A stretch of 64,000 nucleotides of DNA from Caenorhabditis remanei (lineage: Eukaryota > Nematoda > Chromadorea > Rhabditida > Rhabditidae): contig NC_071332.1 of assembly GCF_010183535.1 (NCBI RefSeq), forward strand, positions 8,060,001-8,124,000. Direction: 5' to 3'. Positions 1 to 64,000 of the stretch are shown here, piece by piece (within the stretch, counting starts at the first letter, position 1; each line of letters begins with the position of its first letter). The notes under the pieces were generated by a model. The model searched no databases. It had not been told where the DNA came from and saw nothing but the letters and a program-made list of their open reading frames with translations. A program made the position numbers and the translations under genes.

Positions 1-1460
1 TTTTGTTCCCCAACCTTCACTAATTCAGCAATAATCCTTGGCCCCCCTATCAAGGTGTTGTTGTATTATTCGACTGATTAGACACACCGGTCACACAAAC
101 GAAAAAAGGTGTCGATAAATCGGTCCTAATGGATTCAGAATCGGATTCTGCAAACAGATTTTCTATTTGATTCGTCTCCTTTCTTCTCCTTGTTCTGATC
201 TACCGTATCACTCTTCTCTCACCACTTCTTAATGGGGTTGTTGGGTGTGTGGGTTGGTTTCTGTGTGATACGAATTAGTGACGATGATGATGGAGAAAAA
301 GACGAAGAAGAAGAAGAAGAAGTGATAAAAAGATGAGAAGAAAGTTTGGACGTCGATCTGTAATGATGAAATAAAACTAAAGATCCCTACCCTCTCTCAA
401 TATGAGCCATCAATTTTTGGATGACTGCATCCATATGTAAAAGGCAACCAGGTATTGGCAGATATTGGATACTAGAAGAGTTAGAAAGGAAGGGGGACCA
501 CAAAGAGCTTTTCCCATCTATACACAAAACCACTCACTCAGTTTAATGAGCGTGTAATTCGACATCAAACCAATAAGCGATATGGATGTGCTGCTCGAAT
601 ACCTCGAATACCTCATGATGCGTCATATGAGATGTTGGATGACGTGGAAAGTGTGGAAGACTACGGTAGTTGTATATTGAAATCGATACAAATGATTCTT
701 GATTGCTTGTTTGGTTCTAAATTACCCCCTGGTTGAATAGAACAAACACTTGTAGAGGGAGGAGGCACTTTGAGTGAGAGTACAGGTACACATAGAGCAT
801 TTTGGGGGATCACATAGTTGACACCCAATCCAAGAAGATATACTATCATCTCATTGGGACAAGAAGAATTCAAGTACTATTCTACAATATGGTTGCGTAA
901 TAAACATACAGTATCATAATTACTGTAGCTTGGTGGGGAAGAGATGGATATTGCATAGTTTTTTTCTTGAAAATGAAACAACCAAGACAGTTTTATGAAA
1001 TGAATACTATTTATTAGATCTGAGATTAGAGATAATTGGTGTTGTGCTGTAGTTTTTCTTTAAATAATTTCCAGAAAAATAATACATTTGGGTAAGAAAA
1101 GTCTAACAGATGAATGCTCAAAACGCCGCTAGAGCTGGAAATGAAATGAGCTGGAAAGCGGTGTAGCATTCATCTGAAGATTGTGTGTTTGAAGAAAGAA
1201 AAACAATAGAAAGGAAATCTGAAGGTGAGGTTCAAAGTGGCAAATCGGAGAGAAAGGGAGAAGCTCGAATGAAGATTAAGAAAAAACGAAGAAATGGTAC
1301 CGGATGAAAAGTAGACATTCGAGTGAAACAAGGGTATTTAGGAACGTTTTTGAGTTTGTTCTGGTTTTGACATGAACGGTTTTGAACTGAGATGGGAAGA
1401 AGCAAATGGGAGTAGGATGAAGATGACTACACAATAATTACAAATCAGAAAATGACGAAA
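1..1460. other. 3' flank of ceh-32, no gene seen
   Basis: I see no convincing coding exon on either strand. The stretch has purine-rich runs near 290-330 and scattered short open frames without domains. A possible AATAAA polyadenylation signal for the minus-strand ceh-32 transcript lies at 1010-1015 (TTTATT on the plus strand), about 450 bp past its stop. That is long for a worm 3' UTR, so the site is only a candidate. Confidence 0.5.
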
Positions 1461-4430
1461 TCATTCCGATTGAGACGTGGAAGACTTCGGTGAGGCATGA
1501 GCTGAATCATCCAGTTCTCGAGTCTTCATAATATCAAAATCATCTTCTGCCACTGCTTCATCATCTTCTTTCTTCACTTCTTTCTTCACTTTATGTGTTG
1601 GAGACAAAGATTCATTTGAACAAGGTGAGCACTGAGAGGGAGATACTTCTGATTTGATGTTCAATATCTCATCAATACTCAGTTTTGATCTCTTCTTTGT
1701 TGTTGTTTCTACCTCATCTTCTGCATCAGCAAGAGCCTTCACATCCGTATTTTCCTCTTCTTCTGCTTGAGAGTTCTTGTTGATTTGGTTGAAAAAGTTA
1801 TGGAATGACATGTAGATTGCTGGATTCAACATGAAGGGATTGGCGGCTGCTGCAGCGAACATATCGAATGGAGTGTTCATTTTTGGGAGCAGTGATGCCT
1901 GGAGCTTGGGAATATGACTCTTGCTGAGATCCTTTGGTTCATCGATTGGACTTGGAGAATCTGTCATCGATCCCTCGAAGTCATCATCTGAATCCGACAT
2001 GTCTGATGCAATCTTCCTCAATTCGACGCCAGTTGTATTCATTCTGAAAGAAATTCTTTGTTTGCAATGCCAAAAGAAACGTAAATGAAACTGAAATACA
2101 TAGGGTCATTTCCAGATTATAAGACAACCAAAAAAGAAAGATTACATAGGATCATAAGGTCGAGAAATGGAGAGGCAAACTTCCTGATCCGTTTTTAATT
2201 GTTGCCTACTACCAGACAACGAGGTATGTATAAAGTTGACAAACATAAACTGACCAAAAGTTATTTTTATAAATGTTCTGAAGGAGTATAACTTACTTGT
2301 TCTTGGCTGCCGCCGCACGATCTCGTTGTCTTCGATTCTTGAACCAATTTCCAACTTGCATCTGAGTCAATCCGGTAGCTTGTGCCAATTCCTTCTTCTT
2401 TGGTGGATTCGGGTACGGATCCTTGAGATACCATTCTCGAAGAGTTGATCTGGTTCTCTCCTTGAAACAATGCGTCTTCTGTTCTCCATCCCAAATTGTC
2501 AGAGGCATTGGGAACTTCTTCCGAATACGGTACTTGTCAACAGCACAAAGAGATCTGGAAAAGATTGGAATTGAAACAATGAGCTAATCCCTTATGGATG
2601 TTTATAAACATGTCTTCTCTTCTTCTCCTTTTCTTGAGACTAATCTGTCGGTAAGGAGTCAAACAAATTATCCGATTAACACAGTGCATGCCGCACATAT
2701 GGTCCGTCTCTCTCTCTTTTCAGGGGCTCTTTAGCCGGTAGTGTATGCTTCACAAAAATCAACGCCAATCAGCTAATTAGAGGGCGCGCATCTTTCTCGC
2801 AACGACGACAGACGGCATGCGAGAAGGCTCTAAAAGCTACATCGGTTTTTGTGTTGAGGTGTCAAATTTGTGTTCTTCGTCGGATTGTGGTGGTATGTTA
2901 TGGTCATGAGGATGACCCCTCGGATAGAGGAAGGTACGATTAGCAAGCATTTACCGTTCCTTTTACACATGGAATCAAAATGAACCTAATTTCAACATGG
3001 ATACTTGACAGTGGATTCGGAAAGAAGTGGTCATGAGACTAGTGATACACGTGGATTGGAATGGGTATTGGTGGATCTAGATCTAGATTCAAAAGGTCTG
3101 GTTCTCCGTGTCTCTTGTTCTTTTCTAATCGTTTTGTTCTTCCTCTCGAATGAGGTATCTGTCTCTCTATCAGTCCTATCGATGTAGGAAGAAAAGCGAG
3201 AAAGACCCTTCTTCTTGTCTCACTCAACGCAAATATTGTCCGACAAGATTGAAAGCAAAGGGAGCCGGCTCCTTTTTTCTTTCTCTCACTCACATACAAT
3301 AGCGCCTTGATGCTACCTCTTACAGTAGGCTATGTTTTTCCTTCTCTCACACTAATGATAGCGCCTAAAGACAATGAGAAGGAACCCGAAGAAGAGACAA
3401 CAACATACAAACACAACTCACTTTTGACGACTCTTCTCTTGATCTCGATAGTGAGCTTCATGCCACATCTCCTGAAGTTTTGGGTGATGCTTCTTCGAGA
3501 ATGCATTATTCTCCAGAATTGAGTAGAGCTCCCGGAAGTGACCAGCATGGAAACAGACAAGGGCTCTCGCACGGAGGAATGACTCTTGGGCAGCAACCTG
3601 AAAGACGGGGGGAATTAGTTACAGATCAAGTTATAGATAAGGAGAACGATACCTCTTGAGCTTTCTGAGGTGGAATCGTGCAAATGAATCTGAAGAGTCC
3701 ATCTACATCTCCATCGGTTTCGAGTTGCTCACAAGTTTTTACAATCTGAAAGTTGATATTGAACGATAGGGGGATAGATGATGTCTCATACATTTCTTCA
3801 TCAAACATATTTCAATCATTTTGTGTAACAAGAGAAGGGGAATGAAATGGAATTTAGTTTTGCACTTTGTTGCAGAAGGCGAGAAGAAGAGGAGACAAAA
3901 AGCAATAAAGTTATGAGAAGACAAGAAGCATGATTGGATTGAAAGTAAAGGAAAGAAGAAGAAGAACGGAAGTGAGAAGAAAAGGAGAAGAGGAAAAGAT
4001 ACGTTTCAAATTTGATCAAATCGTTTTTTCCCTCTCTTTTTACATCATTTAGTTCTAAACTCTTTTTCTTTTTTGCTACTCTCAACTATTCTGATGCCTG
4101 AAGCGGTCTTTTGCTTTGATGGCTCATCAGGGTTCTCTCTCAAATGACACATTTATTTGGGCGCTATCATCAAGAGAATACTATCTGATGACTTCTAAAC
4201 TAAACAATGAAACTAACCTGGTCAGCAGTCAAATTCGAGGTAGTTGGTGAAGACGGTGCGGCGAGTGGAGACATGACTGGCATTGTAGGGAATAGTGATG
4301 GGGTGGGAGCGGCTCCATTGGCTTGAAGAGCTTGGAGCATTGCCATATTTCCAGGTTGGAACATTTGCCCCAATTGGGAAAAGTTACCCAATTGGTTCAC
4401 CATCTTTTGGAACTGTTCTGGAGTGAACAT
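1461..4430 (-). CDS. ceh-32: SIX3/6-class homeobox transcription factor CEH-32
   Basis: A nuclear transcription factor for anterior and head development. Five exons fit one frame: 4430-4218, 3745-3653, 3597-3422, 2554-2297 and 2043-1461, giving 440 residues, close to the length I recall for C. elegans CEH-32. The SIX domain spans roughly residues 66-175 ([14 protein letters not shown], then [17 protein letters not shown]). The homeodomain follows at about 179-239 with [16 protein letters not shown] and recognition helix [25 protein letters not shown] marks the SIX3/6 subclass rather than SIX1/2 or SIX4/5. I chose the ATG at 4430 because the only in-frame upstream alternative nearby is a TTG. 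The acidic, Ser-rich C-terminus carries a PKDLSK motif near residue 283 and lysines in SUMO-site contexts (IKSE, VKKE). Confidence 0.95.
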
Positions 4431-4606
4431 GTCCAAGGCAATGGGTTCGGAATCCAGGATCAGTTTCAGGGGGTTATGAAAACCTGGAATCGAAAAGTTA
4501 AGGTGGGGTTATAGTTAAAGATGACAAAGAGTTGGGTAAGAGTGTATCGTATCGAATGGTGTAGTTGTATGTATGCGCTCGACGCAACGAATCTTTCTAA
4601 TGATAC

Positions 4607-4665
4607 GGGGCGGAGTCTCTGGCGGGACGCGCGGGTTGGCTAACCCCCGCTGAAACCCCGCCCCC
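4607..4665. promoter_or_regulatory. GC-box cluster upstream of ceh-32
   Basis: GGGGCGG (4607-4613), GGCGGGA (4621-4627) and CCCCGCCCCC (4656-4665) fall within 60 bp, about 180-235 bp upstream of the ceh-32 ATG. The surrounding DNA is AT-rich. Such boxes bind SP1/KLF-family factors in animals. The regulatory role here is inferred. Confidence 0.35.
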
Positions 4666-5210
4666 ATTCGGAAAGGAGGATGTGGGTAAAAGAGACGATA
4701 CTAGGGACTTGTCCCTGGGGTAGTGGTAAGTGAGTATCATTAGGAAGCTTTTGTTTAACTGCGAAACTAATCAGGGGGCCCGGCGTCAGAGATGGAAGGG
4801 ATGGGGTGGAGAGGGATGACGATTGAAGATGTTGATGGAGAGAGAGAAAAGAAGCTTCCGCGAAAGAGATAGATTTGTACAATTAGTAAAACGAGGTCTT
4901 CTGAAAATGAAAGTTTTCATTCAGACTTCCCCTCTAACATTATTTTTATAAAATTTAGCAATCGATAGCTATGAGATGGTTGCAAATAGAATAACAAGTC
5001 CTCGCTCAATCCTACTTTTATAACTAACATTGTATAACATATAATATGAGAAATCGATCCATCCCTAGGCAACTAGGCAACCAACCCACAGAACCTTAAT
5101 TATGAGCAGGTGGTCCTGTCTCTTCTATCTAGGAAAAATCTTAAGTTAGGCATACGTACGCCATCAGGTCACACCTACAGTGTGTTCTCACATTCAGCCA
5201 TGCACTAAAA

Positions 5211-5244
5211 TGATCTACACGTGTTTAACAGACGTGTGTAGATC
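5211..5244. repeat. Short palindrome with CACGTG core
   Basis: TGATCTACAC and its inverted copy GTGTAGATCA flank a 14-bp centre. The left side also contains ACACGTGT, an E-box-like CACGTG. It could be a binding site or a small hairpin. No function can be read from sequence. Confidence 0.4.
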
Positions 5245-6620
5245 AAAACTAATTTTTCCAAAAACTTCTAATACCGTACTCCTTTGTATGACATTGATGA
5301 AAACAAGAAGTACTCCTCTCTCTCTCGAGAAGGCGCCAGACCCCCATCTCGATGGATGATTTGAAAGAGGTCTTTCTTTATTTTTTCTCTTTCGCTAATG
5401 GCATTTATTTAGTGTTTCTGTTTCTTTCCATCCACTTCTTACCAATCACACCGCCCTCTCATTCGACCCCTTGCCATTAGTTGTTTTCAGTCAATTTCGG
5501 AACCTATAAGTGACGATGACAGCTCGCTTGAGTGATTAATTGATTAGTGTGGCAATTGGAGAAGGAGTCAAAAGACGAATTGAAGACGGGGCTTGAGATC
5601 AAAAGAAAGTATAATGCTCTTCAATGAAAATTGTGAAAATTTCGAAATCAATGTTTTCTAGATATAGATTTCACATCATCACATACCGGCGTACATCTGA
5701 AGAGTAGAGTCTCAGGTGTCCTCTCATGACCTGTTACTCTTTGTCTACACAACCGAACACCTGTAAATCATATGAACAATATCTTGGTATGTGTGATATA
5801 TCAATGTGAAGACAACCATCAAAACCTTGACCGTCATCTTCATCATCATCTTCTCTGCTGTCGTCGTCTTCCCTTCCCGTTAAGCCTTTTAGCGCGCGCC
5901 AATGATACCAGGATTAAGAATCATGCGGAAGATCTGTATTCTATCGTTTTCTTCCCCAACCATCAACTAACAAATCAAATCGATACACATATCTAACCAG
6001 CGTGTCGGGAGGTTCATTGTCACTGAGTGGTGTCTCGGGATGTTTGCTCCCTCACGCGTGCCTGTGAGAAGCAAATGATTCCTTCCCTCTTGCTCCGCTA
6101 CCGTAATCCATCCCAAGCGAAATTCGATAGCAGTCGGGAAAAAAAGGTTACGTAAAATAGTGTGGATTAGGAATCACTGGTATTAATGTAATGGCTTCTC
6201 CTGTTACAGTATCGTTTAGGGATCTACGCATCTATCCATGTGTGTTTTCTTTTTGAAAAAAGATATAACAGACGGAACTGCAATTAGGGATAGGCACTTT
6301 CTTAGAAGCTACTATGCTCAATTAGGTCATCTGCAACGTCATTCGTTACGCAATAGACGGTTCCCTCTCCATCACAGCTTCTTCCTTTCCCGGATGGAAC
6401 CAAACACACGAATCCACTCGACACCGGTGTCACCATCAATTTGGACGAAGGAGAAGAAGCAGTAGCAGTTTTGGGAGCACTTATCCTCCTGTTATCCAAA
6501 TATTACGCCATAAGCCCTAAGATCCGAGACGACTCCTTAAAACATGTGCATCTCCTCACTGCCCCCTCTCATCTATTTTAATTGGTTACAATTGACTACA
6601 TAGCTCTTATACCAACATTC

Positions 6621-6636
6621 GGGGGGGGGGGGGGGG
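6621..6636 (+). repeat. G16 homopolymer
   Basis: Sixteen consecutive G lie in the ceh-32/tre-3 spacer. Long G tracts in C. elegans are unstable without the FANCJ-like helicase DOG-1, because they can form quadruplexes during replication. The exact length may be affected by sequencing error. Confidence 0.85.
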
Positions 6637-8644
6637 TCTCATCGGATTAAGAATCTTGGTGGGGAAAAGCCAAAAAGAAACATGAGATTTTTGAAGAAGA
6701 AGAAGATGGGATGGCGTGTAGAATCTCGACTTACTAACCTCTCGCTTTTAAGTACGAACAAGGAGAAGAACACGATCATTAACCGCACAGATCATCAAAT
6801 GGTACTTATATGTATGCATAAACTTCTGTGAGGGGGGAGGCTAGAAGTATGCGCGGGAACAAGTGTGCGTAAGGTATTTGTGAGAGCAACCAGAGGGAAG
6901 GAGGACCTTCTGATTATTATTATTGATACATTGTCAACGTTTTGCTCTCCCGTTACCCTGTGTATATCTCTACCTATTTGTCCAAAACGACGATCAGTCT
7001 AATAATCCGTGTCAACTTCCGGTCCACCTTTCCGAGACTAATAGCCTTTTGTCCCATCGAAAAGTACAATGGAGACGATGTGAGGGAAATTTATAGAAGT
7101 CGAGAGAGTTTCAAAACGGCTCCGGAAGCTATTATCCGGCTCACGGACTAAAGTTGACCTATGACTGGAAACTGGAAATTTAGTGTTTGCACGGAATAAA
7201 AATTGGGGAATTCAATTTGTTCTACTGTAGGGACTCCAGTCTTTTTGATTGCCCTTTTAAACGACTGCTCATCCTTCTAGCTTGCACCTAGTAATTTGAC
7301 TTCACTAAACACGTGTTACATCATTGGAGCTTCCCGGATAATCCGCTGCGCAACATATTGATACATCTAGATAAGAAGCTAAGACAACTGGACAGTTCAT
7401 TTGCCCCCTGTTGAGCATGTAGATTCATATCTTGATCGTTTTCGGACAGGTGAGAATGTGCACGATGGGGGATGCATCTGGAAATTTGACCCATTCTCTC
7501 TCTCCGTTGGCTATCCAAATGTGCTACGGTAATTGAATGCTCATAAAGACATAAAGACCACCCCGCGCCCGCATTTCGCGCTCTCTGATGATGGGGACTC
7601 AGTGAAAAGACAAATACAACTTGAGGCAATTGGAAAATGAAGAAGAAGAAACGAAGCGCCACTAGAGCAGTGATATAACAAGTGTCGTATTTGTTGCTCC
7701 TACCGTATCCTTCTCTCTTTCGGCAATTGCGACTACTATACGAGCCGCCGGTTTCAAGTGAATTGTGAAAGAAAAGAGATTGAGTGAGAACGACAAGATG
7801 GTGAAGAAGGAAAAGAGAAAGGAGAACCGACAATGATTCTTCGCTGAGTTGACAAATATCAGGTGATATCAGTCAGAAAGAAGGAAAAGACACAGTTCAT
7901 GTTAACAGATCACAATGTTCTGGGAGATAGGGAATGAGGGAAAAAAGTCTGAAACTAGATGTTATGAGATCGGGGATCAGAATGAAATGTATTACATACA
8001 ATCTGACTATCTGCCGATTCGAGAATGGTGGATGTCGGAAACTCTTGTCAAGACTTTCAGACCGAATATCTATTCCAGTTAGTTTGCTTTCCGAAAATTT
8101 CAGAGTTAGAGACTCTGAATCAGTATCTGTTTCTACAGAAAATGAATTCCTGCAGTCTCATTAGACATAATTCAAGACCCTGGCGGCTTCTAGAAACTTG
8201 GTTGGGACCCCTTGACCTAAGTTTGACCGGTACGGTTGAGTGACCACTGATAGGCAAAAACGATTCTATAAATGACGTATTTTCTATTAAATTCCTTTTC
8301 TTTTTTCTTTTAATATTCCATTTATTGTGGACCCTCTCTTCTTCCTTTTTCTATTGTACCACCCCTTCTTATTCCAATTGTGTCATTCATAAACGAAAGG
8401 GGTAGCTGGCTCCCGCCGCCAATATGCGGCTACCTATTGCCTATTGTTAATACAACTTCCGGCGGTGTATACCAAAAGAAAGAATAAGAAGGAAACCCCA
8501 TCGACGACGTCTTTCAGGTTATTTCTTCATACACCCCTGAATCATCGGAACGATGTAATGCGCGAAAATGAAGAGGAAGGGGGGAAGCGATGAAATGAAC
8601 GGTGTTTATATATTTACATACAGTTTCAAAATTTGTGACTAGAT

Positions 8645-11600
8645 TCAGAAAAGCTGATAAATTAGGATTGCAAAGAAGATGACCCATGAATTCTGGAGTT
8701 GGGTCAGAGCAACTTTCGTAGTCGTCTGAACGGGTGAAGCAGTAGTTGCGTTGATGAAGTTGTCCGGGACAAAAAGTCTATCGTTGTAGGTCAGAAGAAG
8801 ATCTAGAATAGCTCCATTGGTCCATCCGAATCCATCCTGAAATAATGAGGTTTTCGATCTACAGTACGCCTTGTAATGCTTCTACCTGCACATCATACTC
8901 TCCTCCAGATCCTGGCTGTGGATAGCTTCCAATGACATTGTACTGAAAGTAATTAATTGAGATTTTGATTTCATTATCTTCCGGTTTGCTTCTAAAAGTA
9001 AAGTGTGGAAAGCTCAAGCTGTCATCACAGATTTATGCTAATTTGCAACTCCTAACAACTTGTCTTTCCTTTTGTGTGCGACACTAGAATTTAGAAGGGG
9101 GCTCAAGAGTTGCTGACAGACGGCTACGGGTCCAATAAACACACGATAAGTGCTTCGATAATTGATGACACGAATGAACACGCGAGAACAAATGAAGTGA
9201 AGGTGGAGGAAAACGGGAGGGATGGGATGAGTGACAGTGTCTTTTTTATCGTATCAACACGTTCTTTAATATTCATATTTGAAAATTTTCAGTGTTGAGA
9301 GAGTGTGAAGACATCCTGAACACCTGATAGGTGTGAACTACACTTAGCTGTGGCTGATGATCGTTTCATTGTTCCAGGAGTTTTTGAGATAGGTGCGAAG
9401 TGATGTATATCTAAACTGTGAGTTCTCTGGAGTTCACGAAGAAGAAATATAGGAAATCGAAGAAATATCAGAATCCGAAAAGGGATCATTAGGAAATAGG
9501 AAGTACAGGTGCTTTGATAAAGATCGTTGTAATTAGATCTTCATAATTAGACGGTGCATCTATTTCTAGGTGACGCCTGACATCTGACGTCTATAAGATT
9601 CTGAATCCTGTTCCACCATTTCTCCTTTTTGTTTTCATCGTCATCTACCGTTTTCTTATTATTCGATTTCAACCCGAGTTGCGTTCCATCGAAATTAAGA
9701 GGTGAATGAAGACAGGTAGAGACGAAATTGCTAAACGATGAAGAACAAAACGAAAAGAAGGTCATGATCATCGATAAGTGGTGCCAATCAAACCATTGCC
9801 ATTCTCTTCGCCTTCTCGGTCTTTTTTCTCGCGCGTCGAGATTCATTGTCATCTTGTACTACTGTATCTATTAAGAAAAGAACCGCTTTAGTCAAGTGAT
9901 CCTTCACTCTTACCTCTGCCAAAACACCCCGATTCTTTATGTTTCCCGCTCGAAAAAATCAACTTCTCATCGCTTTGACCCTTCTCAAAAGTCAGTAAGG
10001 GATATACCGTAATCGTCACCTGCTTCACTTCCCCCCATAGTTATATCACTAAGCCTTCCGATAAACATCTCTACATGCGTACCATTAACCTGGGCCTGCT
10101 GCAAACGACTACACTATCAGGATTGAGGCCATGGCGGATTAGTGACGAGAGTGAGGTAACAAGTCAACACACAATGACATAATGGATTTCTATGAACGGA
10201 GATGTTATTTCTATTGTACACCTGTTACCACCCACTTTTGTTCAGTAAAGAAACGTTTGTCACTTAATTGACAGGTTCGGTAAAAGATCAGGGGGGTTTC
10301 CTATTGTAGATCATCCGGTTTAGACATGCTCCATCGATCATCAGATGCCTCTGCACTTCGTCATACGTGGCTTCCTCTTCAAACCGAGTCTCATACAATT
10401 TCCTATTCAAATTTTCTCGAAACTTCCACTTCCATCATCGTGTCACACAACTCGATCATTGGCCGGCTCCAGTATCCTACCGTAGTAGATATGTGGTCCC
10501 ACTCCTTCTCTGACACAAAATCATGGCGCTTCAGGGCACACACACGCGATTTAACACAATCTACATAATCGCAAGAATAGGCGAATCTGAGAAAGATGCA
10601 TGTGAAGAGCTTATGTGTTAGTAAACGGAGGGGGACCCTCTTAAAATCATATTTACATATGATTTGGAGTGGGAAAATATAGAAAAGAGATGAAGAATAA
10701 GGAGAAAGTGGAGGAGGATGTATAGTGATGATTATGATGATGATGATGGCGGTGGTTCTGGTGCTTCTCTATTCTTTTGTCAGAAGTTGTTGAACTTCGG
10801 ATGGGGGAAAAGGGATGGGAAAGACGTCCAAAGGCAATGAGTGTTTTACAGAGAGATAGACAGTCCTGGGGGTTGAGAATTCCAGAATCATGATAACGAA
10901 ATGTATATCAGAATTGAAGCGCTCTCCATTGACACAAAGAAATTCCGGCACTGTTCTAGAACGCCGGAACGAAGAAAAAATCCCGGAACGAAAAAAAAAA
11001 ATCCCGGAACGAAAAAAAATCCCGGAACGAAAAAAAAATCCCGGAACGAAAAAAAAATCCCGGAACCAAAAAAAAATACCGGAACCAAAAAAAAATCCCG
11101 GAACCAAAAAAAAATCCCGGAACCAAAATTTTCATTCTATTTTTTGAATTTTTTCGTTTTTCTTTCAATATGTGTTTTATAATTTATTTGAATAAGCTTT
11201 TTTTATTATAACATGATTTATTTTAACATTTTTATTATAACAAAATGCGATATTTAGTGTTTGTTGGAAAAGAATACAGAATATAACTAAACTTGGGAAG
11301 AAAACTGTAGATATAAGAAACAATTTTTAAACTTTTTTGAATTCTTCTTCTTCTTTTTCTTCTGGCTGGAGGATAACTTCTACTTCTTCTTCTTGTTCTT
11401 CTTCTTGTTCTTCTTCTTCTTCTTCTTCTTTTTCTTCTTCTTGTTCTGGCTGGAGGGTGTCTGAATCCGGAACTGGAGGGTAGACCTCAATGACATCCAC
11501 CTTGATGTCACCCTTCACACGGATGTGGGTGACTTTATTGACAGCCATCCGGAATTCATAAATCTTGCTCCATTCGTCATTTACCGTGATCTGAAAAAAT

Positions 11601-14600
11601 AATTTGAAGAAATGTAAAATATAAACGCCCCACCTCAAAAAATGAGGACCGCACAATAATTGACACCCGGATGAATGTCCTCTTTTCCAAAAAGAAGTAG
11701 CGCCGTTCTTCTAGGTCATAAATTCCGGAGTCGAACACGGAGTTGAAGACGAAGGCCTGAAAAAGATATTATTCAGGAAAAGTAAGAAGTTGAGTGAAAC
11801 TAACCATTTCGGAGGGGCGTGCGCATATATGTAAAGGAATGCATAGTTTTCCCTTTTCACAGGCGAGGTCTATATCGAATCTGAAATCCAATACCAATTT
11901 TCAAAATCCGGTTATTAAATTCTCACCGTCCCCTAAAACGGCCTTCGACGAGGAACTCCGTGCCTTCGGTATGATCAGCGACATCCATCGTTGTATGAAA
12001 TTCCGGTGGAGGCGGAATAACTTCCTCTTCCATATGGTTGAAAGGTATCTGAAACAATTGTCTCAAAACTATGAGAGAATCTGCAAAACCTCACCTTTTT
12101 ATAACGGGAATAAGAGAACCGGCCACGGAACTTCGCATCGGATTGCAGTATGAAGAAGAAGAAGATGAGAAGAAGCGAAATGGAGACCTTCATGTTATCA
12201 ACTGAAATAAACTCAGAAAATAGAGTTGCTAATAGTTTAAAAAAGTTAATTTAAAAAAATAAACAATGCTTTATCGTAATAAATTGGAAGGGAAAGAAGA
12301 AAACGAAATACGAAATCACCCACCGCCCTGGGTATTTATACGACTTGTTGGACTTAGAACAGCTTGACTCCAGAAACCTCGCAAACTACATTGGTCCTCT
12401 TTCAGATGAAGCCACCGAGGTTGCAAAGAAAGGCTTGGAGTTTCTTGCACGGTGAGAAAGTAATTATTTAAAAGCTAGTAACTAGTTCATTCTAGATATG
12501 ATCTGGTTCCCAACACACGCTGGTGTGAGACATGCAAGGACAGAATGGTTCTGTCTGTTGATCGTAGCACTGCTCACGACAAGCACATATGGCGCTGTAA
12601 AAGCTGCCGGAAGCAAACTGGTTATGGAGAAAAGAAAGCCATTCGGTAATAATACAATTTTTTAAATAAAATTTGAGATGTTAATATCAGGGCCGGGACG
12701 TATTTCGAAAATAGAAAGTTAACAATACAACAAACACTCTTCATTGCTGCTGATTGGGTAGAAAACCCCGGGAAGCCCATTGATGATGTTGTCGCTCAGT
12801 TTAAAACAAGCAAGCAGACAGTGGTTGACCTACAGGAAGACTTTCGTCGAATGACAGAGCAGTGGTTTGTGCGGGAAGGCCAACGACACCTCACGCTTGG
12901 CGGACCGGGTAAGTTATTGTTATGTTATCTTATTGTTGCTAATTACGTTTACGCAATATAATTACGTTTTCTTACAGGAAAGGTGGTGGAAATAGACGAA
13001 ACACTCGTGGTGAGGGCGAAGTACAACCGAGGCCGGAATTTACGACGCAAGCAGATTTGGGTGTTTGGGATGCTGGAAAGAGGAAGCAAGAAGGTGGTTA
13101 TGTTCAGAGTACCAACACGAGACGCAGTAACACTCATTCCAATTATTGAAAAATACGTGCTGCCAGGTAATTAATTCGAAATTCTCCTTTGCCAAAGTTT
13201 TTGTTCAGGTACAACAATAATGTCGGACGGATGGGCTGCTTACAGAGGCATCTCAAACATTCCGGGATACGGTCACGGCGTAGTGAACCACAAATACAAT
13301 TTTATCAATCCTAACGATCGCTCCATCCACACTCAGGGGATCGAAGCAACGTGGAATGCACTGAAGTCAAAACTAAAGCCCAGATTCGGTACACCAGAAA
13401 ATCGCCTTGAAGGCCACATGTATAATTACATGTGGAGACGATTCTACGATAAAGAAAAACTCCTCAATCGCTTGCTAATTGAAATGGGCAGTTACCGGCG
13501 AGTAGATTCATTTGAAGACATTCATTTTTCTGATTCTTCTTCTTCTGAAAGCTCTCCTGAACGTTCCCTTCCTGCTAATTCTCCATTGCCACTCTCACCT
13601 TCCCCATCATCTTCTCCTCCAGATTCACCTTCTTCGGGAGGCGAATCATCGTCTGCAGAAGATGACAACGGAATTTATGTCAGAGATCAGGACAGGAACA
13701 AGAAAATAGTGTATCAAGAGAAAAACAGTGAAGATGAGTCCAATACTGAACAGGAAGATGAATCTGATACGGAATCGGAACATGGACCTCAAAATGAATC
13801 GGAACCTGAACCTCAAAATGAATCGGAACCTGAACCTCAAAATGAATCGGAACCTGAACCTCAAAATGAATCGGAACCTGAACCTCAAGATGACTCGGAA
13901 CCTGAACCTCAAGATGACTCGGAACCTGAACCTCAAGATGACTCGGAACCAGATATTGGTAATGATTCCTGTTAATTTTACCTGCATAAATTTCATTTTT
14001 CAGGTGCTTCTTGTGCATGCCCTTGTGAGCCTCGGTCAAGCAGGACTCGACACAGAGAACATCATCGGGAACAACACGTATCTGATTCGTCTCAAAATGG
14101 ACCAACAGTTGAAGACCAAACAACCGAACCACCTTCCGTTGCTGCAGAACATGTTCCACGGGGTTTAAGACGGAAACTCCCAACGGAGGCACCCACTGCT
14201 GTGCAGACTTCCAAAACTAATTCTGCCCTTAACTCCAAGGCCACCAAGCCGACAACAAAGGCACCTCCAAAACCGAAACCGACAACGAAGCCCAAGCCCA
14301 ACAAATCGGTCAATCCTCCAATCACAAACGCTCCAAAAACCACAAAAGCTCGAACAACTAAGAAAGCTCCGAAGCCCACGGAACCTTTGAAGCCCACGAG
14401 ACCTCCAAAGACAACAAAATCTCCGAAGCCCACGAGACCTCCAAAGACAACGAGACCTCCAAAGACAACGAAATCTCCGAAGACAACGAAATCTCCGAAG
14501 ACAACGAAAGCTCCAAAATCAACGAAAGCTCCGAAGGCAACGAAAGCTCCGAAGACCACGAAAACCCCTAAAGAAAAATCTAACCAATCCAAAAAAAAAG

Positions 14601-17600
14601 GATAATTATCATGTATTACCTTGTTTATCATGTATTTCAAATAAAGATTATAGATCCGCAAAAATCATGTTATAATAAAAAAAGCTTATTCAAATAAATT
14701 ATAAAACACATATTGAAAGAAAAACGAAAAAATTCAAAAAATAGAATGAAAATTTTGGTTCCGGGATTTTTTTTTGGTTCCGGGATTTTTTTTTGGTTCC
14801 GGTATTTTTTTTTGGTTCCGGGATTTTTTTTTCGTTCCGGGATTTTTTTTTCGTTCCGGGATTTTTTTTCGTTCCGGGATTTTTTTTTTTCGTTCCGGGA
14901 TTTTTTCTTCGTTCCGGCGTTCTAGAACAGTGCCGAAATTCCTACCTTCTCTCTCTTTCAATAACGGTTATTGTCTGTTACAGATTAGAGCTGTGTATCA
15001 GTAATTATCACTAGAATAAATTGATATCAAATTGATTTCAGTCCTCCTCTTTTTCTTCAAAACACCTCTAAAAATTACCTTCTCCCACATGTGTCCAGTC
15101 TCGTAGAATACTCGGAAGTTGCCCATAACCCATTTGGATGCAATCAGGAATCCCTGAAAGAAAAACTCGTTAACACCGTCATCTGTTCCAAGTGAAAATT
15201 CTAATAGCAAGTGTGGTTAACACCTCTATTACAGTGTTTCTTCTCGCCGACACATCTTCCGGTCTTCCGGTTTTAATTGGGCGAGAATGGTGGCGAGAAC
15301 TCAATCAAAACAGATTGGTTTTCACACTATAGTGACACAGACACACACAGTTTAGTACAACTGAGTTTACCGATGAGCAGTTGGTGTGCTCTTACAGTTA
15401 CAATGCATATAATTGTTCGCGTGTTCATTGTACAAGTGGGTGATGTTGAGAAGACGGAAAGAAACGATACAGAGAAAGAGATGGACGAAAATGAAGGGAC
15501 CGTTCTGATTTTTTGATCTCGATTTTATTTAAAAACTGGATGAAAACCTATTAGGAGTCTGATACAGCCTATTACAGACGAAAGTGCAGTAAGAATTCAA
15601 GCAAATTGACCTAATTATGAGCTGCTATACAACTTTGATTTTAGAACAATTTGTTGTTTCTAAACAACTTTTTTCCAAATAAGCTCCGATATATTTCATT
15701 CAGAAACTAATTGTTTTTGGGTTTCAGGGAACAAAACACAATTCCACTGGAGTATTTTCAGACAAAGTTATTTTGATTTGATAAAACTGTTCTGCTCTTT
15801 TTCCGAAGTTTTCAGAAATTTCAAGCATACGACTCTTAGCTATCACCCCTAACTGCTAGTTGCTAAATGATACATTGATACCCGCGTACTCTTATATGTA
15901 CATATTTGCACAAAAAAAAGAACATAAAACTCGACACTTCTGTTCGATGACTCCACTCATCACAAGTGTTTTTTCTCTCATAGAAGGGTCTGGGAACTTT
16001 TTTCTTTCTTACCTGATCTTGCATTTCAGGATTCGCTGATTTTCTCAATCCTTCAATAATCATGTGATTGTTTGGACTCCATCCGTTGGGGAAATCCCAT
16101 TGTTCTGTGCTTTCTTGTGACATTGAGGAAGGAATTCCTCCTGGATAATTGAAAACTCCCATCTTCTGAAAACAAGAAAATTGTTAAGTTTCACTTTCAG
16201 ATGTGAGACTTACACTCATATAATCGAAGACTTTCTGTGACTTTCCAGTGTTCAAAGTGTTGTAACAATTAGTGAATAGTGGCACTGCAGTACTCGTATA
16301 GAATCTTGGATTATGAGATTGAGTTCTCAGGTTGAAATCGTACCAAGTTCCATCGGTTCTATTATAGAATACATTTTGAACAGTGTCTCGAAAAACTGCC
16401 CTTCTGTTTCGGAAGATTTGAGAATTGGTTGTATCTCCAACTTGCTCGTAAAGGTACTCCATTATATCCATATTCCAGCAGAGAAGTCCATTCAAGTCAA
16501 CTGGCAGAACTTTGGTTGTTTCGATTGTTGTCAAAGATTTGTAGTCAGAGAACCATCTGGTTGAGAAGTCCCATCCAGACTCGGCGGCACTTGCAAGATC
16601 TTGATAGAACTGTTGCTTATCCATTCCATTTGCCAACTTGGCCGAGTTCACTGTATCAACCCGATAAGATTCTGGGCGTGGAACATTACTTGGAGTCTTG
16701 TATTGATAAACTTCGAACTCTTTTCCATTCAAATTCACTTTCACTGTTCTCTTCTCATTCCAGAAATTGAGTTCTTTCAAAAGAGTTGGCAAAAGTTCGG
16801 CAATGAAATCCTTGTCATTTGTCGCCTCGTAAAGCTCATAAACCATTGCAGAAAGGAGAGGAGGTTGGCTTCTCTGAAGGTAATAAACACGTCCTCCGTT
16901 CGGAACAAAACCGTGTTGATCGACCATTGTGGCGAGATTTCTGATCATACTTTTTGTTGTGTTATACATTTCACAAGCGATCAATCCCTGAAAAAGTTTA
17001 ATAAAATCTGAAACTCCTGATGCTTTGCAAACCTTGATAATCCAGTAAGCATCCCAATAATAAAATTCTCTGAAACGACCTCCGGGAACGATGAAATTAT
17101 TTGGAACATAGAGAAGAGAGTATCGAGAAGTGTGTTGCTCAATAGCTGGATCGATCTTGCGACACAAAGTTTTCCAGATTCCATTCAGTTTATAAGCCCA
17201 TTCACGGAGAGCTGGATCGGCGATAGTTGCCAATTTTGGAGGCTTCTCCTGCCAGTCGTCTGGGGTACAAGCGATAAGTTCAGTACCGGCAGCGCTGAAA
17301 CATGTTGGTTCAGATGAGGAACTTGAGCTAACTCATCAATTAGTTGTATACAGAAATCTGAAATGCTATGATACTCACCTGAAATACTCATTAACAAATG
17401 CTTGAACATCAGTTTTATTCAAATTCGCAGCTGTTGTATTCCCGAATTTGGCGTACCAAGCATTCGATACTACCACTGAAATGTAAGTTATTTCATTTCA
17501 ATTCCCCTTCTTTTTCTTCTTACATGGATCCTGTTTCATTGGCATATCAACAAACTCTTTTGAATCATTGTAAAGTGCATGATAGTTTACAGCGGCCAAT

Positions 17601-17844
17601 ATTGGTCCATTGCAATAGATAAATCTATAAAAAATAAGTGTAACAATGACGTGGAACCCTGAAAATGTCATGAGGATGACTTACGAGTTGTTTGAGTTGG
17701 TTGAATCACAGACATGAACCTATAATCATATCATTGCTTTTTATTGGATTGAATGGAAAATAAACCTACTTCAACTTGAAGGGATCCATTTGGAATAAAG
17801 CATAGAAATGCAATTGAAACTAGAGAAAACCACCGGAACAACAT
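8645..17844 (-). CDS. tre-3: Secreted trehalase (GH37)
   Basis: Hydrolyses trehalose to two glucoses. At least ten exons join in frame. The first has an N-terminal signal peptide ([16 protein letters not shown]); the ATG is at 17844. Both trehalase signatures are intact: [14 protein letters not shown] and [10 protein letters not shown]. The expected catalytic Asp lies in [10 protein letters not shown] and the catalytic Glu in [17 protein letters not shown]. The 3' exons are 16987-16214, 16165-16013, 15153-15079, 8942-8886 and 8836-8645. The intron between 15079 and 8942 is 6,136 bp and contains an entire Merlin transposon, while the other introns are roughly 45-60 bp. The last exon ends in a hydrophobic segment ([13 protein letters not shown]), suggesting a GPI or membrane anchor. 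C. elegans tre-3 lies next to ceh-32, which agrees with the order here. Confidence 0.93.
10947..11219 (+). repeat. Left terminal inverted repeat of Merlin element
   Basis: 273 bp that mirror 14662-14934. The outer part has nine iterons of about 17-20 bp, each a CCGGAAC core followed by an A tract. The outer five read CCGGAACG and the inner four CCGGAACC. The inner part is plain AT-rich sequence. Iterons of this type are candidate transposase-binding sites. Confidence 0.92.
11327..12193 (-). CDS. Secreted galectin-like protein carried by the transposon
   Basis: Five exons in one frame: 12193-12095, 12048-11927, 11880-11805, then two more to the TAA at 11327. The ATG is followed by a signal peptide ([20 protein letters not shown]). 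After a short Pro-rich stretch comes a galectin fold: [21 protein letters not shown], then [28 protein letters not shown] and [18 protein letters not shown]. Compared with the canonical sugar-contact pattern H-x-N-x-R / N / W-x-x-E-x-R, the His, outer Arg, second Asn, Glu and final Arg are kept. The first Asn is Cys and the Trp is Tyr, so sugar preference may differ. The C-terminus is a long Glu-rich tail. Frame and introns are intact, so it is probably expressible. The family assignment is by motif reading; how it came into the element is not known. Confidence 0.8.
12342..14605 (+). CDS. Merlin DDE transposase with long repetitive C-terminal tail
   Basis: Exons 12342-12451, 12496-12645, 12691-12908, 12978-13166, 13209-13958 and 14004-14605 join in frame. 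A zinc ribbon (CETCKDRM, then CKSCRKQ) precedes the ISXO2-like catalytic domain. The candidate triad is the Asp in VVEIDET, the Asp in MSDGWAAYR about 62 residues later, and the Glu in [13 protein letters not shown] about 38 residues after that. The catalytic domain ends near 13500. The tail has a Ser/Pro-rich part, an acidic minisatellite-encoded part (EPEPQNES repeats), a Cys-rich patch (CACPC) and a basic part of Lys/Thr/Pro repeats (KTTKSPK). I find no in-frame ATG upstream of the zinc ribbon in the first exon, so the true N-terminus is unresolved: a missed small exon, a frameshift or decay. Confidence 0.82.
13775..13955 (+). repeat. 24-bp minisatellite within transposase gene
   Basis: Tandem units close to GAATCGGAACCTGAACCTCA plus AAAT, about seven in all; the later ones change to GATGACTCGG at the junction. 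The unit length is a multiple of three and encodes the acidic repeat [16 protein letters not shown], so copy-number change keeps the frame open. Confidence 0.9.
14662..14934 (-). repeat. Right terminal inverted repeat of Merlin element
   Basis: Inverted copy of 10947-11219, equal in length and matching by eye through all nine iterons, including the single variant TACCGG unit. It ends in CAGTGCC next to the second copy of the GAAATTCC target duplication. Confidence 0.92.
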
Positions 17845-20310
17845 TTTACAGTTGTTGTGTTACCAAGTGAGAAAAATAGAAGTGAAGCTTCTGTGCAAAC
17901 AGTCCTCGAACCTGATGAGCACTTCTCTGCCCACGTGTTTTCAAGGAAATTACAGTTTTCTGAAAGAATTGAAAGTCTTAAAACTGTAACTTTTTGCTGA
18001 AAGCAACTAGAGAAACGGAATTATGTTATAAATAGTTTAAGGCTTCTTAAAAGTGTTGTTTGAGATGCTCAATGAAGACGAAGTCGGTCAAAATTTTGAT
18101 AAGAAAATGGGTAAAAATTTGGAGTCTTTCAAGTCATTTACAATTGACAGAACTGTGAAACAGGAAAAGGGAACAAAGAATGCGGGAAACTTTTATCGGA
18201 TGAATTAATGGAAGAACGTTTTGCAAAAATTATCCAGAAGTTTCAGAAGAAAACTTCAATACATGAGATCATAGATTCAACTTTTCAGACATTCATTTTG
18301 AATCAGTATCGAGCTGTCAACAGGAAGAAAAATGTATAGAGTTCAAAATATGATATTTTTAGTATCATAATGTCATGTCCTACTGAATTCAAGTTCATTT
18401 GAAGACTACAGTATCTACAAAAGTAGCGCTTCATTGACTCCAAAACCCTGACTAAAATAACAAGATATTGAGCGTTTTTTGAGCTTTAATAAAATCGGGA
18501 AACCGCGAAACGAGAGAAAAAGATGATCTGTGAGGGTGTCTGGTTTCGAGAGAACACAAGTTTCCTGTCCACCTATCATCTCTTTTTCCCGTCATTTTTC
18601 ATATTTCGAGTCGGTTGAAAGTCGGAGGAAAAAAGTATCGAGATCAAATAAATTTTCTCATTTCTATTTTCCACTTCCCGCTTGAAACAGAGACAAAACT
18701 CAATTATTTCAGAGTTGGGTGCGTGCGTGCGAGAGCAAAGACTTCTGAAGTTTGTGCTCCGTGAACCGAGAAGGTGGGAAAATGAGAAGGCGCCAAGGTA
18801 GAGAAGGAATTCTGAGAAAAGGTTGGAAGCAACAATATGCCGATCACATAAAAACCGAAGTTCATAAAAACTTAAATATTTGGAAGAGGAGGAGGAGCAA
18901 TTTGAAAATGATAAGAGAATAGTTTCAACTGATAACAAAAGAACTTCCATGTGCTATGTGCATGTGCAGATTATCTTTTTGATCGACCGAAATATTTGAA
19001 ACTAGAATAAGGGGGTACTGTTCTGAAAGTGTTTCTGTCCTTTTCATAGTGCATCTAACACACCTTTCAACAAATATCATTCACATTCATATTGTATTCT
19101 GGAAGTTAGTGAATGGGTTGGGAAATTTTGCATCAAAAATCATCTGAATTGGAGAGAGAGAGTGATGTCAAACATGCTGGTTTTATCAGTTGATGGTTTA
19201 TAAAGACTGTGACACTTTTAAAGAATTTCAGATTAACGGAAAAATCGGAAATTTTATGATCAGAAATCATAATTTTCGGAGAGTGATGGGGTGATTAAAA
19301 ACTGGCAGAAAAAGTTTAGAAAATGAACTGCTTCAATTTTGAAAAAAGTTATAGCACCTTCAAGTTTTTGGATGAACTTGGAACTCTCTCGTGAACTAAT
19401 TTTTGTTTTCAACACGGTATCACAGACTTTCCTATACTAAATCTGCAATTCGTCTACTTCCAATTGAGTCCTCACTTCTCAAGTACAGTTTGACACTCAA
19501 ACTAATTCTTTGTTTACTTTCCACTAGTTTTCAGTCATGACTTGTCATTCCGACTATGATTATTCATTACAAGGATTAGCAACAGACACAAAATGAACCA
19601 TGTGATGATTTCCAGGTGAATAAGATATCCGGTGACTCGTAAAATCACAATTTCATAAATAACACCCTAGAGGTTTTCTGCCTTGTCGCTTGACTCATAG
19701 ACTCTCACGTACTTTTCTCCTACCAACTCAGTCATGTTTCTAGATTGTTTCCTGGTTCATTTGAACTCAAGTTTTCTGTGATTGCTTTCAGAAACACTGA
19801 GATTGAAACAAAATAAAATTATTCATAATCAAAAATAAATAATCAAAATAAGAAAAAATAAGAGAAACATAAAAACCCACGAAATCTTTTAGAACCAGCA
19901 ATACACATTAGAAGAAATATAATGAGAGAAAAGGATATTGAAGATTTAGTTGCGGCAAAAGTGAGAAAAGTGTATGGGGCTTCGATAAAAGATTAGGGAC
20001 TTTTGAAAGTACTTGGGGATAAGTAATAGATGATATAAAAAAAGAAACTGAGCAAAAGAGGAGCAGGAAATGCATGAATCGGGCAGAGCTTTTGAATTTT
20101 CGGAATTGGTTTGAGCAAAGATTTGAGGGAGCAAAGAATTTTCAGATAGATGGTCAGTCAAATGGAAAGTCATTGTTTTCGTTTTTGGAGTCATCATGTG
20201 TGAATTGAATTAAATTTGAATTTAAAATGCAAAAGATGATACAGAATGGAACGAAAGTTGAGGTGACTAATGGGTTTGAGAGAGGGTGGTATAACAAGAG
20301 AGAATTGAGA
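17845..20310. other. tre-3 upstream region and daf-11 3' flank
   Basis: About 2.5 kb between the tre-3 ATG and the daf-11 stop, both on the minus strand. I see no coding exon or RNA gene. An open frame at 18576-18950 (minus) has no domain and a composition unlike the nearby genes. The part close to 17845 should hold the tre-3 promoter; the part close to 20310 should hold the daf-11 3' UTR. Confidence 0.5.
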
Positions 20311-22542
20311 TCAGTTCTCCGGAATAGTCGAAGCCTGACTATCCAACCTTCCGTGTCCTATAACTCTTCCAACTTCTTCTTCTTCATCCTCATCATCAAG
20401 TGGGGCACTCAGAATACTAGCCAGATCAATCGCACTGTGCTTATCATCGTCATCTCTCAGCACAACATTCATTTCAACTTCTTCTTCATGATCTTCCAAT
20501 ATTTCATTGAGAGTCATCTGACGTTTCAGCCGTTCTTCCAATTGTTTCTTTTCAGCCAACACCTTCTCTTTTGCCCGAGTTATTCTATCTTTCTGTGTCA
20601 CAGTCAGCACAGACGGAACTGGTTCCTCTCCATCTTTCCATGCGGGGACTTTTGTGAGATCTTCATTCAGTGCATCTTGGTATTCTTTCACTTTCAATTC
20701 CGATCCGTCGGCGATTCCTTCAAGCCAATAAGTCAAAAGATGTCCAAAAGTCTGAAAATAATCTTTAAACACTCAAAAACTACCTAGTTGTACTCACATC
20801 AACAGTAATATTTCCTCTCGGAGATGTAGTAAACTCTGGATAATAATCTTCTAAAAGTTGTTTACTGTACAATGTCAACTGTATCCTATCCTCCTTTCCA
20901 TTGCTTTCCATTTTCGATGCCAACATGACAGCTTCTCCGAAACAAGCGTATCGTGGAGCACTGATACCTATGACTCCAGCGAACACTTGCCCAGAATTGA
21001 ATCCCCATCGACAATTCAAGTATCTTCCAGGTCGATGCGGAATTTCAAAATGATGCAGACACTGAAAACAATATTTTTAAAAGATATAAGTAATAGGTTT
21101 CATCAAAACTATTACATCTCTTTGGAGCAAAGCGATCATGCAAATAATCCTGATGTGCTCTTTTTCTCTTGCCATTGGTAATCCTCCAGCTACACAATAG
21201 GCATCTCCGATCGTTTCCATCTGGAAGGTTTCTTTAGTTTTACCTGAATTCATCAATAAATATTCTTACTTTATAACCACCCTGTTGACTAATAATCAAA
21301 TCAAATCTTTGATACATTCCAGATAATAAAGTAACAACTTCAATCGGCTCACTCTCAGAACATAATGAAGTGAATCCAACAATATCCGAATAGAGAATTG
21401 TCGCATGTTTGTATGTGGTTGTACTCATTTTTTCTCCTCGTTTCATTTGATACGCTATCTCTTTTGGAAGAAGTTCAAACAATAACACATCGTTTTTCCT
21501 CGTCTCTTCTTCCAATTCAAGCGTTCGAATTCGTACTGTTTCATGTAATCCAGCTGTGTAAATTGTCAAATTTTTTATCATCAGATCAACCAGTGATCCT
21601 TGCATTTTGAGGACAGTATCAATAATTTTTCTGGCTAATTTCACATCGGGTCGATTTGTTCCAAAACAATTTTCGAGCATTTTAATCAGGTCATTATGCA
21701 TGTCAACCCCATCTGGAAGTACGATTGGAAGTGGGTATTTGCTCGCCTGTGCATCGTTTTGGTCGTCGATTAGAACACTTTCATCGTCATCTAAAATTAA
21801 AAAAGATAAAATTCAGTATTTTCTTCTCTCTGATCTCACCTCTTGGAATATCAGTTAGGTCCGGAACAAATTTCTTTTTCAGGCAGATTTCATAGAGCAA
21901 AACTCCAAATGAATACATATCACATTTCCTTCCAAACTCTGGAGTGACCAAATATTTATCTTGTTTCGTTCCTGTTAATGACTTCCAAATCTTTTTGAGA
22001 GCTGGGTCGAAGTAGTGTAGTTCTGAAAATGACTGCTGTTCTGAGCACAGTGGTTATGAGAGATAGTAACTACTTCAAGTCAGAAGAAACCCTGTTAAAA
22101 GGCTGAAGTTAGTTGAATCAGAAGAGTTATCGTTTTCAAAAATCGAGAGTTTGCACTTGCACTTTTGTTGCTGTGAAATAGGAAAATATTTTTTTGGAAT
22201 TTTGATTTCCCACTTCCGTATTAGTAGATAAGAACCATATCAAGTGCGCTCTAATGATAAGATTGAGAGGACGGCGACACGAGATTTTCTGCGTCTCTTT
22301 TGTAAAATTTTAGCATTGAAGCGAACCGTGTATTCCTGATATGTTCTGCAGTTTTATCCTACACTGTAGCACCTTCCATCTGGTTTCAAACCTGTCATGC
22401 ATCGATGGTTGAGCTCATTGTCTAACATCAGCATCGTTACCATGGTAAATTTTCAAAACAAAGTGTAAATTTTGGAATCAACAGTGACTTGACAACTGGC
22501 ACATAACATTTCCGTGTCTAATTATGAGTAATGATAGTTGTC

Positions 22543-22576
<34 letters not shown>

Positions 22577-25500
22577 CACAAAAAATGTGTTTATCACTCG
22601 CTCTCGAATTTCATGAATTTTCATAATATAATGATACACTAGTTGTCCTTTCTCTAACTCTCTCTCTCTCAACAAACCTTCTGACTTAATGATCGGTGTG
22701 TGATCTTCAGTGAATATCTGTCCACTTGCTTTCCATTTTACAAGAAGACGATTCGTACCAAAACCACTGAGTTTAACAATCCAATGGGAATCAAGAAGAC
22801 AGTTTTGAAGTGTCAGGTTGCCGTGATACTCAAGAGAACTGTTATGCAAAAAGTCCATTCCTTTCAGAATATCTCTCAGAAATGCTCCTTCGAAGTTGGT
22901 CGCTGCTTCTCTCCTTCGTTCCTTTGTGAAAATATGGTCGTGTAAACTTCCACTGAAAAATATTTTCTGAATATTATGAGGTCTTGACGTTCGATTCGTT
23001 ACCGAAAACATTGCTGCCAAATAATGTAAATATGAGAGAGCTTGTCATTAGCAAAACCAACGAATGTATTCAAATTATCGTGTTGTAATTGTGATTTCAT
23101 CTGGAATTATATTCAATGACTAAAAGTTCATCAAGCGAAGTCACCTGATATAGTATATTGATATCGTTCTTCTCGTATCGAATCTTGTCTCGAACAACGA
23201 ATTTATCAACGAGAACATAACTTTGATCTACTGTTGCTATCAGTTTAGTTCTCGCTAGTTGTTGAAAATGTTCACGTTCAGCGATTTTTTGTTGGAGACT
23301 CTGGATACTCATTTGCATACTCTGAAAGTTTTCAATTGGTTGGAAGAGCACGGAAACCAATCTAGAAAAACAATAAGACTTACCCCCTCCGTACTCTTCA
23401 AATCTATGAATCTGATTTCTGTAAACGGTATAAGCCATGGATTACTGACGGATCTTCCTCTGGTGCTGATGAGGCTAAATGGATTAAAACTGACTAAAAA
23501 TAAGAGTTTTTTAAAACTTACAATCGTTTGATGGAAATGTAGAAAAGTAAAAATAGACATATGGCTGCAACGATGACGAGTATAGCATAGATGACACTAG
23601 AAATGAATTGTTCATCTATGGTATTCATTAGCTTGACATGAATAAAAGGTGATGATCAGTGGAGAGAGAACGAAGAAACTTCGCTGCGTTTTCCTACTTT
23701 CTAACACCTCTTCGAAGCTCTTTTCCGGTTACACCATATGAGCGTAGCGACGAAGAAGCAGAAGAAGAAGAGGACTAATGATGCGGTTTCTTCCTCTCCC
23801 CCGTCTTTTCGTCTGTCTTTTTCTCTCTTGTTCTTTTCACCTAAGCAGAGGGAGAGAGAAAGCTCTTTTTATACTAAACTCACCCCGTCTGATCACATAT
23901 CTCCCCATGGAAACCGCACAGAGGGACATCTTTCGGTGATTCGAAATGTGATGTTGAATTGATTACAAAACGAAGACAAGCTAGACGAGGACAATTCTTA
24001 TGAGCGCCCACTGTACCGAGGCTTGTGACGAAGTTACTGTCGGTTTGGGTCTTGTTGATGAACTTCACGTCGTAACCTGTAATTATCATATGACTATGGT
24101 GTTCTTGTTTCGCTTTTACGCAAGCATTTTGTCTGGGATTCCGTAGTTATGATGACTTCTCGTACACTACAGTTCGGAGACTAAAATAATGTACTATTAC
24201 TCCAGCTACAGTAACCCAAAACTTTAAAAAAAATTTTGAGTACGAAATATTATTAAAACCTCCTGCGCACAGTAAAACTATGCGAATTAAGAAAATTTAG
24301 GTAAAAGTAGTTACAGTAACCCAAAAATACCTCCCAGCAGGAAGGTATGAGAGAGGGTAGAAAGAGGGGAGGTTCTGTTGACAACTATAGGTTTCTCCGA
24401 GAAATATTTTCGATGCAACTTTAAAAGCAATGCTTATTAAATCACGGAGGAAGTTGAAACATCTAATTAGACCACCTTTTCGTCGTTTTCCTCTTTTCTC
24501 CTGTTGCATTTCCCCCTTTACCTGCCACTCTTTGTCCATTCGTATTCACATAAATCTCTCCGAATGGTCCATGAATATCCATTGATGAAATCGACTTCTC
24601 CGGTGTCACATAATTGAAAAGAGTGGTGTTCGTAATGGCATTTGAGAGATAATAACCGAGTAGATGGTAAGCTTCATACATTTGGAGTGATATGATCGTC
24701 TCATCAAGTGAAGAAAATGAATATTTCGAGAGGAATGAGGAGATTCTGTTCTTATCGTAACAGTTATTGTGGATCTGAAGACAACTTTTCAGATGAGACT
24801 AGTTACTCAAACTTACAATAAAAGTCTTATCAAAAACCTCAATAGTTGAAACATCATTCTTCCATGGGTAAACCAATTCCAGTGAATTTTTGGATAGAAC
24901 AATGACTGGAGTATACTCTTCTGTTGTATAATTCTTCACACTCATCGCCGACAAAAACTCTACATAATCTGTTAAATCGTTCCCAAGGAATAGTAGAAGA
25001 ACTGTAATTCGGAGAATGCTATTTGTAATTCACCAATAGATTTACCTCTTGCCGATGACTCAAAAACACTGATTTCCTGTGAAATATTCTGACTACTTTC
25101 TCCTTTTTTCAACTTCAAAGTTTCCTTTATCGCAATATTATTGTCTGCCAGAATGTCTTGAACCGTTGAGAAATATTTCTCGCTTGCCATTTCATCGTCT
25201 TCATAGCACTCTTCACACATAACTACTCCAACTTGAGCCCACTCTAAACCTTTCAAAGCAGCAACTAAATTTTCAGCCAAATTCTGTGGAGACCGTGTTA
25301 TCATCTATAAGAAACTTGAAATGAAACTTTGAAAACAACTTGAATAAATTACATCGATCATAGTTGGGTGATCATAAGGATAACCCTTGAGAATATTTAT
25401 TTGAAGACTTTGAATTTCAGCAGATAGATTGGCAAATCGGAGAAAATCTTCAAAAGTTCATTATGACTCATCTGAATACATACAGTGAAAACTCACTTGC

Positions 25501-26087
25501 TGAACAAGTCGGTCCCATAGTGATTCTATAATTCTTGGCATGATAGTTTTGGAAAAAAGAAAATATATCCTTTGTATCTGATTCTAAATCTCCACATGGT
25601 CCACTTTTGGAAACCACATTTCTGAAAAAAAAAGTTGATGTCTCTTCAACTTCCTTAGTTTTTGTTGAACTTACTCTAAAGTAACATTGGGAGAAAACTG
25701 AAGGACTTCTGCTCTTGCTTGCTCAAAAATTGCATCAGCATTACTGATCGATGGATCAATGAACAAGGTGACTGGGATGTTTTCAGCCAACGTCTTCGAC
25801 GACGTCTCCAGAAGAATGAGTATGATAAAGAAGTAGATGAATGATGAGATGCCGTCATAGAGAGGGCCAGCAATCAGGGCCGGCAAAACACGCGACACTT
25901 TGAAACGACAGGATGGAAAACCGGTAAAATGAAATGAATCGGGAAATATGTACACTGAAAATAAAACATTTGGGTTAGGTAGAGTTTGGAATCGAAGATA
26001 ATTCGAGAAAGAAACAGAAAAAAAGTAACAAATATGCAGAGTCAGAAGAAGAGAAAGAAGTTGAAAACACCATTCATTCGTCTGCAT
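20311..26087 (-). CDS. daf-11: Receptor-type guanylate cyclase DAF-11
   Basis: A membrane cyclase making cGMP in chemosensory neurons, acting in dauer pheromone and olfactory signalling. Many exons encode an extracellular ligand-binding region (about 25.9-23.7 kb), one membrane segment (VIYAILVIVAAICLFLLFYI, about 23.6 kb), a kinase-homology domain (23.4-21.8 kb), a dimerisation segment and the cyclase domain (21.5-20.8 kb), then a long charged tail ending at 20311. The kinase domain is dead: HRD reads HGN and DFG reads SGFG. The cyclase keeps both metal-binding Asp (YSDIVGFT and TIGDAYC), but the helix that normally carries the catalytic Asn and Arg reads VMLASKMES. The 5' end is uncertain; the frame is open to an ATG at 26087, with a possible splice acceptor near 25957. 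C. elegans daf-11 has the same neighbours (rhr-2, npp-22, spe-42). Confidence 0.9.
22436..22449. promoter_or_regulatory. X-box-like palindrome in a daf-11 intron
   Basis: GTTACCATGGTAAA matches the DAF-19/RFX X-box pattern (RYYNYY-AT-RRNRAC) at 13 of 14 positions, failing only at the last base. It lies in a larger-than-usual daf-11 intron of about 0.6 kb. daf-11 acts in ciliated neurons, where RFX sites are common, but usual sites lie just upstream of the gene. Confidence 0.35.
22540..22574 (+). repeat. CA dinucleotide microsatellite
   Basis: About 16 CA units in the same daf-11 intron, expected to vary in length between strains. Confidence 0.9.
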
Positions 26088-27811
26088 TAATCTTCTGCTG
26101 CCTACCGTAATCCTCGGATTTCACTGAATTTTATTTCGTAAAAATGAAAAAGTGGATGGGCGGAACTTCTCATAACTGTCGTTTTTTCAATTCTATGCTA
26201 CTAAGTGAGCTTCTGAAAACAGATAACCAATAACAAGTCTCGATAAACTTCCGCACCTCGAAGAAAAAATATAAAAGTCACACAACCGACGAAGCCACAT
26301 GGTTGCTAATAAACAAGTCAAAAAGATGTTAGTGTTATGGTTTGGTGCACAAAAAACCGATGGATGTGTCTTCTTTCTTTGCTTTCGAGTTGACAGATCA
26401 TACAGTATTTGCAGAATGAATATGCGGAATGAAATTGGAAAAATGATTACGGTAATCCTACAGAATAATGTAGTTGCCTTCTTTCCGAGAGTCAATTCAA
26501 ATTGGTACCGTAATAATACAGTACTCCGTAATCCGAGCGATGCCGAAATTTTTTGATGCTCCCAAAATAGAGAATTACCGAGATAAATGTGAAAATAATG
26601 AAAGGAACGATACGAATAGTGTACCGGAAATCGAATGAATTGGAGCACATGATTGCGAGAACTTCCTCTAGAATGAATAAGATTCAGAAAACAAGAAAGA
26701 GTTGTCTGATGATAAAAAAGCAAACAGACAAGATGAAATAAATGGAATTCCACATAAGTGCATGATCAAGTTGTGAAAAAATAAATGTGAGGGGGAGGAT
26801 TTGGGAATAATGACTGGTTTCAGAGAAGGTTTGTTTGAACTTTGTTGTGAGGGTGGCAGTTTATTTCTAGGTATGAAATGGTCCCAAATGGAGGAAAGAA
26901 AGTTACACAAAAATATAAATTAGATGTTTTTCTCGAGGGAGTTGGGAGATGGAACAAGAAGCATTCGGGTTGGGTTTTCTTTTTTATTACTGAATTGATT
27001 CAGATTTTTCTCGTGTCTTTTTCTCCTCTTTTTATATTTATTTTTAACGTTTTGTTGAAATCAGGTTAGAAAAGATGAAGTAAGATTGAGAAAAAGTTTG
27101 TAAAAATCTTCACTAATCAACCTATATTCAGAATGCTGTCTTCTGGTTCGTTTTTTCATCGATTTCTTGAATTTTCTTGTACAAGACTTTGATCTGAATC
27201 TAGTGTAGTTTACTCAAATTCTCTCACAACGTCAATCGATGATAAATGAATTCTCGATGACAACATTTCAAACTTTTCAAGAAAAACCTGAGAAACCGAA
27301 GATCATGACGGTGGTGTCCAACATGCCGTAAGTTTCGAAAGGACAGAATTTCGCAAAAAGACGAAAAAGAAAAGTTGGTGAACCGTGTGCTTGAGACAAG
27401 TCATACCCAAAGGAGCAACTCCACCCACTTCTCTTTCGTCTGATATGAGCGAGTGAATCTCTTTTCAATTACTTCTATTTATCACTTTCGAGTAGATCTA
27501 TACATGTGCATATCCTCTGGATCTTCATGTATTAGTAATGGAAATGAATAACAATATGAATCCATTATCCGTCTATTGTGTGCTGATACCCCTCTTTCCA
27601 CTGGCAGGTATACGGTAATCCTTACTTTTCGAAAATCCGAAAAGGATTAGATGTGGATTTCTTTTCTCTCTAATTTTTCTTCCAATGCGTGTCCACAATT
27701 CTTCAATTTTCTAATATTTTATTTCTTTTTCTCTTTTTCTCTTTTCTCTCCTTCTATATTTTTCTTACGAAAGAATTACGAATTATCAATTCAGTTCTGA
27801 TTATCAATGCC
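26088..27811. other. daf-11 upstream region and rhr-2 3' flank
   Basis: 1.7 kb with no supported exon. A 186-residue minus-strand open frame at 26193-26753 has no domain and does not join daf-11. The region should contain the daf-11 promoter. I looked for an X-box next to the 5' end and saw none. Confidence 0.5.
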
Positions 27812-29711
27812 TCAATAAATCTCGTGCATTTGCTCTCGATCTCGAAGACGTTGTTGCTCTTGAGCATGTTTATACTGCAAAAGGAAGTATGATATTTGAA
27901 AGGAAAAAAGGAAACGAGACTCACTTTACTCAAGAAATTCACATCAGATTGAGCATAATAATTCATCTCTCCGTGAGGGAAATCAGGGTCATCCACTTGA
28001 TTCCATATTTTGATTTTTAAGATGCAACCTGGAAAACGCAATTGTCGAATAAGCAGCTATTGAAGTAAATACCTGTTAATAGTCCACCGATTATTGCAGT
28101 TATTAAAATAACAAGTAATCCAATTGCTTGGTATTGAGCTTGGGATACATTTTCTCGATCTCCATTCAACTCTCCGCCTATCCAGTATGGATAGATATGG
28201 TAGAGTCTGAAAAACATAGCCGTTTATTTGAAAGAGGAATACAAAAAATGATTATTTAGTTACATTGAGTCACAGAAACTTACTAAAACCGTATTTCCTT
28301 CAAAAAACTTACGTCTTTCCATAACTCTCTGGCTCATAAAAATACGCGAATCCAATGCTCAGCATACCAGCTAGAATACCAGGCATCCCATGCAAATTGT
28401 GAACACCGCATGTGTCAAAAAGGTGCAAACTTTTCTCAAGTCTTGGCTGAAATTCAAAAATAACAGATATTTGACACTTGAAAGGAAACACACACTGATC
28501 CAAGCGTGTCCAATAACTGATAGAATTGCAGCGACAACACCAACGATAACAGCGTGATATGGATAGAGAACAGCGTTCGCAGCGGATCCTAAATGTTTTA
28601 AATGAATAAGTTGAAACATGAGAACTCTTACCAATAGCAACTCCTCCAGCCAAAGTTGAACTTTGAATATGAATCATATTAAATCTTCCAAGTGTATCAA
28701 CACAAGAAGAAACCATAAATGTAGTGACTGTACTTGATGCCATGGCTAAATATGTGTTCATTATTGCACGATGACGAGCGTCTTCCGGTTCTTGAATAGC
28801 TGCATTGAATGATGGGAAGAAGACCCAGAGAAGAAGAGTTCCTGGAGAGATGGAATACTTTGAGAATATTGCGATTTCAAACTAACTGACCGATCATTGA
28901 GAACAAATCAGAGTGATGAATTCCACCGTGTTCATCCATTTCCATCACATTCTTTTTATGCCCAACCATTGCAGCAGCTAGACCAAAATATGCTCCGAAG
29001 GTGTGAACTGAAAGGGATCGTCCACTATCATTCACCTGGAATTCACGATAAATTTTTGGAAATTTAGAACTTAATACACTTACATGAAGATAATTGAACA
29101 CAAAATGTTCCACAACAACATTGAGAAGAGTCTCAAAAAAGGCAAGAAGAAGAAACTGAACAGGAGTCAATCTTCCCAAAAGGACACCCATTGTGATGAG
29201 AACTGCTGCACAAGAAGACTCTGCTGATATCATTCTGAATACTTTCAATTAATAATAGTTTTCAAATGATCAGTTCTCACTCTGGAATTCCAATACTAAA
29301 CAGTCCAGTTTCACTGAATGCAACTGTCAGAAATCCACGTAGAAGCATTGCGAATTGAATAACAAATGCAGAGAGTAGGAGGTTAACAGAGACAGCAGAG
29401 AAACCGTATCTCTTGAATAAAAGTTAACTTTTTATAACTCAAAAATCAAAACTCACTTTCAAAAATGCCATAAGGAAGCCGAATCCAACAAAAATCATAA
29501 GATGTACATCCTGGAACACTGAAATAAACTATTCATGTGACTTTTTAAAGCTCTTTCAAAACTTACACGGATAATCAGTTCCTGAATAAACCCTCCGAGA
29601 ATCATCGAGTGGGTCAATGTATTTGACATATTTGGCAAATAGAACAATGAAAAGTGTTTGCATTATTCCAGCAATTATTGCGAATTGCCGTCGGTGAAGA
29701 ACCGAAAACAT
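27812..29711 (-). CDS. rhr-2: Rhesus-type ammonium/CO2 channel RHR-2
   Basis: A polytopic membrane protein of the Amt/Mep/Rh family, conducting ammonia and possibly CO2. The ATG at 29711 starts MFSVLHRRQFAIIAGIMQ, and the last exon encodes a charged cytoplasmic tail ending REQMHEIY before the TGA at 27812-27814. The two pore histidines expected in Rh proteins appear in VHTFGAYFGLAAA and GVHNLHGMPGILAGM. Many hydrophobic segments fit the usual 12-helix topology. An acceptor (CTTTCAG) lies 5 bp before the ATG, so the mRNA is probably trans-spliced or has a short 5' leader exon. I preferred rhr-2 over its paralogue rhr-1 because C. elegans rhr-2 neighbours daf-11. Confidence 0.92.
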
Positions 29712-29784
29712 TCCTTCTGAAAGACTGTAAAAGACAATGATATTGATAATTTTGATGAGTGAGAACTGTACGAATTCAGAAAAA

Positions 29785-29790
<6 letters not shown>

Positions 29791-29831
<41 letters not shown>
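29791..29831. repeat. TA dinucleotide microsatellite
   Basis: About 20 TA units immediately before a short inverted-repeat element, upstream of rhr-2. Confidence 0.9.
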
Positions 29832-29834
<3 letters not shown>

Positions 29835-29981
29835 CTCTAATTGACCGGCACCCCACCAGGGTGTCTGAATGATGATCGGTCTGCTTCAGAAATTTCAGGG
29901 GTTTTGAAAGTCAGTAACGTTTTCCTACAGACATATGAATTGTCAAAGTTGGAACATAGGGGTGCCGGTCTATTAGAGTAA
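29832..29981. mobile_element. 150-bp MITE-like inverted-repeat element
   Basis: Outer 23-bp arms (TTACTCTAATTGACCGGCAC plus CCC, and its inverse at 29959-29981) match at 22 of 23 positions and enclose about 100 bp of non-coding sequence. This is the shape of a non-autonomous DNA transposon. The TA tract on the left hides any target duplication, so the superfamily cannot be set. Confidence 0.6.
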
Positions 29982-30705
29982 GTACAGTATATGAAAAACA
30001 AAGATGCGCAGACAACAAAAGAACTAAATCAAAAATAGAAGATAACTGTATAATAGGTAGAATTTCAGAATTGAACCGATTTTGAACTTCCACTCCAGAG
30101 TTTAATGAATTCTTCTCCAAAACTTTCAAAATTCTACGATAGTTTTCAACTTCACTTCTAGAATCTACAGACCCCTACTCGTCAAAACGAAAAAAAAAAC
30201 AAGCGAAGATCTTCTAAAAATCATCATAAAACGGAAACAATTAGTTGAATGTTGAACCAAAAAGAAACCATTCTCTTCTTTTTTTTCTCATTCGCTCTCT
30301 TCTTCTTCTCTTTTTCGTTTTGCCACAATCAGGTAATCGATATAGTTGTACTGTTTCGTCCGTCTTGTGTCATCTCATCGCCTACTTCTCATCACTCTTC
30401 TTTATTGCCACTCATCTCCTCTTTTTACGCATATCAATCTTTGTGTATCAAAAATGGTGTGCTGATGTGACCCTAAAAAACTTTGTCGCCAGCAACAAAC
30501 TCGAACTTTGACAGATAAAAACATTCATAGAGCCCGCTTGGGAAAATGAGAAAACAGGGAAAAATTCACAAAAATGATAATTGTGCGGATGAGCATAAAA
30601 GAAAGGATGGTGGAACAGGGCCGAAAAAAAGGAAGATGAAAAAAGAAAGTGAGTTAACAGGGATGAGAAAATGATAACATGAACAGTTGAAGTTGTGATT
30701 TGAGA
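29982..30705. other. Spacer between npp-22 stop and rhr-2
   Basis: Non-coding AT-rich DNA downstream of npp-22 and upstream of rhr-2. Short open frames around 30245-30511 are pyrimidine-rich with no domain. I see nothing further. Confidence 0.5.
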
Positions 30706-32889
30706 TCATTCGAATTCTTCATTAAGGCAGACAAGTCGAATTGTACGAATGTGTTCGTCAGCCAGTTCAAGCGATCTGCAAAAAATTACGACTTTTAAGG
30801 TGATGTATGAAAGGACAGTTCTTACCTCAAATGACTTCCGAATGTAGTGACGACGCGTTGAAGACTAGACTTGAGCGATGCATCAACGATACGCAAAAAT
30901 GTCACATCTGATTTGTCAGCGACCGACTGAAATGAAACAAAATTATTTTTGCGTTACGAAGTTTATCAATCGCGAGAAAGGATTGATAAATATTTATTTT
31001 TGATTTTTTCTTTCCGACTTCACGAATTTGTGAGAAAACTGAAATAATATAACTTACAGCTTTCGCTCTTTCGTATGTGTCGATGGCAGAAATAAGCTTG
31101 CATAAAAGAGTGATAAGTTCCTTCAAATCTTTCTGAACCACTCCAAATCGATCTTCTCCCATTGAATCAACCACCAGCATGTAAACAGCTTCAGCAGCAT
31201 ATGCATTCATTTGAGCATCGAAACGAGAAATAACAAGTCTCTCTGTTTTTCCGAATCCAAGATTACGGATGATTCTGTCGAAAAATCCTGCTGTCTGAGT
31301 GTTGTGAGTACGAATTGGTGCAATGTTCTGCTGCTGTCGGCTTGGTCCGGCTCCATGGTATGCCATCTCACGCATTTTTCTAGGCATCATTACAGCTTCT
31401 CGTGGCACTTCCTCGCTCTCAGCATCATGATCATCCCACGAGTATCCAACAAGACGTGCAGCAGCTACTGTCATTCTCGAACAAAGTTCATCAAGTGTGC
31501 GGATGCATGGCAAAGAAACAGCCTTCCAATTACGTGGATGTTTTCCAGGTTGTGAGAGAGAAAACACATCGACCCGACGTTGTTCGTCTTCCCATGCTAC
31601 TGTACGGAGATCATGAAAAGCGAACATTCTCAGAAGTTGATCGTCAGTTTCAATAACATTTGGAAGGGATCTAATTTGATCCTGAGTTGGAGTGTGGACG
31701 GTGTATGGTGGAGGGAATGAGAATTTCATCGGCTGAAAATATTACTACTTGAGTAAAATAAGTGTGGTAAAAACGCAAACCTTCATGACTATTTGGTTAA
31801 CTATCTTCATGAAAAACTTCGAGTAAAATTGTTGAGTGAAACAAACTCCGAATAAAACCATCTGAAAGGGGATATCAACGAGAAGCCACCAAACAGAGAA
31901 TCCCCACAGAAGAGGACCAGCAATCAACACAAGAGCCATGGAAGCAGTGTAGGCGATGGCTGCATCGACTCCACATGTCTCGGAGACCGATCCGTACGGA
32001 AGAGATTTCACGAATTGGAGAAGAGTTTTGACAGAGTTCTGTAAACTTTCCAACATCAGAAATGTACAATAGAATGAAACGCACCACTTGAACATTAGAA
32101 AAATTCAAATGAAAATCAGATCTGAAAATAACAAGAGTAGATGACACGGCGACGGCGAATGAAATGGCAATCCACGCAAAATCTTCAAACAACGACGACT
32201 CAGCTACGGAGAAAGCCATGTATACGAAAACCAAACGATGAATAAATTCGTGAGCGACTCCAGCCCATGCGAATGTATCCGTGAGAGGAATTCGTTGTAG
32301 TTGAGTAACTGAAACAAAAAAAACTATTAAATTTAATAGGCGGAAAAATGTTTACCTTTGCAGAACTGAAGAATGAGAGCATAAGCTAATGCGACTGAGG
32401 ATACCCAAATGAAAACGATCGAAGGCCACGAGCTAGGATAGATCCACCATGTTAGGGAATCTGTAACAAAAAATATAATTATAATAAAATAAAAGATTCA
32501 GTACCGTGCACCGAACTGAACGGTGACCATATCGACAGCTTCAAGATAGAAACTGTGGCGATAAATGTTAGGGCTACGAAATATCCACACACGACGCTAG
32601 CAAATCGCTTTCGCTTATCGATTTCAGAGTGAAACCAAGTCACAATCTGATCGAATATTGTGATCGGTCGGTTAAGATGGGGATAAGATGTGCTGAATGC
32701 CCGGCCCGGTGATTTCCGCAAGCTTGGCGAGGAAGATGAAATGTTCGCAGCAGGATACTCAACTTTTCTGAAAGCCATTAATCGATTTTTCTCATTTTGA
32801 GAATTAAGTTACCTTCTACTAGGGGAAAATTTGTTATACAGTTGATTGTCTGCCAGTGATGTAAATGAAGATGCAGTATCCCCCATCAT
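30706..32889 (-). CDS. npp-22: Transmembrane nucleoporin NDC1 homologue NPP-22
   Basis: An integral pore-membrane protein needed for nuclear pore insertion. The ATG at 32889 begins MMGDTASSFTSLADNQLYNK, and a 5' splice site follows SPSRR. The N-terminal half has several membrane helices (for example IFDQIVTWFHSEIDKRKRF followed by a hydrophobic run). The C-terminal half is soluble and ends VCLNEEFE before the stop at 30706. The length and the layout, membrane half then cytosolic half, fit NDC1. A clean acceptor (CCTTACAG) lies 2 bp upstream of the ATG. The end of spe-42 is only 207 bp upstream, so the promoter must be short or the genes share a transcript; two E2F-like sites lie in that gap. 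Confidence 0.9.
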
Positions 32890-32891
32890 TG

Positions 32892-32900
32892 CTGTAAGGT
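32892..32900 (-). promoter_or_regulatory. Probable trans-splice acceptor of npp-22
   Basis: ACCTTACAG on the minus strand sits 2 bp before the npp-22 ATG, with no upstream exon in view. This is the usual position of a spliced-leader acceptor in Caenorhabditis. Confidence 0.6.
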
Positions 32901-33014
32901 GTTCAGGATAGATTAAAAATTGAGCAGATTGTAGATTTTATCAAAACAAACAAATAATACAGATGAATAATACAGTTAAAATCACAGAAATTTGACGAAA
33001 CTATTTCGAAAACT

Positions 33015-33088
33015 GCGCCAAAAAGCTGAATTCAAACACGATTTTTCATAATTATCATTGGAGCGCACTTTCATAATTGGCGGGAAAA
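33015..33088. promoter_or_regulatory. Paired E2F-like sites between spe-42 and npp-22
   Basis: GCGCCAAAA (33015-33023) and GGCGGGAAAA (33079-33088) read TTTTGGCGC and TTTTCCCGCC on the npp-22 strand, 56 bp apart. Both fit the E2F core TTTSSCGC. They lie about 125-200 bp upstream of npp-22 and just past the spe-42 stop. Confidence 0.5.
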
Positions 33089-33096
33089 CCAAAAAC

Positions 33097-36067
33097 TCAA
33101 ACAACGGCGGTGTTCGTTTCGTCAGATGATGCTTTTTCTGGCTCGTTTTCGTCGTTATCACTTGACAAAGTGTCTGTAAATAGTGAACATATAGTTTAAA
33201 ATTCAAATAAACTATCGTTAACCGGAATCATCCATAATTTCATGATCATCTTCGTAGTACAACTCAATTCCATTGACATTCTGCATTTCTTCATCGCATT
33301 TTACACAGAAAACATTCAAACAGAAGCAATTAATGCAGTAAAAAGCACTACAATGCACACATACACGAACATTTCTGGATAAAATCTATGATCCAACCCT
33401 TCTATGTCAAAAAACCTACTCTTGATCAGTAATTTTCATATCGTATTTGTCACATTTTGTGCAATCAGAACTCAAATAACCACGACTTTGCATTGATCTC
33501 CGAATAATTGCATCTTCGCCGCCCATGAAGTCTTTCTAAAAAATCGAAAGCTTGATTGTTTGTATCCAAATTAACATTTTACCTTATTATTCCCCAACAT
33601 TTCAGTCAACAAATTCCGTCGACTTTGCAAAATCTTATTGTACAAGCTGAGTGCACGGATTCTGACACGGTTTGGATAGAAATGGTCAGCCAATGCGAGT
33701 GTTTGTCTTCCAAAATATGCCTGAAATTTAGTAAGAATCTCTGAACAAACTCTTTGTCATTTACTTTAACTCGACAAAGGAACAGAGCAGCGATAAACAT
33801 CAAGAACATCAACGTATTCTCAGCATAATTTGGTGGATTGGGTTCCTTGAAACAACGTCTCCACCGAGTTTCTCTTTCTCGAATACTTTGTGTGAATGGG
33901 GAAAAAACGTCAAGAAACTCGTTCATAACTTCAGACATCGAACTATTTCCAGCCACTTTCAACTCGTAATGTGCAGGTGTGTCGATATTAGTTCGATTCA
34001 TCAAAGTGTGCACAGTCGAGAGCGTCTGAAAATTTACTGTGAATGAATACTGGTAAAGAATTCAGTAGCAATACCGTAAAAGTTCCATAATCCAGCAAAC
34101 ACATGAAAAATGGAGTAACGCAAGTGATAATTGTGATGAAAATGTCTAATCGAAAGCGTGGCTTCTCTTGTTCTGTCATTTTCCATCTCCCACGGCTGAC
34201 ATACTGGGAAACTATTCATATGGAAGAGAATTCATACTGAATACTTACTATTTTTGCTTCCTCTGGGGTCAATGGCATCACTTTACGAGCTCCACGAAAT
34301 GCACAATCTTGGTCGATTTTGTAGAATTCTTTGGTGAGAAATCGGTTTTTGAACTCATCATTGTAACTGTAGTTGTACATGAAACGAAGGGTCTGGAATA
34401 AAAAAAAACACTAATTTTAATTAAGTACAGGAATGAGAATAACTTACATAAACAAATGGCCAAATGAGGAAACAAGGCATGACACAATAACGAAGAATAA
34501 AAGAAATGACATTGATAATTCGGATGTATACATTCACAATATTCATCAAACTTTTCTTGACACTTGCTCTCAAATTCGCCGTCGTATCATCTGCTGCATT
34601 CGGCTTACCATCATCTGCTGATTGATACTCTGCTCGAATATTTTTCGCTTTCTTGATCTCCTCAATCACCGGATTCACTTTCTTCAATGCCCATTTAGCA
34701 GCTTCAATATGAACATAGAAAATCTTTTTGACAGCGAATTCAATCGCTTGAAAATATGCAGAATAGAATGGAACAGCTGCCCCTTTAACTCCTTTTCCAA
34801 TAACCGCAGGCAGGGAACACACTTCTGTTGAGAATCCTTTCGCTTGGTGACAAATCTGAAATGTCTCGGTTGGGGAGTACTGTAACTTGTGACAGTACCT
34901 TCGCAGTCTTCTGTATCATATCACATGCATCTCCATGACTTCCGAAGAACCGAGCTTTGTCCTTACAGAAAAGATAAGCATCATCGAAAATATTGAGGCA
35001 TTTCGTATACGGTGTCTGCAACATGTTCCTACATTGATTCGATAAACTGGCTATAACTCGATAGTGTCTTCTCATTATATCAACAAATCTGAAATTGATT
35101 CATTTGAATTGAGATCAAGCTGTTATTCCCAACTTTGTCATTTTCTCATCCAACACTAGCAACATATTCTTCACTTTGTTCATTGGACCAGCCACATTCT
35201 GTAGAAGAGCTCTGAATCTTGCTACGAGCATTGCCCCTTTATCCATCACATTTCCTTCAACGTCATTTCGAGAACTCATTACATCTATTTGAACACAAGC
35301 AACTCCAGATGCCACTTGGTGAATATTCCCTATTACATTCATTGCTGGTCCCTGAAATCCCCTCTGAAAGTGTTGAGGGGGCAAATCTAAATTACCTCAA
35401 AAGCCATAGTCACTAGAAGAATCAGAATTATATTTTTGATTTTTGTAGTCATCATAACATGTATAGAAATCATGAAATAAGTCATCAACTGAAAAAAAAA
35501 TTATATGATTTTACAGTATTCCATGTTAACAACCTTTGGAAATATCAGTGTAAACATCAGAAAGACATGAATTATGGTGGAGATTGATGTTCCAATGCTG
35601 GGAAATCTCAGATTTACTATTGTTCAGAGTAAGCACAACTCACAACTCTGGATACTGAGAATATTTGAAAGAGAGCAAAAGATACATCACTATTCCAAAA
35701 GTTTCAATCATTAGAATGTTTCGAAAAAGGATTACGATTGAGTTGGCTCTGAATTTTCAGCAAAATGAGTAGATTGTTAATCAAGAGAACACCTATAACC
35801 TTGTACCATCTTCGAATAATTGATCATAAATCCCATCACTTTTCTCTTTTTTCCACGGCGGGTACAATACGGATAACCACTTTTTCAGACGCTCCGATTT
35901 TTTGAGCACACGGTTCTGACCTGATCTTTCTCTGTTGATTTTTTCGTATGATTAGTTTTGATAAATTTTTAAAAATCAGACCTTCTAATGTTATTAACCA
36001 CAAATTCAAACTTGTTGACTGCTCTCTGAGCCCGACGCTTTACATTCCATAATCCAATCAAACCCAT
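33097..36067 (-). CDS. spe-42: Sperm membrane protein SPE-42 (DC-STAMP family)
   Basis: A sperm multipass membrane protein needed for fertilisation, likely in gamete interaction or fusion. The ATG at 36067 begins MGLIGLWNVKRRAQRAVNKF. Several hydrophobic segments follow (near 35.6, 35.4, 34.45, 34.1 and 33.8 kb), and the DC-STAMP-like domain lies in the middle to C-terminal part. The C-terminus has eight cysteines arranged as a C4C4 RING-like finger (CTKCDKYDMKITD, then VCVHCSAFYCINCF and VFCVKCDEEM), which is the hallmark of SPE-42. It ends in an acidic tail at 33097. C. elegans spe-42 is a neighbour of npp-22, daf-11 and rhr-2, as here. Confidence 0.9.
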
Positions 36068-39000
36068 TGATTACGCTTGATTGTTACAAAAACAGTTAAA
36101 TAAATTAGCTTGGACCGTGGGAGCTCAGAAAGTTTTTGTTGGCATAGGGAGAGAGTTCACGTAGAAACTATTGTGCTCCTGAACTTTTTGATTAAAAATG
36201 AGATCTTTGTAACTAACTTTCGACGTCTGATATTCGACTTCCTTTTAGAAAAAAAGTCATTTTTGATTTCCGGAGAAAGAAATCTCACTTCGAGTATTCG
36301 CACTCATAACTCATCTGACTAGATCCTTGATTTAATTGTTTAGACGACGAGTCCAAACCTTCCCAAATATGTCTATCCAAATCTCTCTCTCCAAAAAGTA
36401 CAAAAGACAGGAACAGGCGTTCCTTTCCTCTCTCCGTTAATCGCTTGTTTCTCATTTCGTTCCTATAAAAAACGAGTTGCTTATCACTCGCATGCTTGTT
36501 ATCATATCACTAGATCTATTGCCACTTTTCCTCCATTATTCTCATTTCCTCTTTTATCGAGAGACCGATTTGGGTCAATCCGCTATAAAGAACACCTATC
36601 TTGTCCCTTTATGACGTGTACATTACATTGAAATAAAACCAATGGGTGTGGTATGTTCTTCTCTTCTGCTTTTTTCTAGGTTGATTGCATTTCTCTGAAG
36701 AATTTCAGACTTTCCATAGAATTGTAATGTGACTTCCGTTCCTATTGTTTTCGGAATTCGTTGCGATGTCTTTTGATACAAAAAAAAAGAAGAAACATAC
36801 AGAAATAAAAAAACAAAAGGTGCTTTTTTCTTCTCCTGCTTCCGATTGCTCATCATCAATCTATACCGTATACCATTCCATTCTATATAAATGTATATAG
36901 AGAGAGGAAACGAGAAAAATCACAAAAAAAGGGAGAAATATCGTCACTCTTTTATATTGTTCCATAAGAGAGAAATCGCACAAAAGGATATATTTGGTGG
37001 TGTGTGAAACCCGAAATCGTCGTGGTTACCTCTCTCTCTAGTCGACGATTTCAACAGACTTTCCACACGAACTGACTGGTTTTCGATCTACAGCCATTTT
37101 TTTTGTACTCTCTCGATTCGAAACTGAATTTGTTTTGTGTTCGGTTTGCATTTGACCCATTCTTACTTCAGTTGAGAATCTTCAATTCTTTGTCTTCAGT
37201 CTTTGATTTGATTATAAGAATTACTGATTTGTTGCCATCTCTCTCCATATTGATACTTATTTTGGGTACCAATCACAGTAGATTTTCATTTATTACCTTC
37301 AGAATTGACGGTTAGAATAACTTAAATTTGCTTCTTTTCAGAAGAATCAACATACTGTAGTTATCATTTTGGTTTGCATTATAAATTCTGAAAAGATGTA
37401 TTTCAGTTTTTAGTAGAATGTTGTTTTACCAGCTTCATAATACAATATTTTCTGTAAATTTTTGATTATCCATCACTTTCAGAATCAAGACGTCTTCTCA
37501 GATGATTTTGAGAAAAAGTTAACGATGCGTACCGCAGGTGACAGTCTTTCAAACTTAGAATTGGAAACTTCAAGAAGTCGTGAAACATGAATCCTAACAT
37601 TTCAGTATCCTTCTCTCAGTTGGTCAATTATCAATTTAGCTTTCCAACCGTAACCGTATTCAACTGTTTGGCTTCCACCTCCTTTCTCTTCCGTTTAATT
37701 AGCCTTTCCTCCCTCATTCTCTCCTCCCACTTTCCAATTTCCTCTCATACTTTTTTATCGTTTTTCGAGTGTCTTTTTTCTGCTTTTCATTGTGTTATTC
37801 GACCCCTTCGTGGTGCCCTCATCTTCAACCTGTTTCTTGGTTTAAACCGTTTAAACAAGTCAACATTCCTTTTTTGTCTGTCGGTCACTTTCATGTGCAG
37901 ATCATTGGGAAATTGTTGCAAAAACATGAAACTAAATAGTCTTTTTACATCTGTTTTGTTTTCTTTTTATATTTCAATCATCTAAAAACCAAATAGAAAA
38001 AAGAAGAAGAAGACAAATGAGACAGTAGGCAAACATGAACATGTACTCGATAGTTTTGTCGGCTTGGCGATTTTTCCTCCTCCCGGAATAAATCTGTTTT
38101 GTTTTGTCGAAAACTCGAAATAATGTTTTTGTATGTGTTCTGCTGCTATCCCTGCTGAATGGTGTGAATAGACATGTTCTTTCGTTTTTAGCCAACAAAA
38201 AGTAAGAGAGATGCCACGTTTTGATGTTCTCACAGTACTGATTTTCAATTCAGTTTTGCATTTCTTTTTTGTATTTCATTGTGTTCACGGCCTTCTTTTA
38301 TAATTTTTTTTGAATTCAATAAAAACTTCGGTTTTTTGAAAGCTGTAAAGTTTTTGCTATTTCAAGCTGCACGTTACAGTACTAGCCAAAAAATGGATGT
38401 ATTTTTCTTGAGCTTTCAATGAAAAGCGGTTTCCTCTGAGAGTATTTTATCTGTAGCTCCCAAGTAAACTTAAAAACTCTTCTCTGGTAAATTTTTCCTT
38501 TTCTCTATCTAAAAACGAAAGAAATTAGAATCAGTCAGCTCAATGAGCAATGAGGAGAGCACTAACAAATAGTCAATAACTACCAAAATTTGAATCTGAA
38601 TCAGCACTATACACCATCCTGAAAACACCGTGACATGCATTCAGAGATTTCATTTTTTTCTAGATTAACTCACTATCAGAACCTTTCTGATTTCAAGCTC
38701 AAATCCTAATTATCAAAAAACTAGAAGTTGTAGAAACTCCTTCCTGAGAACTTCTTCCAGATTTTTACTTGTTTTTCTATTTCATGTAACTTAACCCGTC
38801 AATATTCTCTACAAGCTCTTCCTTGTTTCCTCACATTACTGATCTCAAGAACTCCTTCCTAAAACTCCCAACCATTTCCCCCATTTTTCCCAACTTACAA
38901 GAAATACATATGTATTTACTAGTTGACATCACCTGATCCCCCTTCTAATCCTATCAAAAACGATTGACCTCTGACGATAAATCAAAAACCAAACTAGCGC

Positions 39001-39305
39001 AGTCAATTCCTTTGCGCGTTCTTGAAATAGGTGTGACAATCCAATCCCTTTTCCTCCTCTCCCCTTGACGCCGCCGTACAAGCATATCAGAAAAAAGAGA
39101 TAAGAAGAATTAAAAGAAGACGTCGACATTGATATCATTGTTAATCAGTGAGTGATGGGTGGAGTGTGTAGTACGTGCTGATAGCCTCCTTCCGCGCATT
39201 TCCTAACCGTTATTCCTACCTCCCGTCGTCTGCTTCTATTCGTATTCTACCAATTCGTTCTCTCTTTACTCTTGAAATTAACTCTTGAATGGCATCGTTG
39301 TAAAA
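36068..39305. other. Divergent intergenic region, spe-42 and giant-protein gene
   Basis: 3.2 kb between two divergent starts. The open frames here, such as 37587-37985, are Ser/Phe/Leu-rich translations of pyrimidine tracts with no domain. I see no tRNA or other RNA gene. Both promoters must lie here. Confidence 0.5.
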
Positions 39306-42300
39306 ATGATGATCGCAGCTCCAACATCATCGTCCAAAAGGGTCGAAGACGGAGGCAACTTCTCAGCAGATTCACAACAATCACCACCAATTAATTCTGA
39401 TGACGAGCAGCTTGACGACACTCCGTTTTTGAGTCATCAACTGTCCGACGATCACGAATCGTTTTCTGAGGTGAGAGTGGAGGTATTATTCAAAAAGATG
39501 TATTGTTGGCATGAAGAGTATAAAATCTGTTTTCTTTTGTTGGTTCTAGTCAAAACTTTTGAATAGATCAGATCATTCAACCAGAGGTTTGGAAGTCATT
39601 GAACACTTCGTGGCATTATTTTTCGAAATGTTCTTATGAAGATATCAGAACTTTTAATATTTCCGACTTCTTACAGTAACATCAACTTCAAATTTTCAGA
39701 AGTTTCTACGCAACATTCTGACACACGATTATCAGAATCTGATGCCACGTCGAAGAGAGAAATTTGTCGAAATCACAAAAACTGTCACCGTCACAGAGGT
39801 CAGTCAATCTCTTGTTTTCTTCTTTCTTATTGTTTTTTCACCTCCTCCGTTAAGTAATAATCGATCGATTAGATTTTATATGTGATCAGTGACATTGTTT
39901 GTTTCATTTTTCAATTTTCATCTTCCTCCCATCTCCTTCAAATTCCATCTTCTTCTTTTTTCGTCTCATGTTTTTCTTCAATTCTTCTCAGTGTGAAATT
40001 CGTTCTGACACCTGCAAAAAACCAACTTCCACACTTTTCATTCTTCTGATACCCATCAGCATTCTTTTACTTTTCTTTCACTATCTTCAAAACCAATCAA
40101 GAACCGAATACTGAACTTTCACCCGAAATGATCCCCTCGTTTCTGCGCATTCTCTCTCTTTCTCTCTGCGTCTTTGTTTCTTTTCACTTTCAGAGGAAGA
40201 GGAAGTTTTGAAAGAGAGAGGGATAGATAGAGGGAAAGTGTAAAAGAGAATATGGAATTTAATTATTACATGAGGGAGATTGGTTGGATTGGTTGGGAAC
40301 GATATGAATCCAGGAATGAGTTATTTGGAGACTAGATTGTACTAGCCTCATGAAATTTCAGTGTAAGGAATCGTTTTTAATGAGTTACTAGCATTTAAGA
40401 ATTTCAGTGTTTGGTTTCACTGTCATTACAATGAAAAATTCTGAAAGTGAGCTCATCAAATGTCATCAAATCCATTTACGGCTTCCCATTTCTTTCACAT
40501 CAATAGCCAATTCAAACAATTCTAATTTCAGATAGTCAACGGAGCACCAGATAAGCATCCGTCATCTTGTGAAGTTAAAGTGACAAACGTTTCACCGGCT
40601 GGCCCTCATCCGGTTAACGTTTCAATCAAACATTTACACGAGAAATGGCATTCCTGTGAAGAGTTGGACAAATCAGACGACGGAGGAGACTTGGGAAAAG
40701 GGACCGTTATTCGTATTCAAGAGACACATAAACCATTCAATTATACTCAAAAGAAACAACAACAGAAACCTACTAAATTTGTCTACGAAGACGTAGTTAA
40801 TACAAAGGTTTGTTAAACTCTCTTTGTGTTTTCCAAAATAATTTTCAGATGGAAAGCTCAACAAGGTCTCGACCACCATCATCAGCCAATAGCACATTAT
40901 TCAACCGGTCTAGTGATAATATCATAGATTTAGAATTTAGACATCCAGTTCTCATTGAAACATCAGAGAAAACTGATCAGAAACAGAATGGAACCAATGG
41001 TACTAGGCGCCGATTTGCTGATTTGAGAAAGAAAGTTTCGACGACAACGAAGACTTCGGTGACTGAAACAGAAAAAGTGACGACTACAAGGAGGAGTAGC
41101 AGTGCTCACAGTACATCTTCTAGAAGGTAAGAATTACAGAAACAGATTAATATTCGTATAATTTATTTTTCAGAAGTTATGGAAAACCGGTAGTTAACAC
41201 TCTCTATTACCGAAAGTTTGTTGATGAAGAAACGAAAGGGGGAGATGAAGATTCAAGTGATTCTGGAAGTGTCGTCATCCATCGAGACTCTGTTACTCGT
41301 CGTTCTCGCTCTGCAGATCATCTTCAGAAGTCTTCATCTCCAACTATGTCACCAATTGCTCCTCCAAGAAAACGGTTGGGAAGAGAAGAGTCATTGCATT
41401 ATTATAGAGATGATGAAGAAGTGATTGGAGAGAAAGTTGAATCTGAACAGAAGAGAAGAGTCACTGTGAAATCTCCAGAACCTGGAAACACGTCGGTTTC
41501 TATGAATGATACTGTGGAGGGACGGAATATCACAGCTGGAATAACTTCAGTTTCAATGAATGACACCTGCACCGACACTTCTTATGAATCTAGATTCTCC
41601 ACTATTCCGAGAGCAAGAAGTTCACCGCCAACTACTCATCGAGTGAATCATATCCACGTCAATGTTATTGGACCAATCAGAACTCCAGAATCAGAAAGAA
41701 GACATAAAGTTGCAGGAAGAGTTGGAGAAGATATCACAATGGATATCTACATTGAAAGAAGGCATTCAGCTGTTGATTCCAGAAGAGGATCTCATGTATC
41801 ACATGGTTCTGCGGCAGAAGCTCCACCAAAGCCTCCAAGAAGATCAAAATATGAAGAAAACATCCGAATTGGAGAACCAATTGCCACGTCTACACCAATG
41901 ACAACAATCGAAAGAAAGCAGACAAGAGAGGAACGAGTTTCAACAGAAAGTGGTGAATCAAGTAGGAAAAGTACCAGAAGTGCTCGTCCTCCAGATATAA
42001 ATATCATTGAATGTGAGACATTCCTTCGAGAAACAAGGTCTCCAGCCAGAACTCCAGCTACTCCAATTGTCGTAATCAATCAAACTCCATCATCCAGAAG
42101 AGGATCTCAAGATTTACTCGGTGAACCGGGACAACGTCGTCGGAAGAGCACTGTAACAGATATCGATTGGTATGCTGCATTCAATATGAAGGTGTGTTGC
42201 GGTGTCTAGAAAACCGGATAAACAGGGGGATTATTGACGCAATTTAGTTAGTTTTTTACAACAAAAAAAGCAAACCGTTTAGTTCACTTTTTATGTAACT

Positions 42301-45300
42301 TTTTTCTTCTTCAACTGTAAAAAATGGTGTTCGATATTTCAAAAATAGTGAAGATATTCAAGAAGAAAAAGAAAAAGAAAGTGAGTTGATGAACAGTTAA
42401 AGAATTAACCTAGGAAAAATGTGCACTTAATACATCTATTTCCAGGATCCATCTTCACCAACCAAACCAGTTCGTCCTCCATTCGTATCTCATGCAGATG
42501 AGAGAAAAGCGTCAAGAGATGTGATGAGACGAAGAGCTTCTGATTCTTCAATGATAGGACTTCCACCTGCTGATATTGATTTGAATCAGATCTTTGTTTG
42601 TACGGCACCATATGAAATCAAAAAAGAAGAGAAATGTCAATGCAATGCTTGTCGATTGATTCGAATGTCGGAAGTTGAGAGGGAATCTCGAATTGAAAGA
42701 GCTAGTCGATCAAGACAGAGTCGATCTTTCACAAGAATGACTGAATACGTAAGTTAAATTTTAAACTTTTGCACTGAAAACTGGTTTTATTTAGGAAACT
42801 CGAGCAAGCACACTGCCATCTAGATACCGCACATCTCCAGTTACCATTGAATTGGAAGACATCTTCAATCCGAAACCATCATCACCTCCTGCTATCAATA
42901 CGAAGCCACCAACGCCTCCAGCTCGTCGTCGTCATGCACCAACTTCTCCAACACCGCCGCCATCCCAATCATCCTTCGTTGATGAGCCGTCACCACTTCC
43001 ACCATCGCGCCATCTTGTCACCTCTACAATCGATCGGAAACAGGTGACGCCGGTGACTACTAACTCGAGGGATTCTGGTTCTCAGTTGCATGAAAATACT
43101 CGCAATCAGTTGCTTAACTCTCCTGACGATTGGGTTGGTCAGATGATGAACGACGCTAATGAATGGGAAAATAGAGTAATTAGTCGAAAGTCCTCAGTTT
43201 TATCAACATCCTCCTCGACGGCTAGAAAAGTTTCAGTGGCTAGACGGATTAGTGTAGACGAATTGAGAAAACCAGAGAAGAGAAAGTCTCGAGAAGCAGT
43301 TCCTTTGCCACCTTCTGATGTCAGTATTGATGATATTTTCACTGCTTTGAATCCGAAAAGACAAGAAGTTCCGAAGAATACCGAAAAGAAAACATTCATT
43401 GTAACTAGGAAACAAAGAGCTCAAGATGTGGATGTCATTGATTTTGAGAAGGATCGTAAATCACCAGTGGCACCTCCAAGAAGCAGAAGCACTGGAAGAA
43501 CTCACACATCAGAAGCCACAATCACAATGGGCGGCACAACTGAAACCCAGGACAAAGAAGACAAGAAGATCAAGCAGAGAGTCAAAGATTTCAGCGAGGA
43601 ATTGATCAGAGATGAGAAATTCATTGATAAAAAATCCGATATCAGAAACACAGAAGGTTCTACAGATAAAGTCTTCAAACCATCAAGCGTAGAAATAGAG
43701 ATTCCACTCAATGAAGAACCTGTTACATCAACTGCTTCAATAAAGATGAGGCCATCTGAGGATAAAGAAGAACGCCTGAGACAGGTTGAGTCACCAGTAC
43801 CATCCGATCATGTGGCTCCAGGCAACGTTGAATCAGAAAAGAAGGAGAACAGAACATCCGCTGTCAGCATTGACTTGGACAAAGTATTTGTTGAAGGATC
43901 AATCAGAAAATCTGATAATGACGTGTCTGATGAGAGAATTCGTCGTGGAATTGAGGAGTTCGAGAAAGTTAAGCAAGAGAAGGAAGCACAAAGAAGTGGA
44001 GTCGTCGTGACAACTCATTCCGGCAAACAGCGTTTCGATCAGTCTGATATATCTATGGATGATGTATTCAACACTTCTCAGCAAAAACATCAGACTTCCC
44101 ATGAAATCCAACGACCGGAACAAGCAGAATCCACGACTGTCGTCTCATCAGATAAACCAACGGAGTCGGCTAGCTTCAATTTAGATAATGTTTTTGTGAC
44201 AACTGATAGCAGAAAACCAGAAGATGATGAGGAAGAGCGACATATTCAAAGAAGAATCGAGGAGTTCAAAAAAACTGAAGAGGAAAAGAAGGCCCAGAGG
44301 ACAACAGAATCTATTTCTTCTTCTCATCACCGAATCTTCGATGACTCCAAAATCTCGATGGACGACGTCTTCAGTTCATCGAAACCAGAACAAGAAGATT
44401 CCGCGGAGAGAAGTAAACCGGATGCTGAAACATCCACCGCGACGGCATCGGCCGAGTCTAAGGAATCAGCCAGCATCAATTTGGAAGGTGTTTTCATAAC
44501 TGAAAGAAATAAAAAAGCTGAGGAAGTTGATGAAGAAGAGCATATTCGACGAAGAATCGAAGAATTCAAGAGAGCTGAGGAAGAAAAGAAGATTCAAAGA
44601 GCTACAGAGTCACATTCTTCTTCCCACATAATCTTCGATGAATCCAACATTTCAATGGACGACGTTTTCAATGTATCTCAAACTGAGCGAGATTCTTCGA
44701 CTGTCAATAAGAAACCAACGGAAGAGGAGGAGGAAGATCAACGTATTCAAGAGAGAATCGAAGAATTCAGAAGAACAGAAACAGAGAAAGAGAGTCAAAG
44801 AACAACAGAAACTCATGCCTCTCACAGAATCTATGACGATTCGAATGTTTCAATGGATGACGTATTTGGTTCAGAGAATAAGACTGATGAGATCACAGTT
44901 CCAAAAGAAGAACCAAAAGAGACTTTGACTTCTTCTATCACCATGAGACCTCCAGATGCTAAAACAACTGAAGTTTCTACACCAACAACGGAACCAGAGA
45001 AAGAAAACAGCCGAACTTCGGCTGTCAGCATCGACCTGGACAAGGTGTTTGTTGAAGGATCAATCCGAAAATCTGATGATGACGTGTCTGATGAGAAAAT
45101 TCGTCGTGGAATCGAAGAGTTTGAGAGAGCCAAGCAAGAGAAGGAAGCTCAGAGAAGTGGAGTTGTTGTGACTACTCACTCAAGTAAACATTTGTTCGAC
45201 GAATCTGATATTTCAATGGATGAAGTTTTCAACACTTCTCGGCCTAGTCAAGATTCTACTGTTGAAGTTGAAAGACCGACACAAACAGAATCAGTCAACA

Positions 45301-48300
45301 TAGTCTTGAACGATGAGTCAATAGAGCGAGAAGAACGGCACATCCGAGAAAGAATAGAAGAGTTTGAGAGGGCTGAAGAAGAAAAGAAGATTCAAAGAAC
45401 CATCGAGCCTCATTCTTCCCACCACTTTGAGACTGGTATGCAGAAGTCTCAAATTCCAATGGAAGACGTGTTTAATGCAGATAATAAGGAAGTCGAAGTT
45501 GTTATTCCTTTGAAAGATTCTTCTGATGATACTGCTTCTGATGAAGAAGCCGCCCGTTCTGAAGTATCAGCTTCCAAACCTGTGACTTTTTCCGAAGATG
45601 TTGATACGGATGACAAGAAGGAGGAACACAGAAAATCCGCTGTCAGCATCGACCTGGACAAAGTATTTGTTGAAGGATCGGCCGGGAAATCTGATAATGA
45701 CGTGTCTGATGAGAGAATTCGTCGTGGAATTGAGGAGTTCGAGAAAGCCAAGCAAGAGAAGGAAGCACAAAGAAGTGGAGTTGTCGTTACAACTCATTCA
45801 AGCAAGCATCTCTTTGATCAGTCCGATATCTCTATGGATGACGTCTTCAACACCTCTCGATCTCAAGACGATTCCACTACAGATAAACCAGAAGATCGGG
45901 AAGAAGAACACATCCTAGAGAGAATCGAAGAATTCCAACAAGCCGAAGAAGAAAAACAAACTCAAAGATCTATCGAGCCTCATTCTTCCCACCAAAGCAT
46001 TGAAGTCGAGTTAGACCAATCATCAATTTCAATGGACGAAGTTTTTAGTTCTGAAAACAAGGAAACAGAAATCGCCATTCCTTTGCAAGGATCAACTGAT
46101 AATGAAGCAAGAGAACCTTCAGAAGACGATAACTCTACTCCATCCAACTCATCGCCTGTTGCTTCGAAAGGAATTGATGAGAAGCATACAGAAAAAAGAA
46201 AATCTTCCGTCTGTATTGACTTGGACAAAGTATTCGTTGAAGGATCAGCTTCAAAATCATCAAATGATGTTTCTGACGAAAAAATTCGAAGAGGAATTGT
46301 AGAGTTTGAAAGAGCTAGGCAAGAGAAGGAAGCTCAGAGAAGTGGAGTCGTCGTGACAACTCATTCAAGTAAACACCTTTTCGATGAATCTGATATTTCG
46401 ATGGATGATGTCTTCAATATTTCTCGATCTGGACAACATTCGACTGTAAAAGTTGAAAGACCTGAACAGACGGAATCAGCAACCATCACTTTGAAAGAAG
46501 AGCAGATAAATCAAGAAGAGAAACACATCCGAGAAAGAATTGAAGAGTTCCAACAGGCTGAGGAAGAAAAGAATATTCAACGAACAACAGAAGATAATGT
46601 GTCGCATGAACACTTCAAATCCGACTTGAGTGAATCGAACATCTCAATGGACGACGTCTTCAACACTTCTCAACAAACCCATATACCATCTTCTGAGATA
46701 TCGTCGTCATACTACAACATATCTGAAGAAGTGAACTCTCCGGAAGTCAAATCTAATACGAGTAAGAAATTCGATGAGTCCAACGTATCAACGGATGATG
46801 TATACGGAGCTACCGTTTCAAACGTCAAAATGTCTGAAGATGAAAACACCACATTGTCATATTCACTGGATGACCCGAAGATCGATGTGACAACTGATGA
46901 AGAGGAAACGACAAGGAATAAGACCACTACTCGCACGGAAACCGAAACAGATTCATCCACTAGAAGATATTATAGAACGGATCAGCCATCGTCATCAACC
47001 GGAAACGTAATTTCAACGGGTACTATTCAACTTGATAATACAGATGGAGCCGAGAAGAATAACGACGATTCAGTTACTTCTACAGCCTTTTTCAACTTGG
47101 ATGACATTTTTGTAAAAGGAGTTGGAACTTCTCGAAAAGAAGATGATGAGAAGAAGATTCAGAGAGGAATAGAAGAATTCCAGAGAGCAAATCGAGAGAA
47201 AGAATCACAAAGATCTTTGATTTCGGAACCGTCTCATTCGAGAAAGATCACCTTTGACGACTCTAGCATTTCATTAGATGATGTTTTCAATTCAACCAAA
47301 ATGAAGGACACTGAACATTCACATGATGAACCTGTTATTACATCTTCTTCCTCTATCCGAATGATACCATCTGAAGAGAGAGTTAGAGACGACCCATCTA
47401 GACCTCAGCCAGAAAACACAGAAAACAAAAAGGAGGGAAACAGAACATACGCTGTCAGCATCGACCTGGATAAAGTATTTGTTGAAGGGTCGGCCGGGAA
47501 ATCATCAAATGATGCTTCTGATGAGAAGATTCGTCGTGGAATTGAAGAGTTCGAGAAAGCCAAACAGGAGAAGGAAGCTCAAAGAAGTGGAGTTGTCGTG
47601 ACAACTCATTCAAGTAAACACCTTTTCGATGAATCTGATATTTCAATGGATGATGTCTTCAACATTTCTCAACCTGACCAACATTCGACTGTAAAAGTTG
47701 AATCTCCAGAACAGACAGGATCCGATAATATAATTTTCAAAGATCGGCAGATAGATCAAGAAGAGAAACACATCCAAGAAAGAATTGAAGAGTTCCAAAA
47801 GGCTGAGGAAGAGAAGAAGATTCAAAGAACCACCGATGATCATGATTCTCATGAACACTTTGAATCCGACTTCAATGAATCCAATATCTCTATGGATGAT
47901 GTTTTCAATACGTCCATTTCGAGACAAAATTTGTCAGCCCATCGCTCTCACAAGTCGCTGGCTCCCACACCTGAGAAACCCGGAAACTCTGCCGGCCTCA
48001 CCATGGATAGCGTTTCTGTACCGAGTGGTAGCCTCCAATCAGATGAAGCGCATGATGAGGAAAAACACATCCGACAAAGAATTGAGGAGTTCGAGGAAGA
48101 GAAGAAGATTCAAAGAACCGTTGAGCCTCATTCTCCCATTCACCACCATATATTCGAAGAATCAAACATTTCAATGGAAGATGTGTTCAATATATCTCAA
48201 CAAAAGCCGGAAAACGAGATCGATGAAGAAGGAAAACATATTCAAAGAAGAATCGAGGAATTCAAAAAAGCTGAAGAAGAAAAGAAGGCCCAGATGACAA

Positions 48301-50757
48301 CAGAGTCTCATTCTTCTTCTCGTCACCGAATTTTTGATGACTCTAACATCTCCATGGACGATGTGTTCAATACTAGCTCTTCTTCCAGACAAGGATATAC
48401 TTCACAAATGTCGACGACTCCAGGATTCATAAAAACAACATTTGACTCTGAGAAAACCACAACGACGACAGCAACTCGAACTGAAACTACTTCTGATTCA
48501 TATTCCAAGAAAACTATTACCTCTCTCGATGATCTATTTGGTCCACAAACTGCCACTCCTCCAGTCATTTCAATCTCTGCCATATCACTTGATCCCTCCA
48601 ATCAGCCATCATCTTCACCTACTGCTCCTCCACGTAAACATCAGAATCTCTCTTCCCTTTTGGTGCCTGGTAAATGGAATGAGTCGATGATGTCAAATGC
48701 ATCAACAATTAGCCTCGATGATTCCTTCAACAACTCTTTTGTCAAGTCAGGAAACTCAACTGTCTACGAACCGAAACTGAGAAAACCGTTGAGTCTTCCA
48801 GTTGATAACTGGATTGATAATATGGTATCAACTATGACTGATGAGGCAACGAAAGAAGCTCCGAAAACACCAAAAACACCAATGACTCCAGCCGAAAACT
48901 ATTATCGATCACCAACGAGAATAAGCCAGGAGATCAAGTATGAATGGGTTGCAAAGTTGATTGAAGATGACGAAGATAAGAAGAAGACAGAAGAAAAAGA
49001 AGGAGATCAATCAGAAGAAGAACATCTTCAGAAGCAGGATAACACCTGGGTGTCTAGTGTTGTGTACCGTCCAACATTGGAGACAAGTGCTTATACTCTG
49101 AGAGCAAGTCAGCTGGAGCCAGAACACAAGAGAGAAGATATTGACATGGATCGAGTGTTCGATGAGTGTCTGATGGGAAAGAAGAAGGATGACGAGATCT
49201 GCGAATGCTCAGCTTGTCGGCTGACAGAGCAAGAGTTGGAGGAATTGAAAAAGAGAAAGGTGAGAATTATGGGATTTTGTTTTTTTTTTCCGCGCCTCGA
49301 ACTAAGTTTCATGGTTCATTCTTAATTTTTATTCACTCAATGTATTTAATTGCAGATCGAGAATGAAAACAAGGCAAGAGAAGAGAGACAGTCAGTGCAG
49401 TACGAGACGAGACACGTGACTGTTACGAATCCGTCTGATATTTCAATTGATGACGTTTTCAATCCAGAAGGTACAGTTTTTATAAAATTATCTCAAAAAC
49501 AACTAAATATTTTCAGTACAACTGAGCATTCAAACCGATCATGTTCAAGTTCCATCCACCTCCTCCCCGCCAATTCAATCCACTCGAACATATTACATTT
49601 CTCCGAAAGTCTCAGAGACCGTGACAACAACGCATCAATGGAAAGATGCTGATATTTCAATGGATGAGATATTCAGTCCAGTGTCTTCGACTACTAATGA
49701 GAATAGAAGATTCTCGAATTTCTATGAAGACCGAAGTGGGTGGGACACGATAGGAAGTGAGGATAGTGGAGTTATGTCAGGAGGAGATAGAGGCAGGAGA
49801 CGGTCCACGAGAATTACGGATCATGTCATCGATGAAGCTTTCAAGGGAATCTTCGATTCACAACCAACTACGTCGTCTGCGATTATAAAGCTTGAAGAAC
49901 CATCGTAAGAATTTTTCTCTTCTTAAAAATTTAAGAAATTAACTAGGTTGAAATTTCAGGGCACAGTACGATGACTACTACATCACTTCTCTCCATCAAG
50001 ATGAGGTTGACAGGAGTGATTCTGATGTTGATGGTGATAACCTTGATGTCAGTCAATTTGTCGATGATATTCTTGGAAAGAGTTTGGATGAAGCTGCATT
50101 TTTGAGCAGTACCAAGTCACTCAGAGGTATTTTTGTGTGTTCCATCTAGTAGTCTAATCAATTAATCCCTTTCAGATTACACAGATACTTCAATTGACCG
50201 GAAGAAGTCAGGAGACAGAGTACACCCTTACTACCGTACGAGAACTGATACTTCCATTGACAGAAGAGTGAAACCAGCAGTGATAAACGAGGATTTGGAA
50301 ACGATTGAGCATCATTCAAACGATGAAATCATGAAGTTGGTGTTCGTTGATCCAAATGACCCTTCTATCTCAAAGTCTGAATCGCGAAGAAGTCTCAGTT
50401 TGCCTCGTAACAAATCAATCACAAAACCAAGTGACGAAGAACTTCTGGAGATTGAAATCAAGCCAGAATACTTTATAATCAAAGGATCATATTCTCTTCT
50501 CATCCCCAAATCAGACCCTCTTGGACTCATGTTGCAGGTGAGCTCTTTTTGTGTAATTTGGCGTCACAGTGTTTACGTATTTTCAGAAACTCCGTGAGCA
50601 GAACGATTCATTAGCCACTTTGGACTTTTCATTGACAAGAAAATTGAAAAAGTTGCTGGTAGATTGTATCAGGGAGAGAGCTGGTTGTTTGGATATGACA
50701 TCTGCTTCATCGAAATGTATGTGGGAATTAGATATGGAGATACAGAGAGTTTCATGA
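39306..50757 (+). CDS. Giant repetitive, largely disordered protein, unrecognised
   Basis: Twelve exons join in frame: 39306-39470, 39700-39798, 40532-40807, 40849-41126, 41174-42191, 42446-42748, 42795-49259, 49356-49470, 49517-49904, 49960-50126, 50176-50537 and 50587-50757. They give about 3,268 residues. Exon 7 alone is 6,465 bp. I do not recognise the protein. It is rich in Ser, Glu, Asp and Lys with Pro-rich stretches (PPTPPARRR), no signal peptide and no membrane helix. The core alternates the motifs IDLDKVFVEG and DISMDDVFN with charged helical segments such as RRGIEEFEKAKQEKEAQRS. Two cysteine modules (EKCQCNACRL and EICECSACRL) bracket the repeats. A cytoskeletal or scaffold role is only a guess. 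A second start is possible at 42324. The next gene starts 122 bp downstream. Confidence 0.85.
42324..42380 (+). CDS. Candidate alternative first exon of the giant gene
   Basis: ATG plus 18 codons (MVFDISKIVKIFKKKKKKK) end exactly at a GTGAG donor in phase 0, the phase needed to join the exon at 42446. The peptide is a short amphipathic stretch followed by a polybasic run, which could direct membrane or nuclear binding. It would give a shorter isoform lacking the first five exons. It may be chance. Confidence 0.45.
43840..48385 (+). repeat. Coding repeat array in exon 7 of the giant gene
   Basis: Degenerate units of roughly 70-190 codons. At least five carry a nearly identical DNA block encoding SIDLDKVFVEGS, the charged helix and SGVVVTTHSSKHLFDESD, starting near 43858, 45019, 45639, 46204 and 47449. 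About fifteen further ISMDDVF-type motifs lie between and around them. The high DNA identity between copies points to recent duplication or gene conversion. Confidence 0.85.
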
Positions 50758-50879
50758 AAACTATAATTACTTTTTAATACATTTTTAACGTGAAACACAC
50801 AAGTTTACACGATATTTGGTCCAGTTTGCAAGAGGAATTTTTAATTTTGGTAAAGCACTGAGTCCCACTGAGTTTTGAA

Positions 50880-52627
50880 ATGACTTCTAGTCCACGTTCG
50901 TTTCTAGGTAAAGTCAATCTAGTTGAAGTTATTCCATTTTGAGTTGGCTTGAAATGTTGAAATTCCCTGAGCACAGGCAACTCTTTGGCCTTGGCAACAG
51001 CAAAAACAGCACTTCGATTCCCACGAAATCTAAACTATTCAGTTGAATAAAACATTCATATTCATATTTATTTATAGATGAAGGCCTTCTCTCGTCTCGC
51101 GGTCAAAGTTTAATCGAGTCCATCGACTACGCATCGGCCACTTTTTTGAAGATGAACGTGGACAAGTACGAGCCGACACGCAATCCAAATGGAGTCGTTA
51201 ACTTCTGCACTGCCGAGAATAACATCTGCACTCCTCTTTTAGAAGAGCGGTTCAAACATCTTGAGCTGTTTTTCCCAAACACCGAACATCTTGTGAGATA
51301 TCCGCCAAGCGGGGGATGGCCAGAGGCTCGGGAAGTGCTGGTCAAATACTTCAAAGAGTTTATGGGAGCTAGAGTGACTGTGGACGAGTTGGCATTGACA
51401 CCTTCTACTCGAACTGGTTATGATGTTACGAGTTATTGTTTGTTTGAACAGGATGGTAGGTCTAGAGAGGGAGTTCACAAATGAAAAACTCTTATTCAGA
51501 TATTCTTCTGACCAATGGACCTGTTTACGCTGGAACAGTTTCGAATGTTCAGGAAAAAGCTCAGTGTCAGGTGGCTTGTGTGGAGGTAAATAACACATTT
51601 TTCAGATTCAAAAAAATAATCGATTTTCAGACTGATCTTTCGAATCCGCGTCTTGATGTGAAAATGTATGAGGAAGAATTAAATCGACAAATTGCCCTCG
51701 AGAATACAGTATCTGGAGTGATAATTGTCAATCCACACAATCCACTTGGAGTCACTTTCCCACCAGAAGAAGTTGTCAATTTATGCAACTGGGCTGCTTC
51801 GAAAAATCTGCACGTAGTCATCGATGAAGTGTTCGCCAACTGTGTCTTCGATAAATCAAACTCAAAGTTCCGCCCGTTCCTTTCCTACCGTCATCGTGTT
51901 CATCGCCCAGAGAATGTTGCTTGGTTATGGAGTGTCAGTAAGGATTTCGGATTGCCTGGTCTTAAATTTGCAGTTATTCATTCGGCAAACAAAGGTCTTC
52001 GTCAAGCTGCAACTAAACTTCAGATGTATTATCCATGTTCTCCATTTGTTCAAGATTTTGCAATCAACTTGTTGTCAGATTCAGGTTTGTGGAAAATCAG
52101 AAATATTCTAATTTTCATGAAAATACCTAAATTGGAGAGCTTGACACTCTTTCAAAGATTTACCTTTATGTGGAACTTTCTGAAACTAGAACCGATTTTT
52201 AAACCAAATTGTTTTCCAGAGTGGCTTCGTGAATTCCATACCGAAGTGAATAGACGCATTTCAATTCACTATCGTTACACTACTGAAAACTTGGAAAGAC
52301 TGGAAATCCCATTCGTTCCAGCTCAAGCAGGAATCTTTGTTTTTGCTGATTTCTCAAAGGTAATCACCACTTTCCAGATTTCCCTAAATTTCATATTTTC
52401 AGCATTTATCCTCAAATAATTCTGCTGGCGAACTCGAACTATTTGATCGTATCGCCTCTGCAGGTGTGATGTTAACTCCCGGTGTTCATCAGAAATGCCA
52501 CGTGTTCGGATGGTTCCGTATCGTTTTTGCGTGTACAAAAGAAGAGCTTGAAGAAGGATTCAGAAGACTTTTCGTACATCTTGGAAGTCATCTTCATCCA
52601 ATTGGAACTGTTCATTATGATAATTAA
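50880..52627 (+). CDS. ACC-synthase-like PLP aminotransferase (class I/II)
   Basis: A fold-type I PLP enzyme, nearest by motif to the 1-aminocyclopropane-1-carboxylate synthase-like family found also in animals. Exon 1 (50880-50907, MTSSPRSFL) joins exon 2 at 51078 to give DEGLLSSRGQSL. Family marks: TAENNICTP, the NPHNPLG loop, VIDEVF with the PLP-contact Asp, the Schiff-base Lys in SVSKDFGLPGLKFAV, and the carboxylate-binding Arg in FGWFRIVFA. The stop is at 52625-52627. Animal members do not generally make ethylene precursor and the substrate is unknown. The start lies 122 bp after the giant gene's stop on the same strand, typical of a worm operon, though I see no strong acceptor before the ATG. 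The very short first exon is the least certain part. Confidence 0.82.
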
Positions 52628-55600
52628 TAAGATCGCTTTACTTTTTAAAATTTGTTTTTCAACCGTTTCACACCTACTTATTTCATGTGATAACCCATTT
52701 TTCTTTCCTATTTCTTTCTATTTTATTGCTTCTCTGCCACTTTATTTTCCTTTTTCTTTCTTCGCTACATAAATACATGGATGTATGTGCACTTTTTGCC
52801 CCATTCTTCTCTCTCTTTTTTGGATGGCACAGGAGTAGACGGCGCCCGAATGTGCCTGGCACGACGGACCTCCCAGTGTTCGGCGACTCGGGGAAAATTT
52901 TGACAAGCGTGTCAAGTTTTTTATGAACTTCAGCTGGTCGTCTCGTTATTTTTTCAACGGAAAAATGTGAGAAACATGTGAAGAAAAGAGAAAAAGAAGA
53001 CATTTTTGAGTGATTGCGTTCAGGGAATTGAGTTGGAAGTTCAAAGAGAATGAGCACTTTGTTCTGATTAGCAACTGACTGTTGTCTGGCTCGGCGATAC
53101 CAAATATAACCTGGGTCTGATTACCCGTTTCTGAAATTCTTGTTAACTGAAGAAACTATGAATGCCTGACTTCTGAATATTACATCCCAAAAGTTGTTGA
53201 TATTCTCATTCGTGTGTTTTGCTCAACTTTGCTCAGCAGTCAATTTCAAATCCAAGATCATTCCATGCTCGTAAATCTAAAGATCCCCAATTGACGCCAG
53301 AAAAATAAACCTTTCTAAGCTATGAGTAAGCCCAAATCTGTTAGTACGGATTGATGTTTCCAAAGGTTTTTGGATAAAATGGAATTATCTCAGAAATTTT
53401 CTGTGAACAACTCAAGATTATTGGAAATCTGGATTTCTGTGGAGACATTGGTCCTAGAAAATGAGCTGCATGGTTCTGGAATTTTTGAGAAAACTTGTCA
53501 GGAGAGAACAGTTCTATGGCTTTTTTCTATGGATATGGATTTTTCAAAGAGATTCGTTCAGAAAGATGTGTTCTCAAAATGTTTCTGAATTATTTCAGTT
53601 TTCTGGACAGCTTCTTACTCAAAAACTAGATACTCCCGGTTTTTCGATTTCCTTTCAAGCGCGGATTCTGGCTACGTAATAAGGAATGTCTCTTGCAACT
53701 ATGCAATTGGTCAAACAAGGAAGCAGATATTTTCAGCAGCAATTACTACGGTATCCAATTATTCTGGGGCAATCAGTCTCCCAGACAAACGTGATTAACT
53801 CATGACTCACCGCGAAGCAATATATCAACTATTTATGCCCATTTAAAACTGAAAACCCACATAAATTTCTTTCGACAAACTTTCTTGTAAATGTTTCACA
53901 TAGATCACATGTCTTTCCTCACACATACTCAACTTTCCCCATAAAATATAACTGCTCCCTCCTCCAGATAAAAGGGAGTAAAGAACAAGAATATCTGACA
54001 ACTTTTAAAAGAGCATTTACTTGTTTGTTGTTGTTTTTTGTTGCTCTTCATTTCTTTCGGTGCCCTTTTCCTCCCAATTCAATTCAATTTTCCACCCTCT
54101 TTTTCTTATTCTCCCACGCCTTCCGAAGCCATCTTCCATTCCAATTTTCTCAACTCGATCTACAATCATCATCAACATCTCCTCACTATGTCTCTGGTTT
54201 TGTTCCATTTTTTCTGCGCGATCGTTTGCTCAAAAGATTACATTATTTACCGTCAGTTAGTTTGTCTTTCTCCCCTTCATTTTTCTGAGTTTCACAAAAA
54301 TCTATTCTCGTTTTATATTCCATTTTTACAAAAAACAAAACAGATGACCAACTGACTCAGAGAATATTGAATATTCAATTGGTGATAAGTGATAAGAGAG
54401 AGTGTGAGCGCGGCGCCATGAAATCGGGAGACTGGCACGTCTGTCTGGAGCCATCACCAAAAATTTCACTCTTTCACCATCTTTTACATCTTATCATTGT
54501 TTCTCACTTTAATGGACATGTGCCAGTTCGCTTTTTTTAGAATACAAGAACCTTTTCCACAAAATTTCTTCCTCGAGTTCACTCCGTCCTATAATTGTAA
54601 TCCGTTTTGAAATCATATCGACCGCTTACGAATTCATTCCAAAGATAGATAAAATAGTATATGCACACTGCTTTCACTGTTTTCTTATCAATATTTTAAT
54701 ACCGCCGCATCAAATTATTGAGAAAGTTTCACCCGTGATTTATCAGATGTGGCGAGAAGAAATTGGGGTGAGAGCAGGCTACAGTAATTAATAATTCATT
54801 TTTTGGAAAAGTCGATCGGGATGGTTGTTTAAAGTTGCTTGCAAGAATTTAAATGTTCTCAAAATTTCACTGAGCTGTTCGATCATGATCATTATATGAC
54901 CTGACTTATCCGTTACTACTTCGAATCCATTTTGTATGATCACTGCTTGTTTACCACTTTGTTTCAGGGTATATAAGGCACAAAACATGAAAGTGTTGCC
55001 AGTTTCCAAATGAAATTTCTGACCTCACAGCTCTCAATCTCGTTAGAATTACTGAGATCCCGCTGTTCGGTAGCAATCTCTTTTTAGAACTTCCAATTAA
55101 ATTTAACACTCAGATCACTACCAATTGTATTTTGTGAATAAGAGGTAGTGCAATAAAAACGAGATTTCCCGCGGATTTGAGTACCATTTCACCATTTTAA
55201 CTGTGGCCACACCCAGATAAAATCACTTGTTTTTTGTGACATAACACCCCATGGACCCCAGTGAAGATCTAGTAGAAAAAACCTTCAAAACCAAATTTTA
55301 CGATTTGGCTTCGGTCGTCGCGGGTCAATTAAACACACACTGGCCAAGGGGGTGACTTCGGATACTTTTATGAGATTCTCAAAACAGCCGATCGGCCGTT
55401 GACCTCCTCTCCCTCTACTTTTCGTTCGTTCTGCCCCATTCCTTCCTCTTCTTCGGGTTTTTTCTTCGCTGTCATTTCCTCTTGTTCTTCTACTTGACGG
55501 AGTTCTGATACCTTTTTACAAAAAGAGAAAAGGTGGAGGTGTGATGTGACATTTAGAAGAATGAATGCGTTGCTACACCGGAAAAAGTAGGTGGATGCCG

Positions 55601-56324
55601 AAATAGGGAGAAGAATGATTTCACTATCGGAAACGAGGTGGAAGAGGCTCAACAGGGTGTTCACGCCTCACTGAAGAAGACGTCCAGAAAAAAAATCTGG
55701 GCGGGGCGGGGACCATTGAACCCAGGATTTATTTTGAAGTAGAATGAGAGTTTGAGAATCAACTCTAGTAGATTTTAGAAACATTTTCGGAGCTGATTTT
55801 TATGAATCAAAAAATTAATCTAGGATGATCAGCTTATTTTAGAATCCACTATTCCAGAACTTCTAGCAAGATCCAAATGAAATGTTTCCGATTTCAAAGC
55901 TCATGTTCTTGATCTCTCACAATTTTTGAATTCAAGAAACCAAAACTTCTTTTTTCTCCCTTTCATTCCTCTTCCTCAAGACCGGAAAAGATGTATTCGG
56001 TTACATCAAAAACACCAGAACGTCACGCTGAACTTTAGATTTTAGCACTCTGGTTCTAATTCCTGTGATCTCATTTTCTTTAACTTTTCTCAAATTATAA
56101 AGTCCCTTAATTAGCTGTGAACGCTTCCCAAAAATCCCTTCGGAACACCCACGTCACTTTGAATTCAGCCCACACGCGTTGCAGAAAAGTGCAGCCTAAT
56201 CTGGTTACTCCCTCTCTCTTTTCACTTGTCCACTCTCCCACTCAATTTCACTTTTTTAACGGACAGCTCTTATTTTGAATTTCTGCACATATCTTCTCAA
56301 TATCAAAGTTTCTTCTTTTTTTCG
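52628..56324. other. Intergenic region before smoc-1
   Basis: 3.7 kb with no supported exon. A GC-rich island at about 52835-52900 contains small palindromes (GTGCCTGGCAC and TTGACAAGCGTGTCAA) in otherwise AT-rich DNA. The part near 56200 holds pyrimidine tracts expected of the smoc-1 promoter and leader. Confidence 0.5.
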
Positions 56325-57263
56325 ATGCGGCCCGAACACTTATCCCTTCAATTAATTGCTTGGATATACTTGGTTAATGGAACTCCAATTGCACAGAAAG
56401 GTGGATTGGGTGAGTTTTTTAAATTTTGTTTTAGGATCTCACTTTTCTGAACTAATACTTTTTGCAGGCGTCCTTGACATATCCGATACAAATGACCTAT
56501 CTGTACGTCAAAGATTCGAAGAAGTCATTCGTCTAGATTGTGCATCTCAAAGAAGAAAAGCGCTGAAAAGGAAAACTGATGGAGACGCCCGAATCTATAT
56601 ACCTACTTGCTCTCCTAAAAATTCATTGTAAGTGATTTTTATCAATAAACGCTCGAGTTTCTGAACTTCTGAAATTCTAGGTTATATGATAAAGTGCAAT
56701 GTTATGAAGTGTCTGCATACTGTTGGTGTGTGGATGAACTATCTGGAGAACCTAAAATAGGATCATCCACATCAAGAGGAAAACCAAAATGTGAAGAGAC
56801 TGTGGTAACAACAATTGCTCCGAAGAGAGTGAGAAGAAATAATCGGTGTAAAGAGAAGAAAAGGACTCGATTCCTCCGTCGACTTGTATCAACAATCAAA
56901 TCAGAAATGATAATGAATGGAGTGAATGCAACGAAAGTTAGTCGGGATTCAGCAATCAGATGGAAATTCAACCAACTCAATATAAATCATAACAATGTAT
57001 TAGAGAGAAGAGAGTGGAAACCGTTCAAATCAGTGTTACTCGAGTGGAAAAATGTTAGACAGTGCTCGAGGAATTTATTCAAAACTTGTGATATGGATAG
57101 GGATAGGAAGCTGACTTTTGAAGAATGGAGGAAATGCATTGTTCAAGGTTTGTGAATTCTATCTGAAAAATTCAACATTTATAATATTCCAGAAATCAAC
57201 CGTGTCCCCGCAAAACGTCCCGATCAGCTCAACCCGTTCCTGTATATTTTAAGACCAGAATAG
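56325..57263 (+). CDS. smoc-1: Secreted modular calcium-binding protein SMOC-1
   Basis: A secreted matrix protein that in C. elegans promotes BMP-like (DBL-1) signalling. The ATG at 56325 opens a hydrophobic leader (MRPEHLSLQLIAWIYLVNG). A thyroglobulin type-1 domain follows, with the YCWCVD core and ending KPKCEE. Then a basic linker (KRVRRNNRCKEKKRTRF) leads to the SPARC-like extracellular calcium-binding domain, with EF-hand DMDRDRKLTFEEW. Four exons, stop 57261-57263, about 250 residues. Vertebrate SMOCs have two thyroglobulin domains and a follistatin-like domain. This protein has one thyroglobulin domain and no follistatin domain, the simple nematode form. Confidence 0.88.
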
Positions 57264-57581
57264 TTTTGTTCAGTTCTTTTTTTCTCTTTGTTTTTATTTT
57301 CAAGTACTTTAATAATTTCCAACGGGTTTCCTCATTAATCTATTACTTATATTTGTCTTTCATCCACATATTTCTCGTCTCAATTGAGCATAATTCTTGT
57401 GTTCATTTTCTGCAGAGCTTGTAGTTGTCCGGTGTTCAAATCTTACTTTATTTTTCAGTTTCTTAAATATAAAAAATTTTTATTGCAACGTGAAGACATC
57501 TCAAACAGAAAAAAGGACCACAAAAAGAAAAAAAGAAAAGTTCAAAACTGAAACCAGATAAGTTTATTTTACAAAATAAAG

Positions 57582-58914
57582 ATGCTCGGAGAAGGTCCAC
57601 ATTCTACTGAATCGGCGATTGGACTTCACACTTATAACAGTGCAGCTGATTTGACAAGTGGACATGTGTAAGATAGTATGATATATTTCAGAAAATATCT
57701 CATATCTTTCAGCATTTCACTTGATAAAAACGAGTTTCTTTTCGATCTGAACACGAAAAACGCTTGCACTCGTCCACTTGACGTCTTCATCAAACTTCTT
57801 TCAACTTCTAACGTCGCCAGAGAGTTCTCTCATTTTGCCGCTGTTCCGTTGTCACGCCTTCGCACCGTTGATGCCTTTTTTGACCATCCGGAGCTCAATA
57901 AACTAGGGGAAATTCAAGTATATGAGCAGACACGTGTGAGAGCGATTCATAAAAAAGGTTGGTTTTTACAACACATACTGATTTCTTGTACTCAAGAATG
58001 ACAAAAAGGTGTGACTTCCAGGCCACAACTACATCAATGCCAGTTGGATTGATGGATTCCGTGAAATTCGGAAATACATCGTCGCTCCTTCCCCAATTTC
58101 TGAAACAATTGCCCAGTTTTGGCGATCGATTTATGACCGTAATTCAGTTGTAGTCGTGACTCTTTCCAAATTAATTGATGAGAAGGGAAAACCATTTATG
58201 CCGACGAAACAAGGAGAGCCAATGACTTTTGATGATATGACTATCGAACTCGACAATATTCGAAAAGTTCGTCCGACCACGTATTCTGCTGTTCTGAAAC
58301 TTTCCAAACATAGCATTTCCACTGTCAAAACAATATGCTTGATTGCTTATATGGGGTGGGGAACAGTCGGTTACCCTCAACGACCATCGGATATTTTGGA
58401 TCTTGTTGCTGATATGAATCATATGAGAACAATTATGAAGAAACAGGGTGTGGCTGAGAAGAGATTTGAAGAGAGTCAGAGGCTAGACCCTAATTTAAAA
58501 AAACAAACCTTTTATTTTTGGATTTACAGAACCCCAATAACTCTTGTCTGCTTCGATGGATTTAGCAGAAGTTGCACGTTGGCTGCTCTCGATATTCTAT
58601 GTAGACGTCTAGAAGCATCTCATGCAATCGGAACTCCACTCGTTGATGTTCTGGATACTATTGCGAGACTTCGGATGCTACGTGGAGCTGCTTGCATGGT
58701 AATTTGTTGAGTTTCTCTGGAGGGGTCTTCATAATTTAAAACATTCATTTATTATTCCTTTTGAAAATATCATTTTCAGAAAGCTGATCAATTCGTCTTT
58801 TTGTCAATGGCGGTTCTTGAATACGCGATCCGTCACCATCTTATCAATGTGGAAGATCTTGACAAAATATGTGTGAATGGGTTTATGATTCAATCGAATC
58901 CTGATACTCACTGA
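57582..58914 (+). CDS. Degenerate protein tyrosine phosphatase domain protein
   Basis: One PTP domain of about 390 residues, no leader or membrane helix. The HNYINASWIDGF motif near residue 130 is the PTP signature NYINA. The active-site loop reads VCFDGFSRSC: Cys and Arg of C-x5-R remain, but the preceding His is Val and the loop Ala and second Gly are changed. The WPD loop reads GWGTVGYP, so the general-acid Asp is Thr, and the pTyr-recognition KNRY motif is not recognisable. It is therefore probably a pseudophosphatase that binds rather than hydrolyses phosphotyrosine; worms have many such proteins, often in sperm. It starts 318 bp after smoc-1 and ends 152 bp before the next gene on the same strand. 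A stretch before the active site (KKQTFYFWIYR) looks intron-derived, but no donor fits the frame. Confidence 0.82.
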
Positions 58915-58940
58915 ATCTCATAAACTTTTTTGTCTTTTGA

Positions 58941-58946
58941 AATAAA
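58941..58946 (+). terminator. Polyadenylation signal of the phosphatase gene
   Basis: AATAAA 27 bp after the TGA, the expected distance for a worm 3' end. The next gene begins about 120 bp later, as in an operon. Confidence 0.6.
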
Positions 58947-59066
58947 ATATTTTCTCTGAACATCTGCCGTTTTTTTATTGGAAATCTCTAATTTCACGGA
59001 TGACCTACATTACAACTTGAGTCACTTTTCCTCAATTATCTCACTTCCTTCTCGTCACTTCCTATT

Positions 59067-60117
59067 ATGAATCCACACAGTTGCTTTGTCTTATTTTGTA
59101 TTTTCTTGAGCTTCTGCAGTTGTCAACTATTTCAGGAAATGCCGGTGAGATTTATGTTAGGAAAACTCTTAATCTCGAAAGTTTTCAGATAGGGATTGGA
59201 GGGATGGGAATGGGAATGGGAATGGGGTTGCCAATGGGGATGCCTATGGGAATGCCGATGGGAATGCCAATGCACCATCTCGTTGGAAATCCGTTCGATC
59301 AAAATATAGAAATTGTCAGTTACCGTAATTCGCTTAAATTCCATTTCTCAATCTGGTTTACAGGAATATTCTCCAATCACTCAACTTGTTTCATCGGTTG
59401 CTCACTTATTCGAAATGCATCAGAAAAGCAAGGAAAGAGAAGATGTTCATGAATCATCGAACCATCATTCTTCACATGGACCAATGTTTCCAGAACTGTC
59501 ACAATTGCAGACAGAAATGAGAGGAAGACCTGGAATGGGCGGCCTTAATCCATCGGAGATTTCCTCAAATGGACCGAGATTTAATTTGATACCATATACT
59601 CATGGAATTGGTCCATCTGAAACTTCATCTACTTCGAAACTCATCAATTCAATACCACGTGAGTATTGATACCGTAATCATAACATCAATGGAGATCAAT
59701 TCAGCTGATAATATTCCATCTGTGATGTGGAGAATAGGAGATTTGATAGGCAAACAAGGAGATCCAAAAGAGAAAGAACACCTGTATGATATGACAAAAA
59801 TAAAAGGATTTCCTATTATTAAAGTGAGTTATTTGATATCTCACTTCTTATTTCTTCAAATCATTGAAGAGCTCCGAAGGAAACGAGGTAATGTATCGAG
59901 ATGAAGGGATGAAAAATAAGACAAACAAATCTTGGACAATACTGGAACTTGCGAGAAAGATGTTGGGAGTTGGTAAGTCTTATTCCAATTTTCTTTTTCA
60001 CAATGATTATTTCTTTCAGATGAGATACCAACAGCTCGAGAAGGAAATGCAATTGCACAATTATTGGAAGAACTTAGAAAGGAGAAAGAAACGAAAAAAG
60101 AAGTTTTGAATGAATAA
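59067..60117 (+). CDS. Secreted protein with Gly/Met repeats, unrecognised
   Basis: The ATG at 59067 opens a clear signal peptide (MNPHSCFVLFCIFLSFCSC). After a short exon comes a Gly/Met/Pro-Met tract (GMGMGMGLPMGMPMGM), then a His/Ser-rich hydrophilic region and a Lys/Glu-rich helix near the C-terminus (AQLLEELRKEKETKKEV). Six exons fit one frame. I do not recognise a domain. The TAA at 60115-60117 lies inside an AATAAA at 60113-60118, so stop and polyadenylation signal overlap. The next gene, on the opposite strand, ends 11 bp away. Confidence 0.75.
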
Positions 60118-60128
60118 ATAATTTATGA

Positions 60129-60657
60129 TTACTGTCGTCTCAAGTATTCAGAATAATCAATAACTCCATCTCCGTTAGAATCCAAATCATCTAACACAGC
60201 ATCTACAAGTCTCTCTGCTTCTCCTTCATCAGTAGATGGTCCTGCTGTTGCTACAAAAAGAAATTGTTCACTTTGTTTCCAAATGAAAAGAAAACTTACG
60301 ATGCTCCCCGTGATCATGAGTAAGTGCCTTCAGAATCTCGATTCCATCAATATAATTGTCCTTATTCAAATCGTGCATCGAGAAATAATGGAATCTTTGT
60401 TGCTCTTCTGTCAGTTTCTCTACTTCTATCTTGTTCTCCAAATGTTGCTTAATATGTCTGAAATCAAGTTGAGAATGTGCAGTTTCCTATTCGTACACGT
60501 GTCCTCACCCTTCATCGTGAACATCTTTCTCCTCTGCGAATGTTGCTCCACTTGTTACAGAAACTACAAAAAACTAGGCTGCCTATAAAGAAAAATAAAG
60601 AAAATACATACCAAAAACAGTAAAAAATACAATAGAAATGAAAAAAAGTGTACGCAT
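60129..60657 (-). CDS. MCFD2-like EF-hand secretory protein A
   Basis: A small calcium-binding protein of the ER-Golgi lumen. MCFD2 partners the lectin LMAN1/ERGIC-53 as a cargo receptor. The ATG at 60657 starts a signal peptide (MRTLFFISIVFFTVFG). The conserved block HIKQHLENKIEVEKLTEEQQ, then FHYFSMHDLNKD, matches the MCFD2 N-terminal EF region. The two EF loops are DLNKDNYIDGIE and DSNGDGVIDYSE, with the calcium-binding positions intact. About 130 residues in four exons, a usual MCFD2 size. A probable trans-splice acceptor (CTTTCTAG) lies just upstream. It is a paralogue of the neighbour at 61216. Confidence 0.82.
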
Positions 60658-61215
60658 TTTACAGAATGTGTGCTAGAAAGAGGGTAAGAGAGAAAGGGAA
60701 TAGAGAGCAAAACTTTCCCAAGACTGTCGATGCATCGATATTTTATTATCAGTCTCCCCCATACGACACGCCTCAATTCCAAATCGATACGAAACTTTTG
60801 CAAGTGCAAATAATGATGGAAACTCGGTAAATGCAAATTTTTATACTCAAAATCCAATCTCTGAATCGAGATAATAAATTAAATTATGCTTATTTTACAA
60901 ACGGGTTCGAAAATCATCACAACTTGAATGGAGAAATGGAAAAATGCAGTAAAATAAATATGACTAAAGAATTAGTGAGTTGACTGGGGGAAGGGAAATG
61001 GGAACGATGTCTGACTATTATATACCAGTTACAGTGTTAAAAGTGACGAGAATAGTTCGAAAAGGATTTTTGTTACAGCAGCCGATAGAACCCATTGCGA
61101 GACGTAGAATTTGAAGACGAGAAACTTTGGGAAACGGGGAAAATGAGAAAGAAGGAGAAAATTAGAATTATGGCTAATTGGATAGTTTAATCGATGTCCT
61201 AATCAGTATAATTGA
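60658..61215. other. Spacer between the two MCFD2-like genes
   Basis: 558 bp with no supported coding or RNA feature. It must hold the 3' UTR of gene B and the promoter of gene A. The stretch near 60990-61160 is purine-rich. Confidence 0.5.
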
Positions 61216-62070
61216 TTATTGTGTTCCACCGGTCTTCGCCATCTGCTCTTGATGGGTTCTTGCTTGATCTTCCCTAATCTTTTGAGCTTTCAGAAACTCT
61301 CCATAATCAATGAAACCGTCAGCGTTGAAGTCATCATCTCTGAAAAGTATTTTTTCATAATTAATATTTGTTCCGAATTAAATCAAGAATATCCGGTAAT
61401 TTATTTCGAAAAGTGCCAGAAAAGAATCTTTGTTTAATCCAAGTTATGTGCTCTCAATTTTTGTTTCTGGCTTGAAACTTGTATATTCGCTAGGATGATA
61501 GAAGTTCTTACTTTAAAATGCTATCAATCATTGTCTCCAGCTCAACCTCGCTTGGAAGTGGTGGTGGCTGATGATTTGGATTGTTTTGAGTGTGCGCTGG
61601 TCCTGGGTTTTCAGCGTGGAAGTGAGTGATGGCTTTGATCAGCTCAACACCGTCCAGCTTCCCGTTCTTATCTAAATCGTGCATATTGAAATAATGGAAT
61701 TGAAGCTGTTCGGGTGTCATGTTCGCTGTGGGATCAACTTTTCCATCCAAATGTTCTTTGATATGGCTGAAAACTAATAGTAATTGATTTTAAAAAGAAC
61801 AAACACTAACTGTTCATCTCTTGCTTGCTCTCCACCAAATTGCTGCTGTTGCTGCCCTGCCTGAGCATTGTGGGCTTGTTCTGGTTGACCCTGGAAGGTG
61901 ATAAATTGAAATACACAATTTCTAAGGCTTTTGAAATACTAATTTGATAATATATCAGATGTATAAAGTACCTGGTGCGGCTGTTGTTGATTCGATCCTG
62001 GAAATTGCTGTGGTTGGTGGGCAAAAGCACCAAGAATGAGGCAGGAAATCACCAGTAGCTTGGTAACCAT
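61216..62070 (-). CDS. MCFD2-like EF-hand secretory protein B
   Basis: The ATG at 62070 starts a signal peptide (MVTKLLVISCLILGAFA), followed by a Gln/Pro/His-rich linker (QQFPGSNQQQPHQ) absent from copy A. The MCFD2 block then reads HIKEHLDGKVDPTANMTPEQ and LQFHYFNMHDLDKNGKLDG. EF loops are DLDKNGKLDGVE and DFNADGFIDYGE, both with complete metal ligands. The C-terminal tail ends QMAKTGGTQ. As with copy A, a role with the LMAN1-type lectin in ER-to-Golgi export is inferred from the family. It is divergent from syx-5, 542 bp apart. Confidence 0.85.
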
Positions 62071-62612
62071 TCCTGGAGAAAAAATAATACTTCAAACAGT
62101 GAAAAACTGAAACAGAAGGTAGAAAACGGAATCAAAAACGGAAGCGTGAAGTGGAAGTATTATTTTTATTTTTGTCGATTTACGGGGGGCTACGGTAATC
62201 GAGCGGCAACGTGTTCCAAAGCTTACGGTAATCGTTGAAATTGTCAAAACAAAAACAAAAATAGTTGTGTTTTTCGTTAATATATTGTTCAATAAACATT
62301 TTTAGAACTTCAAAAGTTTAAAAAAAAGTAAAAAACATCCGAAACAACACCAAAAATAATAAATTCGCCTGCATTGTGAAGCGTGTTTGCGGCGCACGCA
62401 ATACGCAACACAACGCACTACTCCCCGAAAACACATTGATTTGCTTCTCCACGATGTCGAGCCGGTTTGGTGGCGATTTCTGGCGTACCGCGGAACTTTC
62501 GTTGTTTGCTTTTCTGTACCGAACAACTGTTTTATTCAACTTTTTAAATATTTGAAAAATCACACGTCCGTGTTCATTAATTTTCCTTCATTTTCAGTTT
62601 GCTCAATGTCGG
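62071..62612. promoter_or_regulatory. Shared divergent promoter region, MCFD2-like B and syx-5
   Basis: 542 bp between two divergent starts. It holds two TACGGTAATCG copies (about 62190 and 62225), an ACGTG core (62209-62213) and a GC-richer stretch near 62370-62410. A trans-splice-like TTTTCAG lies just upstream of syx-5. Confidence 0.45.
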
Positions 62613-62635
62613 ATGTCGGACTTTCAAAACATTAG
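62606..62635 (+). other. Short upstream ORF overlapping the syx-5 start
   Basis: The first ATG after the TTTTCAG acceptor encodes nine residues (MSDVGLSKH) and a stop. It overlaps the syx-5 ATG seven bases downstream in another frame. It may lower translation of the long isoform. Confidence 0.6.
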
Positions 62636-63867
62636 ATCTCGTCGACGAATTCCAGAACCGAACTCATACTCGACCGTTGATTTCGAACACGATCCAGATC
62701 AAAAGAATCACAAACCAGCCCCTGGTGCCCCCGGAGGAATCGCTTACAGCTCTTTTTCAACCGTTTTTAACGCATCCGCTTCTCAACTTTGGAATTCTGC
62801 GCAGGTTTGTCGGAACGAAGGCAGATGTTTATCTGGCTATTTCTCGTTTCTCTTTTTCATTCATCTCTCTTTTTTTCTTTCAGGAGGCGCTTACATCGTC
62901 CTACGACACTGCGGAAGGCGTAGAACCCTTCGACGCCAATCGATCGAAAGTTGCAGAAGCACTTGAAACATTGAGTATTTTTGGAAACCCTCTCGATCAC
63001 ATTATTATCACCATGCCTTCTCGAGATCGAACTTCAGAATTCCAGGCAACAGCCAAGTCAGCGCAGGTAATATTTTGGAAAACTAAGTATTTAGATATCA
63101 GAAAATTACGAAATATCAGACGAATGACGTAAAACTTTTTGGGTTTTATAAAAACTATTATAAAAAAAGACTAGAGATCGGCCCTTATTTTCAACTAAGA
63201 GTCAAAGCTGATTGACTGCTTATGAATAAAAAATTTCAAAAAAGTTTGCAGATGAAAGCAGCGGCCAACGGACATCGACCTCATCAGAAACATGAGATGC
63301 TCGCCGAATCTGTGCAATTCAACTCGCACGCCAAAAGAATTGGCCGAGAATTGAGTCTAACTTGTGCCAAAATGGAGAAACTTGCTGAGCTCGCAAAAAA
63401 GAAGAGCATGTACGAAGAGCGATCGCAGATCGAACACCTTTCATCGATTGTCAAATCAGATTTGACGGGTTTGAATAAACAAATCGCCCAACTTCAAGAA
63501 TTCTCTAAAAGGCGTGCTGGACATTTAAATGATCAAAATAATGGACACAGTCATTGGGTTGTTGTAGGCTTACAATCGAAACTGGCCAATGTAGGCAGAG
63601 ATTATGAAAACGTTGTTGTAATCAGTACTGAAACGATGAAGGCTGAGAAGACTCGTCGTGATAAGTTTTCAAGCGGTGCACCACTGCCAATGGGCCTTCC
63701 ATCATCGTCATCAGGTGCAAACGGTATGTTTTTCAAAAATTAAGTAAAAAGTTTTATATTTCGTTCCAGTTCGCTCCAAGCTTCTTCAAGATGATGAGCA
63801 ACATGGCTCTTCAAGTATTGCATTGGATATGGGTGCAGTGGACAACTTTCAAACTCAAAGAACCATG
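62613..63867 (+). CDS. syx-5: Syntaxin-5 (Golgi Qa-SNARE), 3' end beyond window
   Basis: A Golgi t-SNARE for ER-Golgi and intra-Golgi fusion. Four exons are visible, starting MSDFQNIRSRRRIPEPNSYS. The syntaxin-5 hallmark MPSRDRTSEFQATAKS begins at 63013, followed by the N-terminal helical Habc region (LAESVQFNSHAKRIGREL, then YEERSQIEHLSSIVKSDL). The SNARE motif and membrane anchor lie beyond 64000; the last complete exon ends at 63867. The MPSRDRT methionine is the start of the conserved part, so short and long isoforms are likely, as in mammals, where the long form adds an ER-retention extension; RSRRR near the N-terminus here resembles such an Arg-based signal. Confidence 0.88.
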
Positions 63868-64000
63868 GTAAGATTTTGGAACAAACTTGTAAAAACTAAA
63901 AAGAAAAAATTTAAACGCAAAAGCTTTAATAGCGTTTGACAGTTATTATACTTCACCCATTTTTGAAGAGAAGCAAGAGGTGAAGTCAATCCATTCTAAA

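What the first reader, a model, noticed from the sequence alone, without database searches (positions are those of the whole stretch)
10947..14934. Merlin transposon carrying a secreted galectin-like gene as cargo
Seen directly: 273-bp inverted repeats, an 8-bp target duplication (GAAATTCC), a zinc-ribbon plus DDE transposase on one strand, and on the other a five-exon gene with a signal peptide and a galectin fold that keeps most sugar-contact residues. Merlin elements are known as single-gene transposons; I know of no described Merlin with a lectin. A secreted lectin is of no obvious use for transposition, so this may be captured host DNA or a selected cargo, comparable in idea to cargo genes in worm Maverick elements. 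The intact frame and short introns suggest the gene is still functional.
Basis: partly seen in the sequence, partly recalled or inferred. Interest (0 to 1): 0.88.

Follow-up and report, generated by a model that had tools for sequence, protein, structure and literature searches.

The report
Merlin transposons carrying a secreted galectin
In a Caenorhabditis worm, a lineage of "jumping genes" thought to need only one gene also carries a sugar-binding protein made for export that shows strong signs of being kept by selection, and several of their jumping enzymes also look addressed to the cell's export route, which is unexpected for DNA-cutting enzymes.

Summary
Confirmed and extended. Window 10947-14934 is a Merlin element: 273-bp TIRs without mismatch, 8-bp TSD, an IS1595/Merlin DDE transposase on + and an intact five-exon galectin gene with a signal-peptide-like start on - (Pfam 8e-16). 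It is not a lone capture. In this genome (inferred C. remanei), galectins of one clade sit in elements with four different end sequences (A-D): 17 of 25 galectin-like loci that I grouped lie with Merlin transposase sequence or ends. A second element complete by its ends (family B, transposase 59% identical) has the same head-to-head layout and exon pattern. Between the window and a diverged Merlin copy the galectin shows dN/dS 0.035 over 85 codons; last-exon pieces of two other copies show 0.32-0.34. Unexpected: transposases of five Caenorhabditis Merlin lineages begin with signal-peptide-like N-termini; family A keeps a relic, absent from the window copy, whose transposase has no evident start. 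Best reading: an old two-gene Merlin lineage whose galectin, and probably transposase, enter the secretory route. What the lectin does there is inferred; a role for the element, or host benefit, remain open. No expression or binding data were available.

The parts
10939..10946 (.). target site duplication, left (GAAATTCC)
14935..14942 (.). target site duplication, right (GAAATTCC)
10947..11219 (+). left terminal inverted repeat, 273 bp, begins GGCACTGTTCTAGAACG
14662..14934 (-). right terminal inverted repeat, no mismatch to the left one
10964..11128 (+). 19-bp-period tandem array inside the left TIR, 8.6 copies (CCGGAACGAAAAAAAAATC); possible transposase binding sites (inferred)
14753..14917 (-). 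the same 19-bp array inside the right TIR
12095..12193 (-). galectin exon 1: signal-peptide-like [20 protein letters not shown] and spacer
11927..12048 (-). galectin exon 2
11805..11880 (-). galectin exon 3, with PLHICARP (H and R contacts)
11634..11756 (-). galectin exon 4, with VFN..EER (N, E, R contacts)
11327..11590 (-). galectin exon 5, end of the lectin domain and Glu-rich tail
12194..12341 (+). short spacer between the two genes; the transposase's first exon known from a relative is absent here
12330..12451 (+). transposase reading frame, first recognisable exon (DNA homology to the C2:17918 fragment from 12342)
12496..12645 (+). transposase exon with CxxC..CxxC zinc-ribbon-like motif
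12691..12908 (+). transposase exon
12978..13166 (+). transposase exon, first catalytic Asp (VEIDE)
13209..13958 (+). transposase exon, second Asp (SDGW), Glu (GIEATW), then acidic repeats
14004..14605 (+). transposase last exon, basic Ser/Thr/Pro-rich tail and stop

Best explanation
The element belongs to a Caenorhabditis Merlin lineage that acquired a galectin gene long ago, probably once and as genomic DNA, and has kept it as a second gene. The galectin is made with a signal peptide and works in the secretory lumen or outside the cell as a galactoside-binding lectin. Transposases of this clade commonly begin with a signal-peptide-like stretch as well, so at least part of the element's cycle probably passes through the endoplasmic reticulum; the galectin most likely acts for the element there, by binding glycans on the transposase's Ser/Thr-rich tail or on cell surfaces. 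Shown: element structure, recurrence, one clade of element galectins in a small tree, strong purifying selection between one pair of lineages. Inferred: use of the signal peptides, secretion, sugar binding, single origin, any partnership with the transposase. How the transposase would return to the nucleus is unknown; the ER-made worm transcription factor SKN-1A (PMC11265709, abstract start seen in the listing) shows that such a return exists.
For: Recurrence: 17 of 25 galectin-like loci, grouped by hand, lie with Merlin transposase sequence or ends. Family B element C5:19247138-19251921 with TSD GATATTTT, same head-to-head layout and five exons as the window; its galectin equals P0124, from another C. 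remanei record, except for 3 residues. Family D: 4 of 4 fetched loci with identical 8-bp TSDs. Six element-type galectins form one clade, 99/97, against 7 other rows. Selection: window against the C3:13273 copy, 27 of 52.5 synonymous and 6 of 202.5 nonsynonymous sites changed, dN/dS 0.035, Fisher 2.5e-16. Fold: a family B homologue matches galectins, TM to target about 0.8. Transposase N-termini.
Against: No expression, localisation or binding data. A related sub-clade (P0005/P0006, P0009) has the signal-like transposase, yet no galectin match lies near P0009's locus (the places of P0005/P0006 were not checked), so galectin may be dispensable. In the transposase tree the galectin label is not clustered (3 changes; 500 of 500 shuffles as low), so a single origin rests on the galectin tree. 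The dN/dS case rests on one 85-codon pair and 34 codons of a chimeric copy; last-exon pieces with the tail give only 0.34 and 0.32. Family B's transposase signal is weak (20% of 946 random ATG frames score as high), family A's is a relic followed by a stop (6.8%), and the C. brenneri model P0004 has a different first exon (39%). The acidic galectin tail is missing in B and C. brenneri, so a tail-to-tail contact is not general.
Confidence: 0.58

Rival explanations
1. Host-benefit cargo. The galectin is kept because it helps the worm (for instance by binding glycans used by toxins or microbes), and the element profits from its host's fitness; it has no role in transposition.
For: Strong purifying selection fits any function. 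A Merlin locus without a nearby galectin match exists (P0009). A defence role of worm galectins is recalled; some of the six papers listed (titles and abstract starts only) deal with toxin responses and glycan receptors for toxins.
Against: The gene recurs inside elements of several families with diverged transposases; if one host copy gave the benefit, retention inside elements over such divergence would not be expected.
Confidence: 0.25
2. Passive capture. The galectin is host DNA trapped between Merlin ends and copied along.
For: Introns are present; many nonautonomous copies keep only galectin fragments (families A and D).
Against: dN/dS 0.035 at dS 0.87; full forms with signal-peptide-like starts in families A, B and C; same exon pattern in A and B.
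Confidence: 0.05
3. The hydrophobic N-termini of the transposases are not used as signal peptides: they are gene-model choices in T-rich DNA, or are bypassed by internal starts, and only the galectin is exported. The element is then an ordinary nuclear Merlin with one exported extra protein.
For: Models P0004 and P0011 of closely similar C. brenneri proteins differ in their first residues; 0.5-20% of random ATG frames are as hydrophobic, depending on the family; a transposase must reach DNA; no signal-peptide predictor was on hand.
Against: Five Caenorhabditis lineages score in the top 0.5-1.8% of 946 random ATG frames; in P0009's locus residues 1-71 lie in one reading frame without a stop; in family C the start is the first Met after a stop and is followed by an intron of ordinary form.
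Confidence: 0.3

Closest known systems
Merlin superfamily (related to IS1016/IS1595 insertion sequences)
   Same: GG-starting TIRs, 8-bp TSD, DDE_Tnp_IS1595 transposase (criteria from passages of PMC8101967)
   Different: a second, lectin gene; long acidic and basic transposase tails; signal-peptide-like N-termini in several Caenorhabditis lineages; zinc-ribbon-like CxxC..CxxC
Galectins of nematodes (two-domain, e.g. Toxascaris leonina galectin 4hl0)
   Same: Pfam PF00337, fold, PLHIS.R motif also in the host N-terminal domain at C2:7622
   Different: single domain, signal-peptide-like start, stacking W replaced by Y or F in A, B and D, often an acidic tail; separate clade 99/97 in a 13-row tree
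Galectin-domain proteins of porcine adenovirus and lymphocystis disease virus
   Same: a mobile genome that carries a galectin-fold domain (fold hits)
   Different: viral proteins of other architecture; only the fold was compared; the attachment role is recalled
Worm Maverick elements with cargo genes
   Same: transposable elements with extra genes in Caenorhabditis (recalled)
   Different: large polymerase-encoding virus-like elements (recalled); here a 4-kb cut-and-paste element

Membership tests
Merlin | TIRs of 24-462 bp with terminal 5'-GG | tested here: met
   273 bp, GGCACTG; families B, C and D start GGCTCT
Merlin | 8- or 9-bp TSD | tested here: met
   8 bp in the window, in 16 of 20 fetched family A loci, family B, 4 of 4 D loci and one C copy
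Merlin | DDE_Tnp_IS1595 transposase with D, D, E | tested here: met
   Pfam E 6.3e-17; VEIDE, SDGW and IEATW read in alignment A2
Merlin | no Zn_Tnp_IS1595 domain (as described for most members) | tested here: inconclusive
   CxxC..CxxC is present; the Pfam Zn ribbon is below its cut-off for P0007 (E 0.0013) and not hit by the window protein; PMC8101967 reports the domain in two C. briggsae proteins (passage)
Merlin | single transposase gene (usual description, not a definition) | tested here: not met
   second gene, galectin
Galectin | galectin domain by profile | tested here: met
   PF00337 8e-16, above the cut-off. The genome-wide exon-by-exon PF00337 search (37 matches) did not list the window's separate exons
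Galectin | galectin beta-sandwich | tested here: met
   model of family B homologue P0124, pLDDT 74, galectin-7 E 1.8e-9, TMt 0.81; the window protein itself was not folded
Galectin | sugar-contact residues (set recalled from human galectin-1: H, N, R, N, W, E, R) | tested here: met
   H, R, N, E, R kept in the five full-length element-type galectins; the first N is S or C, as S in the host N-domain; W is Y, F or W
Galectin | beta-galactoside binding | not testable with these tools
   needs a binding assay
Galectin | no signal peptide (usual, recalled, not a definition) | tested here: not met
   by hydropathy only: N-termini of A, B, C, P0001, P0002 score in the top 0-3.4% of 946 random ATG frames

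The most novel reading that the evidence does not exclude
A transposon with an extracellular phase: both element proteins are exported, the basic transposase tail packs the excised DNA, and the galectin attaches the complex to galactosylated surfaces of other cells (germ cells, embryos or mates), so that a cut-and-paste element spreads between cells or individuals without a virus particle.
Probability: 0.08. Interest if true: 0.97.

Novelty: new variant of a known kind. Interest (0 to 1): 0.8.

Why it matters
Small cut-and-paste transposons are thought to need one gene. A lineage that has kept an exported lectin under strong selection, and whose DNA-cutting enzymes look addressed to the secretory route, would mean that these elements have a life outside the nucleus, or a bargain with their host. 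Either can be tested in genetically tractable worms.

Tried and rejected
Rejected: galectin as chance flank between two unrelated Merlin ends (recurs in families A-D); single recent capture. A retro-copied gene is disfavoured by the introns. Led nowhere: literature. Merlin + transposon + galectin: 12 papers, 11 listed, none on topic by title and abstract start; galectin + Caenorhabditis remanei + transposable element: 0 papers. That I found no such element in print rests on these searches of open-access text; Repbase and the original Merlin paper were not seen. The fold search of a transposase (P0005) gave Mos1 and retroviral integrases at low TM-score.

Own error: three transposase exon ends were one base short, so its transposase dN/dS values are void; one search replaces them. 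The galectin values agree in both. The family C galectin that I spliced from the C6 copy begins in a truncated copy; P0125 replaced it from then on.
Full report
OBSERVATION. Window 10947-14934 is bounded by 273-bp inverted repeats without a mismatch and by the 8-bp duplication GAAATTCC. The plus strand encodes a transposase with the Pfam domain DDE_Tnp_IS1595 (E 6.3e-17), the domain of Merlin and IS1016-type elements; the minus strand encodes a five-exon, 227-residue protein with a hydrophobic N-terminus and a galectin domain (E 8e-16). The corrected spliced transposase frame gives 676 residues and ends at a stop at 14605.

HOST. The window is G000:C5:8060001-8124000. Named C. remanei proteins P0009, P0125 and P0130 lie on contigs of 21,501,900, 25,790,997 and 17,877,849 bases, the lengths of C6, C4 and C3 here, so G000 is inferred to be C. 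remanei.

THE ELEMENT FAMILY. The left-end sequence has 43 matches in the genome, a lower bound. Of 20 loci fetched, 16 show both terminal motifs and identical 8-bp duplications; L072, L081, L082 and L087 failed that strict motif test. All 20 were chosen by the TIR matches. Nine of the 20 hold a piece matching window 11220-11590, the galectin's last exon with its 3' flank (in L071 61 bp of flank only). The copy at C2:940905-943152 is over 99% identical along the galectin but has lost its start codon and is joined in frame to a transposase-tail fragment, so in family A only the window holds a complete galectin gene among the sequences that I read.

OTHER FAMILIES. Family B: C5:19247138-19251921, ends GGCTCTGTTCC, TSD GATATTTT. 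It carries a Merlin transposase (59% identical to A over 317 positions) and, head to head with it, a galectin with the same five-exon pattern (introns 43-47 bp). The spliced product, 173 aa, equals P0124 (CRE_22010, named C. remanei in the database) except for 3 residues. Family C: ends GGCTCTACCG; copies at C3:15032046 onward, C6 about 2300400-2303793 and C2:15921553-15923749 (the last with TSD AAAATTTT and without a galectin hit). Galectin and transposase lie tail to tail. The full galectin is P0125 (GCK72_013805), matching C4:13553669-13554556 in five pieces, and C4:3043519-3044331 and C4:3314047-3314859 likewise; its last 25-29 residues read into antisense transposase, which shows that the two adjoin. 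Family D: L024, L025, L027 and L028, 0.9-1.5 kb, ends GGCTCTG, identical 8-bp duplications in 4 of 4, with galectin exons 4-5 read in L024 and L025 and matching galectin pieces in L027 and L028; I found no transposase of this family.

COUNT. I grouped by hand the galectin matches (29 rows; 40 rows) into 25 loci; both searches score only the best candidates. Seventeen lie with Merlin transposase sequence or a Merlin end (C5:8071, C2:941, C3:13273, C6:2384, C6:21393, C1:4660, C2:12505, C4:875, C3:2697, C5:19251, C3:15034, C6:2300, C4:3043, C4:3314, C4:13553, C4:5248, C108:40821). Eight do not, or could not be read: C2:7622 (a two-domain galectin, taken as host), C4:7288, C6:8244, C5:21438, C4:6421, C4:10810, C4:7039, C2:8164. 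For C4:3043, C4:3314, C4:5248 and C108 the link is by position in search tables only, for C4:13553 by the read-through of P0125; C3:13273 shows one end. Eight rows that match only the antisense tail of P0125 were not counted as galectin.

COMMON DESCENT. Galectins A, B, C, D and the C. nigoni and C. brenneri homologues form one clade with support 99/97 against 7 other galectin rows, two of them domains of the C2:7622 gene; sampling is thin. In a 20-row transposase tree the Caenorhabditis and Heterodera Merlins form one clade (100/99); A, B and C fall in two of three Caenorhabditis groups, beside C. brenneri and C. briggsae proteins whose neighbours I could not read; the third group (P0005/P0006, P0009) has no galectin known to me. 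The galectin label is not clustered in that tree (3 changes; 500 of 500 shuffles as low). One gain with loss or undetected galectins is my reading, not a result. Identities for A-B, A-C, B-C rank alike: transposase 59, 48, 48%; galectin 32, 30, 26%.

SELECTION. Window against the C3:13273 copy, 85 codons (3 more with gaps set aside): 27 of 52.5 synonymous and 6 of 202.5 nonsynonymous sites differ, dN 0.030, dS 0.868, ratio 0.035. That copy now has a 5-base gap in exon 4, so most of the divergence was built up in a lineage whose galectin worked. Exon 4 of the C6:2384 copy gives 0.023 over 34 codons, but its transposase differs from the window's by only dS 0.027 (136 codons, ratio 1.4, Fisher 0.54), so that copy joins galectin and transposase of different ancestry. 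Last-exon pieces of C2:942 and L081, Glu-rich tail included, give 0.34 (77 codons) and 0.32 (74 codons). Four other transposase comparisons give 0.71, 0.37, 0.17 and 0.46, of which only 0.17 is significant. Against the C2:941 copy 1 change in 180 codons is uninformative.

FOLD AND SUGAR SITE. The family B homologue P0124 was folded (11 sequences, mean pLDDT 74, pTM 0.66); the 50 best PDB matches shown are galectins (first galectin-7, E 1.8e-9, TM to target 0.81). H, R, N, E and R of the sugar site (recalled from human galectin-1) are kept in the five long element-type galectins; the residue two after H, N in human galectin-1, is S or C here and S in the host N-terminal domain too; the stacking Trp is Y, F or W.

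SIGNAL-PEPTIDE-LIKE STARTS ON THE TRANSPOSASE. Caenorhabditis Merlin proteins P0005/P0006, P0007, P0009 and P0011 begin with a hydrophobic stretch. The transposase search found 141 proteins, of which 120 were listed. Among the 122 Met-starting proteins on hand, 3 of them galectins (one row dropped), these five and one unnamed row (P0050) are the only transposases over 2.7 in N-terminal hydropathy; 12 of the 120 rows are named Caenorhabditis, so 5 of 12 against 1 of the others. Family C encodes MIFCFILIFLLPHQLLTVEWSNGTLSR in a first exon, with an intron before the conserved part. A family A fragment at C2:17918 keeps a similar exon followed by a stop codon; the window copy lacks it. Against 946 random ATG frames of the window, the five clear lineages (C, P0005/6, P0007, P0009, P0011) score in the top 0.5-1.8%, the family A relic 6.8%, family B 20%, and the C. 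brenneri model P0004 39%. No signal-peptide predictor was available. The tails of A, B, C and P0005 have an acidic stretch and then a basic end rich in Ser, Thr and Pro (last 150 residues: 38-55% S/T/P, net charge +28 to +41); P0008 has the basic end with little acid; models P0004 and P0007 lack the basic end, and P0009 and P0011 were not measured. Such tails could bind DNA or carry O-glycans; both are inference.

WHAT IT DOES. Taken together: an old two-gene Merlin lineage, galectin kept by selection and sent to the secretory route, transposase probably also passing the ER. I think an element-serving role most likely, host benefit second, passive capture unlikely. The ER-to-nucleus path of SKN-1A in C. 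elegans (abstract start of PMC11265709) is a precedent for an ER-made nuclear protein.

NOVELTY. PMC8101967 (passages read) describes Merlin TIRs, TSDs and odd domain fusions, including a C. brenneri transposase with WD40, but the terms lectin, signal peptide, accessory, additional ORF, second ORF and two ORF were not found in its main text. The paper searches named in Tried and rejected found no Merlin with a galectin. I file it as a new variant of a known kind.

Noticed in passing
window 11523-11925 against L011/L060 (C3:13273): Synonymous sites of the galectin differ at 27 of 52.5, but aligned noncoding positions at only 21 of 136. Exons overall are about as diverged as introns, with most changes silent; possibly escape from small RNAs that target mature mRNA, or recombination. 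Unexplained.
   Followed up: partly
C6:2384017-2385163 (L016, L061): Chimeric copy: galectin exon 4 from a diverged sublineage joined to a transposase close to the window's.
   Followed up: partly
C2:940905-943152 (L069): Nonautonomous copy in which a transposase-tail fragment is fused in frame to galectin residue 2, with a second inverted galectin 3' piece.
   Followed up: partly
window 10964-11128 and 14753-14917; ends of families B, C and D: A, B and C ends hold 19-bp-period tandem repeats, D about 15-20 bp; the B, C and D units share a motif like ATCGRG.
   Followed up: partly
protein P0010 (Heterodera trifolii): Gene model joining a saposin-like region (below the Pfam cut-off) to a nematode Merlin transposase; may be a fused model or another exported partner.
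   Followed up: no
protein P0025 (C. briggsae): Merlin DDE fragment joined to an FTH domain, a possible host-transposase fusion or fused gene model.
   Followed up: no
P0001, P0127, P0131 (C. nigoni): Three related galectin records in C. nigoni, two of them short, as expected of a mobile gene; genomic context could not be read.
   Followed up: no
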